Assembly (NCBI GenBank): GCA_013178295.1
Contig: JABLWW010000012.1
Location: forward strand, 62,001 to 126,000
DNA length: 64,000 nt
Source: Anaerolineae bacterium
GTDB taxonomy: Bacteria; Chloroflexota; Anaerolineae; Anaerolineales; Anaerolineaceae
Direction of reading: 5' to 3'
Below, piece by piece: positions 1 through 64,000 of the stretch; position 1 is the stretch's first letter, and each line of letters begins with the position of its first letter. Under the pieces are notes generated by a model that was given only the letters and a program-made list of their open reading frames with translations, was not told the DNA's origin and made no database searches. The position numbers and the translations under genes are program-made.

Positions 1-90
1 AGCGAGGAGGAAGTTAACGCCATTCTGGATGCGATGTTCCCCGATGGCTGGGATTTGAGCAAGTTTATTAAGGACGACGAAGACGGATGA
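1..90 (+). CDS. C-terminal end of an unknown protein (partial)
   Basis: Frame 1 is open from the window edge to a TGA at 88-90 and gives 29 residues ending in an acidic tail (KDDEDG). The 5' part lies outside the window. Tail composition alone does not identify the family. It is convergent with the SDR gene that ends at 180. Confidence 0.5.
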   Translation, partial: SEEEVNAILDAMFPDGWDLSKFIKDDEDG

Positions 91-179
91 CGCCCGCGTT
101 AGGGGAGAGGGGTGTCAGCATGTATCCGCAGATGGCGCAGAGAAACGCTGTGCTATCTACGGCATTTGGGATGTTTCGT

Positions 180-902
180 CTAGGGCGGCGGCGAACCCGG
201 TACCGGCAGCGCCGCGCCGGTGATATCGCGCGCGGCTGGGGAAGCCAGAAAGAGGATCACCTCCGCCAGCGATTCGGGCTGCACCCAGCGCGTAAAGTCG
301 GCATCCGGCATTGCCTGACGGTTCTGCGGGGTGTCAATGGTGCCCGGCAGGATGCAGTTGACGTTGATCCCGCTGCCTTTGAGTTCAGCCGCCATGCTCT
401 CGGTCAGGCGGATGACGGCGCTTTTGGCGGCGCTGTAGGCGGCGGCGTTTTTGCTGCCCGCCAGCGCCGCGCCGGAGCTGATGTTGATGATCCTGCCAAA
501 CTTTTGGCGCAGCATGACCGGAATGACCGCCTGACAGGCGACGATCAGCGTGCGGGCGTTGAGGTTCATCATCGTGTCCCACTGTTCCAGCGGCATTTCG
601 TGCAGCGGCTTGCCAGCCGCATAGCCGCCCACCGTGTTGATAAGCACATCCACGCGTCCAAAATGCGCCAGAATGCGCTCCAGAGCGGCTTGCATCTGCG
701 GCGGGTCGCCCACGTCCACCCCGCCCAGCAGCAGATGCACCCCGTTGTGCACCCACTGCGGGAAGAGCGCTTCCAGCCGCCCCAAACTGTGCTCCACCAG
801 CGCCAGACGCGCTCCAGCGGCGGCAAACACCCGCGCGCTTGCCTGCCCCAGATTGCCGCCTGCCCCGGTGATCAGCGTAATGAGTTGCTCTGCACGATCC
901 AT
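180..902 (-). CDS. SDR-family NAD(P)-dependent oxidoreductase
   Basis: 240 aa, the usual size of a classical short-chain dehydrogenase. A Rossmann TGAGGNLG glycine motif lies near residue 12, an NISSG serine motif mid-protein, and the catalytic YSAAK (Tyr-x-x-x-Lys) follows. Substrate cannot be predicted from sequence. The gene starts 11 nt after the diguanylate cyclase gene on the same strand, with a GGAGAC ribosome site before ATG 902, so it is probably the last gene of the Wsp-like operon, an unusual partner. It could equally be an independent gene picked up by read-through. Confidence 0.85.
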   Translation of the reverse strand: MDRAEQLITLITGAGGNLGQASARVFAAAGARLALVEHSLGRLEALFPQWVHNGVHLLLGGVDVGDPPQMQAALERILAHFGRVDVLINTVGGYAAGKPLHEMPLEQWDTMMNLNARTLIVACQAVIPVMLRQKFGRIINISSGAALAGSKNAAAYSAAKSAVIRLTESMAAELKGSGINVNCILPGTIDTPQNRQAMPDADFTRWVQPESLAEVILFLASPAARDITGAALPVPGSPPP

Positions 903-913
903 CTGTGTGTCTC

Positions 914-1864
914 CTATCCGCTATCCGCTTTGTGCCACACCCGTACGCAGTTTTTGCCCTCCGCTTTGGCGCGCAGCAGCGCCTGGTCAGCAAGCTCCAC
1001 CAGCCGTTCGGCGCTGTGCACGTGGTCGTTAGGCAGGGCTGCCACGCCAAAACTGAGGGTGATGTTGAGCCTGCCCACAGCGCTCTCCCACATTGTGCTG
1101 GCAATCAGCTCGCGCAGCCGCTCTGCCATAATTCCGCCCTCTTCCAGCCCGGTCAGCGGCAGGAGGATGACAAACTCCTCACCGCCGTAGCGGGCAAGGA
1201 TATCACCCTGCCGCAGGTTGTCCTGCATCAGCTGCACAACGCTTTTCAGCACCCAGTCGCCGGTGGCGTGGCCGTGACGGTTGTTGAACTGGCGGAAGTC
1301 GTCTATATCGCAGAAAATGCAAGCCAGCGGCGTGTGGTGGCGCTTTGCCAGCGAAAACTCGCGCTCCAGCGCCTCCGCCAGATAGTGGCGGTTATACGCC
1401 CCGGTTAGATGGTCGGTGAGGGCAATACGTCGCAGTGCCTGGTAGGAGTGGTGCTCGTCGGCAAGGCGCGCCAGCAGGTCGTCAATCATCTCTTTCACCC
1501 GCAGCAGCGCGGCGACGCGCGCCGTCAGCTCGCGCGGGTCAAAGGGTTTGACCAGATAGTCATTGGCGCCCGCCGAAAGACCGTCCACCGTGTCCTCCAC
1601 GCTGGTGCGCCGCTCGGTGAACATCAGCACTGGCAGATAGAGGGGATGGCTGCGGCGCAGTTCACTGCATACCTCAAACCCGTCCATATCAGGCAGCACC
1701 ACATCCAGCAGCACCAGGTCGGGCGGCTGCTGGGATGCCATTTCTATCCCCTGCTGCCCGGTCTCTGCCTGCGAGACGCGGTAGCCATGCTCCTCCAGCA
1801 GGTGGGCGGTGTATTTGCGCTGGGTGGCGCTGTCTTCAATAACCAGAATGTGCTTTTGTTCCAT
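914..1864 (-). CDS. REC-GGDEF diguanylate cyclase, WspR-like
   Basis: 316 aa starting at ATG 1864. An N-terminal receiver domain (about 5-120) has phospho-acceptor Asp54 and Lys106. A GGDEF domain (about 145-310) has an intact active site GGEEF at 227-231 and the inhibitory RxxD site (Arg218-Asp221) five residues before it. The domain order and last place after cheB match WspR, the c-di-GMP-producing output of the Wsp pathway, where phosphorylation of the receiver activates synthesis from two GTP. The start was chosen because an upstream in-frame extension would overlap cheB and has no receiver homology. The gap to cheB is 19 nt. Confidence 0.9.
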   Translation of the reverse strand: MEQKHILVIEDSATQRKYTAHLLEEHGYRVSQAETGQQGIEMASQQPPDLVLLDVVLPDMDGFEVCSELRRSHPLYLPVLMFTERRTSVEDTVDGLSAGANDYLVKPFDPRELTARVAALLRVKEMIDDLLARLADEHHSYQALRRIALTDHLTGAYNRHYLAEALEREFSLAKRHHTPLACIFCDIDDFRQFNNRHGHATGDWVLKSVVQLMQDNLRQGDILARYGGEEFVILLPLTGLEEGGIMAERLRELIASTMWESAVGRLNITLSFGVAALPNDHVHSAERLVELADQALLRAKAEGKNCVRVWHKADSG

Positions 1865-1883
1865 ATTGCCTTGTCCATAATAA

Positions 1884-2927
1884 TTATAATGCTGTCTCTC
1901 TGCCGCGGACCAGCATGTTGAGACGGGCGGCGATCTGATCCAGCGGCAGCGATTCCAGTGCAGCGCCCAGATCGGCGGCGGCTTTGGGCATGCCGTACAC
2001 CACGCTGCTGGCTTCATCCTGGGCGATGGTATATGCTCCCGCCTGACGCATGGCAAGCAGCCCGGCGGCGCCGTCCTCGCCCATGCCGGTCAGCAGCACC
2101 CCCAGCGCGCTTTCTTTCAGATGGTGCGCGGCCGACTCGAAGAGCGCATTGACGCACGGGCGCAGACCCCTTTGCGGCGGGGCGGTGCTCAGCCACAGCA
2201 GACCAGAGGCTTTGACCGTCAGATGATAGTCATCGGGAGCCAGGTACAGCCTGCCGGGTTGGGGGATTTCATCCTGCCCCGCCACCTGACAGCGGATGGG
2301 GGTTGTCTCGCTCAGCCACTGTGCCAGCCCGGAGACGAAGCCGCGCGCAATGTGCTGTACGGCGGCGATCGGCACAGGAAAATCGGGCGGCAGGGCGCTG
2401 AGCAGCTGCTGCAGGGCGGGCGGTCCGCCGGTGGAAGCCCCCACCACCACCAGACGGATGGGTTTTTTTGGCTGCCGCAGCGGCTGGGAGGGTGATGGGG
2501 AGGGTCGGTGTGCCGCCAGCGTGCGGCGCACCACCTTGACGCCTGCCATGAGTTTGACCTGGGCGATCAACTGGCGGGCGCGGATATCCTCCTGCGGCAG
2601 ACCGCGCGGTTTGGGCAGGGCGGTCAGCGCCCCCAGTTCCAGCGCCCGGAAGGTTACCCCGCTCAGCTGACCGGTGTCCATCGCCGTCAGCACCACAATC
2701 GGGCAGGGCGTCTCGCTCATAATGTGGCGGATGGCTTCAAACCCGCCCATGCCGGGCATGTTGATATCCATGGTGATCAGGTCGGGTTTGATCAGTTTTG
2801 CCTGTTCGCGGGCGGCTTCGCCGCTGCCCGCCTCGCCGATCACGGTGATGTCGGGGTCGCTTTGCAAAACGGCGCGGATCAGCAGACGCTGGGTGGGGGA
2901 GTCGTCAACAATCAGCACACGCAGCAT
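1884..2927 (-). CDS. cheB: CheB-type protein-glutamate methylesterase, WspF-like
   Basis: 347 aa. A receiver domain (Asp54 in MDINMP) is joined by a proline/serine linker (about 140-155) to a CheB esterase domain. The catalytic triad is visible: Ser165 in GASTGG, His192 in QHIARG and Asp285 in GMGEDG. In chemosensory pathways CheB removes methyl groups from receptor glutamates after phosphorylation by CheA, giving negative feedback; in Wsp, loss of WspF locks the pathway on. It lies 3 nt downstream of the CheA-REC gene. Confidence 0.93.
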   Translation of the reverse strand: MLRVLIVDDSPTQRLLIRAVLQSDPDITVIGEAGSGEAAREQAKLIKPDLITMDINMPGMGGFEAIRHIMSETPCPIVVLTAMDTGQLSGVTFRALELGALTALPKPRGLPQEDIRARQLIAQVKLMAGVKVVRRTLAAHRPSPSPSQPLRQPKKPIRLVVVGASTGGPPALQQLLSALPPDFPVPIAAVQHIARGFVSGLAQWLSETTPIRCQVAGQDEIPQPGRLYLAPDDYHLTVKASGLLWLSTAPPQRGLRPCVNALFESAAHHLKESALGVLLTGMGEDGAAGLLAMRQAGAYTIAQDEASSVVYGMPKAAADLGAALESLPLDQIAARLNMLVRGRETAL

Positions 2928-2930
2928 GGA

Positions 2931-5186
2931 TCACCGTATCAGTTGGGCAATCATTTCCAGCAGTTCGCGCTGGTCAAAAGAGGTTTTGACGATATAGGCA
3001 TCCGCTCCGGCTTGCAGCCCGCGCAGACGGTCGCTTTGCGAATCGAGCGAGGTAACCAGCACCAGCGGGATGTGGGCGGTGCGGGCGGCGCTTTTGACCG
3101 CTTCGGCAAGGGCAAACCCGTCCATCACGGGCATGTTGATATCCGAGACGATCAGGTCGGGGAGGGGTGCATCCGGCTGACGCAGCAGTTCCCATGCCTG
3201 ACTGCCATCCGAGACGGCGGTAACGGCGTACCCGGCGTTTTCGAGGATGAGCTTTTCCAGTGTGCGGGTGGTGATCGAATCGTCCACCACCAGAATACTG
3301 CGCTGACGTTGGGCGGCGGAAGGCTGGGCAGGCAGAGCGGGTGGGGGCGCCCCTTCCAGCGAGCGCATCAGCCCCGGCGGGTCGAGGACGATCACCACCT
3401 GTCCGCTGCCGAGGATGGCGGCGCCTGCCACGTTGCGCACACTGCGCAGCGGCGGTTTGAGGTGTTTGACTACCACCTCGTGCGTGGCAAGGAATTCCTC
3501 CACCCGCAGGGCGGCAAGTTTTTCAACCACGCCAAAGTGGACAATCGCAAGCCGATCATCGCTTGCGGGGGAGGCAGGCAGCCCAAGAGTCTGCGCCAGA
3601 TCGTAGAGCGGCAGCAGCCGCCCGTGCGCCGCAACCGCTGGTTTGCCGTCCACGCTGCCCACCTGGTCGCGGCGGATGCGCTGGATGCGGGCGACATTTG
3701 CCGCCGGGATGGCAAGCGTCTCGCCTGCGGCGCGCACCAGCAGCACCTGGCGCGAGACGTAGGACAGCGGCAGGGTCATGCGGAAGGTAACCCCCGCCCC
3801 GGGGTGGTTTTCCACCTCCAGCAGGGCGCCCAGCTGTTCGAGCGTGCGGTGCACCACGTCCAGCCCCACCCCGCGCCCGGCGATGCCGCTGACCTGTGCC
3901 GCGGTGGAAAGCCCCGAGCGGAAGATGAGCGCCAGCGTCTGGCTTTCGTCCAGCGTTTCTGCCTCTTTTGGCGTGATCATGCGCTGTGCGACTGCCTGAC
4001 GGCGCACCGCTTCCAAGTCAATCCCGCGCCCGTCGTCGCTGAGCGTGATCATCAGATGGCTGCCGCGCGGTTCCGCCCGCAGGCAGATGCGCCCACACGG
4101 CGGTTTGCCCAGCGCGGCGCGCTCCTGCGGCGGTTCGATGCCGTGCCCGAGGGCATTGCGCACCAGATGGGTAAGCGGGTCTTTGAGTTGTTCGAGCACG
4201 CGGCGGTCAACTTCTGTCTCGCTGCCTTCTATCTCCAGGGCGGCCTGCTTGCCGCTTTGGCGCCCCAGGTCGCGCACCAGGCGCGGGAAGATATCGAACA
4301 GACCGGCGATGGGCTGCATGCGGGCGCGGCGGATGTCGTTTTCAAAGCTGTCGGTGATCAGATTGAGCTGGGCGCGGTCGCTGCTCAACTGTTTGTGCAG
4401 GGCGTTGAGATCGCTTTCCAGTTTTTTGAGCGTCTGTTCGTGGTCTTTGAGGTAATTCAGCAGTGCCGGCAGCCCGCTCTGACCGGCTTCGACACGGCGC
4501 GCCAGGTCATGATAGTGCGGGCGCACGGCGCGCCAGGCTTTTTGTCTGCGCTGCACCTGCTGCCGGAGGGTGTGGGTGCGCTGCAGGGTTTCATCCAGAC
4601 GCATGCGCGCCCCCAACAGTTCGCCCAGCCCGTCCATGAGCGCATCCAGCCGCGTCACGGCAACGCGGATGGTCTCCTCGGCGGGGGTGGCGGGTTTGTG
4701 GGTTGAGACGGTGGCTGGTTCGGCGGGCGGTGCGGGGGTTGGCTCGGCGGGCGGTGCGGGGGCTGGCTCGGCGGGCGGCGCAGGGGCTGGCTCGGCGGGG
4801 TGCAGCAGGGCTTCCAGACGCTCCAGCAGAGGCTGTGCTTCCGGCGGCGTCTCGTTTTCGGCGGCGCGCCGCAGGATATCCACCATACCAAACAGGGTGT
4901 CAAAGTGCGCCGCTTCCAGCGGCGGGTTGTGTTTGCGCAGAAAATCCAGGGCGTCTTCCAGACGGTGGGCAAGCGCCGCCAGATGCTCGAGCTGCACCGA
5001 ACCGGCGGCGCCCTTCAGGCTGTGGGCGGCGCGGAAGAGGGCTTGCAGCTGCTCCTGACGCGCCTCGCCCTGCAGACCACCTTCCAGCGCCAGCAGCCCG
5101 GCGTTGAGCGCGGCAAGATGCTCTTCCATCTCAGCGCGGAAGGTCTGCATCAGTTCAGCCCAAAAGGCGTTCTGCGGGTTAGCCAT
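2931..5186 (-). CDS. cheA: Hybrid chemosensory histidine kinase CheA-REC, WspE-like
   Basis: 751 aa from ATG 5186, which overlaps the receptor stop by 8 bp. An HPt domain has phospho-acceptor His55 (AAHSLKG). A proline-rich EPAPAPPA repeat linker follows (about 130-165), then dimerisation and HATPase domains with G1 DDGRGID and G2 GRGVGLD, a CheW-like domain, and a C-terminal receiver (from about 625, Asp in SDINMP). The N-box reads RNALGHG, with Gly where E. coli CheA has Asp, as some non-flagellar CheA proteins vary here. A CheA with a fused receiver is typical of WspE. It should phosphorylate both CheB and the REC-GGDEF protein encoded downstream. Confidence 0.93.
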
Positions 5187-7305
5187 CCTGCTCCACGCGG
5201 TAACGGCGTACCATCTCTGCCAGCGACTGGCTGAGCTGGTCGAGGTTATGGATTGCCTGTTCCACCTGACGCATCCCGGCTTGGGTTTGGGCGGCGCTGA
5301 GGTTGATGTTTTCCATGGCGGCGGTGATCTGATCCATCCCAGCCAGCTGCTGGCGGGTGCTGGCGGCGATCTGCTGAGCCAGGTTGGCGGTCTGCTCGGC
5401 GTGGGTGTAGATGGACTGAATTGACTGGCGGGTGTTTTGGGCAAGGGCGGCGCTTTCTTCGGCGCGGCGTGTGCCCTGCTCGGTGACCATCACGGCGGTG
5501 TTGGCGCCTTTTTGAATCTCAGCCAGGATGCTGCTGATTTGGGCGGTTGCCTGACGCGATTGCTCTGCCAGACTGCGCACTTCGCCTGCCACGACGGCAA
5601 ACCCGCGCCCGGCTTCTCCGGCGCGGGCGGCTTCCATGGCGGCATTGAGCGCCAGCAGGTTGGACTGGTCGGCGATATCGTTGACGGCGTTGATGATCTC
5701 GCCGATCTGCTGTGTCTGCTCGCTGAGGGCGAGGATCGTCTCGGCGATGATGCGCACCTGGTCTTTCAGCCCGAGCATGCCCTGGGCGGCGGCTTCGATG
5801 GTCTGCGTTCCCTCCTGCGCCAGTTTGAGCGAACTGGCGGACATTTCAGCCACCTGCTGGGTGCGCTCGGCAGCCTGGGCAGCTGTCTGACGTACCTCTT
5901 CGATGGTGGCGGTGGTTTCTGCCACGGCGGCGGCTTGTTCGGAGGAGGTCGCCGCCTGCTCGCTGACAGTGGCGGAAATCTCGGCGGTAGCAGCTGCCAG
6001 GTCGCTGGCGGCGCTGCGCATGCGGCGGGTGTTGTCGCGCAGCCGCTCGATCATCTCGCCAAAAGCGCTGCCGAGGATATCGCCCGGCGAGCGCGGGGCA
6101 ATGGCGGCTGTCAGGTCTCCGGCGGTCACGCGGCGGGCGGTCTCGGTCAGCGGCTGGAGGTACTCATCCAACATGCGCGCAAAGGCGCGGCGGATGGCGC
6201 CGACCTCGTCGCGGCGCATCTCGATGCTGCTGTGCTCGCGTTCCTCTTCCAGACGGACAAAATCGCCCTCGGCAGCCAGCTCGGCGGCGCGGGTCAGCGC
6301 TTCCAGCGGGCGGGTGATGCCGCGCGTCATCCTGGCGGCGATGAACGACTCCGCCAGCAGGGCAGCCAGGCTGATGCCTATCATGAGCAGGATGGTGGTG
6401 CGCACCATGCGTCTGGTACGCGCGGCCGAGGCTTCGAAATCGGCATTGACGCTCTGGTAGATGGCGGTGGCGCTCTGCCGCGCCTGCGGGCCGGAAACGT
6501 TGATGCTCTTTTCGATCAGCTCGTTTTGGCGTTCATAGCCCACCTGCAGGTCTTTGAAGCGCCCGCGGTAAGTTTTGACGGCGGTGTCAATTTCCATCGC
6601 CAGTTGTTTGCCTTCGCCCTGGTCGAGGACGGGGTCGCGGGTTTTGTTCATCTGCTCGAGTGCGGTGCGCGCCTGGTCGTAGTATTCATCGAACCGCGCG
6701 GCGTACTGCGGGTCGCCAGCGCGCAGATACTGGAAGGTGGCGGTGAACATGAGATGGATGGCGTCCGAGGCTTCGGCTTCGTGGTAGAGGGTGGCGATTT
6801 TGCCGTCCTTTTGCAGCAAACGGCGCAGGGTGCTGAGCTTCTCATTCAGCAGTGCGGCTTGCGGCTCGAGCTGCTGATGGACGGACTGGCCGCGCAGTTC
6901 CATCAGACGGACGATTTCCTCAAACGACTGCGTGTAGTCTTTGAAGCTTTTCTGCACGTCTGCCAGCAGGGCGCGGCGCTGTGGGTTGGTGATCTGCACA
7001 TCCGCCTGGCGGCTGAGGTTCTCAAAATCTGCTGCGCTCTGGCGGTGCGCAGCGAGGTCATCCGGGCTGTTCCACATCAGATAGCGGACGGCGGCAAGGC
7101 GCGCCTGGTAGATGGTTCTGACCATCTCCTGCGCCAGGTCCTGGTCGGCAGCCAGGTCGGTAGTCAGACGCTGGAATTCGGTGTTGATGCGCGTCAGTTG
7201 CGCCCCGGCAACGATGGCGAGGAGCAGCATCAGCCCGATGCCGATGGAAAAGAGCAGTGAGACTTTTGTGCCGATTTTCAGGTTATCAAAGCCTTTCATA
7301 TACAT
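5179..7305 (-). CDS. Methyl-accepting chemoreceptor, WspA-like
   Basis: About 708 aa. A first membrane helix (about 12-33) precedes a long helical periplasmic/extracellular sensor, then a second membrane helix near residue 305, a HAMP domain and a second HAMP-like segment. The methyl-accepting signalling hairpin contains the conserved tip [23 protein letters not shown]. Three in-frame starts are possible (GTG 7311, ATG 7305, ATG 7299); a GAGG ribosome site sits 5 nt before ATG 7305, which is preferred. The C terminus lacks a CheR-binding pentapeptide. It lies between a cheW and the cheA gene, so it is likely the dedicated receptor of this array. Confidence 0.9.
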
Positions 7306-7325
7306 ATACACCTCGTATCAAAGCG

Positions 7326-7907
7326 CTATGGCGAGCCGTAGCTGCGGCTCTGGTCTTGATCATCGTCCACCACCAGGCGCGGGTCTGCCAGCAGTTGTTC
7401 CAGGTCGAGGAGGATGAGCATGTCTTGGGTCACGCCGCGCAGATATGGGCGGGCGGGGGCAGCTGGTGGCGGCTGCAGGGTGTGCGGGTCAATGGTGAGC
7501 AGGCGGGGGGTGTCATCACTGAGCAGCGCCAGTTCCATTTCCTCGCCGCCGCGCACCAGCAAAACGTGGGCGGAAGGGGTGGGGGGATGGGCGGGCAGCC
7601 CGTGAAACGCTGCCAGGTGAAAGATGGAGATGATGCGCCCGCGCAGGTTGAGGATGCCGGTGATAAAGGGCGGGACAGCGGGAACGCGGCACCAGTGGTG
7701 GGCGCACAGCGGCTGGGTTTCCTGTGCCAGGTGGGCAGGAACGGCGTAGTGTTCTGCGCCGAGGCGGAAGGCAACCACCTCCAGCCCCTGCGGGGCGGTT
7801 GCATCGGGCATGAGGGGGGCAGCCAGCAGACGGGCGCGCTCTTCGAGGATGCGCTGGTTTTGCTCGGCGGCGCGCTGTGCAGCGGAAGGGGTGCGGCGCG
7901 CGGTCAT
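7326..7907 (-). CDS. cheW: CheW-like coupling protein, WspD-like
   Basis: 193 aa with an N-terminal helical extension rich in Arg/Ala/Glu (about 1-35), then a single CheW domain with the characteristic ITGILNLRGRIISIFHL segment near residue 105. It should link the receptor to CheA. The start codon overlaps the cheR stop in an ATGA arrangement. It is one of two CheW genes in the operon, as in Wsp (WspB and WspD). Confidence 0.88.
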   Translation of the reverse strand: MTARRTPSAAQRAAEQNQRILEERARLLAAPLMPDATAPQGLEVVAFRLGAEHYAVPAHLAQETQPLCAHHWCRVPAVPPFITGILNLRGRIISIFHLAAFHGLPAHPPTPSAHVLLVRGGEEMELALLSDDTPRLLTIDPHTLQPPPAAPARPYLRGVTQDMLILLDLEQLLADPRLVVDDDQDQSRSYGSP

Positions 7908-9454
7908 TGGCTGCCTCCCATACGCAGTACATCGGCGGCGGTGAGATGGTCAGCGCCGGGTAAGGGGGTTTCGGGGGGCAGGCTGCGCGCCAGACGCAGA
8001 GCGGCGGCGCGGGCGCGCTGGGCTTCCTGCGGGCTGCCGTGTGCCTGGTAGATGCCTGCCAGCGCCAGGTGCGCCAGGATGAACTGCGGGTCGAGATAGA
8101 GGGCTTTTTTGTAGCAGGCAAGCGCCTGTGTCAGGTCGCCGCGCTCCTGATGCACCAGCCCGAGCAGATAGTGCGCCTGACTGTGGAGGGGGTCAAGCGT
8201 CAGGATGCGTTGGGCGCAGCGGGCGGCTTCGTCCAGCCTGCCAGCGTTGGCTGCCAGGCGCGCCAGCGCCAGCAGGGCGGGGAGGTGGTCGGGGTTGTGC
8301 TGCAAAGATTGTTCAAAGAGTTGTGCGGCTTCGTGCGGGCGGTGCTGGGCAAGCAGCGCCGCGGCGCGGGCGTACAGGTCTTCGGCGGGCGGTGCGGGCG
8401 GGGGTGCGGGCGGGGCGGGGGTTGGGGGCGCGGGCTGTGCGGCGGGCGGCGGTGTGGGGGTGGGTGTGGGTGTGATGACGGTTTGCGGTGCGGCAGGCTG
8501 CATGGCGGGCGCGGGCGCGGGCGGGGGTTGGGGAGCGGGCGACAGCATGGGCGGGGAGAGGGGTGCGGTCTGCGGCGGTGCGGGCGCGGGGGTGTCAGTT
8601 TTGTGGTATGCCATTGCCTTTTCGAACCACACCGGCTGCAGTGGATGGTAGAGCGGGTCGTTGGCTTCACCGGCAGCAACCATCAGCCAGCCTTCGGGCG
8701 CCAGACAGCGCTGGAGGCGGCGGGCAATGCTGACGATGACCTCTTCGGGCAGGTAAATCATCACGTTGCGGCACAGGATGAGGTCAAGCCCCTCGGTTTG
8801 GGTGGCTGTGGAGGGGTAGTCGTCCTCCGCCAGGTTGAGGTAGGCAAAGCGCACCAGACGGCGCAGGTCGGGGCGCAGTTCCCACTCGTGGGCGCGGCGT
8901 TCAAAATAGGCACTGCGCAGGCTCTCGTCCATTTGACGGAAAGACCAGGCACGGTAGCGTGCCTGCTGGGCGCGCTGGAGGGCGCGGCGGTTGATATCGG
9001 TTGCCAGCAGGTGAATGTACCAGCGCTCCAGGTCGGGGAGCAGCTGGTGGAGCAGGATGGCAAGGGTATAGGGTTCCTCGCCGGTCGAGCAGGCGGCGCA
9101 CCACAGCCGCAGGGTGTGGCTTTGCCAGCGGCGGGCGATGAGCGCCGGGAGGATGTGCTCACGCAGGGCGTTCATTTGCTCGGCGTCGCGGAAGAAGTAC
9201 GTCTCGCAGATGGTGATCTCTTCGATGAGGTCTTCCCAGATGGGGGAAGAGGTGGGGGAGGCGTTGAGCAGGTCGTAGTATGCCTGCGGGTTGGGGGCTG
9301 CGGCGCGGCGGGCGCACTCGGTCAGGCTGCGCTGCAGATGTTTGCGGCGGCGTCCGCCTGCGGCGATGCCGGTGCGGGCGGCGATCAGCGCCTCAAAGCG
9401 GGCGGTCTCCTCCGTAAGCGTGCCGGGGGAGGGCGGCTGCGCGGGAAGGGGCAT
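7904..9454 (-). CDS. cheR: CheR methyltransferase with C-terminal TPR domain, WspC-like
   Basis: 516 aa. The CheR catalytic part (about 10-280) includes the conserved ITICETYFFRD segment, the SAM-binding ACSTGEEPYT motif and a LILCRNVMIYL strand. A proline-rich linker (about 290-355) is encoded by low-complexity DNA at 8380-8600. At least three TPR repeats follow (about 358-490, for example GRLDEAARCAQRILTLDP). CheR methylates receptor glutamates using SAM; a TPR tail is found in WspC and FrzF and may dock the enzyme to receptors lacking a pentapeptide tether, which fits the receptor encoded here. It overlaps the upstream cheW by 1 nt. Confidence 0.93.
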   Translation of the reverse strand: MPLPAQPPSPGTLTEETARFEALIAARTGIAAGGRRRKHLQRSLTECARRAAAPNPQAYYDLLNASPTSSPIWEDLIEEITICETYFFRDAEQMNALREHILPALIARRWQSHTLRLWCAACSTGEEPYTLAILLHQLLPDLERWYIHLLATDINRRALQRAQQARYRAWSFRQMDESLRSAYFERRAHEWELRPDLRRLVRFAYLNLAEDDYPSTATQTEGLDLILCRNVMIYLPEEVIVSIARRLQRCLAPEGWLMVAAGEANDPLYHPLQPVWFEKAMAYHKTDTPAPAPPQTAPLSPPMLSPAPQPPPAPAPAMQPAAPQTVITPTPTPTPPPAAQPAPPTPAPPAPPPAPPAEDLYARAAALLAQHRPHEAAQLFEQSLQHNPDHLPALLALARLAANAGRLDEAARCAQRILTLDPLHSQAHYLLGLVHQERGDLTQALACYKKALYLDPQFILAHLALAGIYQAHGSPQEAQRARAAALRLARSLPPETPLPGADHLTAADVLRMGGSQ

Positions 9455-9942
9455 CAGCCCTCCTCCTGTTGGCTGACGGGCAGCAGACGGGCGGCATCCA
9501 GCGCCAGCACCAGGCTGTGCCCGCGCCGAAAACTGCCCAGCAGCGGGCGGGAAGCGGTCAGCGCGGTGGGAGGCGGCTGTATTTCATGCCGGGCGGGGGC
9601 GGTTACCTCCAGCACGGCGTCCACCCACAGGAGAAAACGCCCTATGCCTGTTTCCACCACCAGCAGGCGGTCATCGGGGTGCGGCGGGCGGGTGGCAAGC
9701 CCAAAACGGGCGCGCAGATCGAGGACGGGCAGCGCCTCGCCGCCCAGATTGAGCAGTCCGGCGCTCCACGGCGGGGCATCGGGCAGGCTGGTGAGAGCCG
9801 CCATGCGCACGGCGCGGCGCACGTTTTCCAGCGGCAGGGCATAGAGCTGCCGCTCAAGGCGGAAAACGACAAAATATCCCTCTCCCGACATAGACGGGGT
9901 GAGGCGGGCTTCCACGGTGGCAGAGGGCGGTCGTTTGGACAT
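9454..9942 (-). CDS. cheW: CheW-like coupling protein, WspB-like
   Basis: 162 aa from ATG 9942 (TTG 9948 is possible two codons earlier). One CheW domain spans nearly the whole protein, with the typical SAGLLNLGGEALPVLDL strand region near residue 65. It is the first gene of the chemosensory operon. No strong ribosome site is visible; a TACACT hexamer at 9964-9969 on this strand could be the -10 box of the operon promoter. Confidence 0.87.
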   Translation of the reverse strand: MSKRPPSATVEARLTPSMSGEGYFVVFRLERQLYALPLENVRRAVRMAALTSLPDAPPWSAGLLNLGGEALPVLDLRARFGLATRPPHPDDRLLVVETGIGRFLLWVDAVLEVTAPARHEIQPPPTALTASRPLLGSFRRGHSLVLALDAARLLPVSQQEEG

Positions 9943-10017
9943 TATCAATGCCAGTTACAGGAAGTGTACCATTTTTCAATGGAGGGGGCAAATTTTTTGA
10001 GGCAAGCGCGGCAATCT

Positions 10018-10037
10018 TTCCCGCGGCGCGGCGGGAA
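10018..10037. terminator. GC-rich stem-loop between mgsA and the chemosensory operon
   Basis: Arms of 7 bp (TTCCCGC and GCGGGAA) around a 6-nt loop. The stem lies about 30 nt past the mgsA stop on the minus strand. There is no clear T tract, so a classic intrinsic terminator is only possible. Confidence 0.35.
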
Positions 10038-10068
10038 GGGGCGGTTTGTCCTGTGGATGCGCCCGCGG

Positions 10069-10569
10069 CTACCGTACTGGAGCGGGGTCAGGGCTGGCGG
10101 TCGGCTGGTCGGCTTCCAGACGGCGGGTGCGGTAATCCTCGTAGTCGGGCACCAGGCGGTGGTAAGTGTCGTCCATCAGCGGCGAGGAGATCATAAAATC
10201 GGCGGAGGCGCGGTTGCAGGCGATGGGAATGTTCCACACCACTGCCATGCGCAGCAGGGCTTTGACATCCGGGTCGTGCGGCATCGGTTCCAGCGGGTCC
10301 CAGAAGAAGATGAGAAAGTCAATCTCGCCGTCCACAATTTTGGCGCCAATCTGCTGGTCGCCGCCCAGCGGGCCGCTTTGCAGTTTGACGACTTCAAAGC
10401 CGAGCGCTTTTTCGAGCATCTCGCCGGTGGTGCCGGTGGCGTAAATGCGGTGGTGCGCCAGCAGGTCGCGGTTGAACTTTGCCCACTCCAGCAGGTCGCG
10501 TTTTTTGTTATCGTGCGCCACCAGGGCAATGTGTTTATCGTGCATCATGGGGATTTTGAGATGTTTCAT
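10069..10569 (-). CDS. mgsA: Methylglyoxal synthase
   Basis: 166 aa from ATG 10569. It converts dihydroxyacetone phosphate to methylglyoxal and phosphate, a glycolytic bypass. Family landmarks are present: the [10 protein letters not shown] start, the ATGTTGE phosphate-binding loop, [14 protein letters not shown], and the [18 protein letters not shown] region with the catalytic Asp. The start has a GGAG ribosome site and overlaps the stop of the upstream dehydratase gene by 4 nt (ATGA), so the two are translationally coupled. Confidence 0.93.
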
Positions 10570-11525
10570 GCAGTGCTCCTTTGCCAGGGGAGGCGCTCCA
10601 AATCCACGTTGCCGCCGGAGAGGATGACGCCCACCCGCAGCCCGTCGAGACGGATTTTGCGCTCCCACAGCAGACCGAGCGGCACAGCGGCAGAGGGTTC
10701 GATGAGCAGTTTGGCGCGCTCCCACACAAAACGCATGGCGGCGATAATGGCTTCTTCGCTGACGGTAACGATCTGCTCGACATCACGCTGGATGACGGCG
10801 AAGGTGCGCGGACTGAGCGAGGTGAGCAGCCCGTCGGCGACGGTGCGCGGGCTGACGGAGGGGATGATGTGCCCGGCTTGCAGCGAGCGGTAGGCGTCGT
10901 CTGCCATTTCTGGCTCGGCGGCGATGACGCGGGCGCGCGGCAGCAGGGCGCGCGTGGTGATGGCGCTGCCGCTGAGCAAACCGCCCCCGCCCACCGGCGC
11001 CAGCACGACATCCAGCTCGCCCGTCTGCTGGATCAGCTCCAGGGCGGCGGTGCCCTGCCCGGCGATGATCTGGTCGTTATCGTAGGGGTGCACTTCCACG
11101 GCGCCGTTTTGCCCGATGACCTGCGCCAGCGTGGCTTCGCGCGCTTGCAGTGTGGGGGCGCAGAAGGTGATCTGCCCGCCGTAGCCAGCCACGGCGGCTT
11201 TTTTGACCGCTGGGGCGTTTTCGGGCATGACGATGTAGGCGGGGATGCCGCGCAGCCGTGCCGCCAGCGAGAGCGCCTGGGCGTGGTTGCCGGAGGAGTG
11301 CGTTGCCACCCCGCGCTGCGCCTGTTCACCGCTCAGCGCAAAGACTACATTGCACGCCCCGCGGAACTTGAAGGCGCCCACCTTTTGCAGGTTTTCGCAT
11401 TTTAAAAACACCTGCGCCCCCACCTGGCGGTTGAGGCTCTCACAGGTCATCACCGGTGTATGGTGAATATAGGGGCGGATGCGCACCGCGGCGCGCAGAA
11501 CGTCTTCGATGGTGGTCTGGCTCAT
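10566..11525 (-). CDS. Threonine/serine dehydratase-like PLP enzyme
   Basis: 319 aa, fold type II PLP enzyme of the TdcB/serine racemase size class, without the C-terminal regulatory domain of biosynthetic IlvA. The PLP lysine lies in FKFRGACN, the substrate loop is SSGNHAQA, and the phosphate-binding glycine loop is GGGGLLSG. It should deaminate threonine or serine to 2-oxobutyrate or pyruvate; serine racemase activity cannot be excluded. A TATAAT box (11536-11541, minus) lies only 10 nt before ATG 11525, leaving almost no leader. It is co-transcribed with mgsA. Confidence 0.88.
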
Positions 11526-11623
11526 GAATAGGGATATTATACCGCAAACGCGGCGGGGAGCAGGTATGGGGAAGATGAGGCACTTTCTTCTCGAAAGTTT
11601 GTTCTTGAATGAAGATGGAGTGT

Positions 11624-11629
11624 TATAAT
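11624..11629 (+). promoter_or_regulatory. -10 box for the small gene at 11658
   Basis: TATAAT, with a weak TTGTTC (11599-11604) as possible -35 at 19 bp spacing. The expected start of transcription leaves about 20 nt of leader carrying the GAGGAGAGG ribosome site. Confidence 0.5.
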
Positions 11630-11657
11630 TTGAGCGAACACCTGAGGAGAGGTTTTT

Positions 11658-11891
11658 GTGGCTGAAGAAAAGGAATTCTTTGATTGGAATCCTTATGAAC
11701 CGAAACCCTATAACAGATGGACAATGCGAGGGATGTTTGATATTCCAAAGGAGGTGTTTGTGGCAGAAGAATTGTGGGATTTCATTGGCGGCGATGGGGC
11801 ATATCAGGACTTATTAGATTGTTTTGAGCAGGCGGGCATTGAATTACGCCCGGAAATTGATCAGTATTTTGCAAAGTTTCGAAATCATTGA
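11658..11891 (+). CDS. Small protein of unknown function (77 aa), possibly a restriction endonuclease remnant
   Basis: 77 aa with a GTG start supported by a strong GAGGAGAGG ribosome site 5 nt upstream and its own TATAAT box. Codon use and base composition are more AT-rich than the neighbours. The sequence (PYEPKPYNRW, then ELWDFIGGDGAYQDLL) resembles from memory the C-terminal part of TdeIII-type restriction endonucleases. If correct, this would be a truncated fragment with an acquired start. That assignment is weak. No partner methylase gene is adjacent. Confidence 0.6.
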   Translation: MAEEKEFFDWNPYEPKPYNRWTMRGMFDIPKEVFVAEELWDFIGGDGAYQDLLDCFEQAGIELRPEIDQYFAKFRNH

Positions 11892-11969
11892 GATAATAAG
11901 TTGAAATCGTGAAAGCTTGTCTGTTGCAGGTAGGCATACAAAGTCTAATTTTTATAGTGAGGTGTAAAG

Positions 11970-12377
11970 ATGGCGCTGATTGATTGGGATGACTCTTTTA
12001 CAGTGAACGTCAAACAGCTGGATGACCAGCACAAACAGATCATCGGGATGATCAACAACCTGCACGCCGCCATGCAGGCTGGCAAAGGGCGGCAGGAGGT
12101 GGGCGAGATCATTAACAAGATGGTGGAGTACACCCGTCTGCACTTTTCGAGCGAGGAGAAAGTGCTCTCCGAAAACGGCTACCCTGCCTACAACGACCAA
12201 AAGAGGGCGCACGATGCCTTTACCCAGCGCGTGCTCGATTTTCAACAGCAGTATCAGCAGAGCAATCTGGTGCTCAGTTTGCAGGTGATCGGCTTTCTCA
12301 AAGAGTGGTGGACGGGGCATATCCTGGGCGAAGACCGCAAATACGCTGCGTTTCTCAACCAAAAGGGCGTGCGTTGA
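11970..12377 (+). CDS. Bacteriohemerythrin-like protein
   Basis: 135 aa, full length for a single-domain bacterial hemerythrin, a four-helix O2-binding or O2-sensing di-iron protein. Ligands seen are His21, His58, Glu62 (HFSSEE), His81, His117 and Asp122. At the position where the family has His four residues before His81, this protein has Gln77 (codon CAA), so one of the five histidines is missing and iron binding may be altered. A GAGGTG ribosome site precedes ATG 11970. Confidence 0.9.
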   Translation: MALIDWDDSFTVNVKQLDDQHKQIIGMINNLHAAMQAGKGRQEVGEIINKMVEYTRLHFSSEEKVLSENGYPAYNDQKRAHDAFTQRVLDFQQQYQQSNLVLSLQVIGFLKEWWTGHILGEDRKYAAFLNQKGVR

Positions 12378-12461
12378 GCGCGGCGGCGCAGCGCGGGCAT
12401 TGATGCGCACACGGCACAGACAGCCCCCTGTCAGATATCCCATGCCGGGCAGGGACGTTAC

Positions 12462-13406
12462 ATGAGCCACCTCCCGGCGCTGTTCAATATCCTGCTGCTC
12501 AGCCTGGCGGCTGGGCTGGGCACCAGTTTGGGCGGACTGATTGCCATTGTGCGCCGTCCGGGGCGGCGCATGTTTGGGGCGCTGATGGGGATGGCAGCCG
12601 GGGTGATGATTTCGCTTGCCTTTCTCGAGCTGGTCAATCAGGCGTGGGAGATGGGCGGGTTTTGGAGCGCATCCATTGGCTTTGGGCTGGGGGCGGGGTT
12701 GATGTTTGTGCTGGATTACTTTTTACCGCACATCCGTTTTGGCGAGCGCGAGACGGCGCACGGCGAGCCGCTGCCCTCGGCGCCGCCCTGCGGCGAAGCC
12801 CCCCCGCAGGCGCAGCATCTGCGCTACCGCGCTGGCGGGCGGCGCACCGCGCCTGCCGAAGCCGCGCCCGCGCCGCTGCCGCATCTTCACCGTCACCGCG
12901 GACGCCCCCACCGCCGCCGTCTGTGGCAGCTGCGCTTTGACAGCGGCGTGTTGGATGTGCGTCTGCTCAAAACCGGCATTCTGCTGCTGGTGGGCATCAC
13001 CCTGCACAACATCCCTGAAGGGTTTGCCGTTGGGGCGGGCTATCTGCATGCCCCGCGCTTTGGGCTTTTTATTGCCATTGCCATCCTGCTGCACAATATC
13101 CCCGAAGGGATTGCCACCGCCCTACCATTGTGCCGCTGCGGGGTGTGCCGCTGGGATGCTTTGAAAGCTGCCACGCTTTCCGGTCTGACCGAGCCGTTTG
13201 GCGCGCTGATCGCGGCGTTGTTTTTGGGGTCTTTTGACGCGCTGGTGCCGGGCGGGCTGGCGTTTGCCGGAGGGGTGATGGTGTTTATCACCCTCGATGA
13301 ACTCATCCCCACCGCCCGCGAGCACGGGCACGAGCATTACACCGCGCTGGGCATCATCGCCGGGTCGCTGTTTGTGTTTGTCCTTTCCGGCGTGTTTGGC
13401 GTGTAG
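12462..13406 (+). CDS. ZIP-family divalent metal transporter
   Basis: 314 aa integral membrane protein with about eight predicted helices. Helices 4 and 5 carry the ZIP signature HNIPEG twice (near residues 184 and 211), which binds the transported Zn2+ or Fe2+. The central cytoplasmic loop (about 95-160) is long and rich in Pro, Arg and His (LPHLHRHRGRPHRR), typical for a metal-binding loop though unusually basic. A Cys-rich stretch PLCRCGVC follows the second signature and is odd for the family; local sequence errors are possible. Substrate metal is not determined. Confidence 0.85.
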   Translation: MSHLPALFNILLLSLAAGLGTSLGGLIAIVRRPGRRMFGALMGMAAGVMISLAFLELVNQAWEMGGFWSASIGFGLGAGLMFVLDYFLPHIRFGERETAHGEPLPSAPPCGEAPPQAQHLRYRAGGRRTAPAEAAPAPLPHLHRHRGRPHRRRLWQLRFDSGVLDVRLLKTGILLLVGITLHNIPEGFAVGAGYLHAPRFGLFIAIAILLHNIPEGIATALPLCRCGVCRWDALKAATLSGLTEPFGALIAALFLGSFDALVPGGLAFAGGVMVFITLDELIPTAREHGHEHYTALGIIAGSLFVFVLSGVFGV

Positions 13407-13429
13407 CCCGTCATACATTGGGGGCAAGC

Positions 13430-13740
13430 CGATGGCTGAGTCACATCCTACTGCGGGCTCACGCGTAGGTTGGGTTGGGGGGCGCATGGGTATTGGGTTT
13501 GAAGCCATCGCTTCCCGCCCCGAAACCCAACGCCATGCCGATGTTCCGCACGGGGTCAAAAATGTTGGGTTTCGCAAACAACGCTCAACCCAACCTACGG
13601 CTGCGCTCCCTCGAAATGACAGCCCGCTACATATAGGGTGGGGCTTGCCCCATCGCAAGCATTGGCTCCCCTCCCTCTGGGAGGGGACGGGGGAGGGCAA
13701 CCCCCCCCCCGAAACCCAATGCCCTGCCAATGCGGCGGCG
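13430..13740. repeat. Cluster of intergenic palindromic repeats
   Basis: This 337-bp gap has no gene. It holds an inverted pair (GTAGGTTGGGTTG near 13470 and CAACCCAACCTAC near 13598), the palindrome ATGGGGCTTGCCCCAT (13638-13653), and one copy of the CCCTCCCTCTGGGAGGGG unit (13669-13698) ending in a run of ten C. The same motifs recur elsewhere in the window. Confidence 0.75.
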
Positions 13741-13743
13741 GGC

Positions 13744-14667
13744 TTATTTGTTGACCTGGAAGGTGGTGATGCCCTTCTCGAAGAAATCGCGTATCTGGTT
13801 GGCGGCTGCCAGCCCGGCGTTGATGTTGGCTTCTTCGGTCTGCGCACCCATCTTCTTGGGGGTGAAGAAGAAGCGTCCGGCGTAGTTGGCTTCGATCTCG
13901 GCTTTGCAGGCTGGGGCGACATCGGCAAGATAGACGAAGTCCTTGCGCTCGGCAAACATCTTCAGCAGGTCTTCTTCGTTGATGACCTCCTCGCGGGCGG
14001 TGTTGACCAGCACAGCCGGAATGGGCATGCGCGAGAGCAGGTCAAAGTTGATCGAGCGTTTGGTTTCGGCGTTGGCGGGAATGTGCAGCGAGACGTAGTT
14101 GGATTTGGCATATAGATCGTGCACATTTGAGACCGCCTCCACGCCCAGGGCGGCAAAGGCTTCTTTGGGCAGGTAGGGGTCAAACGCCACCACGTGCATG
14201 CCAAAGCCTTTGGCGATCTCAGCCACGCGCCGCCCGACGTTGCCAAAGGCGTGCAGACCGATGGTCTTGCCTTTGATTTCGCTGCCCGATTTGCCGCTGA
14301 AGAAGGCGCGGGCGTGGTAGATCATCATGCCAAACACCAGTTCGGCGACGGCGTTGGCGTTCTGCCCGGGGGTGTTCATCACCACCACCTTGTGGGCGGT
14401 GGCGGCTTGCAGGTCAATGTTATCGTAACCGGCACCGGCGCGCACCACAATTTTGAGCTTTTTGGCGGCGTCCAGCACTTGGGGAGTTACCAGGTCGCTG
14501 CGCACGATGAGGGCGTCGGCATCTGCCACCGCCTGCAAAAACTGTGAGACGTCGGTATATTTTTCCAGCAGGGCAAACTCATATCCGGCATCCTGCACAA
14601 TCTTTTTGATGCCCTCTACCGCCACCGGCGCAAAGGGTTTATCGGTTGCTACCAGCACTTTGGTCAT
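13744..14667 (-). CDS. serA: D-3-phosphoglycerate dehydrogenase, short Lys-type
   Basis: 307 aa, first step of serine synthesis from 3-phosphoglycerate. The NAD domain motif is HAFGNVGRRVAE, the substrate arginine lies in NTAREEV, and the usual catalytic His position (PHIGAST-like segment) reads TPKKMGAQT with Lys. This Lys-containing short form closely matches SerA of Bacteroidetes, so it is a recognised subtype and not a damaged gene. ACT and other regulatory domains are absent. An AAGGAGCAG site precedes ATG 14667 and a TATAAT box lies at 14724-14729 (minus). Confidence 0.88.
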   Translation of the reverse strand: MTKVLVATDKPFAPVAVEGIKKIVQDAGYEFALLEKYTDVSQFLQAVADADALIVRSDLVTPQVLDAAKKLKIVVRAGAGYDNIDLQAATAHKVVVMNTPGQNANAVAELVFGMMIYHARAFFSGKSGSEIKGKTIGLHAFGNVGRRVAEIAKGFGMHVVAFDPYLPKEAFAALGVEAVSNVHDLYAKSNYVSLHIPANAETKRSINFDLLSRMPIPAVLVNTAREEVINEEDLLKMFAERKDFVYLADVAPACKAEIEANYAGRFFFTPKKMGAQTEEANINAGLAAANQIRDFFEKGITTFQVNK

Positions 14668-14723
14668 CGTTCTGCTCCTTGTGGGTGAAATAAAATGTGA
14701 GAATAGGTCAAATCAGCAGATTC

Positions 14724-14729
14724 ATTATA
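14724..14729 (-). promoter_or_regulatory. -10 box for serA
   Basis: TATAAT on the minus strand, giving a leader of about 50 nt that includes the AAGGAG ribosome site. No good -35 hexamer is seen. Confidence 0.5.
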
Positions 14730-14773
14730 CAACACTTTGCGGGCGATGTTTTTCCCGCTCTGCTGGACAAAAT

Positions 14774-14995
14774 TCACGTTTTGGCGGAGCCGCTCTGAAT
14801 CTTACCCAGCAGCCAGGCGCACAGGTTTTCGGGAGTTTCCCAGCGGGCTTCGCCGGGGAAATAGACCACGTCGCAGCGATTGCAGTACCACAGACGCTCT
14901 CACAGCGCCATATAAAGCGTATAGGTTTGCTGGGCGGCGGCGTGTTTGGCGCGGCGTCGTAGCCTGCGCTGGCGTTCGTTAATATCCGTTAACAC
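14774..14995 (-). pseudogene. Remnant of a zinc-ribbon protein with an in-frame TGA
   Basis: On the minus strand a 41-codon segment (14777-14899) reads ERLWYCNRCDVVYFPGEARW and continues to a TGA at 14774-14776; it looks like the C-terminal zinc-ribbon of a longer protein. Directly upstream, after one in-frame TGA (14900-14902), the same frame continues with a plausible basic segment (NERQRRLRRRAKHAAAQ). No start codon with a ribosome site is visible. The intact gene may have had TGG (Trp) at the TGA. Only two cysteines of the ribbon are seen. Confidence 0.35.
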
Positions 14996-15088
14996 ACGGC
15001 GCGGCGCTTTAGGTGTATGATGAACACGGCGCTCACTTCAGGGCGTAACCCGCAGGATAAAACTGCGTAGAAAGAAAAGGGACACATC

Positions 15089-15955
15089 ATGCTAACCCGA
15101 AAACAAAAATGGCTGCGGTTTTTGGGCGGGATGGCGCTGGTGCTGGTGGAGGCGGCGCTGGGGTTTGCCATCCTCACCCCGCGCTTTCACACGTGGGGCG
15201 CCACACCCGCCGAACTGACCGCCACCTACCCGGGCGACGACCTGCTCCCCGAGCGCGACCTGACGTGGACACACGCCATCACCATCAACGCCCCGCCGCA
15301 GCAGGTTTGGCCGTGGATTGCCCAGATGGGCGACCAGCGGGCGGCGTTTTACAGCTTTACCTTCATTGAAAATCTGTTTACCATTGGGCAGGCGGAGAAA
15401 TACCGCAACGCCAACCGCATTGTCGCCGAGTGGCAGAACCCCGCCCCCGGTGAGCGCTTCATTTACCCCCTGATGGTCATCCAGGCGGTGCAGCCGGGCG
15501 CGTGGCTGCTTGCCGGGCCAGCCCTGCCGGATATCGGCTGGACGTGGCTGTGGAAGATCACCCCGCAGGGGGCAGAGCAGACGCGCCTGGTGGTGCGCAT
15601 GCACATTGATTTTCCACCCGGCACGCCGCGCTGGGTGACGGGGATTACCAATTTGACGTTCTTTATGGAGCAGCGCATGCTGCAGGGCATCCGTCTGCGC
15701 GCCGAGGGGGGTGTCGAGCCGCCCTACGCCCAGCCGCTGGAAGTGCTGCTGTGGCTGGCGGCGCTGGCGGCCGGGCTGGTGTGCGGCTGGCGGGTGGTCT
15801 TCCGTCCGGCGTGGAAGTTTCCCCTTGCTGTGGGCATGCTGGCGGTGGCGGCGCTGTTTGTGCTCACCTTCATCCAGCCAGCCCTCTGGGTGCGGGGCGT
15901 CATCGTCCTGCTGTTGTGGCTGGCGGCTGTGTACCGCATCAAAAAGGAAAGCTGA
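15089..15955 (+). CDS. SRPBCC-domain membrane protein
   Basis: 288 aa. An N-terminal membrane helix (about 10-30) precedes a START/SRPBCC-like ligand-binding domain (about 55-210; typical INAPPQQVWPWIAQMGDQRAAFYSF motif), then three hydrophobic helices (about 222-283). Function unknown; such proteins bind hydrophobic ligands. It lies 19 nt upstream of a CrtI-like oxidoreductase with a near-identical AAAGGAAAAGGGA-type ribosome site, suggesting a two-gene operon. Confidence 0.75.
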   Translation: MLTRKQKWLRFLGGMALVLVEAALGFAILTPRFHTWGATPAELTATYPGDDLLPERDLTWTHAITINAPPQQVWPWIAQMGDQRAAFYSFTFIENLFTIGQAEKYRNANRIVAEWQNPAPGERFIYPLMVIQAVQPGAWLLAGPALPDIGWTWLWKITPQGAEQTRLVVRMHIDFPPGTPRWVTGITNLTFFMEQRMLQGIRLRAEGGVEPPYAQPLEVLLWLAALAAGLVCGWRVVFRPAWKFPLAVGMLAVAALFVLTFIQPALWVRGVIVLLLWLAAVYRIKKES

Positions 15956-15974
15956 TAGAAAGGAAAAGGGAAAT

Positions 15975-17489
15975 ATGAACGCAACCGCTCCCCAGCGCTC
16001 GCTGATTATCATCGGCGCCGGAATCGCCGGACTTTCGGCGGGCGTCTATGCCCAAATGAACGGCTACCACACACGCATCTACGAGATGCACAACCAGGCG
16101 GGCGGTCTGTGCACCGCCTGGAAGCGCAAAGGCTACACCGTTGACGGATGTATTCACTGGCTGGTCGGCTCCTCGCCGCAGGACGCCTTTTATCCCCTCT
16201 GGGAGGAGGTGGGGCTGATCCAGGGGCGGCAGTTTATCTATCAGGAGGAGTTGATGCGCTATGCCAGCCGCGGCGGCCGGGAGTTTATCTTCTACACCGA
16301 CCTCGATCGGCTGGAGGCGCATCTGCTGGAACTGGCGCCCGAAGACGCGGCGCTCATCCGCACCTTTATTGCCGATACGCGCCGCATGATGCACATGAAA
16401 AACGCCCCGGGCGAGCCTCCCGAACTGAGGACGCTCTTCGATAACCTCAAGGGTATGGCGGAGATGCTGCCGCTGATGGGGGTCTTCCGCCGCTGGGGTG
16501 GGATGGATCTGAGCGGCTTTGCCAAAAAGTTTGCCAATCCCTTTCTGCGCGAGGTCTTCGGCAATATCCTCTACCCAAATTTTTCGCTGATGGCGCTGAT
16601 GGTTGTGATGGTGTGGCTGCACAAAAAGGCTGCCGGTTACCCGCTGGGCGGTTCGCTGCCGATGGCGCAGGCGGTGGAGAGCCGCTTCCGCCAGCTGGGC
16701 GGCGAGATACACTACAACGCCCGTGTCAAGAAGATTCTGGTGGAAAACGACCAGGCGGTGGGTGTGCTTTTGGAAAACGGGCAGGAGGAGCGCGCCGATG
16801 ACATCATCTCGGCGGCTGACGGGCACGCCACCCTGTTTGAGATGCTCGACGGGCGCTATGTGGATGACAGCCTGGCGGCTTTCTACCGCAGCGCGCCGCT
16901 CTTCCCGCCGATTATGTATATCGGCATGGGCGTCAACCGCCGCATGGACGACGTGCCGCATTCCGTCTCGGGGACGATGCTGGCGCTGGATCAGCCCATC
17001 ACCGTCGCCGGGCAGCAGGTGGATCATCTGGATGTGCACGTCTTCAACTTTGACCCCAGCCTGGCGCCGCCGGGCAAGACGGTGATGACCGTTCTCTTCC
17101 CCACCAGCTATGAATATTGGAAGGAGCGCTACGCCGAAAAGGAACGCTACGACGCCGAAAAACAGGAGGCGGCGCTGGCGGTGGTGCGGGCGCTGGAGAG
17201 CCGCTTTGCCGGGCTGGAGCGCGATGTGGAGATGATTGACGTTGCCACGCCGGTCACCTTTGAGCGCTACACCGGCAACTGGAAAGCCTCGTGGGAGGGG
17301 TGGATGATCACCCCGCAGACGATGATGAAGCGTCTGCCCAAGCGTCTGCCGCGCCTGAAGAACTTTTGGATGATCGGGCAGTGGGTGCAGCCGGGCGGCG
17401 GTTTGCCCACCGGCGTGGTGCACGGACGGCAAATTGTGCAGATTCTGTGCCGCCGCGACGGCAAGCCGTTCACCACCAGCCGCCCGTGA
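15975..17489 (+). CDS. FAD-dependent oxidoreductase, phytoene desaturase/carotenoid isomerase-like
   Basis: 504 aa from ATG 15975. The N-terminal dinucleotide fold IIIGAGIAGLSAGVYA and the downstream EMHNQAGGLCTAW motif are those of the CrtI/CrtISO/retinol saturase family. The C-terminal FAD motif is VQPGGGLPTGVVHGRQ. Length fits the family. The substrate is probably a polyene or other isoprenoid, but no other carotenoid gene is adjacent. The start was placed at the first ATG with a ribosome site after the SRPBCC gene. Confidence 0.85.
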   Translation: MNATAPQRSLIIIGAGIAGLSAGVYAQMNGYHTRIYEMHNQAGGLCTAWKRKGYTVDGCIHWLVGSSPQDAFYPLWEEVGLIQGRQFIYQEELMRYASRGGREFIFYTDLDRLEAHLLELAPEDAALIRTFIADTRRMMHMKNAPGEPPELRTLFDNLKGMAEMLPLMGVFRRWGGMDLSGFAKKFANPFLREVFGNILYPNFSLMALMVVMVWLHKKAAGYPLGGSLPMAQAVESRFRQLGGEIHYNARVKKILVENDQAVGVLLENGQEERADDIISAADGHATLFEMLDGRYVDDSLAAFYRSAPLFPPIMYIGMGVNRRMDDVPHSVSGTMLALDQPITVAGQQVDHLDVHVFNFDPSLAPPGKTVMTVLFPTSYEYWKERYAEKERYDAEKQEAALAVVRALESRFAGLERDVEMIDVATPVTFERYTGNWKASWEGWMITPQTMMKRLPKRLPRLKNFWMIGQWVQPGGGLPTGVVHGRQIVQILCRRDGKPFTTSRP

Positions 17490-17585
17490 TGCGGGTTGGC
17501 GTCCCGCAGATACCCGCATTTTGGGCAGGGGCAGGCGCGGTGAGATAGTCTCCCGAAATTCTTGTCGGGGTGGTATCATATTGGC

Positions 17586-18512
17586 ATGAAACGGGCGCTG
17601 TTGATTGCGCTGGGATGGTTGTTGTGTGCGGGGTGTGCGCTGTCTTCTCTTTCAGGCGGAGCGCGCCCATCCGCGGCGGGCGATTTCACCCGCAGTCTGG
17701 TGGTTGATGGGCAGCGGCGCACCTATCAGGTGCACATTCCACCGTCGCTTGATCCTGCCCAGCCTGCGGCGCTGGTGCTGGTGTTTCACGGCGGCGGCGG
17801 CAATGCCGAAAGCATGGCGCGCGTCTCGCACTTTAGCCAGGAGGCAGACCGCAGCGGATTTGTGGTTGTCTATCCCAACGGCAACGGCCGCCTGGAGGAG
17901 AAAGTGCTGACATGGAACGGCGGCGCATGCTGCGGGTATGCGCAGAGCAAGAACATTGACGATGTGGGGTTTGTGCGGGCGCTGATCGCTGACCTGGAGA
18001 CGCTGGTTGCCGTTGACCCAAAACGCATCTATGCCACCGGCATCTCCAACGGCGGCATTTTCTCGTACCGTCTGGCGTGCGATGCCGCCCCGCTGTTTGC
18101 TGCGGTGGCTTCGGTGGCGGGCACACTCAATTATTCTGCCTGCGCCCCCTCTGAACCGCTGGCGGTGCTGCACATTCACGGCACGGCGGATGCGCATTTG
18201 CCCTACAATGGCGGCGTGGGCGAGGAATCGCGCATTGGCGTGGATTTTGTCTCGGTGCCTGAAACAATCCGTTTTTGGACGCAGGCGAACGGCTGCCCCG
18301 CCCAGCCGCAGCAGACGCGCAGCGGCAGTGTTGTGCACGATATCTATGCCCCCTGCCGGGCGGGCGCGGTGGTGGAACTCTACACGATCGAAGGCGGACT
18401 GCATGCCTGGCCCGGCGGCATCCCTGCCTGGCAGGGCGGTGATGAACCCAGCATGGAGATGGACGCCACGGCAGTCATCTGGCAGTTTTTTGCCGCTCAT
18501 CCAAAACCGTAG
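17586..18512 (+). CDS. Secreted lipoprotein esterase, PHB depolymerase/feruloyl esterase (LpqC) family
   Basis: 308 aa. A lipobox LLCAGC at residues 12-17 predicts lipoprotein export. The alpha/beta hydrolase core has oxyanion VFHGGGGN, nucleophile elbow TGISNGG, the acid near GTADAHLPY, and the catalytic His in EGGLHAWPGG. It should hydrolyse polyester or aromatic ester bonds outside the cell. A TATCAT box at 17574-17579 lies 6 nt before ATG 17586, so the message is probably leaderless and the in-frame codons upstream are not used. Confidence 0.83.
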   Translation: MKRALLIALGWLLCAGCALSSLSGGARPSAAGDFTRSLVVDGQRRTYQVHIPPSLDPAQPAALVLVFHGGGGNAESMARVSHFSQEADRSGFVVVYPNGNGRLEEKVLTWNGGACCGYAQSKNIDDVGFVRALIADLETLVAVDPKRIYATGISNGGIFSYRLACDAAPLFAAVASVAGTLNYSACAPSEPLAVLHIHGTADAHLPYNGGVGEESRIGVDFVSVPETIRFWTQANGCPAQPQQTRSGSVVHDIYAPCRAGAVVELYTIEGGLHAWPGGIPAWQGGDEPSMEMDATAVIWQFFAAHPKP

Positions 18513-18555
18513 GATGGGGCTTGCCCCATCGGTGGGGTGAACCTCAGGCTACGGC
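18505..18555. repeat. Palindromic intergenic repeat
   Basis: The core ATGGGGCTTGCCCCAT (18514-18529) is followed by GGTGGGGTGAACC; outer ends CCGTAG and CTACGG form an inverted repeat. Same family as those near 13640, 39921 and 50963. Confidence 0.7.
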
Positions 18556-18580
18556 TTGCTTCTCCATTGGAGAATTGAGC

Positions 18581-19552
18581 ATGAAAACTGGTCTTTGGAA
18601 GTGGATATTTATCGGGTTAGCGCTTGCCGTGCTGCTGATGCGCTGTCGGCCGGGCGCAGACGTTGCGCCGCCGCAGCCCGCTGCCCCGCCGCAGAAGGAT
18701 GGAATGGAGCTGGTGTATGTGCCGCCGGGTGAATTCCTCATGGGCAGCACAGATGCCGATATTGACCGCCTGCTGGCAAAGCTGTGCGGCGGCAGCGATT
18801 GCAAGCGCGATTGGTCGGAGGAGCAGCCGCAGCATACGGTGTATCTGGACGCCTTTTGGCTTGACCGGCGCGAGGTGACGAATGCCATGTTTGCAGAGTT
18901 CGTTGCCGATAGCGGCTACAAGACGGATGCTGAAAAAGAGGGCTGGAGCTACACCTGGAATAAAAACGAAGGTTGGGTAAAAACCGAGGGGGCAGATTGG
19001 CAGCATCCGTATGGTCCTTTGAGCAGTATAGATGGGTTAGAGGCTCACCCGGTGGTGCAGGTGAGCTGGAACGATGCCCGCGCCTATTGTGAGTGGGCGG
19101 GCAGACGGCTGCCGAGCGAGGCAGAGTGGGAGAAAGCCGCGCGCGGTGCGCATGGGCAGGTGTATCCATGGGGGAATGCGGATGCGTTTGGCGGGCGGGT
19201 GAACTTTGCCGATCGCAGTATAGATGTGGGCTGGGCAGAGAAGAAGGTGGACGATGGCTACCAGCACACTGCCCCGGTGGGGAGCTACCCAAAGGGTGCC
19301 AGCCCGTATGGGGCGCTGGACATGGCGGGCAATGTGTCGGAATGGGTGGCGGATTGGTATGATGCGGGGTATTATGAGCGCTCGCCGCGCCAGAACCCGC
19401 CGGGGGCTGTCTCTGGGGAGTACCGTGTGCTGCGCGGCGGCGATTGGATCAGCGCGGCATGGCACATCCGTTGCGCGTATCGGGGGGGAGGCAGCCCCTC
19501 TGGCGCCAGCGGCTTTGTCGGCTTTCGCTGTGCGCTCGACGCATCGCCGTAG
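18581..19552 (+). CDS. FGE/SUMF1-family lipoprotein
   Basis: 323 aa from ATG 18581. An N-terminal membrane segment ends in a Cys at about residue 22 (LLMRCRPG), a poor but possible lipobox. The rest is one formylglycine-generating-enzyme/sulfatase-modifying-factor domain: MELVYVPPGEFLMGS, RREVTNAMFAEF, PVVQVSWNDARAYCEWAGRRLP, SEAEWEKAARG, NVSEWVADWY, GFRCA. The paired cysteines needed for true FGE copper catalysis are not both present near the C terminus (only RCAYR), so a carbohydrate- or protein-binding role is more likely than formylglycine formation. Confidence 0.83.
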   Translation: MKTGLWKWIFIGLALAVLLMRCRPGADVAPPQPAAPPQKDGMELVYVPPGEFLMGSTDADIDRLLAKLCGGSDCKRDWSEEQPQHTVYLDAFWLDRREVTNAMFAEFVADSGYKTDAEKEGWSYTWNKNEGWVKTEGADWQHPYGPLSSIDGLEAHPVVQVSWNDARAYCEWAGRRLPSEAEWEKAARGAHGQVYPWGNADAFGGRVNFADRSIDVGWAEKKVDDGYQHTAPVGSYPKGASPYGALDMAGNVSEWVADWYDAGYYERSPRQNPPGAVSGEYRVLRGGDWISAAWHIRCAYRGGGSPSGASGFVGFRCALDASP

Positions 19553-19592
19553 GAGGCTTGCCCTATCGGGATCGGTGGGGTGAACCTCCTAC
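19548..19592. repeat. Palindromic intergenic repeat with terminal inverted ends
   Basis: GTAGGAGG at 19549-19556 pairs with CCTCCTAC near 19585-19592, enclosing CTTGCCCTATC and GGTGGGGTGAA. It overlaps the last codons of the lipoprotein gene. The remaining 150 bp up to 19745 show no gene; a CATATCCCCGGG-rich patch before a T run (19685-19696) might act as a terminator. Confidence 0.6.
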
Positions 19593-19745
19593 AGCTTGCT
19601 GACATAGGCAGAGGTCTTTACCAGCGCCAACAGGATCGCCAGTTCGAGCGCCTATGGCAAAAAAGGGGGCATATCCCCGGGTGTGCCGTCTTTTTTGGGT
19701 GCCGCCGCGCGGCGGCAGAGGGGTGGTGTGCTGGGATTGATCCGC

Positions 19746-20678
19746 TTATCCATGTAGGGTAAGCACCAGTTGAGCAGGCTTAACGCGTCTTGGAGTTTCA
19801 ATGAAAACAGCCTCATAGCCGGGTTTTATCAACAAGGCTTCTTCCATTGAGTTTCGCAAGTTTTCAGTTGAGCCTACGTGATAAAAATGATGGAAGGTTC
19901 TTTCTGCTAGTCCGCCCCAATAGTTGGCAATGTGCTGATTGCAGCGGTACTTGTTTTCTTTCCACATAGACAATGCAAAGCCGCAAGGCAAATTTTGAGC
20001 AACCCTTGCTAATTCTGCTGCATCATTTTCTGACCATTGTTGATAGTAATCTGTATGCCTGCCTATATATGGGGGGTCTAGATAAACGAAATCATCCGCC
20101 GTCACATCTTGAAGGCATTCCCGCCAATCTCCAATGCGAAACTCCCACTGTTTGCCTTGCATGATTTTGTATATTTGAGAAATTTGATTCACGATCTTTG
20201 TGATATAGGCTGGACGAAAGCGATCTGGCTTTCGGCAAAACGGAACATTAAATTCGCCTTTGCTATTAAAACGTATAATGCCGTTGAAACATGACCTGTT
20301 AAGAAAAATAAAATCTAGAGGGTCTCCGCTCTTGTTGAAGCGCTCTCTGACCAGATAATAATACTCTTCGCCCTTTAAAAATAGTTTCTTGCCTTCGGCA
20401 GTTAAGTATTTTCTTACTTGTTCAGGAGATAGGTTCCTGTTGTAAAGCATCTGATATAGTTGTATGATGTAAGGGTTAATATCATTGATTAGAGCGCGTT
20501 GTGGCTGAACATTGAACAGTACCACACCTGATCCTAAAAAAGGTTCTATCCATCTTCCTCTTCCGTCCCAACAGATGCTGCCTAGAATGAATTTGACCAG
20601 TTTTGTCTTGATCCCTTGGCATTTTATGGGGGGAATGACCACTTGTTTTACTGCGCGTGGCAAGTTTTTATCAATCAT
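19746..20678 (-). CDS. DNA N6-adenine methyltransferase, M.EcoRV/Dam type
   Basis: 310 aa alpha-class amino-methyltransferase. The SAM motif I is EPFLGSGVV, and the catalytic motif IV is DPPY (LDPPYIGRH). An FNVPF segment matches the Dam/DpnM/M.EcoRV group. It should methylate adenine within the target of the paired endonuclease. The start codon overlaps the endonuclease stop (ATGA), a translationally coupled pair. Base composition is clearly more AT-rich than the flanks, consistent with horizontal acquisition. Confidence 0.9.
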   Translation of the reverse strand: MIDKNLPRAVKQVVIPPIKCQGIKTKLVKFILGSICWDGRGRWIEPFLGSGVVLFNVQPQRALINDINPYIIQLYQMLYNRNLSPEQVRKYLTAEGKKLFLKGEEYYYLVRERFNKSGDPLDFIFLNRSCFNGIIRFNSKGEFNVPFCRKPDRFRPAYITKIVNQISQIYKIMQGKQWEFRIGDWRECLQDVTADDFVYLDPPYIGRHTDYYQQWSENDAAELARVAQNLPCGFALSMWKENKYRCNQHIANYWGGLAERTFHHFYHVGSTENLRNSMEEALLIKPGYEAVFIETPRRVKPAQLVLTLHG

Positions 20679-21457
20679 TTTGCCAGTCCCTTATACTTCA
20701 AATAACTGCGCAAGTTGGTGTAAGGCGGTCGGTTGAGTTCTGCTGCTCTCGCCATCTCCTTAGTTAAATAATATGTCCAGTAATCGTCGAAGACATCTTC
20801 TCCTAATTGGGCAAATGGGCCAGAACCGTTTATCAGTTTGTCGATGTCCGTTACCGAACCGATATTTTTGGTGTTGCCGCTGCCCGGACGATCGGACGCA
20901 ATGCGATATTTTTCTTGAGCAAAAAACTGAAACTCTTTAATGACAGATGTGATTTGTTCAAGTTCATTCAGTGTATATCTTCTTCGTTCGTCGATCAGGT
21001 GATCTGTCTTTGAGTAGATGACGCCCAGTACAAAATGAGCACTGTACGACCCATAAGGGAAAGTGATATTCTTTTTGCTACTCCGTTCTCGGAAGTATCC
21101 AGTGAATGCACCAAGGGTCATCCCATTAACACGGTGATCATCAGTTCGATAGGTACTCTTCAGATCAAGAGCGAAGCGATGACCATCCTTGTCCACAAAA
21201 CTGATGTCGGGGTAAAAATTCTGCTGTTCTGACAAGACAATTTTCAAACCATATTTCTTGGCAAAACGTGCAAGCTCTGGGAATAACAAAAGCTCCATAA
21301 TTTTTGAGATAACCTTTGTATCCACAGAGATTGTATAGATGTTCTTGGCAATATCAATGAAACCTTTGACAATCCAGTCACCGCGTGGGGTTGAAACTAC
21401 CGAATTGAACGTTGCTACTTCGGCTTGGAGTGTACGGAAAAACTCATTTTTGTCCAT
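20675..21457 (-). CDS. Type II restriction endonuclease, EcoRV family
   Basis: 260 aa, close to EcoRV in length. The catalytic PD-(D/E)xK residues are visible: Asp84 in YPD, Asp98 and Lys100 in LDLK, equivalent to EcoRV Asp74, Asp90 and Lys92. The Q-loop QQN (78-80) and the recognition loop GSGNT (192-196), which in EcoRV (182-186) contacts the outer bases of GATATC, are both conserved. The start region DTKV and the YTLNELEQI segment also align. Predicted specificity is GATATC. A TACAAT box (21464-21469, minus) lies 6 nt before ATG 21457, so the mRNA is probably leaderless. Confidence 0.9.
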   Translation of the reverse strand: MDKNEFFRTLQAEVATFNSVVSTPRGDWIVKGFIDIAKNIYTISVDTKVISKIMELLLFPELARFAKKYGLKIVLSEQQNFYPDISFVDKDGHRFALDLKSTYRTDDHRVNGMTLGAFTGYFRERSSKKNITFPYGSYSAHFVLGVIYSKTDHLIDERRRYTLNELEQITSVIKEFQFFAQEKYRIASDRPGSGNTKNIGSVTDIDKLINGSGPFAQLGEDVFDDYWTYYLTKEMARAAELNRPPYTNLRSYLKYKGLAK

Positions 21458-21515
21458 GGCTGTATTGTACCACTTTGGATTAGAAAGTTACTCTCTGCGG
21501 TATGCATTCGTATGT

Positions 21516-21550
21516 TCCCGACTGCTCAAAACTCGTTTGAGCAGTCGGGA
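21516..21550. repeat. Perfect 15-bp inverted repeat with 5-nt loop
   Basis: Arms TCCCGACTGCTCAAA (21516-21530) and its exact complement (21536-21550) around ACTCG. It sits between the start of the restriction genes and the end of the deaminase gene, both on the minus strand. No T tract follows on either side. It might be an unconventional terminator or an island boundary. The rest of 21458-21761 has only a GGCGGGGTGAACCCCGC repeat fragment (21717-21738). Confidence 0.7.
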
Positions 21551-21761
21551 GCGAGGGACGAGCGGGTTTTGGCTACACTGCTGCAGGGTGTTGAGGGGCG
21601 GACCCGGCCATTTGCAAGTCGAGCGCTCTGAATTTTGGTTTTGAGATTGGTTCGTTTGGCAGCGGCGTAGCCGTAGGGCGCACTGCTGGGCGGTTTGTTG
21701 ACCTGCCTAAGTATTTGGCGGGGTGAACCCCGCGCCGCACGCCCCAGGTGGAAGGCGGGTT

Positions 21762-23150
21762 TTACACCAGCTTGAAGCGCTCCGGTTCGGGGTGGCGCGA
21801 GACGATCTTTTTGGCGATCGCGTTGTGGCGGTGGATGTGGCGTTCGAGGTCGAGGGTGAGCAGTTCGCCGTTGCGCACGATGACACGCCCGTTGATGATC
21901 GAGAGCGCCACGCGCTCCACCGTGCACAGCAGCAGGGCTGCCAGCGGGTCGTGCACCGCACCGCCGGACAGGCTGAGCGTGTTGAGGTCAATTCCCACCA
22001 GGTCGGCGGCTTTGCCCGGCGCCAAAACGCCCAGGTCTTCGCGCCCCAGCACGGCCGCGCTGCCGCGCGTGGCAATCTGAAACGCCTCGCGCACGGTGAG
22101 GGCAGAGGCGCCCAGCCGCACGCGCTGCAGCAGCAGGGCGTTGCGTGCCTCGCCAAACAGATGGCTGGCGTCGTTGCTGGCGGAGCCATCCACCGCGATG
22201 CCCACCCGCACCCCGGCGTCCAGCATCTCGCGCACCGGGCAGATGCCCGATCCGAGACGCATGTTGGAAGATGGGCAGTGCGCCACACCGGTGCCGGTTT
22301 GCGCCATCATCTCGATCTCATCCTGATTGACAAAGATCGAGTGCGCCCACCACACATCGGGTCCCACCCACTCCAGCGATTCCATCAACCGCGCCGGGCG
22401 CTGGTTGAACTTTTGCAGACAAAACGTCTCCTCGTCTTTGGTCTCGGCGACATGGGTGTGCAGGGTAACCTTTTCGTAGGAGCGTGCCAGCCGTGCCGAC
22501 TGACGCATCAGGTCGGGGGTTACCGAAAATGGCGAGCAGGGACCCAAAATGACGCGCAGCATGGAATAGGGGCTGGGGTCGTGATATTTCTCGATGACGC
22601 GCTGGCAGTCCTTGAGGATGACATCTTCTTCCTGGACGACATGATCGGGCGGCAGACCGCCTTTGGAGCGCCCCAGCGACATCGAGCCGCGGTTGACGTG
22701 AAAGCGCATCCCGATCTCCTGTGCGGCGCGCACCTGATCATCCAGCGAGGAATTGTTGGGGTAGAGGTAGAGGTGGTCGCTGCTGGTGGTGCATCCGGAG
22801 AGGATCATCTCTGCCATGGCGGTCAGCGTGCTGACATACACGGCTTCGCTGTCCATCTCGCCCCAGATGGGATAGAGCCGCACAAGCCAGTCGAAGAGTT
22901 CCTGATCCTGCGCGCCGGGCACAGCGCGGGTGAGGGTCTGATAGAAGTGGTGGTGGGTGTTGATCAGCCCGGGGGTGATGGCGAGATGACGGGCATCAAT
23001 CACCTCATCGGCTTGAGATGGCAGATGGGCGGTTGGGCCAACCTGTTCGATGACGTTGTCGCGGATAAACACGCCGCCGTCGGGGATTTCTCCCAATTGG
23101 GGGTCGTTGGTAACGACTACGGCGGCATTTTTGATCAATTTGGTGCTCAC
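21762..23150 (-). CDS. 8-oxoguanine deaminase-like amidohydrolase
   Basis: 462 aa, subtype III amidohydrolase. Metal ligands are in NTHHHFYQ (HxH), LHTHVAE, and the late Asp in VDGSASND. The segments LSGCTTSSDHLYLYPN and FHVNRGSMSLGRSKGGLPPD match bacterial 8-oxoguanine deaminases, which convert 8-oxoguanine to uric acid; related atrazine-type chlorohydrolases and hydroxyatrazine hydrolases are alternatives. GTG start with an AAGGAGG site; a TATAAT box (23217-23222, minus) overlaps the end of the regulator gene, so it has its own promoter. Confidence 0.8.
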   Translation of the reverse strand: MSTKLIKNAAVVVTNDPQLGEIPDGGVFIRDNVIEQVGPTAHLPSQADEVIDARHLAITPGLINTHHHFYQTLTRAVPGAQDQELFDWLVRLYPIWGEMDSEAVYVSTLTAMAEMILSGCTTSSDHLYLYPNNSSLDDQVRAAQEIGMRFHVNRGSMSLGRSKGGLPPDHVVQEEDVILKDCQRVIEKYHDPSPYSMLRVILGPCSPFSVTPDLMRQSARLARSYEKVTLHTHVAETKDEETFCLQKFNQRPARLMESLEWVGPDVWWAHSIFVNQDEIEMMAQTGTGVAHCPSSNMRLGSGICPVREMLDAGVRVGIAVDGSASNDASHLFGEARNALLLQRVRLGASALTVREAFQIATRGSAAVLGREDLGVLAPGKAADLVGIDLNTLSLSGGAVHDPLAALLLCTVERVALSIINGRVIVRNGELLTLDLERHIHRHNAIAKKIVSRHPEPERFKLV

Positions 23151-23216
23151 AAAATCCTCCTTGAAGAGATGACAAAAGCGGATGTTGATAAGCCCCGGCA
23201 GGGGTTTGCTGCATTA

Positions 23217-23222
23217 ATTATA
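23217..23222 (-). promoter_or_regulatory. -10 box for the deaminase gene
   Basis: TATAAT on the minus strand just past the regulator stop codon, leaving a leader of about 60 nt with the AAGGAGG ribosome site. Confidence 0.5.
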
Positions 23223-23224
23223 TG

Positions 23225-23788
23225 CTAATAGGTGGCGGGGGTGTTGACGATGAGGATTTCGGCTTCGCTGCTGCCGCAGTTCTGCCAGCGGTGGGGCAGT
23301 TCGGAGCGGTAGTAGAGCAGGTCGCCCTCTTCGAGGGTGTAGGCTTCGTCGCGGCGCAGGATGACGCGCACCTGCCCGCGCAGGACGTAGCTGAACTCTT
23401 CGCCGGGGTGGGCGCTGTCGTGTTCGGTTTCGCCGCCGGGTGCCAGCCGCAGGACAAAAATCTCAAACTGTGAGAGCGATTTGACCAGCAGCGATTCGGA
23501 TGCCTGATTGCCCAGCGTCAGCCAGCGCCGTTCGGAGCGCCGCAGCAGGCTGACCGGGGCACTGCCGCCGTTGACAAAAAAGCCGATCAGCGGCGTTTGC
23601 AGGGCGCGGCTGATGCTTTCCAGACTGGTGAGGTTGAGGTTGACGCGCCCGTTCTCGATCTGGCTCAGGTAGGGTGCCGAAAGCCCGCTCTGCTGGGCAA
23701 GTTCATTAAGCGTCATCCCCAGCCGCTTGCGCTCGGCGCGGATGCGCTGTCCAATCTGCGTGAGATATGCGTCTGCCGAGGGGTTCAT
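23225..23788 (-). CDS. XRE-family transcriptional regulator with cupin domain
   Basis: 187 aa. A helix-turn-helix of the Cro/CI type (about 10-65; LNELAQQSGLSAPYLSQIENGR) is followed by a C-terminal cupin sensor (about 105-185; HPGEEFSYVLRGQV, LPHRWQN). Such proteins often sense a small metabolite and control the adjacent pathway, here purine/nicotinate-like degradation. ATG 23788 has a GAGGAGGG ribosome site at good distance; the GTG at 23809 does not. Ligand unknown. Confidence 0.85.
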   Translation of the reverse strand: MNPSADAYLTQIGQRIRAERKRLGMTLNELAQQSGLSAPYLSQIENGRVNLNLTSLESISRALQTPLIGFFVNGGSAPVSLLRRSERRWLTLGNQASESLLVKSLSQFEIFVLRLAPGGETEHDSAHPGEEFSYVLRGQVRVILRRDEAYTLEEGDLLYYRSELPHRWQNCGSSEAEILIVNTPATY

Positions 23789-23852
23789 CCAGCCCTCCTC
23801 GGTCTCCACCGCAGGGGAGCGGCGGAGACCTTACTCGAGGGAGTCGGAAATA

Positions 23853-25118
23853 TCAGTGCAGATAGCCGGGGAAGTAGGGGCCGAAGAGATATTCATTGAT
23901 GTTGTCAATGAACATCTTTTTGCCGTCAATGGAGATGAAGCGCCGCGTCGGGCGTCCGTCGCGCCCTTTGAGCGAGACGACCTGCCCGTCCACCATCACC
24001 ATCGAGACGCCAAAGGTGTCGTCCATGGTCATGGCTTCCAGGGCGTCTTTGCCGACCGCGTCTTGTCCGACATCAATGGCGAGGATGTCGGCTTCGCGCC
24101 CGACCTCGATTTTGCCGGTGTTGAGACCAAACAAGTCAGCCGTGTTGCCGGTGCCCATGGCAATTGCCTGCGGCGGGGGCACATCGTTGAAGGCTGCCAT
24201 GCGCATCACCATGCGCTGGATGCCGTTGGGCAGGGCGCCCTGCCCGGTGGGGGTATCGGAGCCGAACATGATGCGGTGTCCCTGGTCTTTTTTGAGCACA
24301 TACTGGGTGATGCGGTCTGCCATCTTCTGGTTGCCGACGGCGACATACTCAAAATAGGAGGAGGGGTCGCTTTCATCGAGGATGCGCTGGATTTCGCTCC
24401 ATGGGGCGGCGATGGAGCCGCCGTTGATGTGGGCGAACTTGTGCGGGGCGTGGGCGAGGGCGATATCGGCAAAGACCGGCGCCGATCCGGGGATGGACGA
24501 GGGCCCAATGTGCGTGGAGATTTTGAAGCCGTATTTCTTTGCCCAGCCGACCATGTCGAGTACGTCTTCGGGCAGATAGGCGCCGCCGCCGCCGATTTCC
24601 GCCACCAGCCACACACCGGCGTCCGCCATCTCTTTGAAGTCGGCTTCGGTCATGCCCTTTTGCAGGACGACTGCCCCGCCGTGGAACTTGAGAAAGCCGC
24701 CGGGGCGGAAGTTATCGAAGACGCGCTTGCAGAAGATGGCGGTGGCTTTGGCGCCGATGGGGTCATCGAAGAAGCGCGGGTAGCCGGGTCCTTGCTCGCC
24801 TTCGGAGAGGATGGTGGTGATGCCGTACCACAGGTAGCATTCCATCCAGTTGACCGTCTGGGTTTGCGGTCCGTAGTCATCGTTGGTGTTGTGGACGTGG
24901 GCGTCAATGAAGCCGGGGCACACCACCTGCCCGTCCACGTCAATCACATGGTCGGCGCTGCTGAAGTCGAGGTCTTTTTCTTTGCCGATGTGGGTGATAT
25001 AGCCGTTTTTGACGATGATGGAATCGGCATCGAGGATGCCTTTGCGATAGTCGCCCGAGACAAGCGTGCCGATGCCCTTAATCACGACAGTACCGGGGTA
25101 GCGTTTATCAATAGGCAT
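23853..25118 (-). CDS. Amidohydrolase, enamidase-like
   Basis: 421 aa. It resembles the enamidase of Eubacterium barkeri (nicotinate fermentation, hydrolysis of 6-oxo-tetrahydronicotinate) over most of its length: IVSGD start, GFIDAHVHNTNDDYGP metal motif, KFHGGAVVLQKGMTEADF, ISTHIGPSSIPGSAPV, HINGG, MFGSDTPTGQG and TGNTADLFGLNTGKIEVG. Substrate here may be a different cyclic amide. ATG 25118 has an AAGGAG site. It lies upstream of the XRE-cupin regulator gene (64 nt), probably in the same transcription unit. Confidence 0.8.
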   Translation of the reverse strand: MPIDKRYPGTVVIKGIGTLVSGDYRKGILDADSIIVKNGYITHIGKEKDLDFSSADHVIDVDGQVVCPGFIDAHVHNTNDDYGPQTQTVNWMECYLWYGITTILSEGEQGPGYPRFFDDPIGAKATAIFCKRVFDNFRPGGFLKFHGGAVVLQKGMTEADFKEMADAGVWLVAEIGGGGAYLPEDVLDMVGWAKKYGFKISTHIGPSSIPGSAPVFADIALAHAPHKFAHINGGSIAAPWSEIQRILDESDPSSYFEYVAVGNQKMADRITQYVLKKDQGHRIMFGSDTPTGQGALPNGIQRMVMRMAAFNDVPPPQAIAMGTGNTADLFGLNTGKIEVGREADILAIDVGQDAVGKDALEAMTMDDTFGVSMVMVDGQVVSLKGRDGRPTRRFISIDGKKMFIDNINEYLFGPYFPGYLH

Positions 25119-25217
25119 AGGGAACTCCTTTTTATGAAAATATCAAATAACAGGGGAAAAAATTTACCAGTAGTAAACATTATGCCCGGTTTTGTGGGCT
25201 GTGGCAAGTGATAAATG

Positions 25218-25480
25218 TCATATTGTGGGGAAATAGTCGTGGATTAACCGATCGCGGATGCCGGCAATGTTTTTCCATGGCACTTGCGGCTTTTTTGCCC
25301 GCAAGTCAGCAGGAGGTTCCTGACAGCTTCGCCGATGATCTCCAAATTGCGGATGACGGCATCTTGTGTCTTGGTATCACGACAAAAGCTGTCGTAATCC
25401 ATGCCAGCTGTATACGCGCCGATGCGCTGGATAGCTTCTTGCATATCGGCAAGGGATTCACGTCCGCTGCGTTTAGACAT
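25218..25480 (-). pseudogene. Frameshifted HepT-like (DUF86) HEPN toxin gene
   Basis: From ATG 25480 the frame gives the start of a HepT/DUF86 protein (MSKRSGRESLADMQEAIQRI, then QDAVIRNLEIIGEAVRNL). A frameshift near 25300-25315 breaks it; the shifted frame continues with QVPWKNIAGIRDRLIHDYF, carrying the RX4HXY ribonuclease motif, and stops at 25218-25220 shortly after it. The usual C-terminal 20-25 residues are missing. The gene is therefore both frameshifted and truncated. Confidence 0.7.
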
Positions 25481-25565
25481 AGATGATACTTTTGCGGATG
25501 CTGTTGGCGGTTTTGCTTTGGCGGATGGCATCAACAGCAGCGCGGTCTTGCGGCTGTCCGTCAAG
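25473..25565 (-). pseudogene. C-terminal remnant of a MntA-type nucleotidyltransferase antitoxin
   Basis: The minus-strand frame just after the HAD gene reads DRAAVDAIRQSK and ends IRKSIIYV, stop at 25473-25475, overlapping the HepT start codon as MntA genes usually do. The catalytic N-terminal part is absent; the HAD gene occupies that place. About 30 codons survive. Confidence 0.45.
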
Positions 25566-26295
25566 CCTGCTGCTGCAGACGCTGCAGGGCTTCGGGCAGC
25601 TGCCCCAGATGCTCGATTTCGCAGAAGCGCCCGCGCAGCTGAGGGGGCAGTTCGGCGTGCTCGTGCGACCAGCCGACGCGCGCCGGGACGTACACCGCCC
25701 AGCCGCCCAGTTCGAGCACGGGGAGGATGTCCGAGCGCAGCGAGTTGCCCACCATGACAAAGCGCTGCGGCGCAACCCCCAGCCGCCCCAGCAGGGATTC
25801 ATAAATGGCGGTGGTTTTATCCGTGACCACCTCTACGTGGCGGAAGTAGCCGCGCAGCCCGGAGCGATCCACCTTGGAAAGCTGATGCTGTAAATCGCCT
25901 TTGGTCACCAGCAGCAGCGGGTAGTGCGGCGCAAGCGCACGCAGGGCGGTTTCGGTGTGTTCAAACAGCTCGACCTCGGCGAGGATAATCTGGCGGGCAA
26001 CCTGCACCAGCTGCCCGATATCCGCCGCCGAGACGCGCCCAGAGGTAACGTCAATGGCTGCCTCGATCATCGAAAGCGCATACGCCATGGCGCCGTAGCC
26101 AAAACAGGGCAGGTTGGCAATCTCCACTTCATCCAGGCGCGCATCCACCCGCGCTGAGGGGGCATCTGCCGCCTGGCTGCCGTCGGGCGGGTCATAGGTC
26201 TGCATCATACGCCGCAGCAGCTGCCGCCCGGATTGATAATAGGCTTCGTTCTCCCACAGGGTGTCGTCGGCGTCAAACCCGATCCAGTCGAACAT
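25561..26295 (-). CDS. HAD-superfamily hydrolase
   Basis: 244 aa. All four HAD motifs are visible: DADDTLW (I, nucleophile Asp), LLLVTKGD (II), the Lys in VVTDKTTA (III) and VGNSLRSDI (IV). A helical cap lies between motifs I and II. It is a probable phosphatase; substrate unknown. A TATAAT box (26303-26308, minus) is 7 nt before ATG 26295, so the mRNA is probably leaderless. It is divergent from cofG. Confidence 0.85.
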   Translation of the reverse strand: MFDWIGFDADDTLWENEAYYQSGRQLLRRMMQTYDPPDGSQAADAPSARVDARLDEVEIANLPCFGYGAMAYALSMIEAAIDVTSGRVSAADIGQLVQVARQIILAEVELFEHTETALRALAPHYPLLLVTKGDLQHQLSKVDRSGLRGYFRHVEVVTDKTTAIYESLLGRLGVAPQRFVMVGNSLRSDILPVLELGGWAVYVPARVGWSHEHAELPPQLRGRFCEIEHLGQLPEALQRLQQQA

Positions 26296-26343
26296 GGCGC
26301 ATATTATACCAGCCGCAGCGCATCAGAGACGCTGTTTTTGGGG

Positions 26344-26349
26344 TACAAT
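26344..26349 (+). promoter_or_regulatory. -10 box of leaderless cofG
   Basis: TACAAT, 7 nt before ATG 26357. Transcription would start at or next to the start codon. It lies back-to-back with the HAD gene promoter (26303-26308). Confidence 0.6.
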
Positions 26350-26356
26350 AGGGCGC

Positions 26357-27544
26357 ATGTCTGCAACCTTGCCCGAACTGATTGCGCGGCTGGCGGACGG
26401 CACGGCGCCCGCCCTGCACGAGGCGTACCGTCTGATTGAAGCAGGAGAGGAACATCTGCCGCAGCTGTGCCGCGCCGCGGTGGATGTGCGTCTGCGCCGC
26501 AAAGCGCCGGTCATCACCTATTCGCGCAAGGTGTTTATCCCGCTGGTCAACCTGTGCCGCAACCGCTGCGGCTACTGCACCTTTGCCCGCACGCCTGCCG
26601 ACCCCGACGCCCGTCTGCTTACGCCTGATGAGGTGCTGGCAATTGCCCAGGGCGGCGCGGCGCTGGGCTGTAAGGAAGCCCTGTTCAGTCTGGGCGAGCG
26701 CCCCGAACTGCGCTACGAAACGGTGCGCCGCGAGCTGCACAAGCTGGGCTACACAAGCACGCTGGCGTATCTGCGGGCGATGTGCGCCCTGGTGCTGCGC
26801 CGCACGCCCCTTCTGCCGCACGTCAACGCCGGGGCACTGCGCGAGGACGAGATCGCCGCCCTGCGCCCGGTCAGCATCTCGATGGGGATGATGCTCGAAA
26901 CTGCCAGCCCGCGGCTGACACAGCGCGGACAGGCGCATTGGAACTCCCCCGATAAGAACCCTGCCGTGCGGCTGGCAACGCTCGAAGCCGCTGGCAGGCT
27001 GGCGGTGCCGTTCACCACCGGCATCCTCATTGGCATTGGCGAGACGCGGCGCGAACGGGTGGATGCGCTCTTCGCCATCCGTGAGGTGCACGCCCGCTAC
27101 GGGCACATTCAGGAGGTGATTGTGCAGAACTTCCGCGCCAAACCCGGCACGCGCATGGCAAACTGCGCCGAACCCGCTCTGAATGAGATGCTGCACACGC
27201 TGGCGGTGGCGCGCCTGATTCTGGGCGGGGAGATGAACATCCAGGCGCCGCCCAACCTGGCGGGCGGGGATTTTGCCCGCTATCTGCAAGCCGGGATTGA
27301 CGATTGGGGGGGCGTTTCGCCGCTGACCCCCGACCATATCAACCCCGAAGCCGCCTGGCCGCAAATTGCCCGGCTGCGTGACGAGACCGTTCGCTGCGGC
27401 TACACCCTGCGCGAACGGCTGGCGCTCCATCCGCAGTATGCGCGCTGCCCGCAGCGCTGGCTGGATGCCGCCCTCCAGCCGCGCCTGGCGGAGTGTCTGG
27501 ACGCGGATGGTTTTGTCCGCGCTGAGGAGGAAGTTCTGGTATGA
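26357..27544 (+). CDS. cofG: Fo synthase subunit 1 (radical SAM)
   Basis: 395 aa. With CofH it makes the deazaflavin Fo, the chromophore of coenzyme F420, from 5-amino-6-ribitylaminouracil and tyrosine. The radical SAM cluster motif is CRNRCGYC (CxxxCxxC). Further family segments are FSLGERPE, SISMGMMLETAS, FTTGILIGIGE and QNFRAKPGT. An N-terminal extension of about 45 residues precedes the core. The start was set at ATG 26357 because a -10 box sits just upstream. The stop overlaps cofH by 4 nt. Confidence 0.93.
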   Translation: MSATLPELIARLADGTAPALHEAYRLIEAGEEHLPQLCRAAVDVRLRRKAPVITYSRKVFIPLVNLCRNRCGYCTFARTPADPDARLLTPDEVLAIAQGGAALGCKEALFSLGERPELRYETVRRELHKLGYTSTLAYLRAMCALVLRRTPLLPHVNAGALREDEIAALRPVSISMGMMLETASPRLTQRGQAHWNSPDKNPAVRLATLEAAGRLAVPFTTGILIGIGETRRERVDALFAIREVHARYGHIQEVIVQNFRAKPGTRMANCAEPALNEMLHTLAVARLILGGEMNIQAPPNLAGGDFARYLQAGIDDWGGVSPLTPDHINPEAAWPQIARLRDETVRCGYTLRERLALHPQYARCPQRWLDAALQPRLAECLDADGFVRAEEEVLV

Positions 27545-28701
27545 CTCTGGAAGATTTTTCGCGCCAATGGTTCAATCAGCTGGACGCCCCCACGGCGCGC
27601 ACGCTGGAGCGCGCCCTGGAAGGGCACGACATCACCACCGCCGAAGCCGAGGCGCTGTTGACGGTGCGCGGGCGCGAACTGCTGGCGCTGCTGCTGGTTG
27701 CCGATGAACTGCGCCGCCGCACGGTGGGCGAGGTGGTCACGTATGTGGTGGTGCAGAACATCAATTTCACCAACATCTGCACCATGCGCTGCCGCTTCTG
27801 CGCTTTTTCGCGCCTGCCCAGCGACCCGCAGGGCTACTGCATGACCCCGTCTGAGGTGGCGGAGTGTGCCGCAGGCGCCGCACAGGCGGGCGCCAGCGAA
27901 ATCTGTCTGCAGGGCGGCATCCACCCCAAACTGTATCTGTACGATTACTGCGCTCTGCTGCGCGCCATCAAACAGCGCGCCCCGCAGCTGCATTTGCACG
28001 CCTTTTCGCCGTTTGAGGTGTGGCAGGCGGCGCGGCACAGCGGGCGCAGTGTGGAGGATACGCTCAAAGCCCTGCGCGACGCCGGTCTGGATTCGATGCC
28101 CGGCACCGCGGCTGAGATTCTGGATGACGAAGTGCGCCCGCGCCTGGCGCCGAACAAGCTCTCCGCCAGCCAGTGGGTGGAGGTGATCACCGCCGCCCAC
28201 CGCTTGGGCATCCCCACCACTGCGACTATCCTCTACGGGCATATCGAGACACCGCGCCATCAAGCCGCCCATCTTGCCCTGCTGCGCCAGATACAGCAGC
28301 AGACGGGCGGTTTCACCGAGTTTATCCCGCTCAGCTTTGTGCACCAAAACACCCCGCTTTACCGCGGCGGAGAAGCGCGCCCCGGCGCCACCGGGCTGGA
28401 GGATGCGCGCATCTATGCCGTGGCGCGGCTGATGTTTCAGCATGTCATCCCGAACATCCAGGTGTCATGGGTCAAGCTGGGCGCCAAATTTGCCCAATTT
28501 TGCCTCAACGCCGGGGCAAACGATTTTGGCGGGACGCTGTTCAGCGAGAGCATCTCGCGCAGCGCCGGGGCGGTGCACGGCGAATACATGCCCGAGCAGG
28601 AGTTTCACCGTCTGATCCGTGATTTGGGGCGCATCCCTGCCCGTCGTTCGACGACGTATGACCTGCTGGAGGTGTTTGACGGGGTGAGCGCGGGTGTGTG
28701 A
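27541..28701 (+). CDS. cofH: Fo synthase subunit 2 (radical SAM)
   Basis: 386 aa. It joins the ribitylaminouracil to the 4-hydroxyphenyl part of tyrosine before CofG closes the ring. The cluster motif is CTMRCRFC; ICLQGGIHPK, GTAAEILDDEVR, TTATILYGHIE and SWVKLG are family hallmarks. Separate cofG and cofH, not a fused fbiC, occur in archaea, cyanobacteria and Chloroflexota. No cofC, cofD or cofE gene lies in the window, so whether full F420 or only Fo is made cannot be said. Confidence 0.93.
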   Translation: MTLEDFSRQWFNQLDAPTARTLERALEGHDITTAEAEALLTVRGRELLALLLVADELRRRTVGEVVTYVVVQNINFTNICTMRCRFCAFSRLPSDPQGYCMTPSEVAECAAGAAQAGASEICLQGGIHPKLYLYDYCALLRAIKQRAPQLHLHAFSPFEVWQAARHSGRSVEDTLKALRDAGLDSMPGTAAEILDDEVRPRLAPNKLSASQWVEVITAAHRLGIPTTATILYGHIETPRHQAAHLALLRQIQQQTGGFTEFIPLSFVHQNTPLYRGGEARPGATGLEDARIYAVARLMFQHVIPNIQVSWVKLGAKFAQFCLNAGANDFGGTLFSESISRSAGAVHGEYMPEQEFHRLIRDLGRIPARRSTTYDLLEVFDGVSAGV

Positions 28702-28725
28702 TTTTCATTGCGATAAGGAGCTGCA

Positions 28726-29484
28726 TTGACAGGGACATTGATCAACGCTGCGGCAATTATTGTCGGTGGGGGGATGGGTCTGCTGCTGGCAGGACGTCTT
28801 TCGGAGCGTCTGCGGCAGACGGTGGTGGCTGTGCTGGGGCTGTTCACGCTGATGCTGGGCGTGCAGGCGTTTTTGCAGACGCGCAACGTGCTGGTGGTGC
28901 TGGGCAGTCTGGTGATCGGGGCGCTGCTGGGTGAGTGGTGGGGGGTGGAAGAGGGGATGGTGCGGCTGGGGAAGTGGCTGGAACGCCGTTTTGCCCAGCG
29001 ATCGGACAGCGCGCCGCGGGAGACAGGCGAGGGGGCTGCCGCGCCGCGGGAGGGGCTTTTTTTGCGCGGTTTTTTGACCGCCACCCTGCTGTTTTGTGTC
29101 GGCCCGGTGGCAATTTTGGGCCCGATCGAGAACGGGGTGAGCGGTTCGTTTCCGCTGCTGGCGGTCAAGTCAATTTTGGATGGGTTTTCCGCCATGGCGT
29201 TTGCCACCAGTTTGGGGGTGGGGGTGCTGTTCTCTGCCCTGCCGCTGCTGGTGTATCAGGGCGGCATCAGTCTGGCGGCGGTGCAGGTGCGCCCGCTGAT
29301 CTCTGACCTGATGATGGGTGAGATGACCGCCACCGGGGGCGTGCTGCTGGCGGCGATCGCGGTGAGCGGGGTGCTGGAGATCAAAAAGATCCGCACGGGG
29401 AGTCTTCTTCCGGCGCTGCTGATTGCGCCGCTGCTGGTGTTTGTGCTCGACCGGCTGGGGATTGCGTGGGCGAGTCTGCCGTGA
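28726..29484 (+). CDS. DUF554 membrane protein
   Basis: 252 aa, several hydrophobic helices, matching the DUF554 (YdfK/YqgA) family of possible transport proteins: GTLINAAAIIVGGGMGLL, GVQAF, and IENGVSGSFPLLAVKSILDG. The start is TTG 28726 with AAGGAG 5 nt upstream. A 35-residue hydrophilic insert (about 85-108) separates the two halves. Function unknown. Confidence 0.8.
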   Translation: MTGTLINAAAIIVGGGMGLLLAGRLSERLRQTVVAVLGLFTLMLGVQAFLQTRNVLVVLGSLVIGALLGEWWGVEEGMVRLGKWLERRFAQRSDSAPRETGEGAAAPREGLFLRGFLTATLLFCVGPVAILGPIENGVSGSFPLLAVKSILDGFSAMAFATSLGVGVLFSALPLLVYQGGISLAAVQVRPLISDLMMGEMTATGGVLLAAIAVSGVLEIKKIRTGSLLPALLIAPLLVFVLDRLGIAWASLP

Positions 29485-29578
29485 TGATTTGCGCGTAGCC
29501 AGAATATATCTTCTGGATAGATACTGGCTGTAACCATCCTGCGGCACCCAAGCGCTTGCCCTGCTTGCGCAGTGCCGC

Positions 29579-29584
29579 TATAAT
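29579..29584 (+). promoter_or_regulatory. -10 box of leaderless glycerate kinase gene
   Basis: TATAAT, 7 nt before the GTG start at 29592. No ribosome-binding site lies between them. Confidence 0.6.
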
Positions 29585-29591
29585 TTGTGTT

Positions 29592-30950
29592 GTGCCCTAC
29601 CGCAGCCCGCAGATTGCCAACCGCCAGCAGCTGACCGACCACGGTCAGCAGGCGCTGCGCGGCGATGCCCTAGATGTCATCGAAGCCGGGCTGCGCGCCG
29701 CCGACCCATACCGCGCGGCAAAGGCGCTGCTGCGGCTGGAGGGCGATATGCTGACTGTGGGGGATCGGCACTATGACCTGCGCCGCTGGAACGCCGTCTA
29801 TGTTATCGGCGCCGGAAAAGCCAGCCAGCCAATTGCCCTGGCGCTGGAGGAGACGCTCGGCGAACGCATCAGCGCTGGGGTGCTGGCGGTCAAGCGCGGC
29901 GAGGAGCATCTGCTGCGGCACATCCGCCTGATTGACGCCGCCCACCCCGTGCCGGATGCGGAGAGCTGTCGCGCCGCCGGGGAGATGCTGCGCATTGCCC
30001 ATCAGGCGCAGGCGGGGGATATCGTCTTTGCCGTCATCACCGGCGGAAGCTCAGCCCTGGCGGTGTATCCCGCTGAGGGCGTCAGCCTGGAGGACAAACA
30101 GGCGCTCAACCGTGTTCTGCTGGAATGCGGCGCCTCGATCCGCGAGATCAACGCCGTGCGCAAACACGTCTCGCGCATCAAGGGTGGCAGGCTGGCGCAG
30201 GCTGTCTTCCCTGCCGAGCTGATCAACCTGACCGTCTCGGATGTGGTTGGCGACCCGCTGGATTACATCACCGATTTGACCGTGCCGGACACCTCCACCT
30301 GGGAGGATGCCCTGCGCACCATGCACACCTATCATCTGTGGGATCGGGTGCCCGCCTCCATCTGCCGTGTGATCGAGGAGCGGCAGGGCGGCGAGACGCC
30401 CAAAGCCTTTGACCACCCCTATCACACCTTTCTGCTGGTGGATGGCGACGCGCTGTGCCGCGCCGCCGCCGAACGCTGCCAGCAGCTGGGGTATGCGGTT
30501 GACATCCTGACGCGCGCAATGGAGGGGGAATGCAGTGCACAAGCCGCCGCCTTTGCCGATCATGCCAAACAGCGCTACGCCCATGCCCCTGCGGGCAGCC
30601 GTATTGCCCTTATCGCTGGCGGGGAGACGACCGTCACCCTCGATCAAGCTTCTGGCAGGGGCGGGCCAAACCAGGAGTTTGCCCTGTGCGCCGCCCAGTA
30701 TGTGGAGGAGGGCGAGGCGCTGGTCATCGCCGCGGTTGATGCCGACGGCAGCGACGGACCGACCGACGCCGCTGGCGGGCTGGTGGACGGCAGCACGCAG
30801 CGGCGGGCGCGGGAAAAGGGCTGTGACCTGCATCAGGCGCTGCGGACGCACGATTCCTACACCCTGCTGGAAGCCACCGGCGACCTGATCTTCAGCGGAC
30901 CGACCGGCACCAACGTCAACGACCTGATGCTGGCGCTGATGGCGCGCTGA
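29592..30950 (+). CDS. Glycerate 2-kinase, type II (MOFRL family)
   Basis: 452 aa. The N-terminal DUF4147 domain (VYVIGAGKASQPIA, VITGGSSALAVYPAEG, REINAVRKHVSRIKGGRLA, NLTVSDVVGDPLDYI) and the C-terminal MOFRL domain (IAGGETTVTL, GRGGPNQEFAL, DGSDGPTDAAGG, GPTGTNVNDL) are both complete. It phosphorylates D-glycerate, linking serine or glycolate catabolism to glycolysis. A GTG start at 29592 is favoured because a TATAAT box is 7 nt upstream. Confidence 0.9.
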   Translation: MPYRSPQIANRQQLTDHGQQALRGDALDVIEAGLRAADPYRAAKALLRLEGDMLTVGDRHYDLRRWNAVYVIGAGKASQPIALALEETLGERISAGVLAVKRGEEHLLRHIRLIDAAHPVPDAESCRAAGEMLRIAHQAQAGDIVFAVITGGSSALAVYPAEGVSLEDKQALNRVLLECGASIREINAVRKHVSRIKGGRLAQAVFPAELINLTVSDVVGDPLDYITDLTVPDTSTWEDALRTMHTYHLWDRVPASICRVIEERQGGETPKAFDHPYHTFLLVDGDALCRAAAERCQQLGYAVDILTRAMEGECSAQAAAFADHAKQRYAHAPAGSRIALIAGGETTVTLDQASGRGGPNQEFALCAAQYVEEGEALVIAAVDADGSDGPTDAAGGLVDGSTQRRAREKGCDLHQALRTHDSYTLLEATGDLIFSGPTGTNVNDLMLALMAR

Positions 30951-30983
30951 AAGCCGGGCGGACGTGATACAATCAAACATAGG

Positions 30984-32345
30984 ATGGATCTCTTTTCGCA
31001 CGCCATGAGCGAACAAATGAAAGAAGAAGCGCCGCTGGCAGCGCGCATGCGCCCGCGCACGCTGGATGAGATCGTCGGGCAGGATCACATCATCGGCGAG
31101 GGCAAACTGCTGCGCCGCGCCATTCAGGCTGACCGGCTGTTTTCCTCGCTCATCCTCTTTGGACCGCCGGGGACGGGCAAAACCACGCTGGCGAAGGTCA
31201 TTGCCGCCCACACCCAGGCGCACTTTGAAGCCATCTCGGCGGTGCTTTCGGGGGTGGGGGAACTGCGTGAGGTGATCGCCCAAGCCGTCGAACGGCGCAA
31301 ACTGTACCGCAAGCGCACCATTTTATTTATTGACGAGGTGCACCGCTGGAACAAGGCACAGCAGGATGCCCTGCTGCCGCACGTCGAGAACGGGCTGATC
31401 ACCCTGATCGGCGCTACCACCGAGAACCCCTATTTTGAGGTGATTCGGGCGCTGGTTTCGCGCTCGCGCATCTTTGCCCTTCAGCCGCTCACCGAAGAAC
31501 ATCTGGAGATCATCCTACAGCGCGCCCTGCAGGACACCGAACGCGGCTACGGCGGGCGCGATATTCGCATCGATGAAGACGCCCGCCGCCATCTGCTGGC
31601 GACGGCTTCCGGGGATGCGCGCAACCTGCTCAACGCCCTGGAATTGGCGGTGGAAAGCACTCCTCCCGATGATCAGGGCGCAATCCACATCACCCTGGCG
31701 GTGGCGGAGGAATCAATCCAAAAGCGCGTGGTGCTCTATGACAAAGATGGCGACAACCATTACGACACCATCTCCGCGTTTATCAAGTCGGTGCGCGGAT
31801 CCGACCCCGACGCGGCGCTCTACTGGCTGGCAAAGATGCTGGCGGCTGGCGAAGACCCGCGTTTTATCCTGCGGCGGCTGATCATCCTCGCCGGGGAGGA
31901 TATTGGGCTGGCAGACCCGCAGGCGCTGGTGGTGGCAGCGGCCGCGGCGCAGGCGTTTGAGTTTATCGGGCTTCCGGAGGGCGTCTTTCCCATCACCGAA
32001 GCCACCCTCTACCTTGCCACCGCTCCCAAATCGAACACCACACTGTCTTACTTTGACGCGCTCAAGTCCATCGAAGAGGAGGGCGCCGCCGCGGTGCCGC
32101 TGCACCTGATGGATGCCAGCCGCGACGCCCAGGGACTGGGGCACGGCAAGGGGTATCTCTATCCGCACAACTTCCCCGGGCATCACGTCGCCCAGCAGTA
32201 TCTCCCCGAGCGGCTGCGCGGCAGGGTCTTCTACCGTCCCTCGCAGGAGGGGTATGAGCGTTTCATCGCCGAGCGGCTCAAAGCCTGGCGCGAGGCATCC
32301 GCTGCCGCGCCCGAACCCCCGCCAACGGAGGGCGCAGGGGCATGA
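30984..32345 (+). CDS. rarA: Replication-associated recombination protein A (AAA+ ATPase)
   Basis: 453 aa. Walker A is GPPGTGKTT, Walker B is LFIDEVHRWNK, and sensor 1 is GATTENP; the C-terminal tetramerisation domain includes GSDPDAALYWLAKMLAAGEDP and AGEDIGLADP. It acts at stalled replication forks. A TACAAT box (30968-30973) is 10 nt before ATG 30984. The final ATGA overlaps the histidine phosphatase gene. Confidence 0.93.
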   Translation: MDLFSHAMSEQMKEEAPLAARMRPRTLDEIVGQDHIIGEGKLLRRAIQADRLFSSLILFGPPGTGKTTLAKVIAAHTQAHFEAISAVLSGVGELREVIAQAVERRKLYRKRTILFIDEVHRWNKAQQDALLPHVENGLITLIGATTENPYFEVIRALVSRSRIFALQPLTEEHLEIILQRALQDTERGYGGRDIRIDEDARRHLLATASGDARNLLNALELAVESTPPDDQGAIHITLAVAEESIQKRVVLYDKDGDNHYDTISAFIKSVRGSDPDAALYWLAKMLAAGEDPRFILRRLIILAGEDIGLADPQALVVAAAAAQAFEFIGLPEGVFPITEATLYLATAPKSNTTLSYFDALKSIEEEGAAAVPLHLMDASRDAQGLGHGKGYLYPHNFPGHHVAQQYLPERLRGRVFYRPSQEGYERFIAERLKAWREASAAAPEPPPTEGAGA

Positions 32346-32962
32346 TTACTGTTCTGCTCATCCGTCACGGCGAAAACGACTTTATCGGCAAACGGCTGGC
32401 GGGGCGGCTGGCGGGGGTGCATCTCAACGACAAAGGACGAGAGCAGGCGGCTGTTCTGGCGCAGCATTTGCACGCTGATGGCATCCAGGCGATTTACAGC
32501 AGCCCGCTGGAGCGGGCGATGGAGACGGCGCAGCCGCTGGCGCAGCGCCTGTCTCTGCCGGTCATCCCGCACGCGGCGCTGATGGAGGTGGACTTTGGCG
32601 AGTGGCAGGGGGTGGAGATCGAGACGCTGCATCAGCACGACCTGTGGAAGGTGGTGCAGGAGACGCCTTCGCGGATGCGCTTTCCGGGCGGCGAGAGCTT
32701 TGCCGAAGCCCAGCAGCGCGTGGTGAGCGGTCTGCAGGAGATTTGCACCCGCCACGCCGACGGGGCGCGCATTGCCTGTTTTTCGCACTGCGACGCCATC
32801 CGTCTGGCGCTGGCGCACTTTTTGGGGATGCCGCTGGACGGGTTTCAGCGGCTGATCATCTCCACCGCCTCGGTGAGCGTGCTGCACTTTGAGGAGAAGC
32901 GCGTGCGGCTGGCGCGCTCCAACGCCACGTTTGAATTTTCTCCGCAGCCTGCCGACGGCTGA
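32342..32962 (+). CDS. Histidine phosphatase-superfamily protein
   Basis: 206 aa. The RHG catalytic motif is LIRHGEN near the N terminus; the second catalytic His lies in FSHCDAIR, and SSPLERAMETA is the usual middle motif. It is a phosphoglycerate mutase-like phosphatase; candidates include cobalamin or sugar-phosphate phosphatases. It is coupled to rarA by a 4-nt overlap. Confidence 0.87.
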   Translation: MITVLLIRHGENDFIGKRLAGRLAGVHLNDKGREQAAVLAQHLHADGIQAIYSSPLERAMETAQPLAQRLSLPVIPHAALMEVDFGEWQGVEIETLHQHDLWKVVQETPSRMRFPGGESFAEAQQRVVSGLQEICTRHADGARIACFSHCDAIRLALAHFLGMPLDGFQRLIISTASVSVLHFEEKRVRLARSNATFEFSPQPADG

Positions 32963-33007
32963 TCGCCGCGGCGGAGTGCGGCGGAGTGTGGTACAATCCC
33001 TGCCGTC

Positions 33008-33901
33008 ATGGGCGAAATCATCGCACTCATCACTGCCTGCTGCTGGGCAGGGTCTTCGATATTTTTCACCTCTGCCAGCAAAAAGATAGCCCCTCTGCTG
33101 GTCAACCGTCTGCGGCTGGTGCTGGCGGCGGCATTGCTGATGCTGGCGCACCTGGCTGTCTTTGGCACACCCATTCCGCTTGCGGTGGAGCGCGAGCGCT
33201 GGCTGTGGCTGGGTCTTTCGGGGATTATTGGTCTGGCGCTGGGAGATACGTTTCTTTTTCAGTGTTATGCACTGCTTGGCAACCGGCTGGGAACGCTGAT
33301 TATGGCGGCGGTGCCGGTCATCAGCAGTGTGGAAGCCTGGCTGCTGCTGGGCGAGAAGCTGGGCGCTGCCGAAATGGCGGGGATTGCGCTGTGTGTGGGC
33401 GGCATCGTCATCGTTGTTTTGGAGCGCGGCAACGGCAGCGGGACGGCGCGCACGCGCGCCCAGTATGTTGGCGGCATCCTGGCGGGTGTGCTCAGCGCGC
33501 TGTGTCAGGCAACTGGGCTGGCGCTGGCAAAGCGCGGGCTGGGGGGCGGTTTTTCGGCGCTTTCGGGGGTTACCATGCGCATGCTGACCGCCATGCTGGC
33601 GCTGTGGATTGCGGCGCTGCTGACGGGGGCGGCGCGCAGCACGCTGCGCACGGGGTTTGCCAACCCGGCCGCGCTGCGGGTGATTGCCGCCGGGACGCTG
33701 GTCGGCCCGGTGGTGGGGGTGTGGCTCTCGCTGCTTGCCATTCAGCTATCCAATGTGGGGGTTGCCTCAACGCTGATGGCGCTCACCCCTGTTCTTCTGC
33801 TTCCGGTGGCGCGCTGGGGGTATCATGAACGCGTCAGCCTGCGTGCGGTTGCCGGGACGGTGGTTGCCCTGCTTGGTGTGGCGTTGATTTTTATCCTTTG
33901 A
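33008..33901 (+). CDS. EamA/DMT-family transporter
   Basis: 297 aa with about ten hydrophobic helices in two EamA repeats (about 3-135 and 155-295). Probable metabolite exporter or importer; substrate unknown. A TACAAT box (32992-32997) is 10 nt before ATG 33008 with no ribosome site between, so translation is nearly leaderless. Confidence 0.85.
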   Translation: MGEIIALITACCWAGSSIFFTSASKKIAPLLVNRLRLVLAAALLMLAHLAVFGTPIPLAVERERWLWLGLSGIIGLALGDTFLFQCYALLGNRLGTLIMAAVPVISSVEAWLLLGEKLGAAEMAGIALCVGGIVIVVLERGNGSGTARTRAQYVGGILAGVLSALCQATGLALAKRGLGGGFSALSGVTMRMLTAMLALWIAALLTGAARSTLRTGFANPAALRVIAAGTLVGPVVGVWLSLLAIQLSNVGVASTLMALTPVLLLPVARWGYHERVSLRAVAGTVVALLGVALIFIL

Positions 33902-33907
33902 TATAAT
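33902..33907 (+). promoter_or_regulatory. -10 box for the apt-like gene
   Basis: TATAAT one base past the EamA stop codon. It leaves a leader of about 40 nt with a good AGGAGG ribosome site. Confidence 0.5.
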
Positions 33908-33951
33908 ACATTCAGACTTCATCATTTCCCTTGTGCGAGGAGGAACAGAAA

Positions 33952-34503
33952 ATGACCAAACGTGCCACGTACGCGGTGGAAATTGCCGGTTTGCGGCGCG
34001 AACTGCCGCTGTTTGAGATCAAGCCCGGTCTGCGCATTGCCATTCTCAACATTCTGGGCGATACCGAACTGGTGCAAGCCTGCGCCAAAGCGCTGGCGGA
34101 AAAGTTCAAGAACGTGGACTATGACCTGCTGGTAACCGCCGAAGCCAAAAGCATCCCGCTGGCGCATGCCCTCTCGGTGGAAACCGGCAAGCCGTATGTG
34201 ATTCTGCGCAAAGCCTATAAGCCCTATATGGGCGATGCGATTCAAGCCGAAACGCTTTCGATCACCACCGGTCAGCCGCAGACGCTGTACCTGGATGAGA
34301 AAGACCGCAAGCTGATCAAGGGCAAAAAGGTGATGGTGGTGGATGATGTCATCAGCACCGGCTCGACCCTGCAGGGGATGCGCATGTGCATCCAGAAAGC
34401 CGGGGCGGAGGTGGTGGCTGAGGCGGCAATTTTCACCGAAGGCGAGCGCGCCCAGTGGCAGAACATCATCTCGCTTGGGCATTTGCCCGTCTTCACCGGG
34501 TAA
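33952..34503 (+). CDS. Adenine phosphoribosyltransferase-like protein
   Basis: 183 aa. The PRPP-binding motif is MVVDDVISTGSTL, and the N-terminal part (PLFEIKPGLRIAILNILGDTEL, VTAEAKSIPLAHAL) follows the Apt family. It should form a nucleotide from a purine base and PRPP. Start at ATG 33952 with an AGGAGG site. The next gene begins 31 nt later. Confidence 0.83.
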   Translation: MTKRATYAVEIAGLRRELPLFEIKPGLRIAILNILGDTELVQACAKALAEKFKNVDYDLLVTAEAKSIPLAHALSVETGKPYVILRKAYKPYMGDAIQAETLSITTGQPQTLYLDEKDRKLIKGKKVMVVDDVISTGSTLQGMRMCIQKAGAEVVAEAAIFTEGERAQWQNIISLGHLPVFTG

Positions 34504-34534
34504 TTCCGCCTGCAGATGCTGGATGGAAGATGCG

Positions 34535-36208
34535 ATGAGCTTCCCCAAAAAACCGATTGACCACATTCAGCAGTTGGGGGAGGGGGTAGCGGCGCGCATG
34601 CCGCCGCGCCTGGAGGAAATCCGCTCTGCCTGGCAGGCGGCTTGTGCCGATGGGGGCTGGACGTCGGAGAACGCCCGTCATCTCTATCTGCTGCTGCACC
34701 GTCTGGTGGGGTGTAGCGCCCAGTTTGGTATGAGCGAGATCCAAAGCGCGGCGCAGGCATTTGAGGCGGAGGTGGTGGCGAACCTGGGGGAGGCGCTGGA
34801 CGATGCCAAACGCCGCCGCATGGATGCTTTGCTGGAGAAGCTGATGCAGGTTGCCGAGAAGAAAATCAAGCTGCGCCTGCCCGATTTGCGGGCGCACATC
34901 AACGCCATCCCCTCGGTGCGCGACAGCCGCGCCAGCCGTCTCATCTATCTGGTGGAGGATGACCCGGTTCAGGCAGAGATCCTCTCGATGCAGATCGGCT
35001 ACTTTGGCTACAACGTGTGCACCTTCACCGCTCTGGAGTCTCTGCGCCAGGCGATGGAAGATACCCTGCCCACTGCCATCATCATGGATGTGATTCTGGA
35101 GGAGGGCTTCACTGCCGGACCGCAGGCAGCCGCCGAGATACACCACAGCCAAAGCGGCGGCATCCCCCTCATCTTTATCTCGGAGAGCGACCTGTTCACG
35201 CACCGTCTGTCGGCGGTGCGTGCCGGGGGCGAGGCGTATTTTCTCAAACCGGTGGACATCAGCCAGCTGATTGACGCCCTCGACCGTCTGACGGCGCATG
35301 AGGAGACCCCCAAATACCGCGTGCTGATTGTCGAAGATTCGCCCACGCAGGCAAAGCTGTTTGAAAATTATCTGCGCGCGGCCGGAATGGAAACGCTGGT
35401 GGTGCGCAACCCGCTGGAGGTTTTGCAGCCGCTCAACGAGTTTAACCCTGACCTGGTGCTGCTGGATATGTACATGCCGCAGTGTTCGGGGATGGAGCTG
35501 GCTGCGGTGATCCGTCAGATTGACCGCTTTCTCAGCCTGCCGATCGTCTTTCTTTCGGCTGAGACAAATACCGATGTGCAGCTGGGAGCGATGCAGCTGG
35601 GCGGGGATGACTTTTTGACCAAACCGATCACGCGCGAGCATTTGGTGCGGGCGGTTTCCTCGCGCGCCGGGCGCTACCGCAAGCTGCGCGATATGATGAT
35701 GCGCGACGGGCTGACCGGTTTGCTCAACCACACCATGCTCAAAGACCGTCTGGCGGCTGAGCTGCTGCGCGCCGGAAGACAAGGCAGCCCGGTGGCGTTT
35801 GCCATGCTCGACCTTGACCGCTTCAAGCTGGTCAACGACACCTACGGACACGCCAGCGGCGATCAGGTGCTCAAGGGGCTGGCGCGGCTTCTCTCGCAGC
35901 GCTTGCGCGCCTCCGACAGCATCGGGCGTTATGGCGGCGAGGAGTTTGCCGTCATCCTGCCCGATACCCCCGGGCAGGCGGCGGTGCGTTTGATGGATGA
36001 ACTGCGCGATGGTTTTTCCAATGTGGTGCATCATTCCAGCGGGGGAGATTTCACCGCTACCTTTAGCTGTGGTGTGGCTTCATTTCCGCGCTTTGTCACC
36101 CCGGCCGAGATCAGCGATGCCGCCGACCGCGCCCTGTACGCCGCCAAACAGCGCGGGCGCAACCGTGTCGTCTTTGCCGATGATCTGGATGAGATGAAGG
36201 AGGGCTAA
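34535..36208 (+). CDS. HPt-REC-REC-GGDEF diguanylate cyclase
   Basis: 557 aa from ATG 34535 (GGAAG site). An N-terminal HPt-like helical domain (about 1-110, LLLHRLVGCSAQFGM) precedes receiver 1 (acidic EDD, Asp in IIMDVIL), receiver 2 (EDS, Asp in LLDMYMP, Lys in LTKPI) and a GGDEF domain with GGEEF and an inhibitory RASD (RxxD) site five residues before it. It should synthesise c-di-GMP under multi-step phosphorelay input. No cognate kinase gene is adjacent. The HPt segment has His in LLHRLVG, as expected for the acceptor. Confidence 0.88.
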   Translation: MSFPKKPIDHIQQLGEGVAARMPPRLEEIRSAWQAACADGGWTSENARHLYLLLHRLVGCSAQFGMSEIQSAAQAFEAEVVANLGEALDDAKRRRMDALLEKLMQVAEKKIKLRLPDLRAHINAIPSVRDSRASRLIYLVEDDPVQAEILSMQIGYFGYNVCTFTALESLRQAMEDTLPTAIIMDVILEEGFTAGPQAAAEIHHSQSGGIPLIFISESDLFTHRLSAVRAGGEAYFLKPVDISQLIDALDRLTAHEETPKYRVLIVEDSPTQAKLFENYLRAAGMETLVVRNPLEVLQPLNEFNPDLVLLDMYMPQCSGMELAAVIRQIDRFLSLPIVFLSAETNTDVQLGAMQLGGDDFLTKPITREHLVRAVSSRAGRYRKLRDMMMRDGLTGLLNHTMLKDRLAAELLRAGRQGSPVAFAMLDLDRFKLVNDTYGHASGDQVLKGLARLLSQRLRASDSIGRYGGEEFAVILPDTPGQAAVRLMDELRDGFSNVVHHSSGGDFTATFSCGVASFPRFVTPAEISDAADRALYAAKQRGRNRVVFADDLDEMKEG

Positions 36209-36210
36209 GG

Positions 36211-36267
36211 ATGAAAACCTTTGCCACCCGCGATGAAGCCCTGGAGTGGCTGACGGCAAACGCCTGA
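36211..36267 (+). other. 18-codon small reading frame
   Basis: ATG 36211 follows an AGGAGGGCTAAGG ribosome site and the preceding stop; it encodes MKTFATRDEALEWLTANA. The sequence looks like the end of a SpoIIAA/STAS-type protein (DEALEWL). It may be a deletion remnant or a tiny peptide; no firm support. Confidence 0.25.
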
Positions 36268-36270
36268 GCG

Positions 36271-37392
36271 TTACAGGCTGACGCGGCGCGGCTGTCCCCA
36301 CGTTCCCCCTGCGGCAGGTGGGGGGTTTTCGCTCCAGATTCCAGCGATGACCGCCCCGCAAGCCGGGCATGTCCCCTGCGGGGTGATTTTGTAATCCAGC
36401 ACGCTAAAGCCGCGCCGCTGGATGAGGCGCGTTCTGCACGCCGGACAGAAGGTGTCTTCCAGCGAGCCGACCCTGCCGGGCAGGTTACCGGCATACACAT
36501 AGTGCAGTCCGGCTTCCTGACCAATATCGGCGGCGCGCTGCAAACTTGCGGTGGAGGTGGGCGGGGCGCTGGTCATCTTGTAATCGGGGTGAAAGGCGGT
36601 GACGTGCCAGGGGATATCGGGCGAGACCGAAACCAGAAAGCGTGCCATCTCCCACAGCTCTTCGGGCGTGTCGTTGAAGCCGGGCACCACCAGCGTCACC
36701 ACCTCGACCCACAGCCCCAGTTCGTGCGCCAGCTTGATGCTGTCGAGCACGGGCTGCAGAGCGCCCCCCAGTTCTTTATACTGGCGCGCCTGCATGGTTT
36801 TGAGGTCAACCTTGAAGCCGTCCAGATGCGGGCGCAGAAAACGCAGCGCCTCGGGGGTGGTAAAACCGTTGGAAACATACACACAGCGCATGCCCTGCTG
36901 CTTTGCCAGACGGAAGATGTCCACCGCCCACTCGCTGGTGATCAGCGGTTCGTTATAGGAGGAGGCGATCAGCGGGGCGTTGCAGCGCTGGGCGGCGGCG
37001 ACCAGCTGTTCAGGGGTGGCGCGCTGGATGTAGCCTTCACTGACCAGCGCTGACGGGTCGCGCAGCGTTTGCGAGGTAAGCCAGTTCTGGCAGAAGCTGC
37101 AATGAAAATTGCACCCCAACATGCCAAAGGTGAGCACATCGCGCCCGGGCAGAACGTGAAAATAGGGCTTTTTTTCGATTGGGTCGCAGGCGGCGCCCGC
37201 CACATATCCCCACGGGACGCGCAGGATGCCGTCCTGGTTAAAGCGCACGCGGCAGATGCCGCGCCGTCCGGGCTGGATTAGACAGCCGTGGGCGCAGGCA
37301 TAACAGCGCACTAGGTTGTCTTCCAGACGTTCATACAGCCGCCCCTCGGTGGTCATCGCATCCAGAATTTGAAGCAGCCGGGCAGGTGTCAT
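36271..37392 (-). CDS. amrS: AmmeMemoRadiSam-system radical SAM enzyme (AmrS-like)
   Basis: 373 aa from ATG 37392. Radical SAM motif CNFHCSFC, preceded by the family's CYACAHGCLI and GICRVR motifs and WGYVAGAACDPIEKKP; a C-terminal zinc-ribbon has CPAC and CPAC pairs. The system name covers AmrA (AMMECR1), AmrB (Memo) and AmrS; neither amrA nor amrB is adjacent, so the gene stands alone here. Function of the family is not settled. A TATAAT box (37403-37408, minus) lies 10 nt before the start. Confidence 0.85.
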   Translation of the reverse strand: MTPARLLQILDAMTTEGRLYERLEDNLVRCYACAHGCLIQPGRRGICRVRFNQDGILRVPWGYVAGAACDPIEKKPYFHVLPGRDVLTFGMLGCNFHCSFCQNWLTSQTLRDPSALVSEGYIQRATPEQLVAAAQRCNAPLIASSYNEPLITSEWAVDIFRLAKQQGMRCVYVSNGFTTPEALRFLRPHLDGFKVDLKTMQARQYKELGGALQPVLDSIKLAHELGLWVEVVTLVVPGFNDTPEELWEMARFLVSVSPDIPWHVTAFHPDYKMTSAPPTSTASLQRAADIGQEAGLHYVYAGNLPGRVGSLEDTFCPACRTRLIQRRGFSVLDYKITPQGTCPACGAVIAGIWSENPPPAAGGTWGQPRRVSL

Positions 37393-37444
37393 CTCACTTT
37401 TGATTATAACAAAGAAATACGGCAATCCACGCGGCTGTTCGTGC

Positions 37445-37450
37445 TATAAT
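37445..37450 (+). promoter_or_regulatory. -10 box for the Gfo/Idh/MocA gene
   Basis: TATAAT, with start of transcription expected near 37457, leaving about 50 nt of leader with AGGAGG at 37496-37501. It lies back-to-back with the amrS promoter. Confidence 0.55.
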
Positions 37451-37505
37451 GGTTTTGTTCCGCCGTGCGCGGACGGATACATTCCCATCCCAACAGGAGG
37501 AAAGC

Positions 37506-38660
37506 ATGCAACAAAAACCCAAAGTCGCCATCATCGGCGCCGGATTTATGGGCGGCGCCCACACTGAAGCCCTGCGGCGCATTGGCGTGGAGGTGCACGG
37601 GCTGCTGGGGGTGGATGCCGAGGAGACGGCAAAAGCCACCGCCCGTTTTGGCATCCCCAAAGGCTATGCCTCGTTTGACGAGGTGTGCGCCGACGCCGAC
37701 ATCACGGCTGTCCATCTGTGCACACCCAACTATCTGCACGCCGCGCAGGCAAAGGCTGCCCTCCAGGCTGGCAAGCACGTGCTGTGCGAAAAGCCGCTGG
37801 CAACCACCAGCGCCGAAGCCGCCGAACTGGTGCAGCTTGCCCGTCAGAAGAACCTGGCAGCCGCCGTCAATTACAGCATCCGCTACTACCCGATGAACCA
37901 GGAAGCCCGCGCCCGCATCCAGAGCGGAATGATCGGCGAGCCGCGCATCCTGCATGCCGAATACTGTCAGGACTGGCTGTTTTTGCCCACCGACTGGAAC
38001 TGGCGGCTGGAGCCGCAGCAGGGCGGTGAACTGCGTGTGGTGGGCGATATTGGCACACATGTCATGGATATGCTCACCTGGCTGACCGGGCTGGAGATCA
38101 CAGCCGTCATGGCAGACCTGACGACCTTCATCCCCACCCGCCAGCGTCCCAAGGGCGAGGTGGAGACCTTCTCCGGCAAGCTGCAAACCGCCGCCGAGAC
38201 CGAAGCGGTGTCCATCCACACGGAAGATTTTGCTTCCATCCTGCTGCGCTTCAACAATGGGGCGCGCGGGGTCATCACCCTCTCGCAGGTCAGCGCCGGA
38301 CGCAAAAATAACTTCTGGTGGGAGATCAACGGCAGCAAAGCCTCGCTTGCCTGGCGGCAGGAGGAGCCTAACGAGATGTGGCTGGGCTACCGCGAAAAAC
38401 CCAATGAGCTTTTGCTCAAAGACCCGGCGCTGATGCAGCCCGAGGTGCGCCGCTATGCCGCCTACCCCGGCGGGCACGCCGAGGGCTACCCGGATACCTT
38501 TGCCCGCCACTTTGCCGACTTTTATGCCTACATCGCCGCCGGTGATATGCAGCGCAAACCGCCCTTCCCGTCTTTTGCAGATGGCTGGCGCGAACTGCTG
38601 CTGTGCGAAGCCGTGCAGCAGAGCGCCAGGCAGGGCGGCTGGGTGCAGGTGAGCGGCTAA
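37506..38660 (+). CDS. Gfo/Idh/MocA-family oxidoreductase
   Basis: 384 aa from ATG 37506. An N-terminal NAD(P) fold (VAIIGAGFMGGAHTEAL) is followed by the family's CEKPLATT motif near residue 98 and a C-terminal substrate domain with GGELRVVGDIGTHVMD. It probably oxidises a sugar or inositol derivative; the exact substrate is unknown. It is followed 22 nt later by a flavodoxin gene. Confidence 0.87.
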   Translation: MQQKPKVAIIGAGFMGGAHTEALRRIGVEVHGLLGVDAEETAKATARFGIPKGYASFDEVCADADITAVHLCTPNYLHAAQAKAALQAGKHVLCEKPLATTSAEAAELVQLARQKNLAAAVNYSIRYYPMNQEARARIQSGMIGEPRILHAEYCQDWLFLPTDWNWRLEPQQGGELRVVGDIGTHVMDMLTWLTGLEITAVMADLTTFIPTRQRPKGEVETFSGKLQTAAETEAVSIHTEDFASILLRFNNGARGVITLSQVSAGRKNNFWWEINGSKASLAWRQEEPNEMWLGYREKPNELLLKDPALMQPEVRRYAAYPGGHAEGYPDTFARHFADFYAYIAAGDMQRKPPFPSFADGWRELLLCEAVQQSARQGGWVQVSG

Positions 38661-38682
38661 AGCCGCAGAGAGGAGCAAGCCC

Positions 38683-39201
38683 ATGGTGCAGCATGTGCTG
38701 GTGGCGTATGCCACCAAATATGGCGCTACCGCCGGGATTGCCGAGAAGATCGCCGACGTCCTGCGTGAGCACGGGCTGGAAGTGACCCTGCGCAACGTGC
38801 AGGAGGTGGGCGACCCCGGCGCGTATACGGCGGTGGTGCTGGGCAGCGCTGTGTATATCGGGCAGTGGCGCAAAGAGGCTGCCAGCTTTCTCAAAACCCA
38901 CGAGAAGACGCTGGCAGAGCGCCCGCTGTGGCTGTTTTCCAGCGGGCCAACCGGCGAGGGCGACCCGCAGGAACTGATGCAGGGCTGGCGCTTTCCGCAG
39001 AATTTACAGCCGATTGCCGAGCGCATCAAACCGCGCGATATCACCGTCTTTCACGGCGCGCTGTTTGGCGAAAAGCTCTCCTGGCTGGAGCGCTGGGTGG
39101 TGAAGAACGTCAAGGCGTCCATGGGCGAATACCGCAGCTGGGACGCCATCACCGCCTGGGCGGAGGGAATTGCCGCAGACCTCAAACGGATGGAGAGCTA
39201 G
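38683..39201 (+). CDS. Flavodoxin-domain protein, HemG-like
   Basis: 172 aa. The N-terminal FMN loop is AYATKYGATAGIAE and further flavodoxin features are VLGSAVYIGQW and LFSSGPTGEG. The size and the tail (WDAITAWAEGIAADL) suit menaquinone-dependent protoporphyrinogen dehydrogenase-like proteins, but an electron carrier role is equally possible. AGAGGAGC ribosome site. Confidence 0.8.
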   Translation: MVQHVLVAYATKYGATAGIAEKIADVLREHGLEVTLRNVQEVGDPGAYTAVVLGSAVYIGQWRKEAASFLKTHEKTLAERPLWLFSSGPTGEGDPQELMQGWRFPQNLQPIAERIKPRDITVFHGALFGEKLSWLERWVVKNVKASMGEYRSWDAITAWAEGIAADLKRMES

Positions 39202-39235
39202 GGAGCATGCCGCGGGCATTTTGGGGAGGTGTGGT

Positions 39236-39904
39236 TTGGAGCATACGGCGCAGTTTCAGCGTATCCCCCTGGGCGGTGTCAACTGCTATCTGGCGCACAC
39301 TGCCGCCGGGTTTGTGCTGATTGACTGCGGCATGCAGGCGCAGCGCAAACGTCTGGTGCGGGCGCTGCGGCGTGCGGGGTGTCTGCCGGGCAGTCTGCGG
39401 CTGGTGATCCTCACGCATGGCGATCAAGACCACAGCGGCAACGCTGCTTTTCTGCGTCAGGATTACGGCGCGCAGATCGCCATCCACCGCGGCGATGCGG
39501 TGATGCTGGCAGGCGCATGGGGGCGCAAACCTAATCCCGATTATCTTTCGCCGCTTTTCCGTCTGATGCTGTCCTTCACGCGCCGTGCGGCGCGCAAACG
39601 CCCGCTGCTGACCCCCGACCTGCTGATTGACGAGGATTTTGACCTGGGCGCTTATGGGCTGGCGGCGCGTGTGGTGCATCTGCCCGGGCATTCGCCCGGC
39701 TCGATCGGCATCCTCACCGCCCAGGGTGATTTATACTGCGGCGACCTGTTTTTCAACTTGCTCGGCAAGCCCATTGCGCACCTGGTGGACGACCTGGCGG
39801 ATTACCGCGCCAGCCTGGAAAAACTGCGCGCTCTGGGGGTGAAGATGCTCCACCCCGGGCACGGCGCGCCCTTTGCCATTGCGAAGGCGCGGCGCACATC
39901 CTGA
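39236..39904 (+). CDS. Metallo-beta-lactamase-fold hydrolase
   Basis: 222 aa. Start TTG 39236 is supported by a GGAGGT ribosome site 5 nt upstream. The metal motif reads THGDQDHSG (HxxxDH with Gly-Asp, a variant of HxHxDH with the second His replaced by Asp), followed by HLPGHSPGSIG, CGDLFF and a late HPGHGAP. A glyoxalase II-like or lactonase-like activity is possible. The lost His may lower metal affinity at site 1. Confidence 0.8.
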   Translation: MEHTAQFQRIPLGGVNCYLAHTAAGFVLIDCGMQAQRKRLVRALRRAGCLPGSLRLVILTHGDQDHSGNAAFLRQDYGAQIAIHRGDAVMLAGAWGRKPNPDYLSPLFRLMLSFTRRAARKRPLLTPDLLIDEDFDLGAYGLAARVVHLPGHSPGSIGILTAQGDLYCGDLFFNLLGKPIAHLVDDLADYRASLEKLRALGVKMLHPGHGAPFAIAKARRTS

Positions 39905-39913
39905 CTTGCCGTA

Positions 39914-39945
39914 GCCGTAGGATGGGGCTTGCCCCATCAGTTCAT
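39914..39945. repeat. Palindromic intergenic repeat
   Basis: GTAG followed by GATGGGGCTTGCCCCATC at 39921-39938: 8-bp arms with a 2-nt centre. Same family as the copies near 13640, 18514 and 50963. Confidence 0.7.
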
Positions 39946-39999
39946 CATCCCGTTGCCCATCGGCTTGACCCTAACCCAGCATATCGGCATGGTGTTGGG

Positions 40000-40068
40000 T
40001 TTCTTGATACTTTCTTGACCTTTTTTGCCCGTTTCTTGTCAAGATGTTGACACCGCTGGGGATACAAT
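40000..40068 (+). promoter_or_regulatory. kimA promoter region with three phased TTTCTTG repeats
   Basis: TTTCTTGA starts at 40000 and 40011, and TTTCTTGT at 40032: spacing 11 and 21 bp, one and two helical turns. A TACAAT -10 box lies at 40063-40068; TTGACA (40047-40052) is too close for a normal -35. Phased direct repeats next to a -10 box are typical of OmpR-family regulator sites; the kdpE gene downstream encodes such a regulator. Confidence 0.45.
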
Positions 40069-40115
40069 AAGGCGTCATTTTTGTTGCACAAGGAAGTCCA
40101 CATATCGGTTGTCTT

Positions 40116-42050
40116 ATGAACATTGAAACGAGCCAAGCCACGATCATTCAGGAAAAGCCCTTACTGATCATCCCGCGTTCCTGGCGCACCTGGTTGATTG
40201 GCAGACCGCTGGCAACCGCCGACGCCCCGCATCAGACGATTGGCAAGCTGATTGGGCTGGCGGTGTTTGCCTCCGATGCGCTTTCCTCTACCGCCTATGC
40301 CACCCAGGAGATTCTGGTCATCCTGGCGGCGGCTGGAGCGGGCGCCTTTCACCTCTCTTTTCCCATTGCGTTTGCCATTGTCACCCTGATGGCGATCGTG
40401 ACCCTTTCATACGAGCAGACCATCCATGCCTATCCGGGCGGGGGTGGGGCGTATATCGTCTCGCGCGATAACCTGGGAGAAGTGCCTGCCCAGGCAGCGG
40501 GGGCAGCCTTGCTCACCGATTACATCCTCACCGTGGCAGTTTCGGTCTCCTCCGGGGTGGCGCAGATGGTCTCCGCCTTTCCGCAGTGGTATCCCTATCG
40601 GGTGTGGATTGCGGTCGGGCTGGTCTTTTTTGTGATGCTGGTCAACCTGCGCGGGGTCAAGGAATCGGGGGTCACCTTTGCCATTCCCACGTATTTCTTT
40701 GTCATCGTGATGTATCTGACGGTTGTTTTTGGGCTGCTGCGCTTTCTTGGCGGCGGTCTGGGGGTGGTGGCAAACCCGCCGCAGATGGTGGAGAGCAGCC
40801 TGCAGATGGTAACCCCCTTCCTCATCTTGCACGCCTTTTCCAGCGGCACGGCGGCCCTGACTGGTATCGAAGCTATTTCCAATGGCATCACTGCCTTCAA
40901 GGAGCCGCGCAGCAAAAACGCTGGCATCACGCTGATCATCATGGCGTGCATTCTGGGCAGTCTGTTTTTGGGCATTACCTTTCTTGCCACGCGGGTCGCC
41001 GCTGTCCCTTCGGAGACGGAGACAGTCATCTCGCAGATTGCCCGCACCGTGTACGCCGGTCAGGAATTGCCCTACCTGGCGGTAATTGCCGCGACGACGG
41101 TGATTCTAGTCATGGCAGCCAACACCGCCTTTGCCGATTTTCCCCGTCTGAGTGCCTTGCAGGCAGGCGACGGCTTTTTGCCGCGCCAGCTGACCTACCG
41201 CGGCAGCCGCCTGGTGTATTCGCGCGGCATCATTGCCCTGGCGGTCATCGCCAGCCTGCTGATCATCATCTTCCGCGCCAGTGTCACGCGCCTGATCCCG
41301 CTGTATGCCATTGGGGTGTTTCTCTCCTTCACCCTCTCGCAGAGCGGAATGGCGCGTCGCTGGTGGAAATCCGGGCATCTGCCGCCGGGGGCGGAGGTCA
41401 AGGAGCGCGGCTCAACCCTGCGTTTTGACCGCTATTGGATGGTCAAGATGATTATCAACGGGGTTGGGGCGGTGTGTACATTTGTGGTGATGATTGTCTT
41501 TGCCGTCACCAAGTTTCATGATGGCGCCTGGGTGGTGGTGGTGCTCATCCCGCTGCTGGTGGCTGTCTTTCTGACCATCCACCGCCACTATCGCAGTCTT
41601 GCCAGCCAGCTTTCGTTGGAGAGACGGCGCGGCACACACGGGCTGAAACGCTGCCGCGTCTTTATTCTGGTCAGTGGTGTGCATCAGGGGACGCTGGAGG
41701 CGGTGCGCTTTGCCAAACAGCTTTCGGATGACATCACCGCTGTGCATGTCTCCATTGACCCCGAAGAGACCGAAAAAGTGCAGAAAAAATGGGCAACCTG
41801 GGGGCAGGGCTACCGGCTGGTGGTTCTCGAATCGCCCTTCCGCCTGTTTATTGAGCCGCTGATTGCTTACCTGAGCAAGATTGAAGCGGTTACCGAGCCG
41901 GACGAGCTGATCACTATCGTTGTGCCGCAGTTTGTGCCGCGCCACTGGTGGGCAAACCTGCTGCACACCCGCACCGCGCAGACGCTGCGCAATGTCTTGC
42001 TTTTTCGCGATGAAATTGTTATTGTAGAAGTGCCGTATCAGATCAAATAG
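40116..42050 (+). CDS. kimA: KimA-type potassium importer (APC superfamily)
   Basis: 644 aa with about 12 membrane helices and a cytoplasmic C-terminal domain (about 490-640). Similar to Bacillus subtilis KimA along the length: FASDALSSTAYATQEILVIL, YEQTIHAYPGGGGAYIVSRDNLGE, FSSGTAALTGIEAISNGI, ANTAFADFPRLSALQAGDGFLPRQ, FLSFTLSQSGMARRW, and ILVSGVHQGTLEAVRFAKQLS plus VPQFVPRHWW at the C terminus. KimA takes up K+ with protons at high affinity and is inhibited by c-di-AMP in Bacillus. The adjacent kdpD/kdpE genes support a K+ role. General amino-acid permease annotation is less fitting. Confidence 0.85.
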   Translation: MNIETSQATIIQEKPLLIIPRSWRTWLIGRPLATADAPHQTIGKLIGLAVFASDALSSTAYATQEILVILAAAGAGAFHLSFPIAFAIVTLMAIVTLSYEQTIHAYPGGGGAYIVSRDNLGEVPAQAAGAALLTDYILTVAVSVSSGVAQMVSAFPQWYPYRVWIAVGLVFFVMLVNLRGVKESGVTFAIPTYFFVIVMYLTVVFGLLRFLGGGLGVVANPPQMVESSLQMVTPFLILHAFSSGTAALTGIEAISNGITAFKEPRSKNAGITLIIMACILGSLFLGITFLATRVAAVPSETETVISQIARTVYAGQELPYLAVIAATTVILVMAANTAFADFPRLSALQAGDGFLPRQLTYRGSRLVYSRGIIALAVIASLLIIIFRASVTRLIPLYAIGVFLSFTLSQSGMARRWWKSGHLPPGAEVKERGSTLRFDRYWMVKMIINGVGAVCTFVVMIVFAVTKFHDGAWVVVVLIPLLVAVFLTIHRHYRSLASQLSLERRRGTHGLKRCRVFILVSGVHQGTLEAVRFAKQLSDDITAVHVSIDPEETEKVQKKWATWGQGYRLVVLESPFRLFIEPLIAYLSKIEAVTEPDELITIVVPQFVPRHWWANLLHTRTAQTLRNVLLFRDEIVIVEVPYQIK

Positions 42051-42066
42051 GGAAGTCGCGCAACCG

Positions 42067-43605
42067 ATGGCATCCGGCGAGGTGAGAACAAAACAGATCC
42101 TGCGGACGCTTGCCGCTGGGCGGCGGTTTGTATATGCCGTCCTGCTCACCGCGCTGATCACCATCATTGGCGTTCCGGTGCATCTGGTGATTGACCCGGT
42201 CAATCTGGTGATGTTCTATCTTGCCGGGGTGGTGGTGGCTGCTCTCTACCTGGGGCGTGGACCTGCCATTCTGGCCTCAGTGCTGGGTGTGCTGGCGTTC
42301 GATTTCTTCTTTATCAGCCCCCGTCTGACGCTTTCGGTGGATAACACCCAGCATCTGCTCACCTTTTTTGGTCTGCTGGTGGTGGGGTTGATCATCAGCA
42401 GCCTGACTGCCCAGGTGAAGACGCAGATGGAGGAAGCACGCCAGCGGGCGGCGCAGATTGCGGCGCTGTATGACTTCAGCCGCAGTCTTGCCACTGCTGG
42501 GGGGTGTGCATCGGTCGTTCAGGTCATTGTCGAGCATTTCCGCCAGGCGTTTGGCGGGGAGGCGGCGGTGTTGCTGCCCGATGGCAATGGCATATTGGAA
42601 GTGCGCGCGGCTAGCGCGGGTGGTTCGCTTTCGGCGGTGCAGCTTGCCGCCGCGGCGCAAGTCTATGAGGGGGTGGAGGGCGCAACGCAGGGGATGCTGC
42701 ATCTGCCGCTCACCACCACGCGTGGTGTCGTCGGCGTTATCAGCATCCAGGACGGCGAGGGCTTGGATGGGCAGACGCTTGCCGCCCGGCGCAGTCTGCT
42801 GGAGGCGCATGCCAGCCTGGCTGCCCTGGCGCTGGAGCGTGCCCTGCTTGCCGAGCAAGCCAATCAGATGGAGATGCACCGCGCCACCGAGCGGCTGCAG
42901 ACTGCCCTGCTGAACTCAATTTCGCATGACCTGCGCACGCCGCTGGCAACCATCACCGGCGCCCTCGACAGCATTCTGGAGGTGGAGAGTGGTTCAGCGG
43001 AGGGGATATTTATGGAGCAGTCTGCCCGCATCAAGATGATCGAATCGGCGCGCGGCGAAGCCCAGCGTCTCAACCGGCTGGTGGGCGATCTGCTGGATAT
43101 GACGCGGCTCGAGTCGGGCAGTATGCACCTCCATCTGGAGGAGACCGATGTGGAAGACCTGATCGGCGCGGCGCTGAGCCGCTTTGACGGAAATCCCGCC
43201 CGCCTGCGGGTGGATTTGCCCGCCGATCTGCCGCTGGTGCGCATGGATTATGCCCTGATCGAGCAGGTGTTGATGAACCTGCTCGATAACGCCGCCAAGT
43301 ACGCCCCGCCCGGCACACCCATCGAGGTCAGCGCCCGGCTGGAGGGGGAAGATTTGCTCATTGCGGTTGCCGATCGCGGTCCAGGCATTCCTGAAGCTGA
43401 CATCCCGCGCATCTTTGATAAATTCTTTCGCATTCAGCGTCCCAACGGCGCCAGCGGCACCGGGCTGGGGCTTTCCATTTGCAAGGGGATTATTGAGGCA
43501 CACGGCGGCAGCATCCGCGCCGAAAACCGCCCGCAGGGGGGCGCGTGTCTGACTTTTTCCATCCCGCTGCGCCCGCCCGCAGCCACCAACGGAGGTACTC
43601 CATGA
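42067..43605 (+). CDS. kdpD: KdpD-like sensor histidine kinase lacking the N-terminal KdpD domain
   Basis: 512 aa. Four close membrane helices of the DUF4118 type (about 22-115) precede a GAF domain (about 135-275), then HisKA (His in ISHDLRTPLATITGAL) and HATPase (N-box MNLLDNAAKYAPP, GPGIPEADIPRIFDKF, GTGLGLSICKGI). Standard KdpD is near 900 aa and begins with a KdpD/Usp sensor module, missing here. It lies 16 nt after kimA and overlaps kdpE by 4 nt. It should sense low K+ or ionic conditions. Confidence 0.85.
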   Translation: MASGEVRTKQILRTLAAGRRFVYAVLLTALITIIGVPVHLVIDPVNLVMFYLAGVVVAALYLGRGPAILASVLGVLAFDFFFISPRLTLSVDNTQHLLTFFGLLVVGLIISSLTAQVKTQMEEARQRAAQIAALYDFSRSLATAGGCASVVQVIVEHFRQAFGGEAAVLLPDGNGILEVRAASAGGSLSAVQLAAAAQVYEGVEGATQGMLHLPLTTTRGVVGVISIQDGEGLDGQTLAARRSLLEAHASLAALALERALLAEQANQMEMHRATERLQTALLNSISHDLRTPLATITGALDSILEVESGSAEGIFMEQSARIKMIESARGEAQRLNRLVGDLLDMTRLESGSMHLHLEETDVEDLIGAALSRFDGNPARLRVDLPADLPLVRMDYALIEQVLMNLLDNAAKYAPPGTPIEVSARLEGEDLLIAVADRGPGIPEADIPRIFDKFFRIQRPNGASGTGLGLSICKGIIEAHGGSIRAENRPQGGACLTFSIPLRPPAATNGGTP

Positions 43606-44288
43606 AGGATGACCTGTGTGTTGTTGTGGTGGATGACGAACTGCCTATCCGGCGTATGTTGCGCACCGCGCTGGGAGCACACGGCTACCGTGTCATCGAA
43701 GCCGCCAGCGGCGCTGAGGGGCTGCACGCCGTTGCCGACCATCACCCCGACCTGATCTTGCTCGATTTGGGGCTGCCGGATATGGATGGTGTGGAGGTCA
43801 TCCGCCAGCTGCGCCAGTGGAGTCAGACGCCGGTGGTTGTCCTTTCGGTGCGCGAGCGCGAGGAAGACAAGGTGCGCGCCCTCGACAGCGGGGCGGACGA
43901 TTACCTCACCAAACCCTTTGGCATCAGTGAACTGCTGGCACGCATGCGTGTTTCGCTGCGCCATTCCAGCCGTGCCGGGCAGGAAAGCCCACTGGTGGAG
44001 ATTGAAGAACTGCGGATTGACCGCGCCGCCCGCATTGTCAGCGTGCGCGGGGTGGAAATTGCGCTGACGCCCACCGAGTATGACCTGCTGTGCGAGCTGG
44101 CGCGCCACGCCGGAAAGGTGCTCACCCACCGCCATTTGCTGCGCGCCGTGTGGGGTGAGCTGTATGAGCAGGAAACGCACCTGCTGCGGGTCAACATCAG
44201 CAACCTGCGCAAAAAAATTGAGGGCGACCCGATGCGCCCGCGTTACATCCTCACCGAGGCGGGAGTGGGCTACCGGCTGATCGGCTGA
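43602..44288 (+). CDS. kdpE: KdpE-like OmpR-family response regulator
   Basis: 228 aa from ATG 43602 (GGAGGT site). A receiver domain (DDE, Asp in LLDLGLPDMDG, Lys in LTKPFG) is followed by a winged-helix DNA-binding domain (LTPTEYDLLCELARHAGKVLTHRHLLRAVWG, HLLRVNISNLRKKIE), closely matching KdpE. It is likely to regulate kimA, given the genes' order and the phased repeats upstream of kimA. Confidence 0.87.
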   Translation: MKDDLCVVVVDDELPIRRMLRTALGAHGYRVIEAASGAEGLHAVADHHPDLILLDLGLPDMDGVEVIRQLRQWSQTPVVVLSVREREEDKVRALDSGADDYLTKPFGISELLARMRVSLRHSSRAGQESPLVEIEELRIDRAARIVSVRGVEIALTPTEYDLLCELARHAGKVLTHRHLLRAVWGELYEQETHLLRVNISNLRKKIEGDPMRPRYILTEAGVGYRLIG

Positions 44289-44297
44289 AGGCAACCC

Positions 44298-44347
44298 TTG
44301 ACGCCCTGCTGGAACGGGTGTATATTAATAAACCGACTGTCGGTTTA
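44298..44347 (+). promoter_or_regulatory. Promoter with TetR-type operator upstream of the regulator gene
   Basis: TTGACG (44298-44303), 17-bp spacer, TATATT (44321-44326): a near-consensus promoter. At its start point lies a perfect palindrome of 9-bp arms, TAAACCGAC-T-GTCGGTTTA (44329-44347), a typical TetR-family operator. Binding would block transcription of the TetR gene and the ABC genes downstream. Confidence 0.8.
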
Positions 44348-44362
44348 ATAAACGGAGAACGG

Positions 44363-45082
44363 ATGGCACGCACCGTCAAGGAAGAGGAACACACCCTCAA
44401 ACGCAACGAGATTTTGGACGCCGCTCAGCGCATCATCTACGCCCGCGGCTACGAGCAGATGTCCATTCAGGATATCCTCGATGCCCTCAACATCTCTAAA
44501 GGTGCGTTTTATCATTATTTCCCCTCCAAGCAGGCGCTGCTGGCCGCCATCATTGACCGCATGTTGGAGGAAGCCAAGCAGATCATCCTCCCCATTGTGG
44601 ATGACCCGCAGTTGAGCGCCCTGGAAAAACTGCACGGCTACTTTTCCACTGTGGCGCGCTGGAAGACTGCCCGCAAGGATTTTCTGCTGGCGCTGCTGCG
44701 CGTCTGGTATGCGGATGAAAACCTGGTGGTGCGCCACAAGTTTGAGAGCGCGGCGCTGGAATGGGTGACCCCGCTGTTTGCGCGCATTATCACACAGGGG
44801 GTGGCGGAGGGCGTCTTTTCCACGCCGCACCCGCAGCAGGTGGGCGGGGTGGTGGTGGCGCTGATGTACCGTCTGGGCGATGTGATGGCTGCGCCGCTGC
44901 TTTCCGGCGCTCCTGGCGAGGAGGTGTTCCGTCAGTTGATGGAGGCTGCCGCCGTGTATACCGATTCGATCGAGCGCGTGCTGGGCGCTGTGTCTGGGTC
45001 GCTGTCTCTGTTCGATGCGGCTGTGCTGCGCGCCTGGTGTTTTCAGGACGCGCTCCCGCAGAGCGAAGCGAAAGATCATTGA
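44363..45082 (+). CDS. TetR-family transcriptional regulator
   Basis: 239 aa from ATG 44363 (GGAGAACGG site). N-terminal HTH (RNEILDAAQRIIYARGYEQMSIQDILDALNISKGAFYHYFPSK region) and a variable ligand domain. It is the first gene of an export operon and has a perfect operator at its own promoter, so autorepression is likely; the inducer is probably a compound exported by the ABC system. Confidence 0.9.
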   Translation: MARTVKEEEHTLKRNEILDAAQRIIYARGYEQMSIQDILDALNISKGAFYHYFPSKQALLAAIIDRMLEEAKQIILPIVDDPQLSALEKLHGYFSTVARWKTARKDFLLALLRVWYADENLVVRHKFESAALEWVTPLFARIITQGVAEGVFSTPHPQQVGGVVVALMYRLGDVMAAPLLSGAPGEEVFRQLMEAAAVYTDSIERVLGAVSGSLSLFDAAVLRAWCFQDALPQSEAKDH

Positions 45083-45104
45083 CCATATAGTTGAAAGGAG
45101 AGCG

Positions 45105-46334
45105 ATGAGCATTTATCTGCGTCTGGCATGGCGCAACGTGTGGCGGCAGCGCCGCCGCACATGGATTGTGATACTGGGGGTTGGTCTGGGGCTGGCGTTA
45201 ATGATGTGGTATGACGGCACGGTTGCCGGTTTTGAGCAAGCCATTTACGGCAACGCCATTCAAGTGCTGGGCGGCAATATTCAGGTGCACGGCAGCGGCT
45301 ACAATGCCAAAAGCGGACAGAACCCGCTCATCCCCATTGAAAACGACGCCGCCATCCTTGCCGCGGCGCAGGCGCAGCCGCAGGTGGTGGCTGCCGCGCC
45401 GCGTGTGGCGACCACCGGGCTGGCAAGCAGCCGTAAAGGGGCGTTTGCTGTCAGTATCATCGGCATTGACCCGCCGCAGGAAGCCAAAATCAGTCTCATC
45501 TCGCAATATGTGCGTGATGGGCGCTACCCTGCCTCTGACGACAAGGCAGTTGTGCTCATCGGCAGGGGGCTGGCGGAGGTGATGAACGTGGGCGTCGGCG
45601 ACCGCATCACCCTGGTTGGGCGGACTGCCTCCAAAGAGGTGCGCCGCCACAAGATGACCGTCGTTGGCATCTATGACCTGGGCTTGCGCGAGATCGAAAA
45701 ACGCTCGGTGTATATCCCTCTGGCGCAGGCGCAGTATCTGTACGGCATGGAGGGGCAGGTGAGCGAGATCGCTATCTCACTGCACAAGATGGGCGGCGAG
45801 CGGGCTGTGATGCAGGCGCTTGCCCCTGTGCTGGGCGGCAACGAAATCAGTTCGTGGGAGACCAGCTACCCCGAAATGCGCGCCGCGCTGGGCAACAAAA
45901 ATACCGTGATGAACGTCTTCAGTGTCATCATTCTGCTGATTGCCGCCATCGGCATCCTCAACCTGCTGACCATGGCGGTCTATGAGCGCACGCGTGAGAT
46001 CGGCGTGCTGGGGGCGCTGGGGATGAAGCCGCGCGAAATTTCGCTGCTCTTTTTGCTGGAAGGCGGGATGATGGGGCTGGCAGGGCTGGTGGGGGGCATC
46101 CTGCTGGGGCTGTGCATCAACCTGCTGCTGGGGCAGATCGGGCTGGACTACTCGCAGTTTGCGGGCATCACCGATTACATGGCGCTGATCAGCGGGCGCA
46201 TCTATCCCACGCTGGGGCTGGAGCGCATCGTCCAGCGCGGAATCACGGTGGTGGTGATTGCCCTGATCGCCGCGTATTATCCTGCGCGTCAGGCGGGGCA
46301 GCGTCAGCCCGCCGAAGCTCTGCATGCCGTATGA
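45105..46334 (+). CDS. ABC transporter permease, LolC/E-MacB type (1)
   Basis: 409 aa from ATG 45105. An N-terminal helix (about 19-40), a large extracellular MacB-PCD-like domain (about 45-250), and three C-terminal FtsX helices (about 285-400), with YERTREIGVLGALGMKPREI, the loop that contacts the ATPase. It pairs with the next permease and the ATPase. LolCDE-like exporters in a probable monoderm have other roles than outer-membrane lipoprotein release. Confidence 0.87.
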   Translation: MSIYLRLAWRNVWRQRRRTWIVILGVGLGLALMMWYDGTVAGFEQAIYGNAIQVLGGNIQVHGSGYNAKSGQNPLIPIENDAAILAAAQAQPQVVAAAPRVATTGLASSRKGAFAVSIIGIDPPQEAKISLISQYVRDGRYPASDDKAVVLIGRGLAEVMNVGVGDRITLVGRTASKEVRRHKMTVVGIYDLGLREIEKRSVYIPLAQAQYLYGMEGQVSEIAISLHKMGGERAVMQALAPVLGGNEISSWETSYPEMRAALGNKNTVMNVFSVIILLIAAIGILNLLTMAVYERTREIGVLGALGMKPREISLLFLLEGGMMGLAGLVGGILLGLCINLLLGQIGLDYSQFAGITDYMALISGRIYPTLGLERIVQRGITVVVIALIAAYYPARQAGQRQPAEALHAV

Positions 46335-46342
46335 GGTGCGCC

Positions 46343-47569
46343 ATGAAACTGTATTATCAACTGGCTTATCGCAATCTGATGCGTCATCGGCGGCGCTCGC
46401 TGCTTTCGATGCTGGCGCTGGGGGCTGGGCTGGCACTGCTGCTGCTCATGTCGGCTGTGGTAGAGGGCGAAATGCAAGGCTCGCTCGAGGCTTCCATCCG
46501 TCTGCAAAGCGGGCATGTGCAGGTGTATGCTCCATCGTATCACCCTGACCGTCCCAGCCTGGCATGGGAAGACCTGATTGCCGACCCGATGGCGCTGGCG
46601 CAGCAGATTGCCGCCCTGCCGGGTGTGCAGAGCGCCACGCCGCGCCTGTTTGCCAGCGGCATCCTCGCCCGCGGCGATGAATCGATCGGTGTCAGCATTT
46701 TGGGGATTGACCCGCCTGCGCCGGTCAATGACCCCTTCCGCAAGGGCATGCTCAGCGGCGCTTTTCTGCAGCCCGATGACCGCGATGGTGTGCTGGTGGG
46801 CAAACCGCTGGCAGAAAAGCTCAACCTTGCCGAAAACAGCCGCATCTATCTGCTCATCAACACTTCCAGCGGCGAAATTGCCGAAGGCGAGTTCACTGTG
46901 CGCGGTATCTATTCCACCGGCATCCCCGGCTACGATAAGAGCGTGATCCTCATGCCGCTGGATAAGGCGCAAGCCATTGCGCAGGCAAACAACCACGCTA
47001 CCGCCATCTTTGTGCTGCTCAAGAGCAACCGCCACACTTCCAGCGTGGCAGCCGCCCTGCGCCAGATGCCCTATCAGGTCAAGACCTACGAAGAACTGAA
47101 CGCCCTCACCATGCAGATGGAGCAGTTTTCCAACGCCTATATGTACGTGCTTTACCTGATCATCCTTGCCATCACCGCCTCGGTGATTGTCAATACGCTG
47201 GTGATGGCGGTGTTTGAGCGCACGCGCGAGATCGGCATCCTCGCCGCGCTGGGGATGCGCGCCCGCAGCATCATGGCGCTGTTTCTTGCCGAATCGAGCC
47301 TGCTGGCGGCGGGCGGCATCCTGATGGGGCTGGTGCTGGGCGCTGTGCTGGTGGCGTATGCCGCGTTGGTGGGCTTTCACATCGGCGATATCGGCGCCAG
47401 CGGCGGGAGCGGGTTGCTGCTGGGAGAGCGCATCTACGCCGCCTTTGACCCGCTTGACTCGCTGCGTTTGATCGTCTTATCTTTTATCATCACCCTGCTG
47501 GCGGGCATTTACCCGGCCGCGCTGGCAGCCCGCATGCAGCCCGTTGACGCCCTGCGCCGCGGGCAATAA
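46343..47569 (+). CDS. ABC transporter permease, LolC/E-MacB type (2)
   Basis: 408 aa from ATG 46343, 8 nt after the first permease stop. Same architecture: N-terminal helix, extracellular domain, three FtsX helices, and the loop [20 protein letters not shown]. It is a paralogue of the preceding gene, so the transporter is likely a heterodimer of permeases with two ATPase copies. Confidence 0.87.
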
Positions 47570-47585
47570 TGCAAGGAGAACAAAT

Positions 47586-48272
47586 ATGGAAGTCGCAAAA
47601 ACCGAAAACGTTACCCGCACGTTCAAAGCCGGTGATGTGGAAACCCAAGCCCTGCGCGGGGTGAGCATCGCCATCGAACGCGGCGAATTCACCGCCCTGG
47701 TTGGACCCTCCGGATCGGGCAAGACCACCCTGCTGCAGCTGCTCGGCTGTCTCGACCAGCCCAGCAGCGGGCGGGTGTTTATTGACGGCAAGGATGTTAC
47801 CGCCCTGAGCCGCGATCAGCGCGCCGATATGCGCCGCGGCAGTATCGGTTTCATCTTCCAGTTTTTTGCCCTCATCCCCACCCTCAGCGCTTGGGAGAAT
47901 GTGGAGATGCCGCTGATTCTCACCGCCCAGCCGCCCGAAAAGCGCCGCGAGCGTGTTGAGTATCTCTTGGAGGCGGTGGGGATGCGCGCCCGCGCCCATC
48001 ACCGTCCCGACCAGCTCAGCGGCGGCGAGCAGCAGCGGGTTGCCATTGCGCGCGCCCTGGCGACCAACCCGGCGGTCATCCTCGCCGATGAACCCACCGC
48101 CAATCTGGATAGCGCCAACGGCAGCCAGGTGATGGAGACCATGCTGCGCCTCAATCAGGAGAGCGGCGTTACCTTTATCTTTGCCACCCACGACCCACGT
48201 GTCATGCGCTACGCCCGCCGCATCATCACCCTGCGCGATGGGCTGGTGGCAGAAGAGCAGGCGGCGGCATGA
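47586..48272 (+). CDS. ABC transporter ATPase, LolD/MacB type
   Basis: 228 aa from ATG 47586 (AAGGAG site). Walker [10 protein letters not shown], signature [16 protein letters not shown], Walker [14 protein letters not shown]-loop ATHDP. It energises the two FtsX-type permeases upstream. Its stop overlaps the next start (ATGA). Confidence 0.92.
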
Positions 48273-48961
48273 ATAACGGAAAAAGCCTTTCATCCGCCGA
48301 ACTGCTACGTCTGGTTTTGCCGCGCGTGGTAGGATTTTTGCTTATTACCGGCGCGGTGCTATTTCTCCCTGCCGGGAGATTTGCCTACTGGCAGGCGTGG
48401 ATGTACATTGCCATACTCTACATCCCGTTCTGCTTTGTGTTTGTCTATCTGCTGAAGAACGCCCCCGACCTGCTTGAACGGCGCATGCGGATGAAGGAAA
48501 AAGAGACGCAGCAGAAGAAAATCATTCTGATCTCTTATCTCTTCTTTCTGCTGGCGTTTATTCTGCCTGGTCTGGATGTGCGTTTGGGGTGGTCAAAGGT
48601 ACCGGCGCCGGTTTCGGTGGCTGCGGCGGTGGGGGTGCTTCTTGGCTATATGCTCGTTTTCCTTGTCTTCCGCGAGAACCGTTATGCCTCGCGGGTGGTT
48701 GAGGTGGGCGAAAGCCAGCAGGTCATCTCCAGCGGGCCTTATGCGCTGGTGCGTCACCCGATGTATGTAGGCACGCTGGTGATGTATCTCCTCTCGCCGC
48801 TGGCGCTGGGTTCGTACTGGGCGGTGCTTCCGGCGCTGGGGCTGCTGCCGGTGATTATCGCCCGCATTTTGAATGAGGAGGCAGTGCTGGCGCGCGACCT
48901 GGCGGGGTACGCGCAGTACATGCAAAAAGTCCGCTGGCGGCTGATACCCTTCATTTGGTGA
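48269..48961 (+). CDS. ICMT-like integral membrane methyltransferase
   Basis: 230 aa, about five hydrophobic helices. The C-terminal half has the isoprenylcysteine methyltransferase/PEMT-like signature [13 protein letters not shown] followed by [27 protein letters not shown]. Bacterial members methylate unknown, often lipid-like substrates. Coupling to the ABC genes suggests a role linked to the exported compound or to resistance. Confidence 0.8.
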
Positions 48962-49045
48962 GGCGCGGTTTGTAGTTCACCTCGCCAAATGCGGTGGGGC
49001 AAGCTACGCCTATCCCTCTCCCGATGCCCAAAAAGTTGACTGCCA

Positions 49046-49495
49046 TCAGGGCAGATTCTCCAGGTCGTTCAAATCCTTATGTCTGCCGCTTGCCTTCTTG
49101 TTGGCTTTTAGGTGTTCTAGGCTGATGAGGTTGACCGGCGTGTTGTCGATTGTATCCACAACGCGCTGCGCATAGCAATCTTCAAAGGTCATGCCTGAAA
49201 TTGAGGTGATGATCTCTATTCTGATGGGAGGTTCTCCCAGACGAATGATCTGGTTTTCGTTGAGGAATAAGCTGGGCGAGAGCGCTGGCAGGTCAAACCC
49301 AAAGGCTTTGAGGGCTTTGACAATTTTATCGGCGTTGACTGGATTGGCTGCCACCCAGATGTCCATATCGGCGGTGGCGCGCGGGTAACCATAGTAGCCG
49401 ACGGCGTATCCGCCGATAAGCAAATACTCAATCTGATGTGCGTTGAGCAACTGTAAGAATTCTTTGAAGTCGGGTGGCAGACGGATCGTAGCCAT
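49046..49495 (-). CDS. Nucleotidyltransferase (DUF6036/MNT-like)
   Basis: 149 aa from ATG 49495. The nucleotidyltransferase motif is LIGGYAVGYYGYPRATADMDIWV (GG and DxD). The tail carries HKDLNDLENLP, frequent in this family. It overlaps the small upstream gene by 68 bp in another frame, a tight pairing like a toxin-antitoxin unit. Substrate unknown; it may adenylate or otherwise modify a partner. Confidence 0.8.
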   Translation of the reverse strand: MATIRLPPDFKEFLQLLNAHQIEYLLIGGYAVGYYGYPRATADMDIWVAANPVNADKIVKALKAFGFDLPALSPSLFLNENQIIRLGEPPIRIEIITSISGMTFEDCYAQRVVDTIDNTPVNLISLEHLKANKKASGRHKDLNDLENLP

Positions 49496-49640
49496 AGACA
49501 ATTTGCCGCATGATCTCAATCGCTTCCAGACGTTCGGCGGGGGTTTTGGAAAGCCAGAATGCTTTTTCGTCTGCAGGGTCAAAGAGGCTGCAGACCGAAA
49601 AAGCGCTCTTGTCCAGTTTGATGGCATCCAGCGTGGTCAT
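49428..49640 (-). CDS. Small partner protein of the nucleotidyltransferase
   Basis: 70 aa starting at ATG 49640. The sequence (LDAIKLDKSAFSVCSL, ERLEAIEIMRQIVYGYDP, RLQRILTV) is of a kind commonly found just upstream of such nucleotidyltransferases. It has no named domain that I recognise. The long overlap with the next gene supports co-translation. Confidence 0.7.
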   Translation of the reverse strand: MTTLDAIKLDKSAFSVCSLFDPADEKAFWLSKTPAERLEAIEIMRQIVYGYDPSATRLQRILTVAQRTSD

Positions 49641-49781
49641 GGCATAACTATACCTTAAAAGCTGGCATTTGGCAAAGTGAAACCGCTGCTGGACGAGGGC
49701 GGCAGTGGATTTGCATCGCAGGCTGGCGATGGGGCAAGCGACAGCTCTCCCCTGTCCCTTCCCGCGGGGGCAAGCCCGATT

Positions 49782-50681
49782 TTAGGCGCGCCAGGCAAAT
49801 ACCAGCAGGGCTGCCAGGTCGGTTAGTGCCCATGCGCTGAGGGCGTGATAGAAGCGGCGCTGCTCCCAGCGCACGCTGACCCGCTGGCGGTGCAGATACC
49901 ACGGCAGCAGCACCCACAGCCATGCGGCGGCAGGGATCAGCAGCAGCAGCGGCGGCAGGCGGTAGATGTGCTGCAGCGCTTCGCTGGTCAAAAAGGCAAA
50001 CCCACCGGCTACCCCCAGCATCCCTACCCATAGGGCAGGGGTCTTGCCCAGCATTAACGTCAGGGTTTTATCGCCGCGGCGGGCGTCCTCTTCCATTTGG
50101 TAGATCTGCGTCAGCGGGTAGAAGCCGATAAAAAAGCAGCCGAAAGCCGCAACCACGTTGAGGATGGGCGCTTCCAGAGGGCGTGCGGCGGCAGCCCAGC
50201 CGGCATAGATGGTCAGCGCGCCGTAGCCCACCGAGTTGATGAGCAAATCCAGCCCGGCGCGGGCTTTACAGCGCAGCGGCGGCAGTGAATATGCCAGCGA
50301 CATGAGAAAACACAGCAGATACGCCAGCAGAAAACGCCACCCCAGCAATGCCGCCGGGGCGAACCCAGCCAGCATCCACAGCACGGCAAAGCGCGCCAGA
50401 TGACGCGGTACCGGCGGCGGGTTTTCCAGATAGCCGATATCGCCCTCATCGCGGTCGTAGGCACTGTTGATTGCCAGTGTGCCGCCGTTGCCCAGCACTG
50501 CCCATGCCAGCACCGCCAGCAGCCATTGGACGATGCGCTCTCCGTCTATCTGCAAATGCACCGCCAGCAAAAAACCGACGCTCATGTGCGCGGCAACAAT
50601 TGCCCAAGAGCGCGGGCGGGTGTGCAGCAGATATGGGCGAAGGGAGGCAGGAATCCACTTGCGCAGGGCGTTTGTTTCCAT
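49782..50681 (-). CDS. UbiA-family prenyltransferase (1)
   Basis: 299 aa, eight or nine membrane helices. The two Asp-rich motifs for Mg-prenyl diphosphate are NSAYDRDEGD (about 70-79) and QMEEDARRGD (about 193-202). It transfers a prenyl chain to an aromatic or lipid acceptor; the product is unknown. AGGAG lies 9 nt before ATG 50681. It is paralogous to the gene at 51725. Confidence 0.87.
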   Translation of the reverse strand: METNALRKWIPASLRPYLLHTRPRSWAIVAAHMSVGFLLAVHLQIDGERIVQWLLAVLAWAVLGNGGTLAINSAYDRDEGDIGYLENPPPVPRHLARFAVLWMLAGFAPAALLGWRFLLAYLLCFLMSLAYSLPPLRCKARAGLDLLINSVGYGALTIYAGWAAAARPLEAPILNVVAAFGCFFIGFYPLTQIYQMEEDARRGDKTLTLMLGKTPALWVGMLGVAGGFAFLTSEALQHIYRLPPLLLLIPAAAWLWVLLPWYLHRQRVSVRWEQRRFYHALSAWALTDLAALLVFAWRA

Positions 50682-50769
50682 AATCTTTCGCTCCTGATTT
50701 TTAATAAACGTATTGGGGAAAATATATTCTTTATCTTAGACACTTTGTGCCCCAAAAGCAATGCGCAGC

Positions 50770-51030
50770 GCGTCATGCCCGGGCTTGCCCTTCTCCATCG
50801 CCTCTCAGAGGAAAGGGGGTTCTACGGGCTGAAGGCAAAACTCTCCCCGTTTTAGCTCCCTGCGGGAGTGCAGCGCGAGGGGAGGGGGCAGCCGATGGGG
50901 GTGAGCCGATGGGGCAAGCTACAGCCCTCCCCCGTCCCCTCCCGGAGGGAGGGGGGCAAGCCGATGGGGCAAGCCCCATCCTACGTATGTTCGTAGGGCG
51001 GGGTTCACCCCGCCGATGCCGATGGGGTGA
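50770..51030. repeat. Intergenic repeat cluster upstream of the tRNA-Ser genes
   Basis: In the 519-bp gap 50682-51200 there is no gene. It contains GATGGGGCAAGCCCCATC (50963-50980), GTAGGGCGGGGTTCACCCCGCC (50992-51013), one copy of the GGGAGGGGACGGGGGA-type unit in reverse (50926-50955), and several shortened variants. Confidence 0.7.
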
Positions 51031-51181
51031 TGGGGCTGCTACCAGCACCTCGCCGTTGGACGCGTAGGCAATCGAAGACGGCAGGCTGCTGGCGGTGTAT
51101 GCCAGCGGTCAGGTGCATCTTTTTGCCCTTCCACCGTCTTCGTAGGGGGGATTTTTTCTTTGCCAGATGGCGGGATTATGG

Positions 51182-51187
51182 TACAAT
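51182..51187 (+). promoter_or_regulatory. -10 box of the tRNA-Ser operon
   Basis: TACAAT with TTGCCA (51160-51165) at 16-bp spacing, placing the start a few bases before the first tRNA. Confidence 0.55.
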
Positions 51188-51200
51188 CGAGACGCATCCA

Positions 51201-51288
51201 GGAGGGATGGCCGAGCGGTTTAAGGCGCCTGTCTTGAAAACAGGTACAGGGAAACCTGTCGTGGGTTCGAATCCCGCTCCCTCCGCCA
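51201..51288 (+). tRNA. tRNA-Ser (anticodon TGA)
   Basis: 88 nt including encoded CCA. Acceptor GGAGGGA/TCCCTCC pairs fully; anticodon stem CCTGT/ACAGG encloses the loop CTTGAAA with anticodon TGA. A long variable arm and the GGTTCGAATCC T-loop are typical of serine tRNAs. Confidence 0.95.
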
Positions 51289-51296
51289 GCCCGTAC

Positions 51297-51391
51297 GGGG
51301 AGGTGCCAGAGTGGTCGAATGGGGCCGCCTGCTAAGTGGTTGTCGGGAGCTAAACTCTCGACCGCGGGTTCGAATCCCGCCCTCCCCGCCA
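51297..51391 (+). tRNA. tRNA-Ser (anticodon GCT)
   Basis: 95 nt including CCA. Acceptor GGGGAGG/CCTCCCC; anticodon loop CTGCTAA flanked by GCCGC/GTGGT (two wobble pairs); long variable arm; T-arm GCGGGTTCGAATCCCGC. It is separated from the preceding tRNA by 8 nt. Confidence 0.95.
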
Positions 51392-51521
51392 ACAAACGCT
51401 CTATGCTCGACCGGGGTCCCCGCAGGGGGGAGGTTCTTCGAATCCCGCCCCCTACGGGGATGCTGCGCGACCCTCCCCGCCAACAAACGCTCTATGCTCG
51501 ACCGGGGTCCCCGCAGGGGGG
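51380..51521 (+). repeat. 51-bp direct repeat copying the tRNA-Ser(GCT) 3' end
   Basis: The segment 51380-51430 (last 12 nt of the tRNA plus a GC hairpin CCGGGGTCCCCGCAGGGGGG) is repeated exactly at 51471-51521, period 91 bp. The spacer holds a further T-arm-like TTCGAATCCCGCC (51438-51450). Confidence 0.75.
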
Positions 51522-51724
51522 GATACAGCCCCGTCCTGTAGGTTGGGTTGAGCGCTCTTCGCTCTGCGCACAGCGTGGGCGAAACCCAAGCGCTTTGACC
51601 CTCCCCCGTCCTCTTCCTGCGGGGGTGCGGCACGAGGTTCACCCCAGCAATGCGGCAAGCCCCATCCTGCGGCTTCATCGAAATGATGGGTGTCGCTGGC
51701 GATCGCTCACAATGCCGCGGCGCC
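51522..51724. repeat. Intergenic repeat fragments between the tRNA genes and ubiA-2
   Basis: It contains GTAGGTTGGGTTGAGCG (51539-51555), a GAAACCCAAGCG end, GGTTCACCCC, and GCAAGCCCCATCCTGCGG. No gene is seen. Confidence 0.6.
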
Positions 51725-52615
51725 TCAGCGCGGCAGCATGGCGAGGATGATTGCCAGGTCGGTCACTGCCCCGGCGGCAAGCGCATGATAAAAGCGGCGC
51801 TGGTCATAGGCAACATCCGCCTGTGCGCGGCGGCGGTACCAGGGCAGCAGCACCCAGCCCCACGCCGCCAGCCCCAGCAGCAGCCCCAGTGAGCGCATAT
51901 CTCGCCAGCGCTGCAACACCTCGATTGCCAAAAAGACAAACCCCAGCCCCACCCCCAGCATGCCTGCCAGCAGGGCGCGCCCTCTGCCCAGCGCCAGCGC
52001 CAGGGTGTAATCGCCGCGGCTGGCATCCTCTTCCATCTGGTAAATCTGCGTCAGCGGGTAAAAGCCGCCCATAAAGAAGGCATTGGCGATAAAGACGTTG
52101 ATCATCGGCGGCTCCAGCGGGCGCGCCATAGCTGCCCAACCGGCATAGGTGGTCAGCCCGCCGTAGCCGATCATGTTGATCAGCAGATCAAACCCGGCAC
52201 GCGCCTTGAGACGCATGGGAGGCACGGAGTAGAGGATGGACATCACAAAACACGCCGACACCGCCAGCAGGTAGCGCCAGCCCAGCAAGGAAGCAAGCGC
52301 CACGCCCGCCAGCATCATCCCCAGCCCAAAGTGCAGCAGATAGCGCGGCGGCGGGGGAGGATTTTCCAGATAGCCGATATCGCCTTCATCTTTGTCGAAG
52401 GCACTGTTGAGCGCCAGCGTCCCGCCGTGCAAAAAGACCGCCCACACCACATAGCCCAGCAGCCAGCGCCACAGCTGCCCGCTGCCAAAGCGCAGCCCGT
52501 TGGCAAGCAAGAACCCCACCGAAACCTGCACAAAGACGATGCCCATCGAAGCCGGGCGCAGATGCAGGATATAGGGCGCCAGACGCGGCGTCAGGCGGTA
52601 GAGCAGGGCGCGCAT
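51725..52615 (-). CDS. UbiA-family prenyltransferase (2)
   Basis: 296 aa and clearly paralogous to the gene at 49782: NSAFDKDEGDIGYLENPP and QMEEDASRGD at the same places, about eight helices. GGAGAAC site before ATG 52615; a TATAAT box (52633-52638, minus) overlaps the stop of the glycosyltransferase gene upstream, so it has its own promoter. Substrate unknown. Confidence 0.87.
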   Translation of the reverse strand: MRALLYRLTPRLAPYILHLRPASMGIVFVQVSVGFLLANGLRFGSGQLWRWLLGYVVWAVFLHGGTLALNSAFDKDEGDIGYLENPPPPPRYLLHFGLGMMLAGVALASLLGWRYLLAVSACFVMSILYSVPPMRLKARAGFDLLINMIGYGGLTTYAGWAAMARPLEPPMINVFIANAFFMGGFYPLTQIYQMEEDASRGDYTLALALGRGRALLAGMLGVGLGFVFLAIEVLQRWRDMRSLGLLLGLAAWGWVLLPWYRRRAQADVAYDQRRFYHALAAGAVTDLAIILAMLPR

Positions 52616-52633
52616 GTGTTCTCCATAAGAATA

Positions 52634-54757
52634 TTATATGTCAAAACCCCCCAGGCGGTCTGCGGTTGCGCTGAAGCGGCGGGGCAGGAGGGCGGCAACC
52701 CCCAGCGCGGCGGGCAGCAGCTCGACCTGAAAGGTCACATACATATAGCGGTCAGAGGGAAAGCTGAACAGACACACCACCCCGGCGGCGTATGCGATGG
52801 TCAGCGCACAGACCCACAGCAGCGGGCGGTACTGCCGCTGGCGGGCTGCCAGCAGCGTCCCGATCAGCGCCAGCCCAAACACCAGCGGACGCAGCACGGC
52901 AAAATACCCTGCCCACAGCTCCAGCAGACGGTCGCCATACGAGCGCAGAGGGGTGTACGATTGGGTAAAGACATCCGCCGCGGCGGGGGGAATTGCCTCC
53001 AGCAGGGCGGCGGGAGTGCCCCAGGTGAGCGGGAAGCCATAGCGGGTGGCAACGAGGCGCTGCCGCAGGTCGGGAGAGTAGGAGTAATCCAGCGGCGGAC
53101 CGATGAAGTAGGCGCGCAGGTTGCGCAGCAAAAACTGCGCCCCCATCTGCGGGCAGATGCGCAGGCTTTCCAGACTGACCTGCGCGTAGAGGCGGTCGTT
53201 GTCTGCCTGCGGCAGGGCATCGGCGGTGATTTGCCACAGCGCCCACAGATACTGAATAGAAGGGTCGCACAGCATGGCGTCCGCCAGTTCAGCCGGGCGG
53301 TTACGGTAGCGCCCAAAAAAGTAGTCACCGTTGGGGAAATCCTGATAGCGGGCGTGCGCTTCTGGGTTCTGCTGGAGGTAATCTTTGACCAGCGCCGCCA
53401 ATTGCGCCGTGGCTGGTCCATTTTCGGGGCGCAGCGCACAGCGGGGGGTGCCGCCGCTGGAAAAGTACACGTTGATAAACAGGTATTTGCCCGTATCGGG
53501 TGTTGGGCGGGGCAGATGCCAGCCCGCCAGCAGGCTGTGGGCGTGTTGCAGCAGCAGCGAGAGGGCAATCACCGCTGCCAGCCCGCCGACATAGCGGCGC
53601 ACACCCGCCGGGCGGTAGAAGAGCATCACCGCCAGCAGGGGCAGCGCCAGCAGGTTGGCAGCCGGTTTGAGCAGCATCATCCCCAGCAGGGCGGCGATGA
53701 ACACACCGAAGCGCCAGGCTTGCTGCGTGTATACACAGCGCACCGCACAGCCAGCCGCCAGCAGGGTGAGAAAGGCATAGGGCGTCTCGGTGAGAATGGC
53801 TTGCATGTAGCCGTAGGGCACCAGCGAGAGGATAGAAAGCCATCCCGCCAGCCGTGCGGCAGCGGGATGGATGGGGCGCAGGGTGCGGTAGATCAGCACG
53901 GGCATCAGCACTGCCAGCAGCCCCTGCAGCAGCAGGATGCCTGTAAAGCGTCCGCGCGCGGCGGCTGCGCCGCTCAACACCAGCAGCAGCGGATACCCCG
54001 GCGGGCGGTAGCGCAGCCACTCCGCCGACTGTGCGGCGATGTTGCGCGCCTGACGGTAATAGTCCAGGCTGTCGGGGAGCAGCGCGGCGGGAAAGATGAG
54101 CGCCAGCAGCAGTGCCGCAGCCAGGCTGACCGTAAAAATCGTCAGTCCGTCCTCATCCCCAAAAAGCCGCTCGGCAAGACGCCCAACACGCTGCGGGGCA
54201 GGGGGCAGGACGAGAAGCAGCAGACACAACGCAGCCGCTGCTGCCCACAGGATGAACGCTGCGGCGGGCAGAGAGTACTCCAGCCCCCATAAACTGCGCA
54301 GCGCGCCCAGCAGCACCGTGCCCAGCGCCACCCCGCCTGCCAGCACCAGCAGATTGCGGCGCACCCCCTGCCAGCCCATCCCGCGCAGCGCAGGCGAGAT
54401 AACCAGCAGATAGCCCGCCATGCTCACCAGCGCCCCCGTCCACAGCGGCAGGCGCGGCAAAAAAACGGTCAGCAGATGCGCTCCGCAGTAGAAGAACCCC
54501 AGCCACAGCGGCAGGATGAGCGCCTGAAGGCGCGCATGGCAAACGATGCGGCACACTGTCTGAGACCCGCGCGGTGCAAAACGCAGCGCCAGCCAGCCGA
54601 AAGCGGCGGTCAGCGCCCAGCACAGCGCCACCAGGGCAAACAGGGCGGGCGGTGCGGGCGGCTGGGGCAGCCGCCACACAATCACGCCTGCCAGGTTGCA
54701 GCCGACAATCAAAGAGAGCAGCGCTGCTCGCCAGCGGATTTGCAGACGGGAAAACAT
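52634..54757 (-). CDS. GT-C-type membrane glycosyltransferase (ArnT/PMT-like)
   Basis: 707 aa with at least 14 hydrophobic helices. The first loop carries LLPDSLDYYRQARNIA, matching the acidic catalytic loop of dolichyl/undecaprenyl-phosphate sugar transferases, and YRPPGYPLLL follows. A large C-terminal soluble segment (about 440-600) is present. It probably attaches a sugar from a polyprenyl carrier outside the membrane. A TACAAT box (54767-54772, minus) is 9 nt before ATG 54757. Confidence 0.75.
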   Translation of the reverse strand: MFSRLQIRWRAALLSLIVGCNLAGVIVWRLPQPPAPPALFALVALCWALTAAFGWLALRFAPRGSQTVCRIVCHARLQALILPLWLGFFYCGAHLLTVFLPRLPLWTGALVSMAGYLLVISPALRGMGWQGVRRNLLVLAGGVALGTVLLGALRSLWGLEYSLPAAAFILWAAAAALCLLLLVLPPAPQRVGRLAERLFGDEDGLTIFTVSLAAALLLALIFPAALLPDSLDYYRQARNIAAQSAEWLRYRPPGYPLLLVLSGAAAARGRFTGILLLQGLLAVLMPVLIYRTLRPIHPAAARLAGWLSILSLVPYGYMQAILTETPYAFLTLLAAGCAVRCVYTQQAWRFGVFIAALLGMMLLKPAANLLALPLLAVMLFYRPAGVRRYVGGLAAVIALSLLLQHAHSLLAGWHLPRPTPDTGKYLFINVYFSSGGTPRCALRPENGPATAQLAALVKDYLQQNPEAHARYQDFPNGDYFFGRYRNRPAELADAMLCDPSIQYLWALWQITADALPQADNDRLYAQVSLESLRICPQMGAQFLLRNLRAYFIGPPLDYSYSPDLRQRLVATRYGFPLTWGTPAALLEAIPPAAADVFTQSYTPLRSYGDRLLELWAGYFAVLRPLVFGLALIGTLLAARQRQYRPLLWVCALTIAYAAGVVCLFSFPSDRYMYVTFQVELLPAALGVAALLPRRFSATADRLGGFDI

Positions 54758-54818
54758 CCTGCGCAGATTGTAACATCCCCCGCACCGCCAGGCAAGCACA
54801 GCGCAGAGGGCGTCTTGT

Positions 54819-56741
54819 TCAAGCCGCGGCGTGGCGGTACTGGGTGCGGTAGAGGTGGGCGTATACGCCGTTGTGCGCCAGCAGTTCAGCGTGGCTGCCG
54901 TTTTCGACAATCTGCCCGCGGTCAATGACCAGGATGCGGTCGGCTGCCAGGATGGTGCTGAGGCGGTGGGCAATGACGATGCTGGTGCGCCCGGCAAAGA
55001 CGCGTTTGAGCGCCTCCTGGATGAGCGCCTCCGACTCGCTGTCCAGGCTGCTGGTGGCTTCATCCAGCACCAGCACGCGCGGGTCTTTGAGGATGACGCG
55101 CGCCAGGGCAATGCGCTGTTTTTCACCGCCGCTCAGACGATAACCGCGCTCGCCGACAATGGTGTCGTATCCCTCCGGCAGCGAGGCGATAAAGTGGTGG
55201 ATGTTAGCAATGCGGCAGGCTTCTTCCATCTCCGCCTGGCTCACCCCCAGACGGGCGTATTCCAGGTTGGTGCGGATGGTGTCGTGAAAGAGATATGTCT
55301 CCTGGGTCACCATGCCGATGTGGGCGCGCAGCGAATCGAGCGTCAGACGGCGCAGGTCATAGCCGTCCAGACGGATACAGCCCTCGGTGGGGTCGTAGAG
55401 GCGCGGGATGAGATAGGTGAGGGTGGTTTTTCCGGCACCGCTTGGACCGACCAGCGCAATCAGTTCGCCGGGGGCGGCGTGGAAGCTGACATGCTCCAGC
55501 GCCAGCGGGCGCGCCTGACTGCGCGCCGTGTCTTGCTCGCGCCCGTTGTCGGCAGGTCTGACACCCGAAAGGACAGCGGTAACGGCATCCACGCTGCCGT
55601 AGCGGTGCACGCCGCTGAGAAAGGCTTCGTCGCCGCTTTCGTAGCGGAAGGAGACATCCTCAAAGACGATTTCGCCGCGCGCCTGCTGCAGATGAGTAGC
55701 GTCGGGCGCTTCGGGGATGTCCTGCGGCAGGTCAATCACCTCAAAGACGCGCTCAAAGCTGACCATCGAGGTGGCAAACTCCACCGGGGCGCCCGCCAGT
55801 CCCTGCAGAGCGCTGTAGAGACTGGTGAGATAGGCGCCAAAAGCCACAATGGCGCCCAGCGTGAAGCTGCCGCGCATCGCCAGGTAGCCGCCCAGCCCAT
55901 AGACCAGCGCCGCCCCCAGTGCCCCCAGCAGACCGATGATGGCAAAGAACGCCGAACCCATCATGGCGCGGCGCACACCCAGATCGCGCACCTGGGCGGC
56001 GCGCCCGCCAAAGCGCTGCACTTCCAGCCCCTGACGGCAAAAGAGCTTGACCAGCAGCGCCCCGCCGATGTTGAGCGTCTCGTTCATCATGGCGTTCATG
56101 GCAGCGTTGGCATCCATCTGCGCACGCGCTGCCTGGCGCAGGCTGGCGCCCAGCCGCCGTATGGCAACCACAAACAGCGGCAGGATGGCGACGCTGATCA
56201 GCGTCAGACGCCATTCGAGGGTGAGCATCACCGCCAGCAGGGCAGCCGTCTGGATGAGGTTGGTGGCGATGTTGACCAGGGTGTTGCTGATGGCGTTCTG
56301 GGCACCGATGACGTCGTTGTTGAGACGGCTGATCATCTCCCCCAGACGGGTGTTGGTGAAGAAGCGCAGCGACATGCGCTGTAAATTTGCGTATAGCTGA
56401 AGACGCAGGTCGTAGATGACCCCTTCGCCAACACGGGCGTTGAGCCGCCGCTGAAAGACGCTGATGACGGCATTGAGCGCCGGGATGAGCAGCAGGGCGG
56501 CAGTGAGCATCCCCAGACGCGGCAGGTTGCGCGCCGGGATGGTGTGGTCAATCAGATCGCGCAGGATGAGCGGCGAAAGCAGCCCCAGCGCGGCATGGCA
56601 GAGGATGAGCAAAAACATCCCCGCCACATCCAGACGGTAGGGGCGGGCGTATCCCAGCACACGCCGCAGCAGGGCACGGCTGATCTGCGGTTTTTCGTCG
56701 CTGGAGTGCATCAGACTCCACAGCGGACCGTGCATTCCCAT
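54819..56741 (-). CDS. ABC exporter (fused membrane and ATPase domains)
   Basis: About 640 aa, one half of a type IV ABC exporter: six-helix membrane domain (about 20-335; RLNNDVIGAQNAISN), then a nucleotide-binding domain with Walker A GPSGAGKTT, signature LSGGEKQRIALARVIL, Walker B VLVLDEATSSLD and H-loop AHRLS. A 40-residue insert (GDEAFLSGVHRYGS...) sits before the Walker A. Probable lipid or drug export. A TATAAT box (56750-56755, minus) is 8 nt before ATG 56741. Confidence 0.92.
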   Translation of the reverse strand: MGMHGPLWSLMHSSDEKPQISRALLRRVLGYARPYRLDVAGMFLLILCHAALGLLSPLILRDLIDHTIPARNLPRLGMLTAALLLIPALNAVISVFQRRLNARVGEGVIYDLRLQLYANLQRMSLRFFTNTRLGEMISRLNNDVIGAQNAISNTLVNIATNLIQTAALLAVMLTLEWRLTLISVAILPLFVVAIRRLGASLRQAARAQMDANAAMNAMMNETLNIGGALLVKLFCRQGLEVQRFGGRAAQVRDLGVRRAMMGSAFFAIIGLLGALGAALVYGLGGYLAMRGSFTLGAIVAFGAYLTSLYSALQGLAGAPVEFATSMVSFERVFEVIDLPQDIPEAPDATHLQQARGEIVFEDVSFRYESGDEAFLSGVHRYGSVDAVTAVLSGVRPADNGREQDTARSQARPLALEHVSFHAAPGELIALVGPSGAGKTTLTYLIPRLYDPTEGCIRLDGYDLRRLTLDSLRAHIGMVTQETYLFHDTIRTNLEYARLGVSQAEMEEACRIANIHHFIASLPEGYDTIVGERGYRLSGGEKQRIALARVILKDPRVLVLDEATSSLDSESEALIQEALKRVFAGRTSIVIAHRLSTILAADRILVIDRGQIVENGSHAELLAHNGVYAHLYRTQYRHAAA

Positions 56742-56791
56742 CACCCCCGATTATACCCCCAGCGGCGGGGAAAAGCGGGCAGGGCGGGGGG

Positions 56792-59181
56792 TTATGGTGT
56801 CTGGGCGGGGGGCTGGCTTTCCGCCGGGGCAGCCGCGTCCTGATCAATCAGGCTGAGAAAGACCTGCACAACGCGCGGGTCAAAGTGCGCTCCGCTTTGC
56901 TCAATCAGGTAGCGCCGCGCCTCTGCCTCAGACCACGCCGGACGGTAGGGGCGGTTGCTGGTCAGCGCGTCGTAAACGTCCACCACCGCAAAAATCCGCG
57001 CGGCGAGCGGAATCTGCTCTTCTTTAAGCCCCTGAGGATAACCGCTGCCGTCCCATTTTTCGTGATGGCAGTAGGGAATATCCAGACTGGGGCGCAGATA
57101 TTCGATTTCCTCAAGCAAGGCGCGGGCAAATTCGGGATGCTGGCGCATGATGACCCATTCGTCGGGCGTCAGCCGCCCGGGCTTGAGCAGAATCTCATCC
57201 GGCACGCCCAGCTTGCCGATATCGTGCAGCAGCGCCCCGCGCTTGATGTGGGTCAAGTCGGCTTCCGTGCAGCCCAGCAGTTTTGCCATACGCAGCGTCT
57301 GCTCGACCACGCGGTAGGAATGGTTGGCGGTCTCGCGCTCGCGCAGTTCCAGCGCGCGCGCCCAGCCCAGCAGCGTGGCTTCATACGCCTGTTCCAGCAG
57401 GGCATGTGCGCGGCGCAGTTCAAGCTCAGACTGGATGCGGTCGGTAATATCACGCGTGATGGAGAGGATGCACGGCTCGCCGTTGATGACAATCACCTTT
57501 GCCGACATCAGCCCAACGCCGATCTCGCCGTTTTTGCGGCGGAAGCGCGCTTCCAGGTTTTCGACAAACCCCTTTTCCTGCAATCCCTTCACCAGCCGGG
57601 CGCGGTCGTTGGGATCAACCCAAATTGACAGCTCGAGTGAGGATTTTCCAATGACGTCTTCGCGGGTGTAGCCCATCAGCCGCGTGAACCCCTGATTGAT
57701 GTCAATATAGACGCCGTCCGCAAGACGGTTGATGTTGACCGAATCGGGCGAGGTCATAAAGGCGGTGGAAAACTTTTCCTCAGAAACACGCAGTGCCTCG
57801 GCGGAGCGGATGCGCTGGGTGATATCCGAGAACACCGCCACCATCCTGCCCGGCGATTCCTGAAAGGCGCTCACCTCATACGCGCCTTCAATGGGGTGAT
57901 GCGAGTAATCCACCCGCTCGCTACGCCATACCCCGCCGTGTATGGCGATCTGACGGTAGCGCTCGGGTATCTCGGTCTCTGCCAGCCCTGGGAATGCCTC
58001 TTCGATGGGTTTGTTGAGCAGGGCGGCGTGATCAATTCCCAGCAGCGCATCCGCCGCCGGGTTATAGCCGCTGAAGATCAGGTTTCCGGCATCATCGAGA
58101 AAATAGATGTGGACACCCATGGGGAGCGCTTCGATGATATTGCGAAATTTGCGCTCCGAAGCCTGCAGGGCAAACTCCGCCTGCTTTTGCAGATGGATAT
58201 CGCGGCTGGAAAGGGCAAACCCGCTGAGCGCGCCGCTGGCATCGTAGATGGGGTTGCCGCTGACTTCCATGTAGAGATAGTCGCCGCTGCTGTGCTTCGT
58301 CCGCAGGGCAACTCTTCTGGGTTTGCCGTCCGCCGCGGCGGCTTGGGCGTGCCCCAGCACGTGGGCCAAATCGTCCGGATGCACCAGGTCAAAGGCATTG
58401 CTCCCCAGCAGATCGTGCGGGTCGTAGCCCAGCGTGGTTTTGTAGGAGGGCGAGACATAGCGGAAGATGCCGTTGGGGTCAATCTCGGCAACCAGGTCGG
58501 TGGTGTTCTCTGCCAGGCGGCGCAGGGTGGCGTCCATCTCTTCTTGGGCTTGCTCGGCGTGCTGGCGGCGGATGATTTCGGCTTGCAGCTGCTGGTTGGC
58601 TTCGATCTGGGCGGCAAGCGCCTGCTGCAAACGTGAATACGCATACCATTGCAGCAGTGCAATCCCTAAAAGTGCAAAAAAGAAGGTGATCAGATAGGGG
58701 AGCGCATCGCCAAGAGCTGCCCCAACCGAAAGACCAGAGACGACATACGCCAGCATGCAGCCTGCCACCATCCAAAATGCGGCACGGCTGTTGATGAGCA
58801 TCCCCGCCAGAATCACCGCCAGCGGATAAAACAGCAGCATCACCGAGAGAAAACCAAAGCCGAGTGTGCCATACACTCCCAGACCAAAGCATATCACCGC
58901 TGGAAAATACCTTGCCAACGCCAGCCGCCGCGCTTTGCCCCCTGCCAGGCAGGCAGAAGCAGTGCAAGCACAATATAGATGGGAAGGGTCTCTAGAAAAG
59001 TGAACCAGCCGTCCAGGGTGAAGGCAAGGATGATGCCTGCCGCGATAGCAGAAACCAGCATCATCAGCCGCGTGATGTCGCCCGTCCAGTGTTCCTGCTG
59101 CGCGTCCCAGCCCGCGTTCACGTCTTTGGGGAGTGAATGCCCGCCGGTGCGGTTGTCGTGCGCGTCCGATCCCATATCCAT
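56792..59181 (-). CDS. Membrane-bound PAS/HD-GYP phosphodiesterase, frameshifted near its N terminus
   Basis: The N-terminal part (ATG 59181, MDMGSDAHD, two hydrophobic helices) is in one frame; the rest, from about 58940 on, is in another. A missing G in a run of five (58939-58943) would restore a single frame (reading QGGKARRLALARYF). The body has more helices, three PAS domains (about 230-600) and a C-terminal HD-GYP domain with HDIGKLGVPDE and HHEKWDGSGYP, which hydrolyses c-di-GMP. Either a sequencing error or a real mutation. ATG 59181 is favoured because it follows a TATAAT box (59199-59204, minus). Confidence 0.8.
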
Positions 59182-59298
59182 ACCAATACTGTGATTCCAT
59201 TATACCCTGCGGGCACAGAAAGCGCGCCTGGCAGACCGCTTACAATGTTTGGCGCTGTGCGGCAGTTTTTTCCCAAAAGAAGCCGCGGCGTGATATGC

Positions 59299-60138
59299 CT
59301 ATGGGTTGGGGCGGGCGTGCAGCACCAGCCCGCACAGCAGTCCCATCGCCCCAATCGAGACCAGCAGTTCCACCAGGTGCACCTGCGCCACCGCCGCCGG
59401 AATGTAGGGGTTGGGGATGAGCAGCAGTACACTGTGGTTGACGCCAAACAGCACTGCCAGGGTGAGGGCGTTTTCCAGACGCCGCCCGTGCAGCATCTTG
59501 ATCACCGGCAGGGCGGTCAGCGCCCACAGCAGACCGCGCCCCAGCTGCACGGGGATCGTCTTCCAGAGGGAAATGTTCTGCCCGCCAGCGTAATAGGCGC
59601 GCACTGCGGCGCTGCGCCATGCGATCAGATACCCGCAGGCATAGTAGATGCCCACAAACAGCACCGCCAGCAGCGCCAGCCGCCACAGCCAGCCTTTCCA
59701 GTTATAGCCAAAACGCACCCCAGCCGCACCCCGTGCCGCAGCGCGCCACCTGCCCACGATCAGCACTGCCAGGACGGAAAAGACCAGCGAACGCACCAGC
59801 CCGCGCAGCGTCAGCATCACCTGCACCGCCGGGGGGATGCCCACATCGGCGGCAAACAGCAGGGTTTCGATCAGCGTCAGCACCTGCGTGATGCTGAACA
59901 GCACCAGCGTCATCACCGCCGCCAGCTTCCAGCCGTGCCAGCGCGAGCGCAAAAAGGGGTAGATGCTCGCCAGCGCCATGAGAAAGCTTGCTCCCAGCAG
60001 CGCTGCCGGGGCTTTGGCGGCTTCGGCAGGGCTGAGCGGTTTGACCGCCGCCGGGATCAGCCCTGCAACGATAAAGGCGGCAAACAGCGCCAGCGTCAGC
60101 AGCGCAATCTGATAGAGGAGGGTGAGGATTTTTTTCAA
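59299..60138 (-). CDS. Integral membrane protein of unknown function
   Basis: About 279 aa with seven or eight hydrophobic helices and few charged residues. The likely start is TTG 60138 with a GGAAGGA site 9 nt upstream; the TTG at 60156 lies directly beside the TATAAT box (60157-60162, minus). I do not recognise the family. GVNHSVLLLIPNPYIPAAVAQVHL near the C terminus could help identify it. Confidence 0.65.
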   Translation of the reverse strand: MKKILTLLYQIALLTLALFAAFIVAGLIPAAVKPLSPAEAAKAPAALLGASFLMALASIYPFLRSRWHGWKLAAVMTLVLFSITQVLTLIETLLFAADVGIPPAVQVMLTLRGLVRSLVFSVLAVLIVGRWRAAARGAAGVRFGYNWKGWLWRLALLAVLFVGIYYACGYLIAWRSAAVRAYYAGGQNISLWKTIPVQLGRGLLWALTALPVIKMLHGRRLENALTLAVLFGVNHSVLLLIPNPYIPAAVAQVHLVELLVSIGAMGLLCGLVLHARPNP

Positions 60139-60321
60139 TGGGGTGTGTCCTTCCAAATTATAGTGGTGTCATTCGAATCCGTCTGTCCTGTACAACGGAG
60201 AAATGACCAACCCAGCCTTACCTGCTCTCAATAGCCTCACTGTGATTATAACCCCAAGCGGCGGTCTTTGCACGCTCACGAACACCATCTCGGCGGTGTT
60301 GACCATCCAACCCCTTGCGGC

Positions 60322-60358
60322 TATCACAAAAAGTGATACAATGATCACAAAAAGTGAT
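60322..60358 (+). promoter_or_regulatory. Twin operators around the promoter of the HTH-MNT gene
   Basis: ATCAC-AAAAA-GTGAT occurs at 60323-60337 and 60344-60358, period 21 bp (two helical turns). A TACAAT -10 box (60337-60342) lies between them. A dimer bound at each site would cover the promoter. Confidence 0.8.
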
Positions 60359-60362
60359 AACA

Positions 60363-60932
60363 ATGCTTGAAGCTCTTTTTTCTTCGCGCGTCAGGGCGAG
60401 ACTGCTGGAGAAATTTTTCCTCTCCTCAGGTGTTGCTTATAACGCCAGAGCTTTGGCAGTAGGTCTTGGCGAGCGTTACAGCGCGGTATGGAGAGAACTG
60501 GTCAGGCTGGAAAAATTAGGTATCCTGACCAGTCAAACCCACCCAAATTCAAAAACCTACTCTGTCAACTTAAAGAGCCCGATTGCCGCGGAACTCCGTT
60601 CGATTGTCTTAAAAACATCCGGCATCAGCAAGGTGATTCAATCTCACCTGGCAGAGGAGGGGGAGATCAAAGCTGCGTTTATCTATGGTTCTTTTGCTTC
60701 TGGTGAGGCTGATGCAAAATCAGATCTGGATCTGATGGTGATTGGCGATGTTCACCTGGAAAGCTTTGCACTTTGTATCTCCCAGGTCGAGAAAGCACTC
60801 CAACGCCCTGTCAATTACGTCATTTTCACCGAAGCGGAGTGGAACAAGAAAATCAAGGAGGGGGATGCGTTCATCATGAATGTGGTGCAATCTCCAAAAA
60901 TCATGCTGGTGGGGGACGAAAATGCCTTATGA
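60363..60932 (+). CDS. Winged-helix/MNT nucleotidyltransferase fusion, antitoxin-like
   Basis: 189 aa from ATG 60363. An N-terminal winged-helix domain (about 1-75, NARALAVGLGERYSAVWRELVRLEKLGIL) is fused to a minimal nucleotidyltransferase with Gly109-Ser110 and Asp121/Asp123 (GSFASG..SDLDLMV). The MNT enzyme may add AMP to the HEPN partner; the winged helix suggests autoregulation through the twin operators. Its 3' end overlaps the HEPN gene by 11 nt. A GTG at 60354 lies inside the second operator and is less likely. Confidence 0.87.
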   Translation: MLEALFSSRVRARLLEKFFLSSGVAYNARALAVGLGERYSAVWRELVRLEKLGILTSQTHPNSKTYSVNLKSPIAAELRSIVLKTSGISKVIQSHLAEEGEIKAAFIYGSFASGEADAKSDLDLMVIGDVHLESFALCISQVEKALQRPVNYVIFTEAEWNKKIKEGDAFIMNVVQSPKIMLVGDENAL

Positions 60933-61365
60933 GCGGCTGATCAGAGAAGGGCGCATCAAGCCCTACCGCGCTCGTTCCAGTGAGATTGCGCAACTGCTCA
61001 AGGTGGCAGAGCGCGATCTGCAAGCCGCTTCAAGAAATCTCAATGACAGTCCGGACTGGGCATACAGTATGGCTTATAACGCGGTTTTGCAAGCCAGTCG
61101 AGCGCTTGTTCTGAGCGAGGGATATCGTCCAAGGGGAGGGGAACAGCATGCCACCGTCGTTGAGTTTATTGAAGAGAAACTTGGCTCAGGGTACACAAAG
61201 CAGGTTCGCCTGTTTGACCAGATGCGCAGGAAACGCCATCGGGTCATTTATGAGACTGCCGGGTTGATTTCAAAAAGCGAAGCCGAACAGGTCATTGCTT
61301 TTGCAAAGGATTTTGTTGAAAAGGTTTCGGTCTTGATCACCCGGCAACTTGGATTGATGTCATAA
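60922..61365 (+). CDS. HEPN-domain protein, toxin-like
   Basis: 147 aa, all-helical HEPN domain. The RxxxxH-type motif lies in QMRRKRHRVIYET near residue 105, with Tyr following. HEPN proteins of this kind often act as RNases that are neutralised by the paired MNT. The start overlaps the MNT gene end. Its stop overlaps the convergent nitrilase gene by 6 bp. Confidence 0.83.
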   Translation: MPYERLIREGRIKPYRARSSEIAQLLKVAERDLQAASRNLNDSPDWAYSMAYNAVLQASRALVLSEGYRPRGGEQHATVVEFIEEKLGSGYTKQVRLFDQMRRKRHRVIYETAGLISKSEAEQVIAFAKDFVEKVSVLITRQLGLMS

Positions 61366-62148
61366 ACGATACCACTCTGGGCGGCGGTCGTTGAGCACGT
61401 GGTTGCGCTCGGTGATCATCTTATCCTCTGCCAGCGCCAGGTCGAGGGCGGCAGAGAGCACGCCGCGCCAGCGCTCGGCGGCACGCACGATGACCGCCCC
61501 GCGCGGTGAGGTCATCTGCGACATTCCCGAAAACACCGTGCCGCGCTCCTCGCCATAGCGGTTGGCGGTGGCGGTAAAGATGCGGTTCTCGATCGAGCGC
61601 GTGATCATCGCCGCCTGACAGTAGGGCAGCACCAGGTTGGCAGGGTGAAGGATGATGTGCGCCCCCTGCAGGGCAAGCGTGCGGGCGGCTTCGGGAAACA
61701 GCCAGTCAAAACAGATCATCACCCCATAGCGAAAACCGCCGTGTGCGATGACGGGCAGGGGGGTATCGCCGGGCGCAAAAAGATCGCCCTCCTTGCCAAA
61801 CAGGTGCAGCTTGCGGTAGGTGGTTTTGTGCTCGCCGCTGGCAAAAACCGCCGCGGCGTTGTAGAGCGTGCCATCGTCCGCCCGCTCGCAGATGCCGCAC
61901 ACCACCAGCCGCCCGCCTTGCGACCACTCCGCCAGCAGACGGCAGGTTGCGCCCTCGGGGATGTGCTCGGCGCAGGCTGCCGCTTCGGCACGGTCGGCAA
62001 AGACGTAGCCGCTGTTTGCCAGTTCGGGCAGCACCAGCACCTGCACCCCGGCGTGGTCGGCATCATCCAGCAGACGGCGGATGCGCTGGCGGTTGTGGGG
62101 CAGGTTGCCCACCTCAAGGTCAGTTTGTCCAACGGCAACAATCGTCAT
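61360..62148 (-). CDS. Nitrilase/carbon-nitrogen hydrolase-family amidohydrolase
   Basis: 262 aa. The catalytic Glu-Lys-Cys triad is visible: Glu in LPELANSG, Lys in YRKLHLFG and Cys in MICFDWLFPE. Size and motifs fit small omega-amidase/N-carbamoyl hydrolase-like members; substrate unknown. A TATAAT box (62187-62192, minus) gives about 30 nt of leader without a clear ribosome site. Confidence 0.87.
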   Translation of the reverse strand: MTIVAVGQTDLEVGNLPHNRQRIRRLLDDADHAGVQVLVLPELANSGYVFADRAEAAACAEHIPEGATCRLLAEWSQGGRLVVCGICERADDGTLYNAAAVFASGEHKTTYRKLHLFGKEGDLFAPGDTPLPVIAHGGFRYGVMICFDWLFPEAARTLALQGAHIILHPANLVLPYCQAAMITRSIENRIFTATANRYGEERGTVFSGMSQMTSPRGAVIVRAAERWRGVLSAALDLALAEDKMITERNHVLNDRRPEWYRL

Positions 62149-62260
62149 AGCGCACCAGCGGGGGAGGGGAGTCTTGATCTGCCCATATTATAATCCACAC
62201 ACGGCGCGGAGGAGACAATCAGCACATATCATTGGGCAAGTGATGGGCGCAAGCATTCTC

Positions 62261-62357
62261 CCCTCCCTCTGGGAGGGGACGGGGGAGGGTAATTCCCTCC
62301 CTCTGGGAGGGGACGGGGGAGGGTAATTCCCTCCCTCTGGGAGGGGACGGGGGAGGG
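62261..62357. repeat. Tandem 34-bp repeat, 2.9 copies
   Basis: Unit: CCCTCCCTCTGGGAGGGG, then ACGGGGGAGGGTAATT. Copies at 62261-62294, 62295-62328 and 62329-62357 (last one lacks TAATT). Each unit contains the hairpin CCCTCC/GGAGGG. Single copies of the unit core occur at 13669 and, reversed, near 50926. A GGGGCAAGCCCCAT palindrome follows (62358-62372). Confidence 0.9.
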
Positions 62358-62380
62358 CGGGGCAAGCCCCATCTACGCGT

Positions 62381-62432
62381 GGCAAGTTTTATGCTTTTGA
62401 TAAGATATATTATCAAAAACATAAAACCTGCC
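62381..62432. repeat. 52-bp AT-rich inverted repeat
   Basis: 23-bp arms (62381-62403 and 62410-62432) with two mismatches and the 6-nt loop GATATA; ends GGCAAG and CCTGCC. It lies in the 454-bp gap between the nitrilase and the B3/B4 gene. It could be a bidirectional terminator or a mobile-element relic. A TATCAT (62464-62469) downstream may be the -10 of the next gene, leaving a leader of about 125 nt. Confidence 0.8.
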
Positions 62433-62602
62433 AAAAAACTCCCTCCACAAACACACAATTGTGCTATCATTGAGCGAGTTTAAACACCAATCCCTCAAAG
62501 GTGCCTGCGGATCTTTTTCCCAACGATACCACCCGCGCTCAAGGCATCATCAGAGCAGGAAAATGACTTTTAAAAACCTATCAAAAAGTGAGCTAACCTG
62601 TG

Positions 62603-63307
62603 ATGATCCCTATCTCTAGCACATCAGAATGGAACATGTCCCAGCTAGGCGCGTTGATTGGTCTACTGGAAATTTCGGGTGTGGAAAATATAGACCCCTG
62701 CCCACAGCTCAACCAGCGCAAGCGCCAGGTGGAAAAGCAATTGAGAGAAACCCTCGCGGGTTTGCAGCGCAAAGACCTTCTTGCTCATCCGGTGATGGCG
62801 GCGTATGAGCGGTACTACCGGCATTTTGATAAAACCTATCATGTGTTACTTCAGGTTGAGTCGATTGCCTGGAAAGGCAAAAGCCTGCCGGATGTCTCGC
62901 CTCTTGTAGATGCCAATTTTGTTGCCGAAATGGAAACTTTTGTTTTAACCGCCGGGCACGACGCCGCAAAGCTGGAGCAACCAGTGATCATTGATCTGAC
63001 ACGCGCCGCTGACCAGATGACCCAAATGAACGGCTCTTCCAGACTGCTCCGAGAAGGCGACATGGCAATGCGCGATAGACAGGGTGTCTGCTGCACGATT
63101 CTTTATGGGCAAGATAACCGTTCACCCATCTCAAAAGAAACCCGTCATGTGTTGTATGTGTCATACGCCCCATCGGGGATATCGGCAGAAGTCGTTGAAG
63201 CACAATTACAACGAATCGAGGAGAACGTGCGCCTCTTTGCCCCATCCGCAAGGATTGAGCAGCGCCGCTTGCTGGTGGCAAAGGCTGACGGCAGTAAAAC
63301 GCTCTAA
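62603..63307 (+). CDS. B3/B4 tRNA-binding-domain protein (PheT-related)
   Basis: 234 aa from ATG 62603 (a GTG at 62600 is in the same frame). The middle (HPVMAAYERYYRHFDKTYHVLLQVESIAWKGKSLPDVSPLVDANF, then ETFVLTAGHDAAKL) matches the B3/B4 domain of phenylalanyl-tRNA synthetase beta-chain as a stand-alone protein. Such proteins may check mischarged tRNA or play other roles. The N-terminal ribosome site is weak. Confidence 0.75.
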   Translation: MIPISSTSEWNMSQLGALIGLLEISGVENIDPCPQLNQRKRQVEKQLRETLAGLQRKDLLAHPVMAAYERYYRHFDKTYHVLLQVESIAWKGKSLPDVSPLVDANFVAEMETFVLTAGHDAAKLEQPVIIDLTRAADQMTQMNGSSRLLREGDMAMRDRQGVCCTILYGQDNRSPISKETRHVLYVSYAPSGISAEVVEAQLQRIEENVRLFAPSARIEQRRLLVAKADGSKTL

Positions 63308-63358
63308 CGCCTGCGGACGGGGCATGTGTCCTGCCAGCCCCATGAGCGCAGGCTGTTG

Positions 63359-64000
63359 CTACGCCTGCCGGTAGAGATCATAGATGGCTTCCTGCACCCG
63401 TGCGGCAAGGGCTTCCATGTCAGCGCGTCTTTGTCCGCTTGGGGCGTCATACAGCGCCTTACCCACGCGCACCTGTCTTTGCTGTGGGCACACCGCCACC
63501 GGAATTACCGGCAGCGCCTGCCCGATGCGGCGGTGATACAGCGTGCACAGCCACACAAACCCGTTCATAAAACCGCGCATTCCTGTTGCCGCATCCAGCG
63601 GAGTACGCGGGTCTTCGGGGAAGATCAACAGCGCCCCACCGCCCGCCAGCACCTCCAGACTGTGGCGAAAAGCGCCCAAAAAACGCACATCGCTGCGGTC
63701 AACGGCAATACAGTCAATCCCGCGCAGCAGATGCAGCACCACCCGCCCCAGCAGCGCGGCCGTCATTTGTCCCGCCAATCCGCTCAGGCGCAGGGTGGGA
63801 TGGACAAAATCCTGATACAGGTAAGCCGCAATGCGCTGCGGGTCGAGCATATCGGCAACAATCCACGGATAGAGACGGCGCGGCAGCGAAAGGACGCACT
63901 GGATTGGCCCAAGCTCGCGCTGATGATTGGCAACCACCAGCGCCCCGCCCGCAGTGTGTAGATGTTCTGCGCCCACACAGCGGTAACGGAACGGCGCCCC
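63359..64000 (-). CDS. PlsC-like acyltransferase, partial and with altered motifs
   Basis: The frame is open to the window edge, so the N terminus lies outside. About 213 residues are visible. The position of the catalytic HX4D motif reads NHQRELG (His kept, Asp replaced by Gly), and the second motif is FPEDPRTPL where FPEG is usual. Size and layout fit 1-acyl-glycerol-3-phosphate acyltransferases. Activity is uncertain. Confidence 0.7.
   Translation of the reverse strand, partial: GAPFRYRCVGAEHLHTAGGALVVANHQRELGPIQCVLSLPRRLYPWIVADMLDPQRIAAYLYQDFVHPTLRLSGLAGQMTAALLGRVVLHLLRGIDCIAVDRSDVRFLGAFRHSLEVLAGGGALLIFPEDPRTPLDAATGMRGFMNGFVWLCTLYHRRIGQALPVIPVAVCPQQRQVRVGKALYDAPSGQRRADMEALAARVQEAIYDLYRQA

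Follow-up and report, generated by a model that had tools for sequence, protein, structure and literature searches.

Background

Two described chemosensory systems come closest to the locus reported here. The first is the Wsp system of Pseudomonas and Betaproteobacteria, which is defined by wspA-B-C-D-E-F synteny together with at least 30% identity and has been found only in beta- and gammaproteobacteria (PMC8552884). The second is the class of pathways with 'alternative cellular function' (ACF), to which all chemosensory pathways of Chloroflexi were assigned in 2012; a CheR joined to TPR repeats (CheR-TPR) is present in about 80% of Chloroflexi genomes, and some 20 regulators of CheR-TPR clusters are GGDEF proteins, i.e. 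REC-GGDEF outputs (PMC3447774). Such ACF clusters consist of CheR-TPR, CheA, CheB, CheW and a REC-output regulator, as does the operon examined here, and no difference of kind between them was found. We found no individual description of the present operon in that survey, and a literature search for Chloroflexota CheA in connection with c-di-GMP found nothing.

The operon lies in a stretch of 64,000 nucleotides (hereafter the window) from an Anaerolineae bacterium. An earlier note, made from the letters of the sequence, had regarded it as a complete Wsp-like surface-sensing operon whose receptor gene had been moved; the full set in a likely Chloroflexota host would then be a distant occurrence. 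The host assignment is likely to be correct: in an RpoB tree the genome groups with members of its own order, class and phylum (support 91/77 for the whole group), and the Chloroflexi MAG FW602_bin.22 nests among them (95/97 together with a same-phylum genome). Four rows of this tree (two Planctomycetota, Faecalibacterium and an actinobacterium) form a long-branched artefact outside the group of interest, where the largest open reading frame was probably taken in the wrong frame. As to the operon itself, we consider it very probable that it encodes an ACF-class pathway at home in Chloroflexota, in which a receptor with a helical bimodular (HBM) domain would act through CheA on a diguanylate cyclase under methylation-based adaptation, and which is Wsp-like but not Wsp.

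Operon structure and components

Seven co-oriented genes occupy positions 914-9942 on the minus strand in the order CheW, CheR-TPR, CheW, chemoreceptor, CheA-REC, CheB and REC-GGDEF, so that both the architectures and the order B-C-D-A-E-F-R given in the earlier note were confirmed by Pfam, motif checks and gene coordinates. The first CheW gene, in the position of WspB, spans 9454-9942 (-) (Pfam CheW, 97.8 bits) and starts with an ATG at 9942, a TTG at 9948 being also possible. It is followed by the CheR methyltransferase at 7904-9454 (-), which has a proline-rich linker and TPR repeats as in WspC and FrzF (Pfam CheR, 156 bits) and carries the SAM motif ACSTGEEPY, and by a second CheW in the position of WspD at 7326-7907 (-) (81 bits). 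The membrane chemoreceptor (MCP; 5179-7311, -) combines an ectodomain with HAMP and MCP signalling domains, as recognized by Pfam and hydropathy. The hybrid CheA (2931-5186, -) comprises Hpt, dimerisation, HATPase, CheW and REC domains with an intact H-box (AHSLKG, H55), N and G boxes and REC aspartate D682. CheB (1884-2927, -; Pfam CheB, 209 bits) unites a REC domain with D54 and a methylesterase with the catalytic residues S165, H192 and D285. The last gene (914-1864, -) encodes a REC-GGDEF diguanylate cyclase of 316 aa, in which D54, the RxxD product site RQGD (218-221) and the GGEEF motif (227-231) are all intact, as had been claimed.

The operon domains score above the Pfam cut-offs, except for CheR_N, which lies below, and the four-helix bundle (4HB) assignment of the receptor, which is borderline. 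No NCBIfam model names any of the operon's proteins Wsp, and of the chemosensory models CheB alone (CheB subfamily) reached its cut-off. Within the operon the intergenic spacing ranges from -8 to +19 bases, and the sole larger gap is the free stretch of 126 bases that precedes the first gene (9943-10068), a likely promoter region, in which a scan for the sigma-70 consensus gave no match. A run of seven matching architectures, so tightly packed, is not due to chance. The G+C content of the operon (roughly 0.62-0.69) is slightly higher than that of the neighbouring DNA (0.54-0.64 in the next 10 kb), which does not clearly indicate a foreign origin.

The receptor and its ectodomain

The receptor has transmembrane segments at residues 17-35 and 307-325 (hydropathy), which enclose a large helical ectodomain of about 270 aa (residues about 36-306; 6394-7206, -). 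Searched as a whole, the receptor gave a borderline Pfam 4HB match (27.4 bits against a cut-off of 27), which we reassigned to HBM, while the WspA references match 4HB at 63 and 74 bits over about 160 residues. The isolated ectodomain matches Pfam HBM (PF16591) with E=1e-4 and 22.3 bits, below the cut-off of 29.8 bits, and the same holds for the receptors of two related operons discussed below (L121 and L122). A single-sequence AlphaFold2 model (pTM 0.61) contains helices only; three long ones run through the ectodomain, where pLDDT is mostly 74-96 in blocks of 10 residues. Compared by Foldseek, this model found its best matches in the organic-acid receptor McpS (2yfb/2yfa; TM to target 0.82-0.84, rmsd 2.5 Å), and no match other than the four chains of its malate- or succinate-bound ligand-binding domain fell below 1e-3. 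An HBM domain consists of six helices arranged as two stacked bundles, and the model agrees with this fold in the Foldseek comparison. Sequence identity to the McpS HBM domain is only 12%. Judged from a single-sequence model and a sub-threshold Pfam match, the ectodomain thus appears to fold like an HBM domain and not like the four-helix bundle of WspA. The signalling half of the receptor shares 44-47% identity with its counterparts in other B-C-D-A-E-F operons, and 29% with WspA.

Because the ectodomain is predicted to fold like the HBM domain of McpS and not like WspA 4HB, the surface sensing proposed in the earlier note is unsupported, and by analogy with McpS a ligand-type sensor is more likely than WspA-like contact sensing. 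Could a helical ectodomain nevertheless sense mechanical contact or surfaces, as in Wsp or Pil-Chp? PilJ, the Pil-Chp receptor, is indeed the next Foldseek match after McpS (E 3e-3), and type II/IV (pilus/secretion-type) ATPases are encoded in the genome; the PilJ match is, however, poor beside that to McpS (TM to target 0.48 and rmsd 8.9 Å against 0.84 and 2.5 Å), and no pilus gene was seen beside the operon, so that we regard a contact sensor as unlikely.

Gene order in related loci

To place the operon among its relatives, the CheA core was searched in 396 genomes of the class and 400 of the phylum, and neighbourhoods were fetched for the better matches and annotated with profiles made from the window's own domains; in the following, W stands for CheW, C for CheR-TPR, A for the receptor, E for CheA-REC, F for CheB and R for REC-GGDEF, and 'Chloroflexota loci' are those from the window's class and phylum. 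The genes W-C-W-A(A)-E-F stand in a row in 17 of the 89 Chloroflexota CheA-REC loci examined, a number that is a lower bound since many of the remaining loci are cut by contig ends; the Wsp order A-W-C-W-E-F occurs in none of these 89, many of which end at contig ends. Two operons, L121 and L122, belong to a single genus within another family (f18) of the window's class; both read W-C-W-A-A-E-F-R, with a REC-GGDEF protein of 331-339 aa. A genome of the window's own family (G001) has W-C-W at a contig end (L112), with 34-38% identity to the window.

The same order extends beyond the phylum. Bacteroidales (L016, L017) share the core order, followed by a REC-kinase, and in Burkholderiales (L175, L178, L181, L182, L191) a GGDEF regulator comes after W-C-W-A-E-F. 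Where these Burkholderiales regulators were compared with the short REC-GGDEF protein of the window (L174, L175, L178, L181, L191, all with the window's order of six core genes), they were far longer (948-1244 aa), the one scanned, from L174, being REC-GAF-PAS-GGDEF-EAL. The canonical Wsp order A-W-C-W-E-F was likewise found in Burkholderiales (L184, L189, L212-L217). The WspR gene comes next in all of these except L213, where no WspR adjoins the operon and a receiver gene lies upstream of it, an arrangement that matches the WspH variant as described (PMC8552884). That L184 is Wsp was confirmed by its cyclase, which scores 447 bits against P. aeruginosa WspR (3bre).

W-CheR.TPR-W-MCP-CheA.REC-CheB is, then, a common ACF operon order in Chloroflexota, and is found in Burkholderiales and Bacteroidales as well. 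Since so many non-Wsp operons share it, no gene move is needed to explain the position of the receptor gene, and the presence of the full set in this phylum, where ACF pathways and CheR-TPR were already published in 2012 (PMC3447774), is no surprise. By its order B-C-D-A-E-F-R the window operon also falls outside the synteny by which Wsp is defined (PMC8552884).

A different fixed order, W-A-E-REC-F-CheR.TPR, was observed in another class of the phylum (L194, L196, L199, L202, L204, L205, L207-L209), with a TPR-rich protein next in most of these loci.

The diguanylate cyclase

Among solved structures, the window cyclase is closest to PleD (213 bits) and to DgcR of Leptospira (177 bits), and scores 132 bits against WspR (3bre). 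It has a PleD/DgcR-like linker and lacks the YHSRSY stalk common to the WspR references; PleD differs from it in having two REC domains. By these comparisons the cyclase is nearer to PleD and DgcR than to WspR, and it is not the WspR orthologue.

A cyclase gene at the end of such an operon could be a chance neighbour, in which case CheA would act for the most part through CheB, through the REC domain that it carries itself or through a regulator that is not linked to the operon. Regulators 3' of CheB do vary widely among related operons, where REC-kinase, REC, Hpt-REC and REC-GGDEF proteins are found. Against this, the gap between the cyclase gene and cheB is 19 bases, and an orthologous cyclase lies 3' of cheB in L121 and L122, i.e. 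in another family. Because L121 and L122 share it, the association of cyclase and operon has persisted while the two lineages diverged far (51% identity for the concatenation described below), and a chance neighbourhood seems to us quite improbable. Similarly, since these two operons of another family carry W-C-W-A-A-E-F-R, the set with a short REC-GGDEF protein is an inherited or jointly transferred unit and not a one-off.

A nearer relative of WspR than the window cyclase, as judged from sequence, was seen in another class of the same phylum: the REC-GGDEF protein at L206:6736-7866, whose gene belongs to a W-A-E-F-(Hpt-REC)-R operon, reaches 230 bits against P. aeruginosa WspR, its best match among solved structures, and is sister to the WspR clade of Wsp (98/99), although the CheA of L206 does not group with Wsp.

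Phylogenetic position

In a tree of 89 CheA rows the window CheA falls among ACF CheAs and apart from the motility type, with moderate support in the deep branches (SH-aLRT 80-82); all Wsp references fall together in one clade, and the CheA of the window groups with L121 and L122 at 98. A tree of 41 rows gives 99/99 for the window with L121/L122 and 100/100 for a separate Wsp clade. The REC-GGDEF tree likewise unites the window with L121/L122 (100/100) and places Wsp apart (100/100). In a concatenation of CheA, CheB and CheR (1017 columns) the window again joins L121/L122 at 100/100, and Wsp is split from all 31 other operons by a branch of length 1.05 (100/100). AU tests on the concatenation rejected a grouping of the window with Wsp to the exclusion of L121/L122 (p=2e-5), whereas CheA alone rejected neither Wsp with the window (p=0.08) nor Wsp with the window and L121/L122 (p=0.18).

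Pairwise identities agree with this picture. Between the window and L121/L122 they amount to 55% for R, 48-51% for F, 45% for E, 42% for A and 40-46% for C. Against Wsp they are 32-35% for R, 37-41% for F, 34-37% for E, 29% for the signalling part of A and 27-29% for C, the references here being Burkholderiales proteins and not the Pseudomonas/Burkholderia queries to which the 30% criterion of PMC8552884 refers. The window CheA thus belongs to the same broad ACF class as that of Wsp, but the window has no place inside the Wsp clade in the CheA, cyclase or CheA+CheB+CheR trees. By descent the operon lies outside the Wsp clade.

That the operon is true Wsp, vertically or horizontally acquired, with its receptor gene shifted from the front of the operon to the fourth position, is highly improbable: it has the seven architectures and the broad ACF class of CheA in common with Wsp, but its order is that of many non-Wsp operons of Chloroflexota, Burkholderiales and Bacteroidales, Wsp is a separate 100/100 clade in the concatenated tree, the cyclase reaches 132 bits against WspR where that of a canonical operon reaches 447, and the ectodomain is HBM-like with about 270 aa where WspA has a 4HB domain of about 160 aa.

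Genomic surroundings

Eleven bases downstream of the cyclase gene lies a short-chain dehydrogenase gene (180-902, -), possibly co-transcribed with the operon; as an eighth operon member it was rejected, having no match in L121 or L122. Just upstream of the operon, on the same strand and 126 bases apart, 10069-11525 (-) encodes an MGS-domain protein (probable methylglyoxal synthase) and a threonine-dehydratase-like PALP enzyme. A small protein at 11970-12377 (+) resembles bacteriohemerythrin, by eye only, in its motif DDSFTVNVKQLDDQHKQI. The window holds a second c-di-GMP regulator, an Hpt-REC-REC-GGDEF protein of 621 aa (34343-36208, +), and a PAS-rich protein with an HD domain (HD_5; 56792-59200, -), possibly a c-di-GMP phosphodiesterase of the HD-GYP type. 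On another contig of the same genome there is a second CheA, of the motility type, together with CheB and an ordinary CheR, and the genome also encodes two PilZ proteins.

Proposed function

The architectures support the chemosensory c-di-GMP switch that had been predicted as the function of the operon. By analogy with McpS, the HBM-like ectodomain would bind a small molecule, and the receptor would then, through HAMP and the two CheW proteins, set the autokinase activity of CheA. CheA would then phosphorylate the neighbouring cyclase on its REC domain, and the cyclase may thereupon dimerise and make c-di-GMP until the product fills the RxxD site. The receptor would be adapted through methylation by CheR-TPR and demethylation by CheB, itself activated by CheA, whose own REC domain may serve as a phosphate sink or competitor. 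Possible effectors or targets of c-di-GMP are the two PilZ proteins and the pilus/secretion-type ATPases, encoded elsewhere in the genome. That a ligand is bound, that phosphate is transferred, which way the response goes and what it acts on in the cell are predicted here from the protein families.

With Wsp the operon thus shares the seven architectures and the predicted wiring to c-di-GMP, and it differs from Wsp in gene order, clade, cyclase (PleD/DgcR-like) and receptor (HBM-like, where Wsp has 4HB).

Conclusions

ACF pathways in Chloroflexi and REC-GGDEF outputs are already published; what the window adds is a well-preserved operon that is wired like Wsp but belongs to another lineage and uses another sensor. 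It also corrects a tempting mis-annotation. As the B-C-D-A-E-F core is common across phyla and occurs beside true Wsp in Burkholderiales, the seven-protein set alone is no proof of Wsp. A switch that is analogous to Wsp and whose sensor probably binds a ligand would moreover allow the adaptation of c-di-GMP output to be tested by adding a soluble stimulus, with no need of a surface. Tentatively, and with somewhat less than an even prospect of being right, we propose that Chloroflexota built this compact seven-gene switch, joining a metabolite-binding HBM receptor to a dedicated cyclase under full methylation adaptation, independently of Wsp. If this is true, the ACF class would have given rise on two or more occasions, and with different sensors, to chemosensory c-di-GMP control whose output is a short REC-GGDEF protein.
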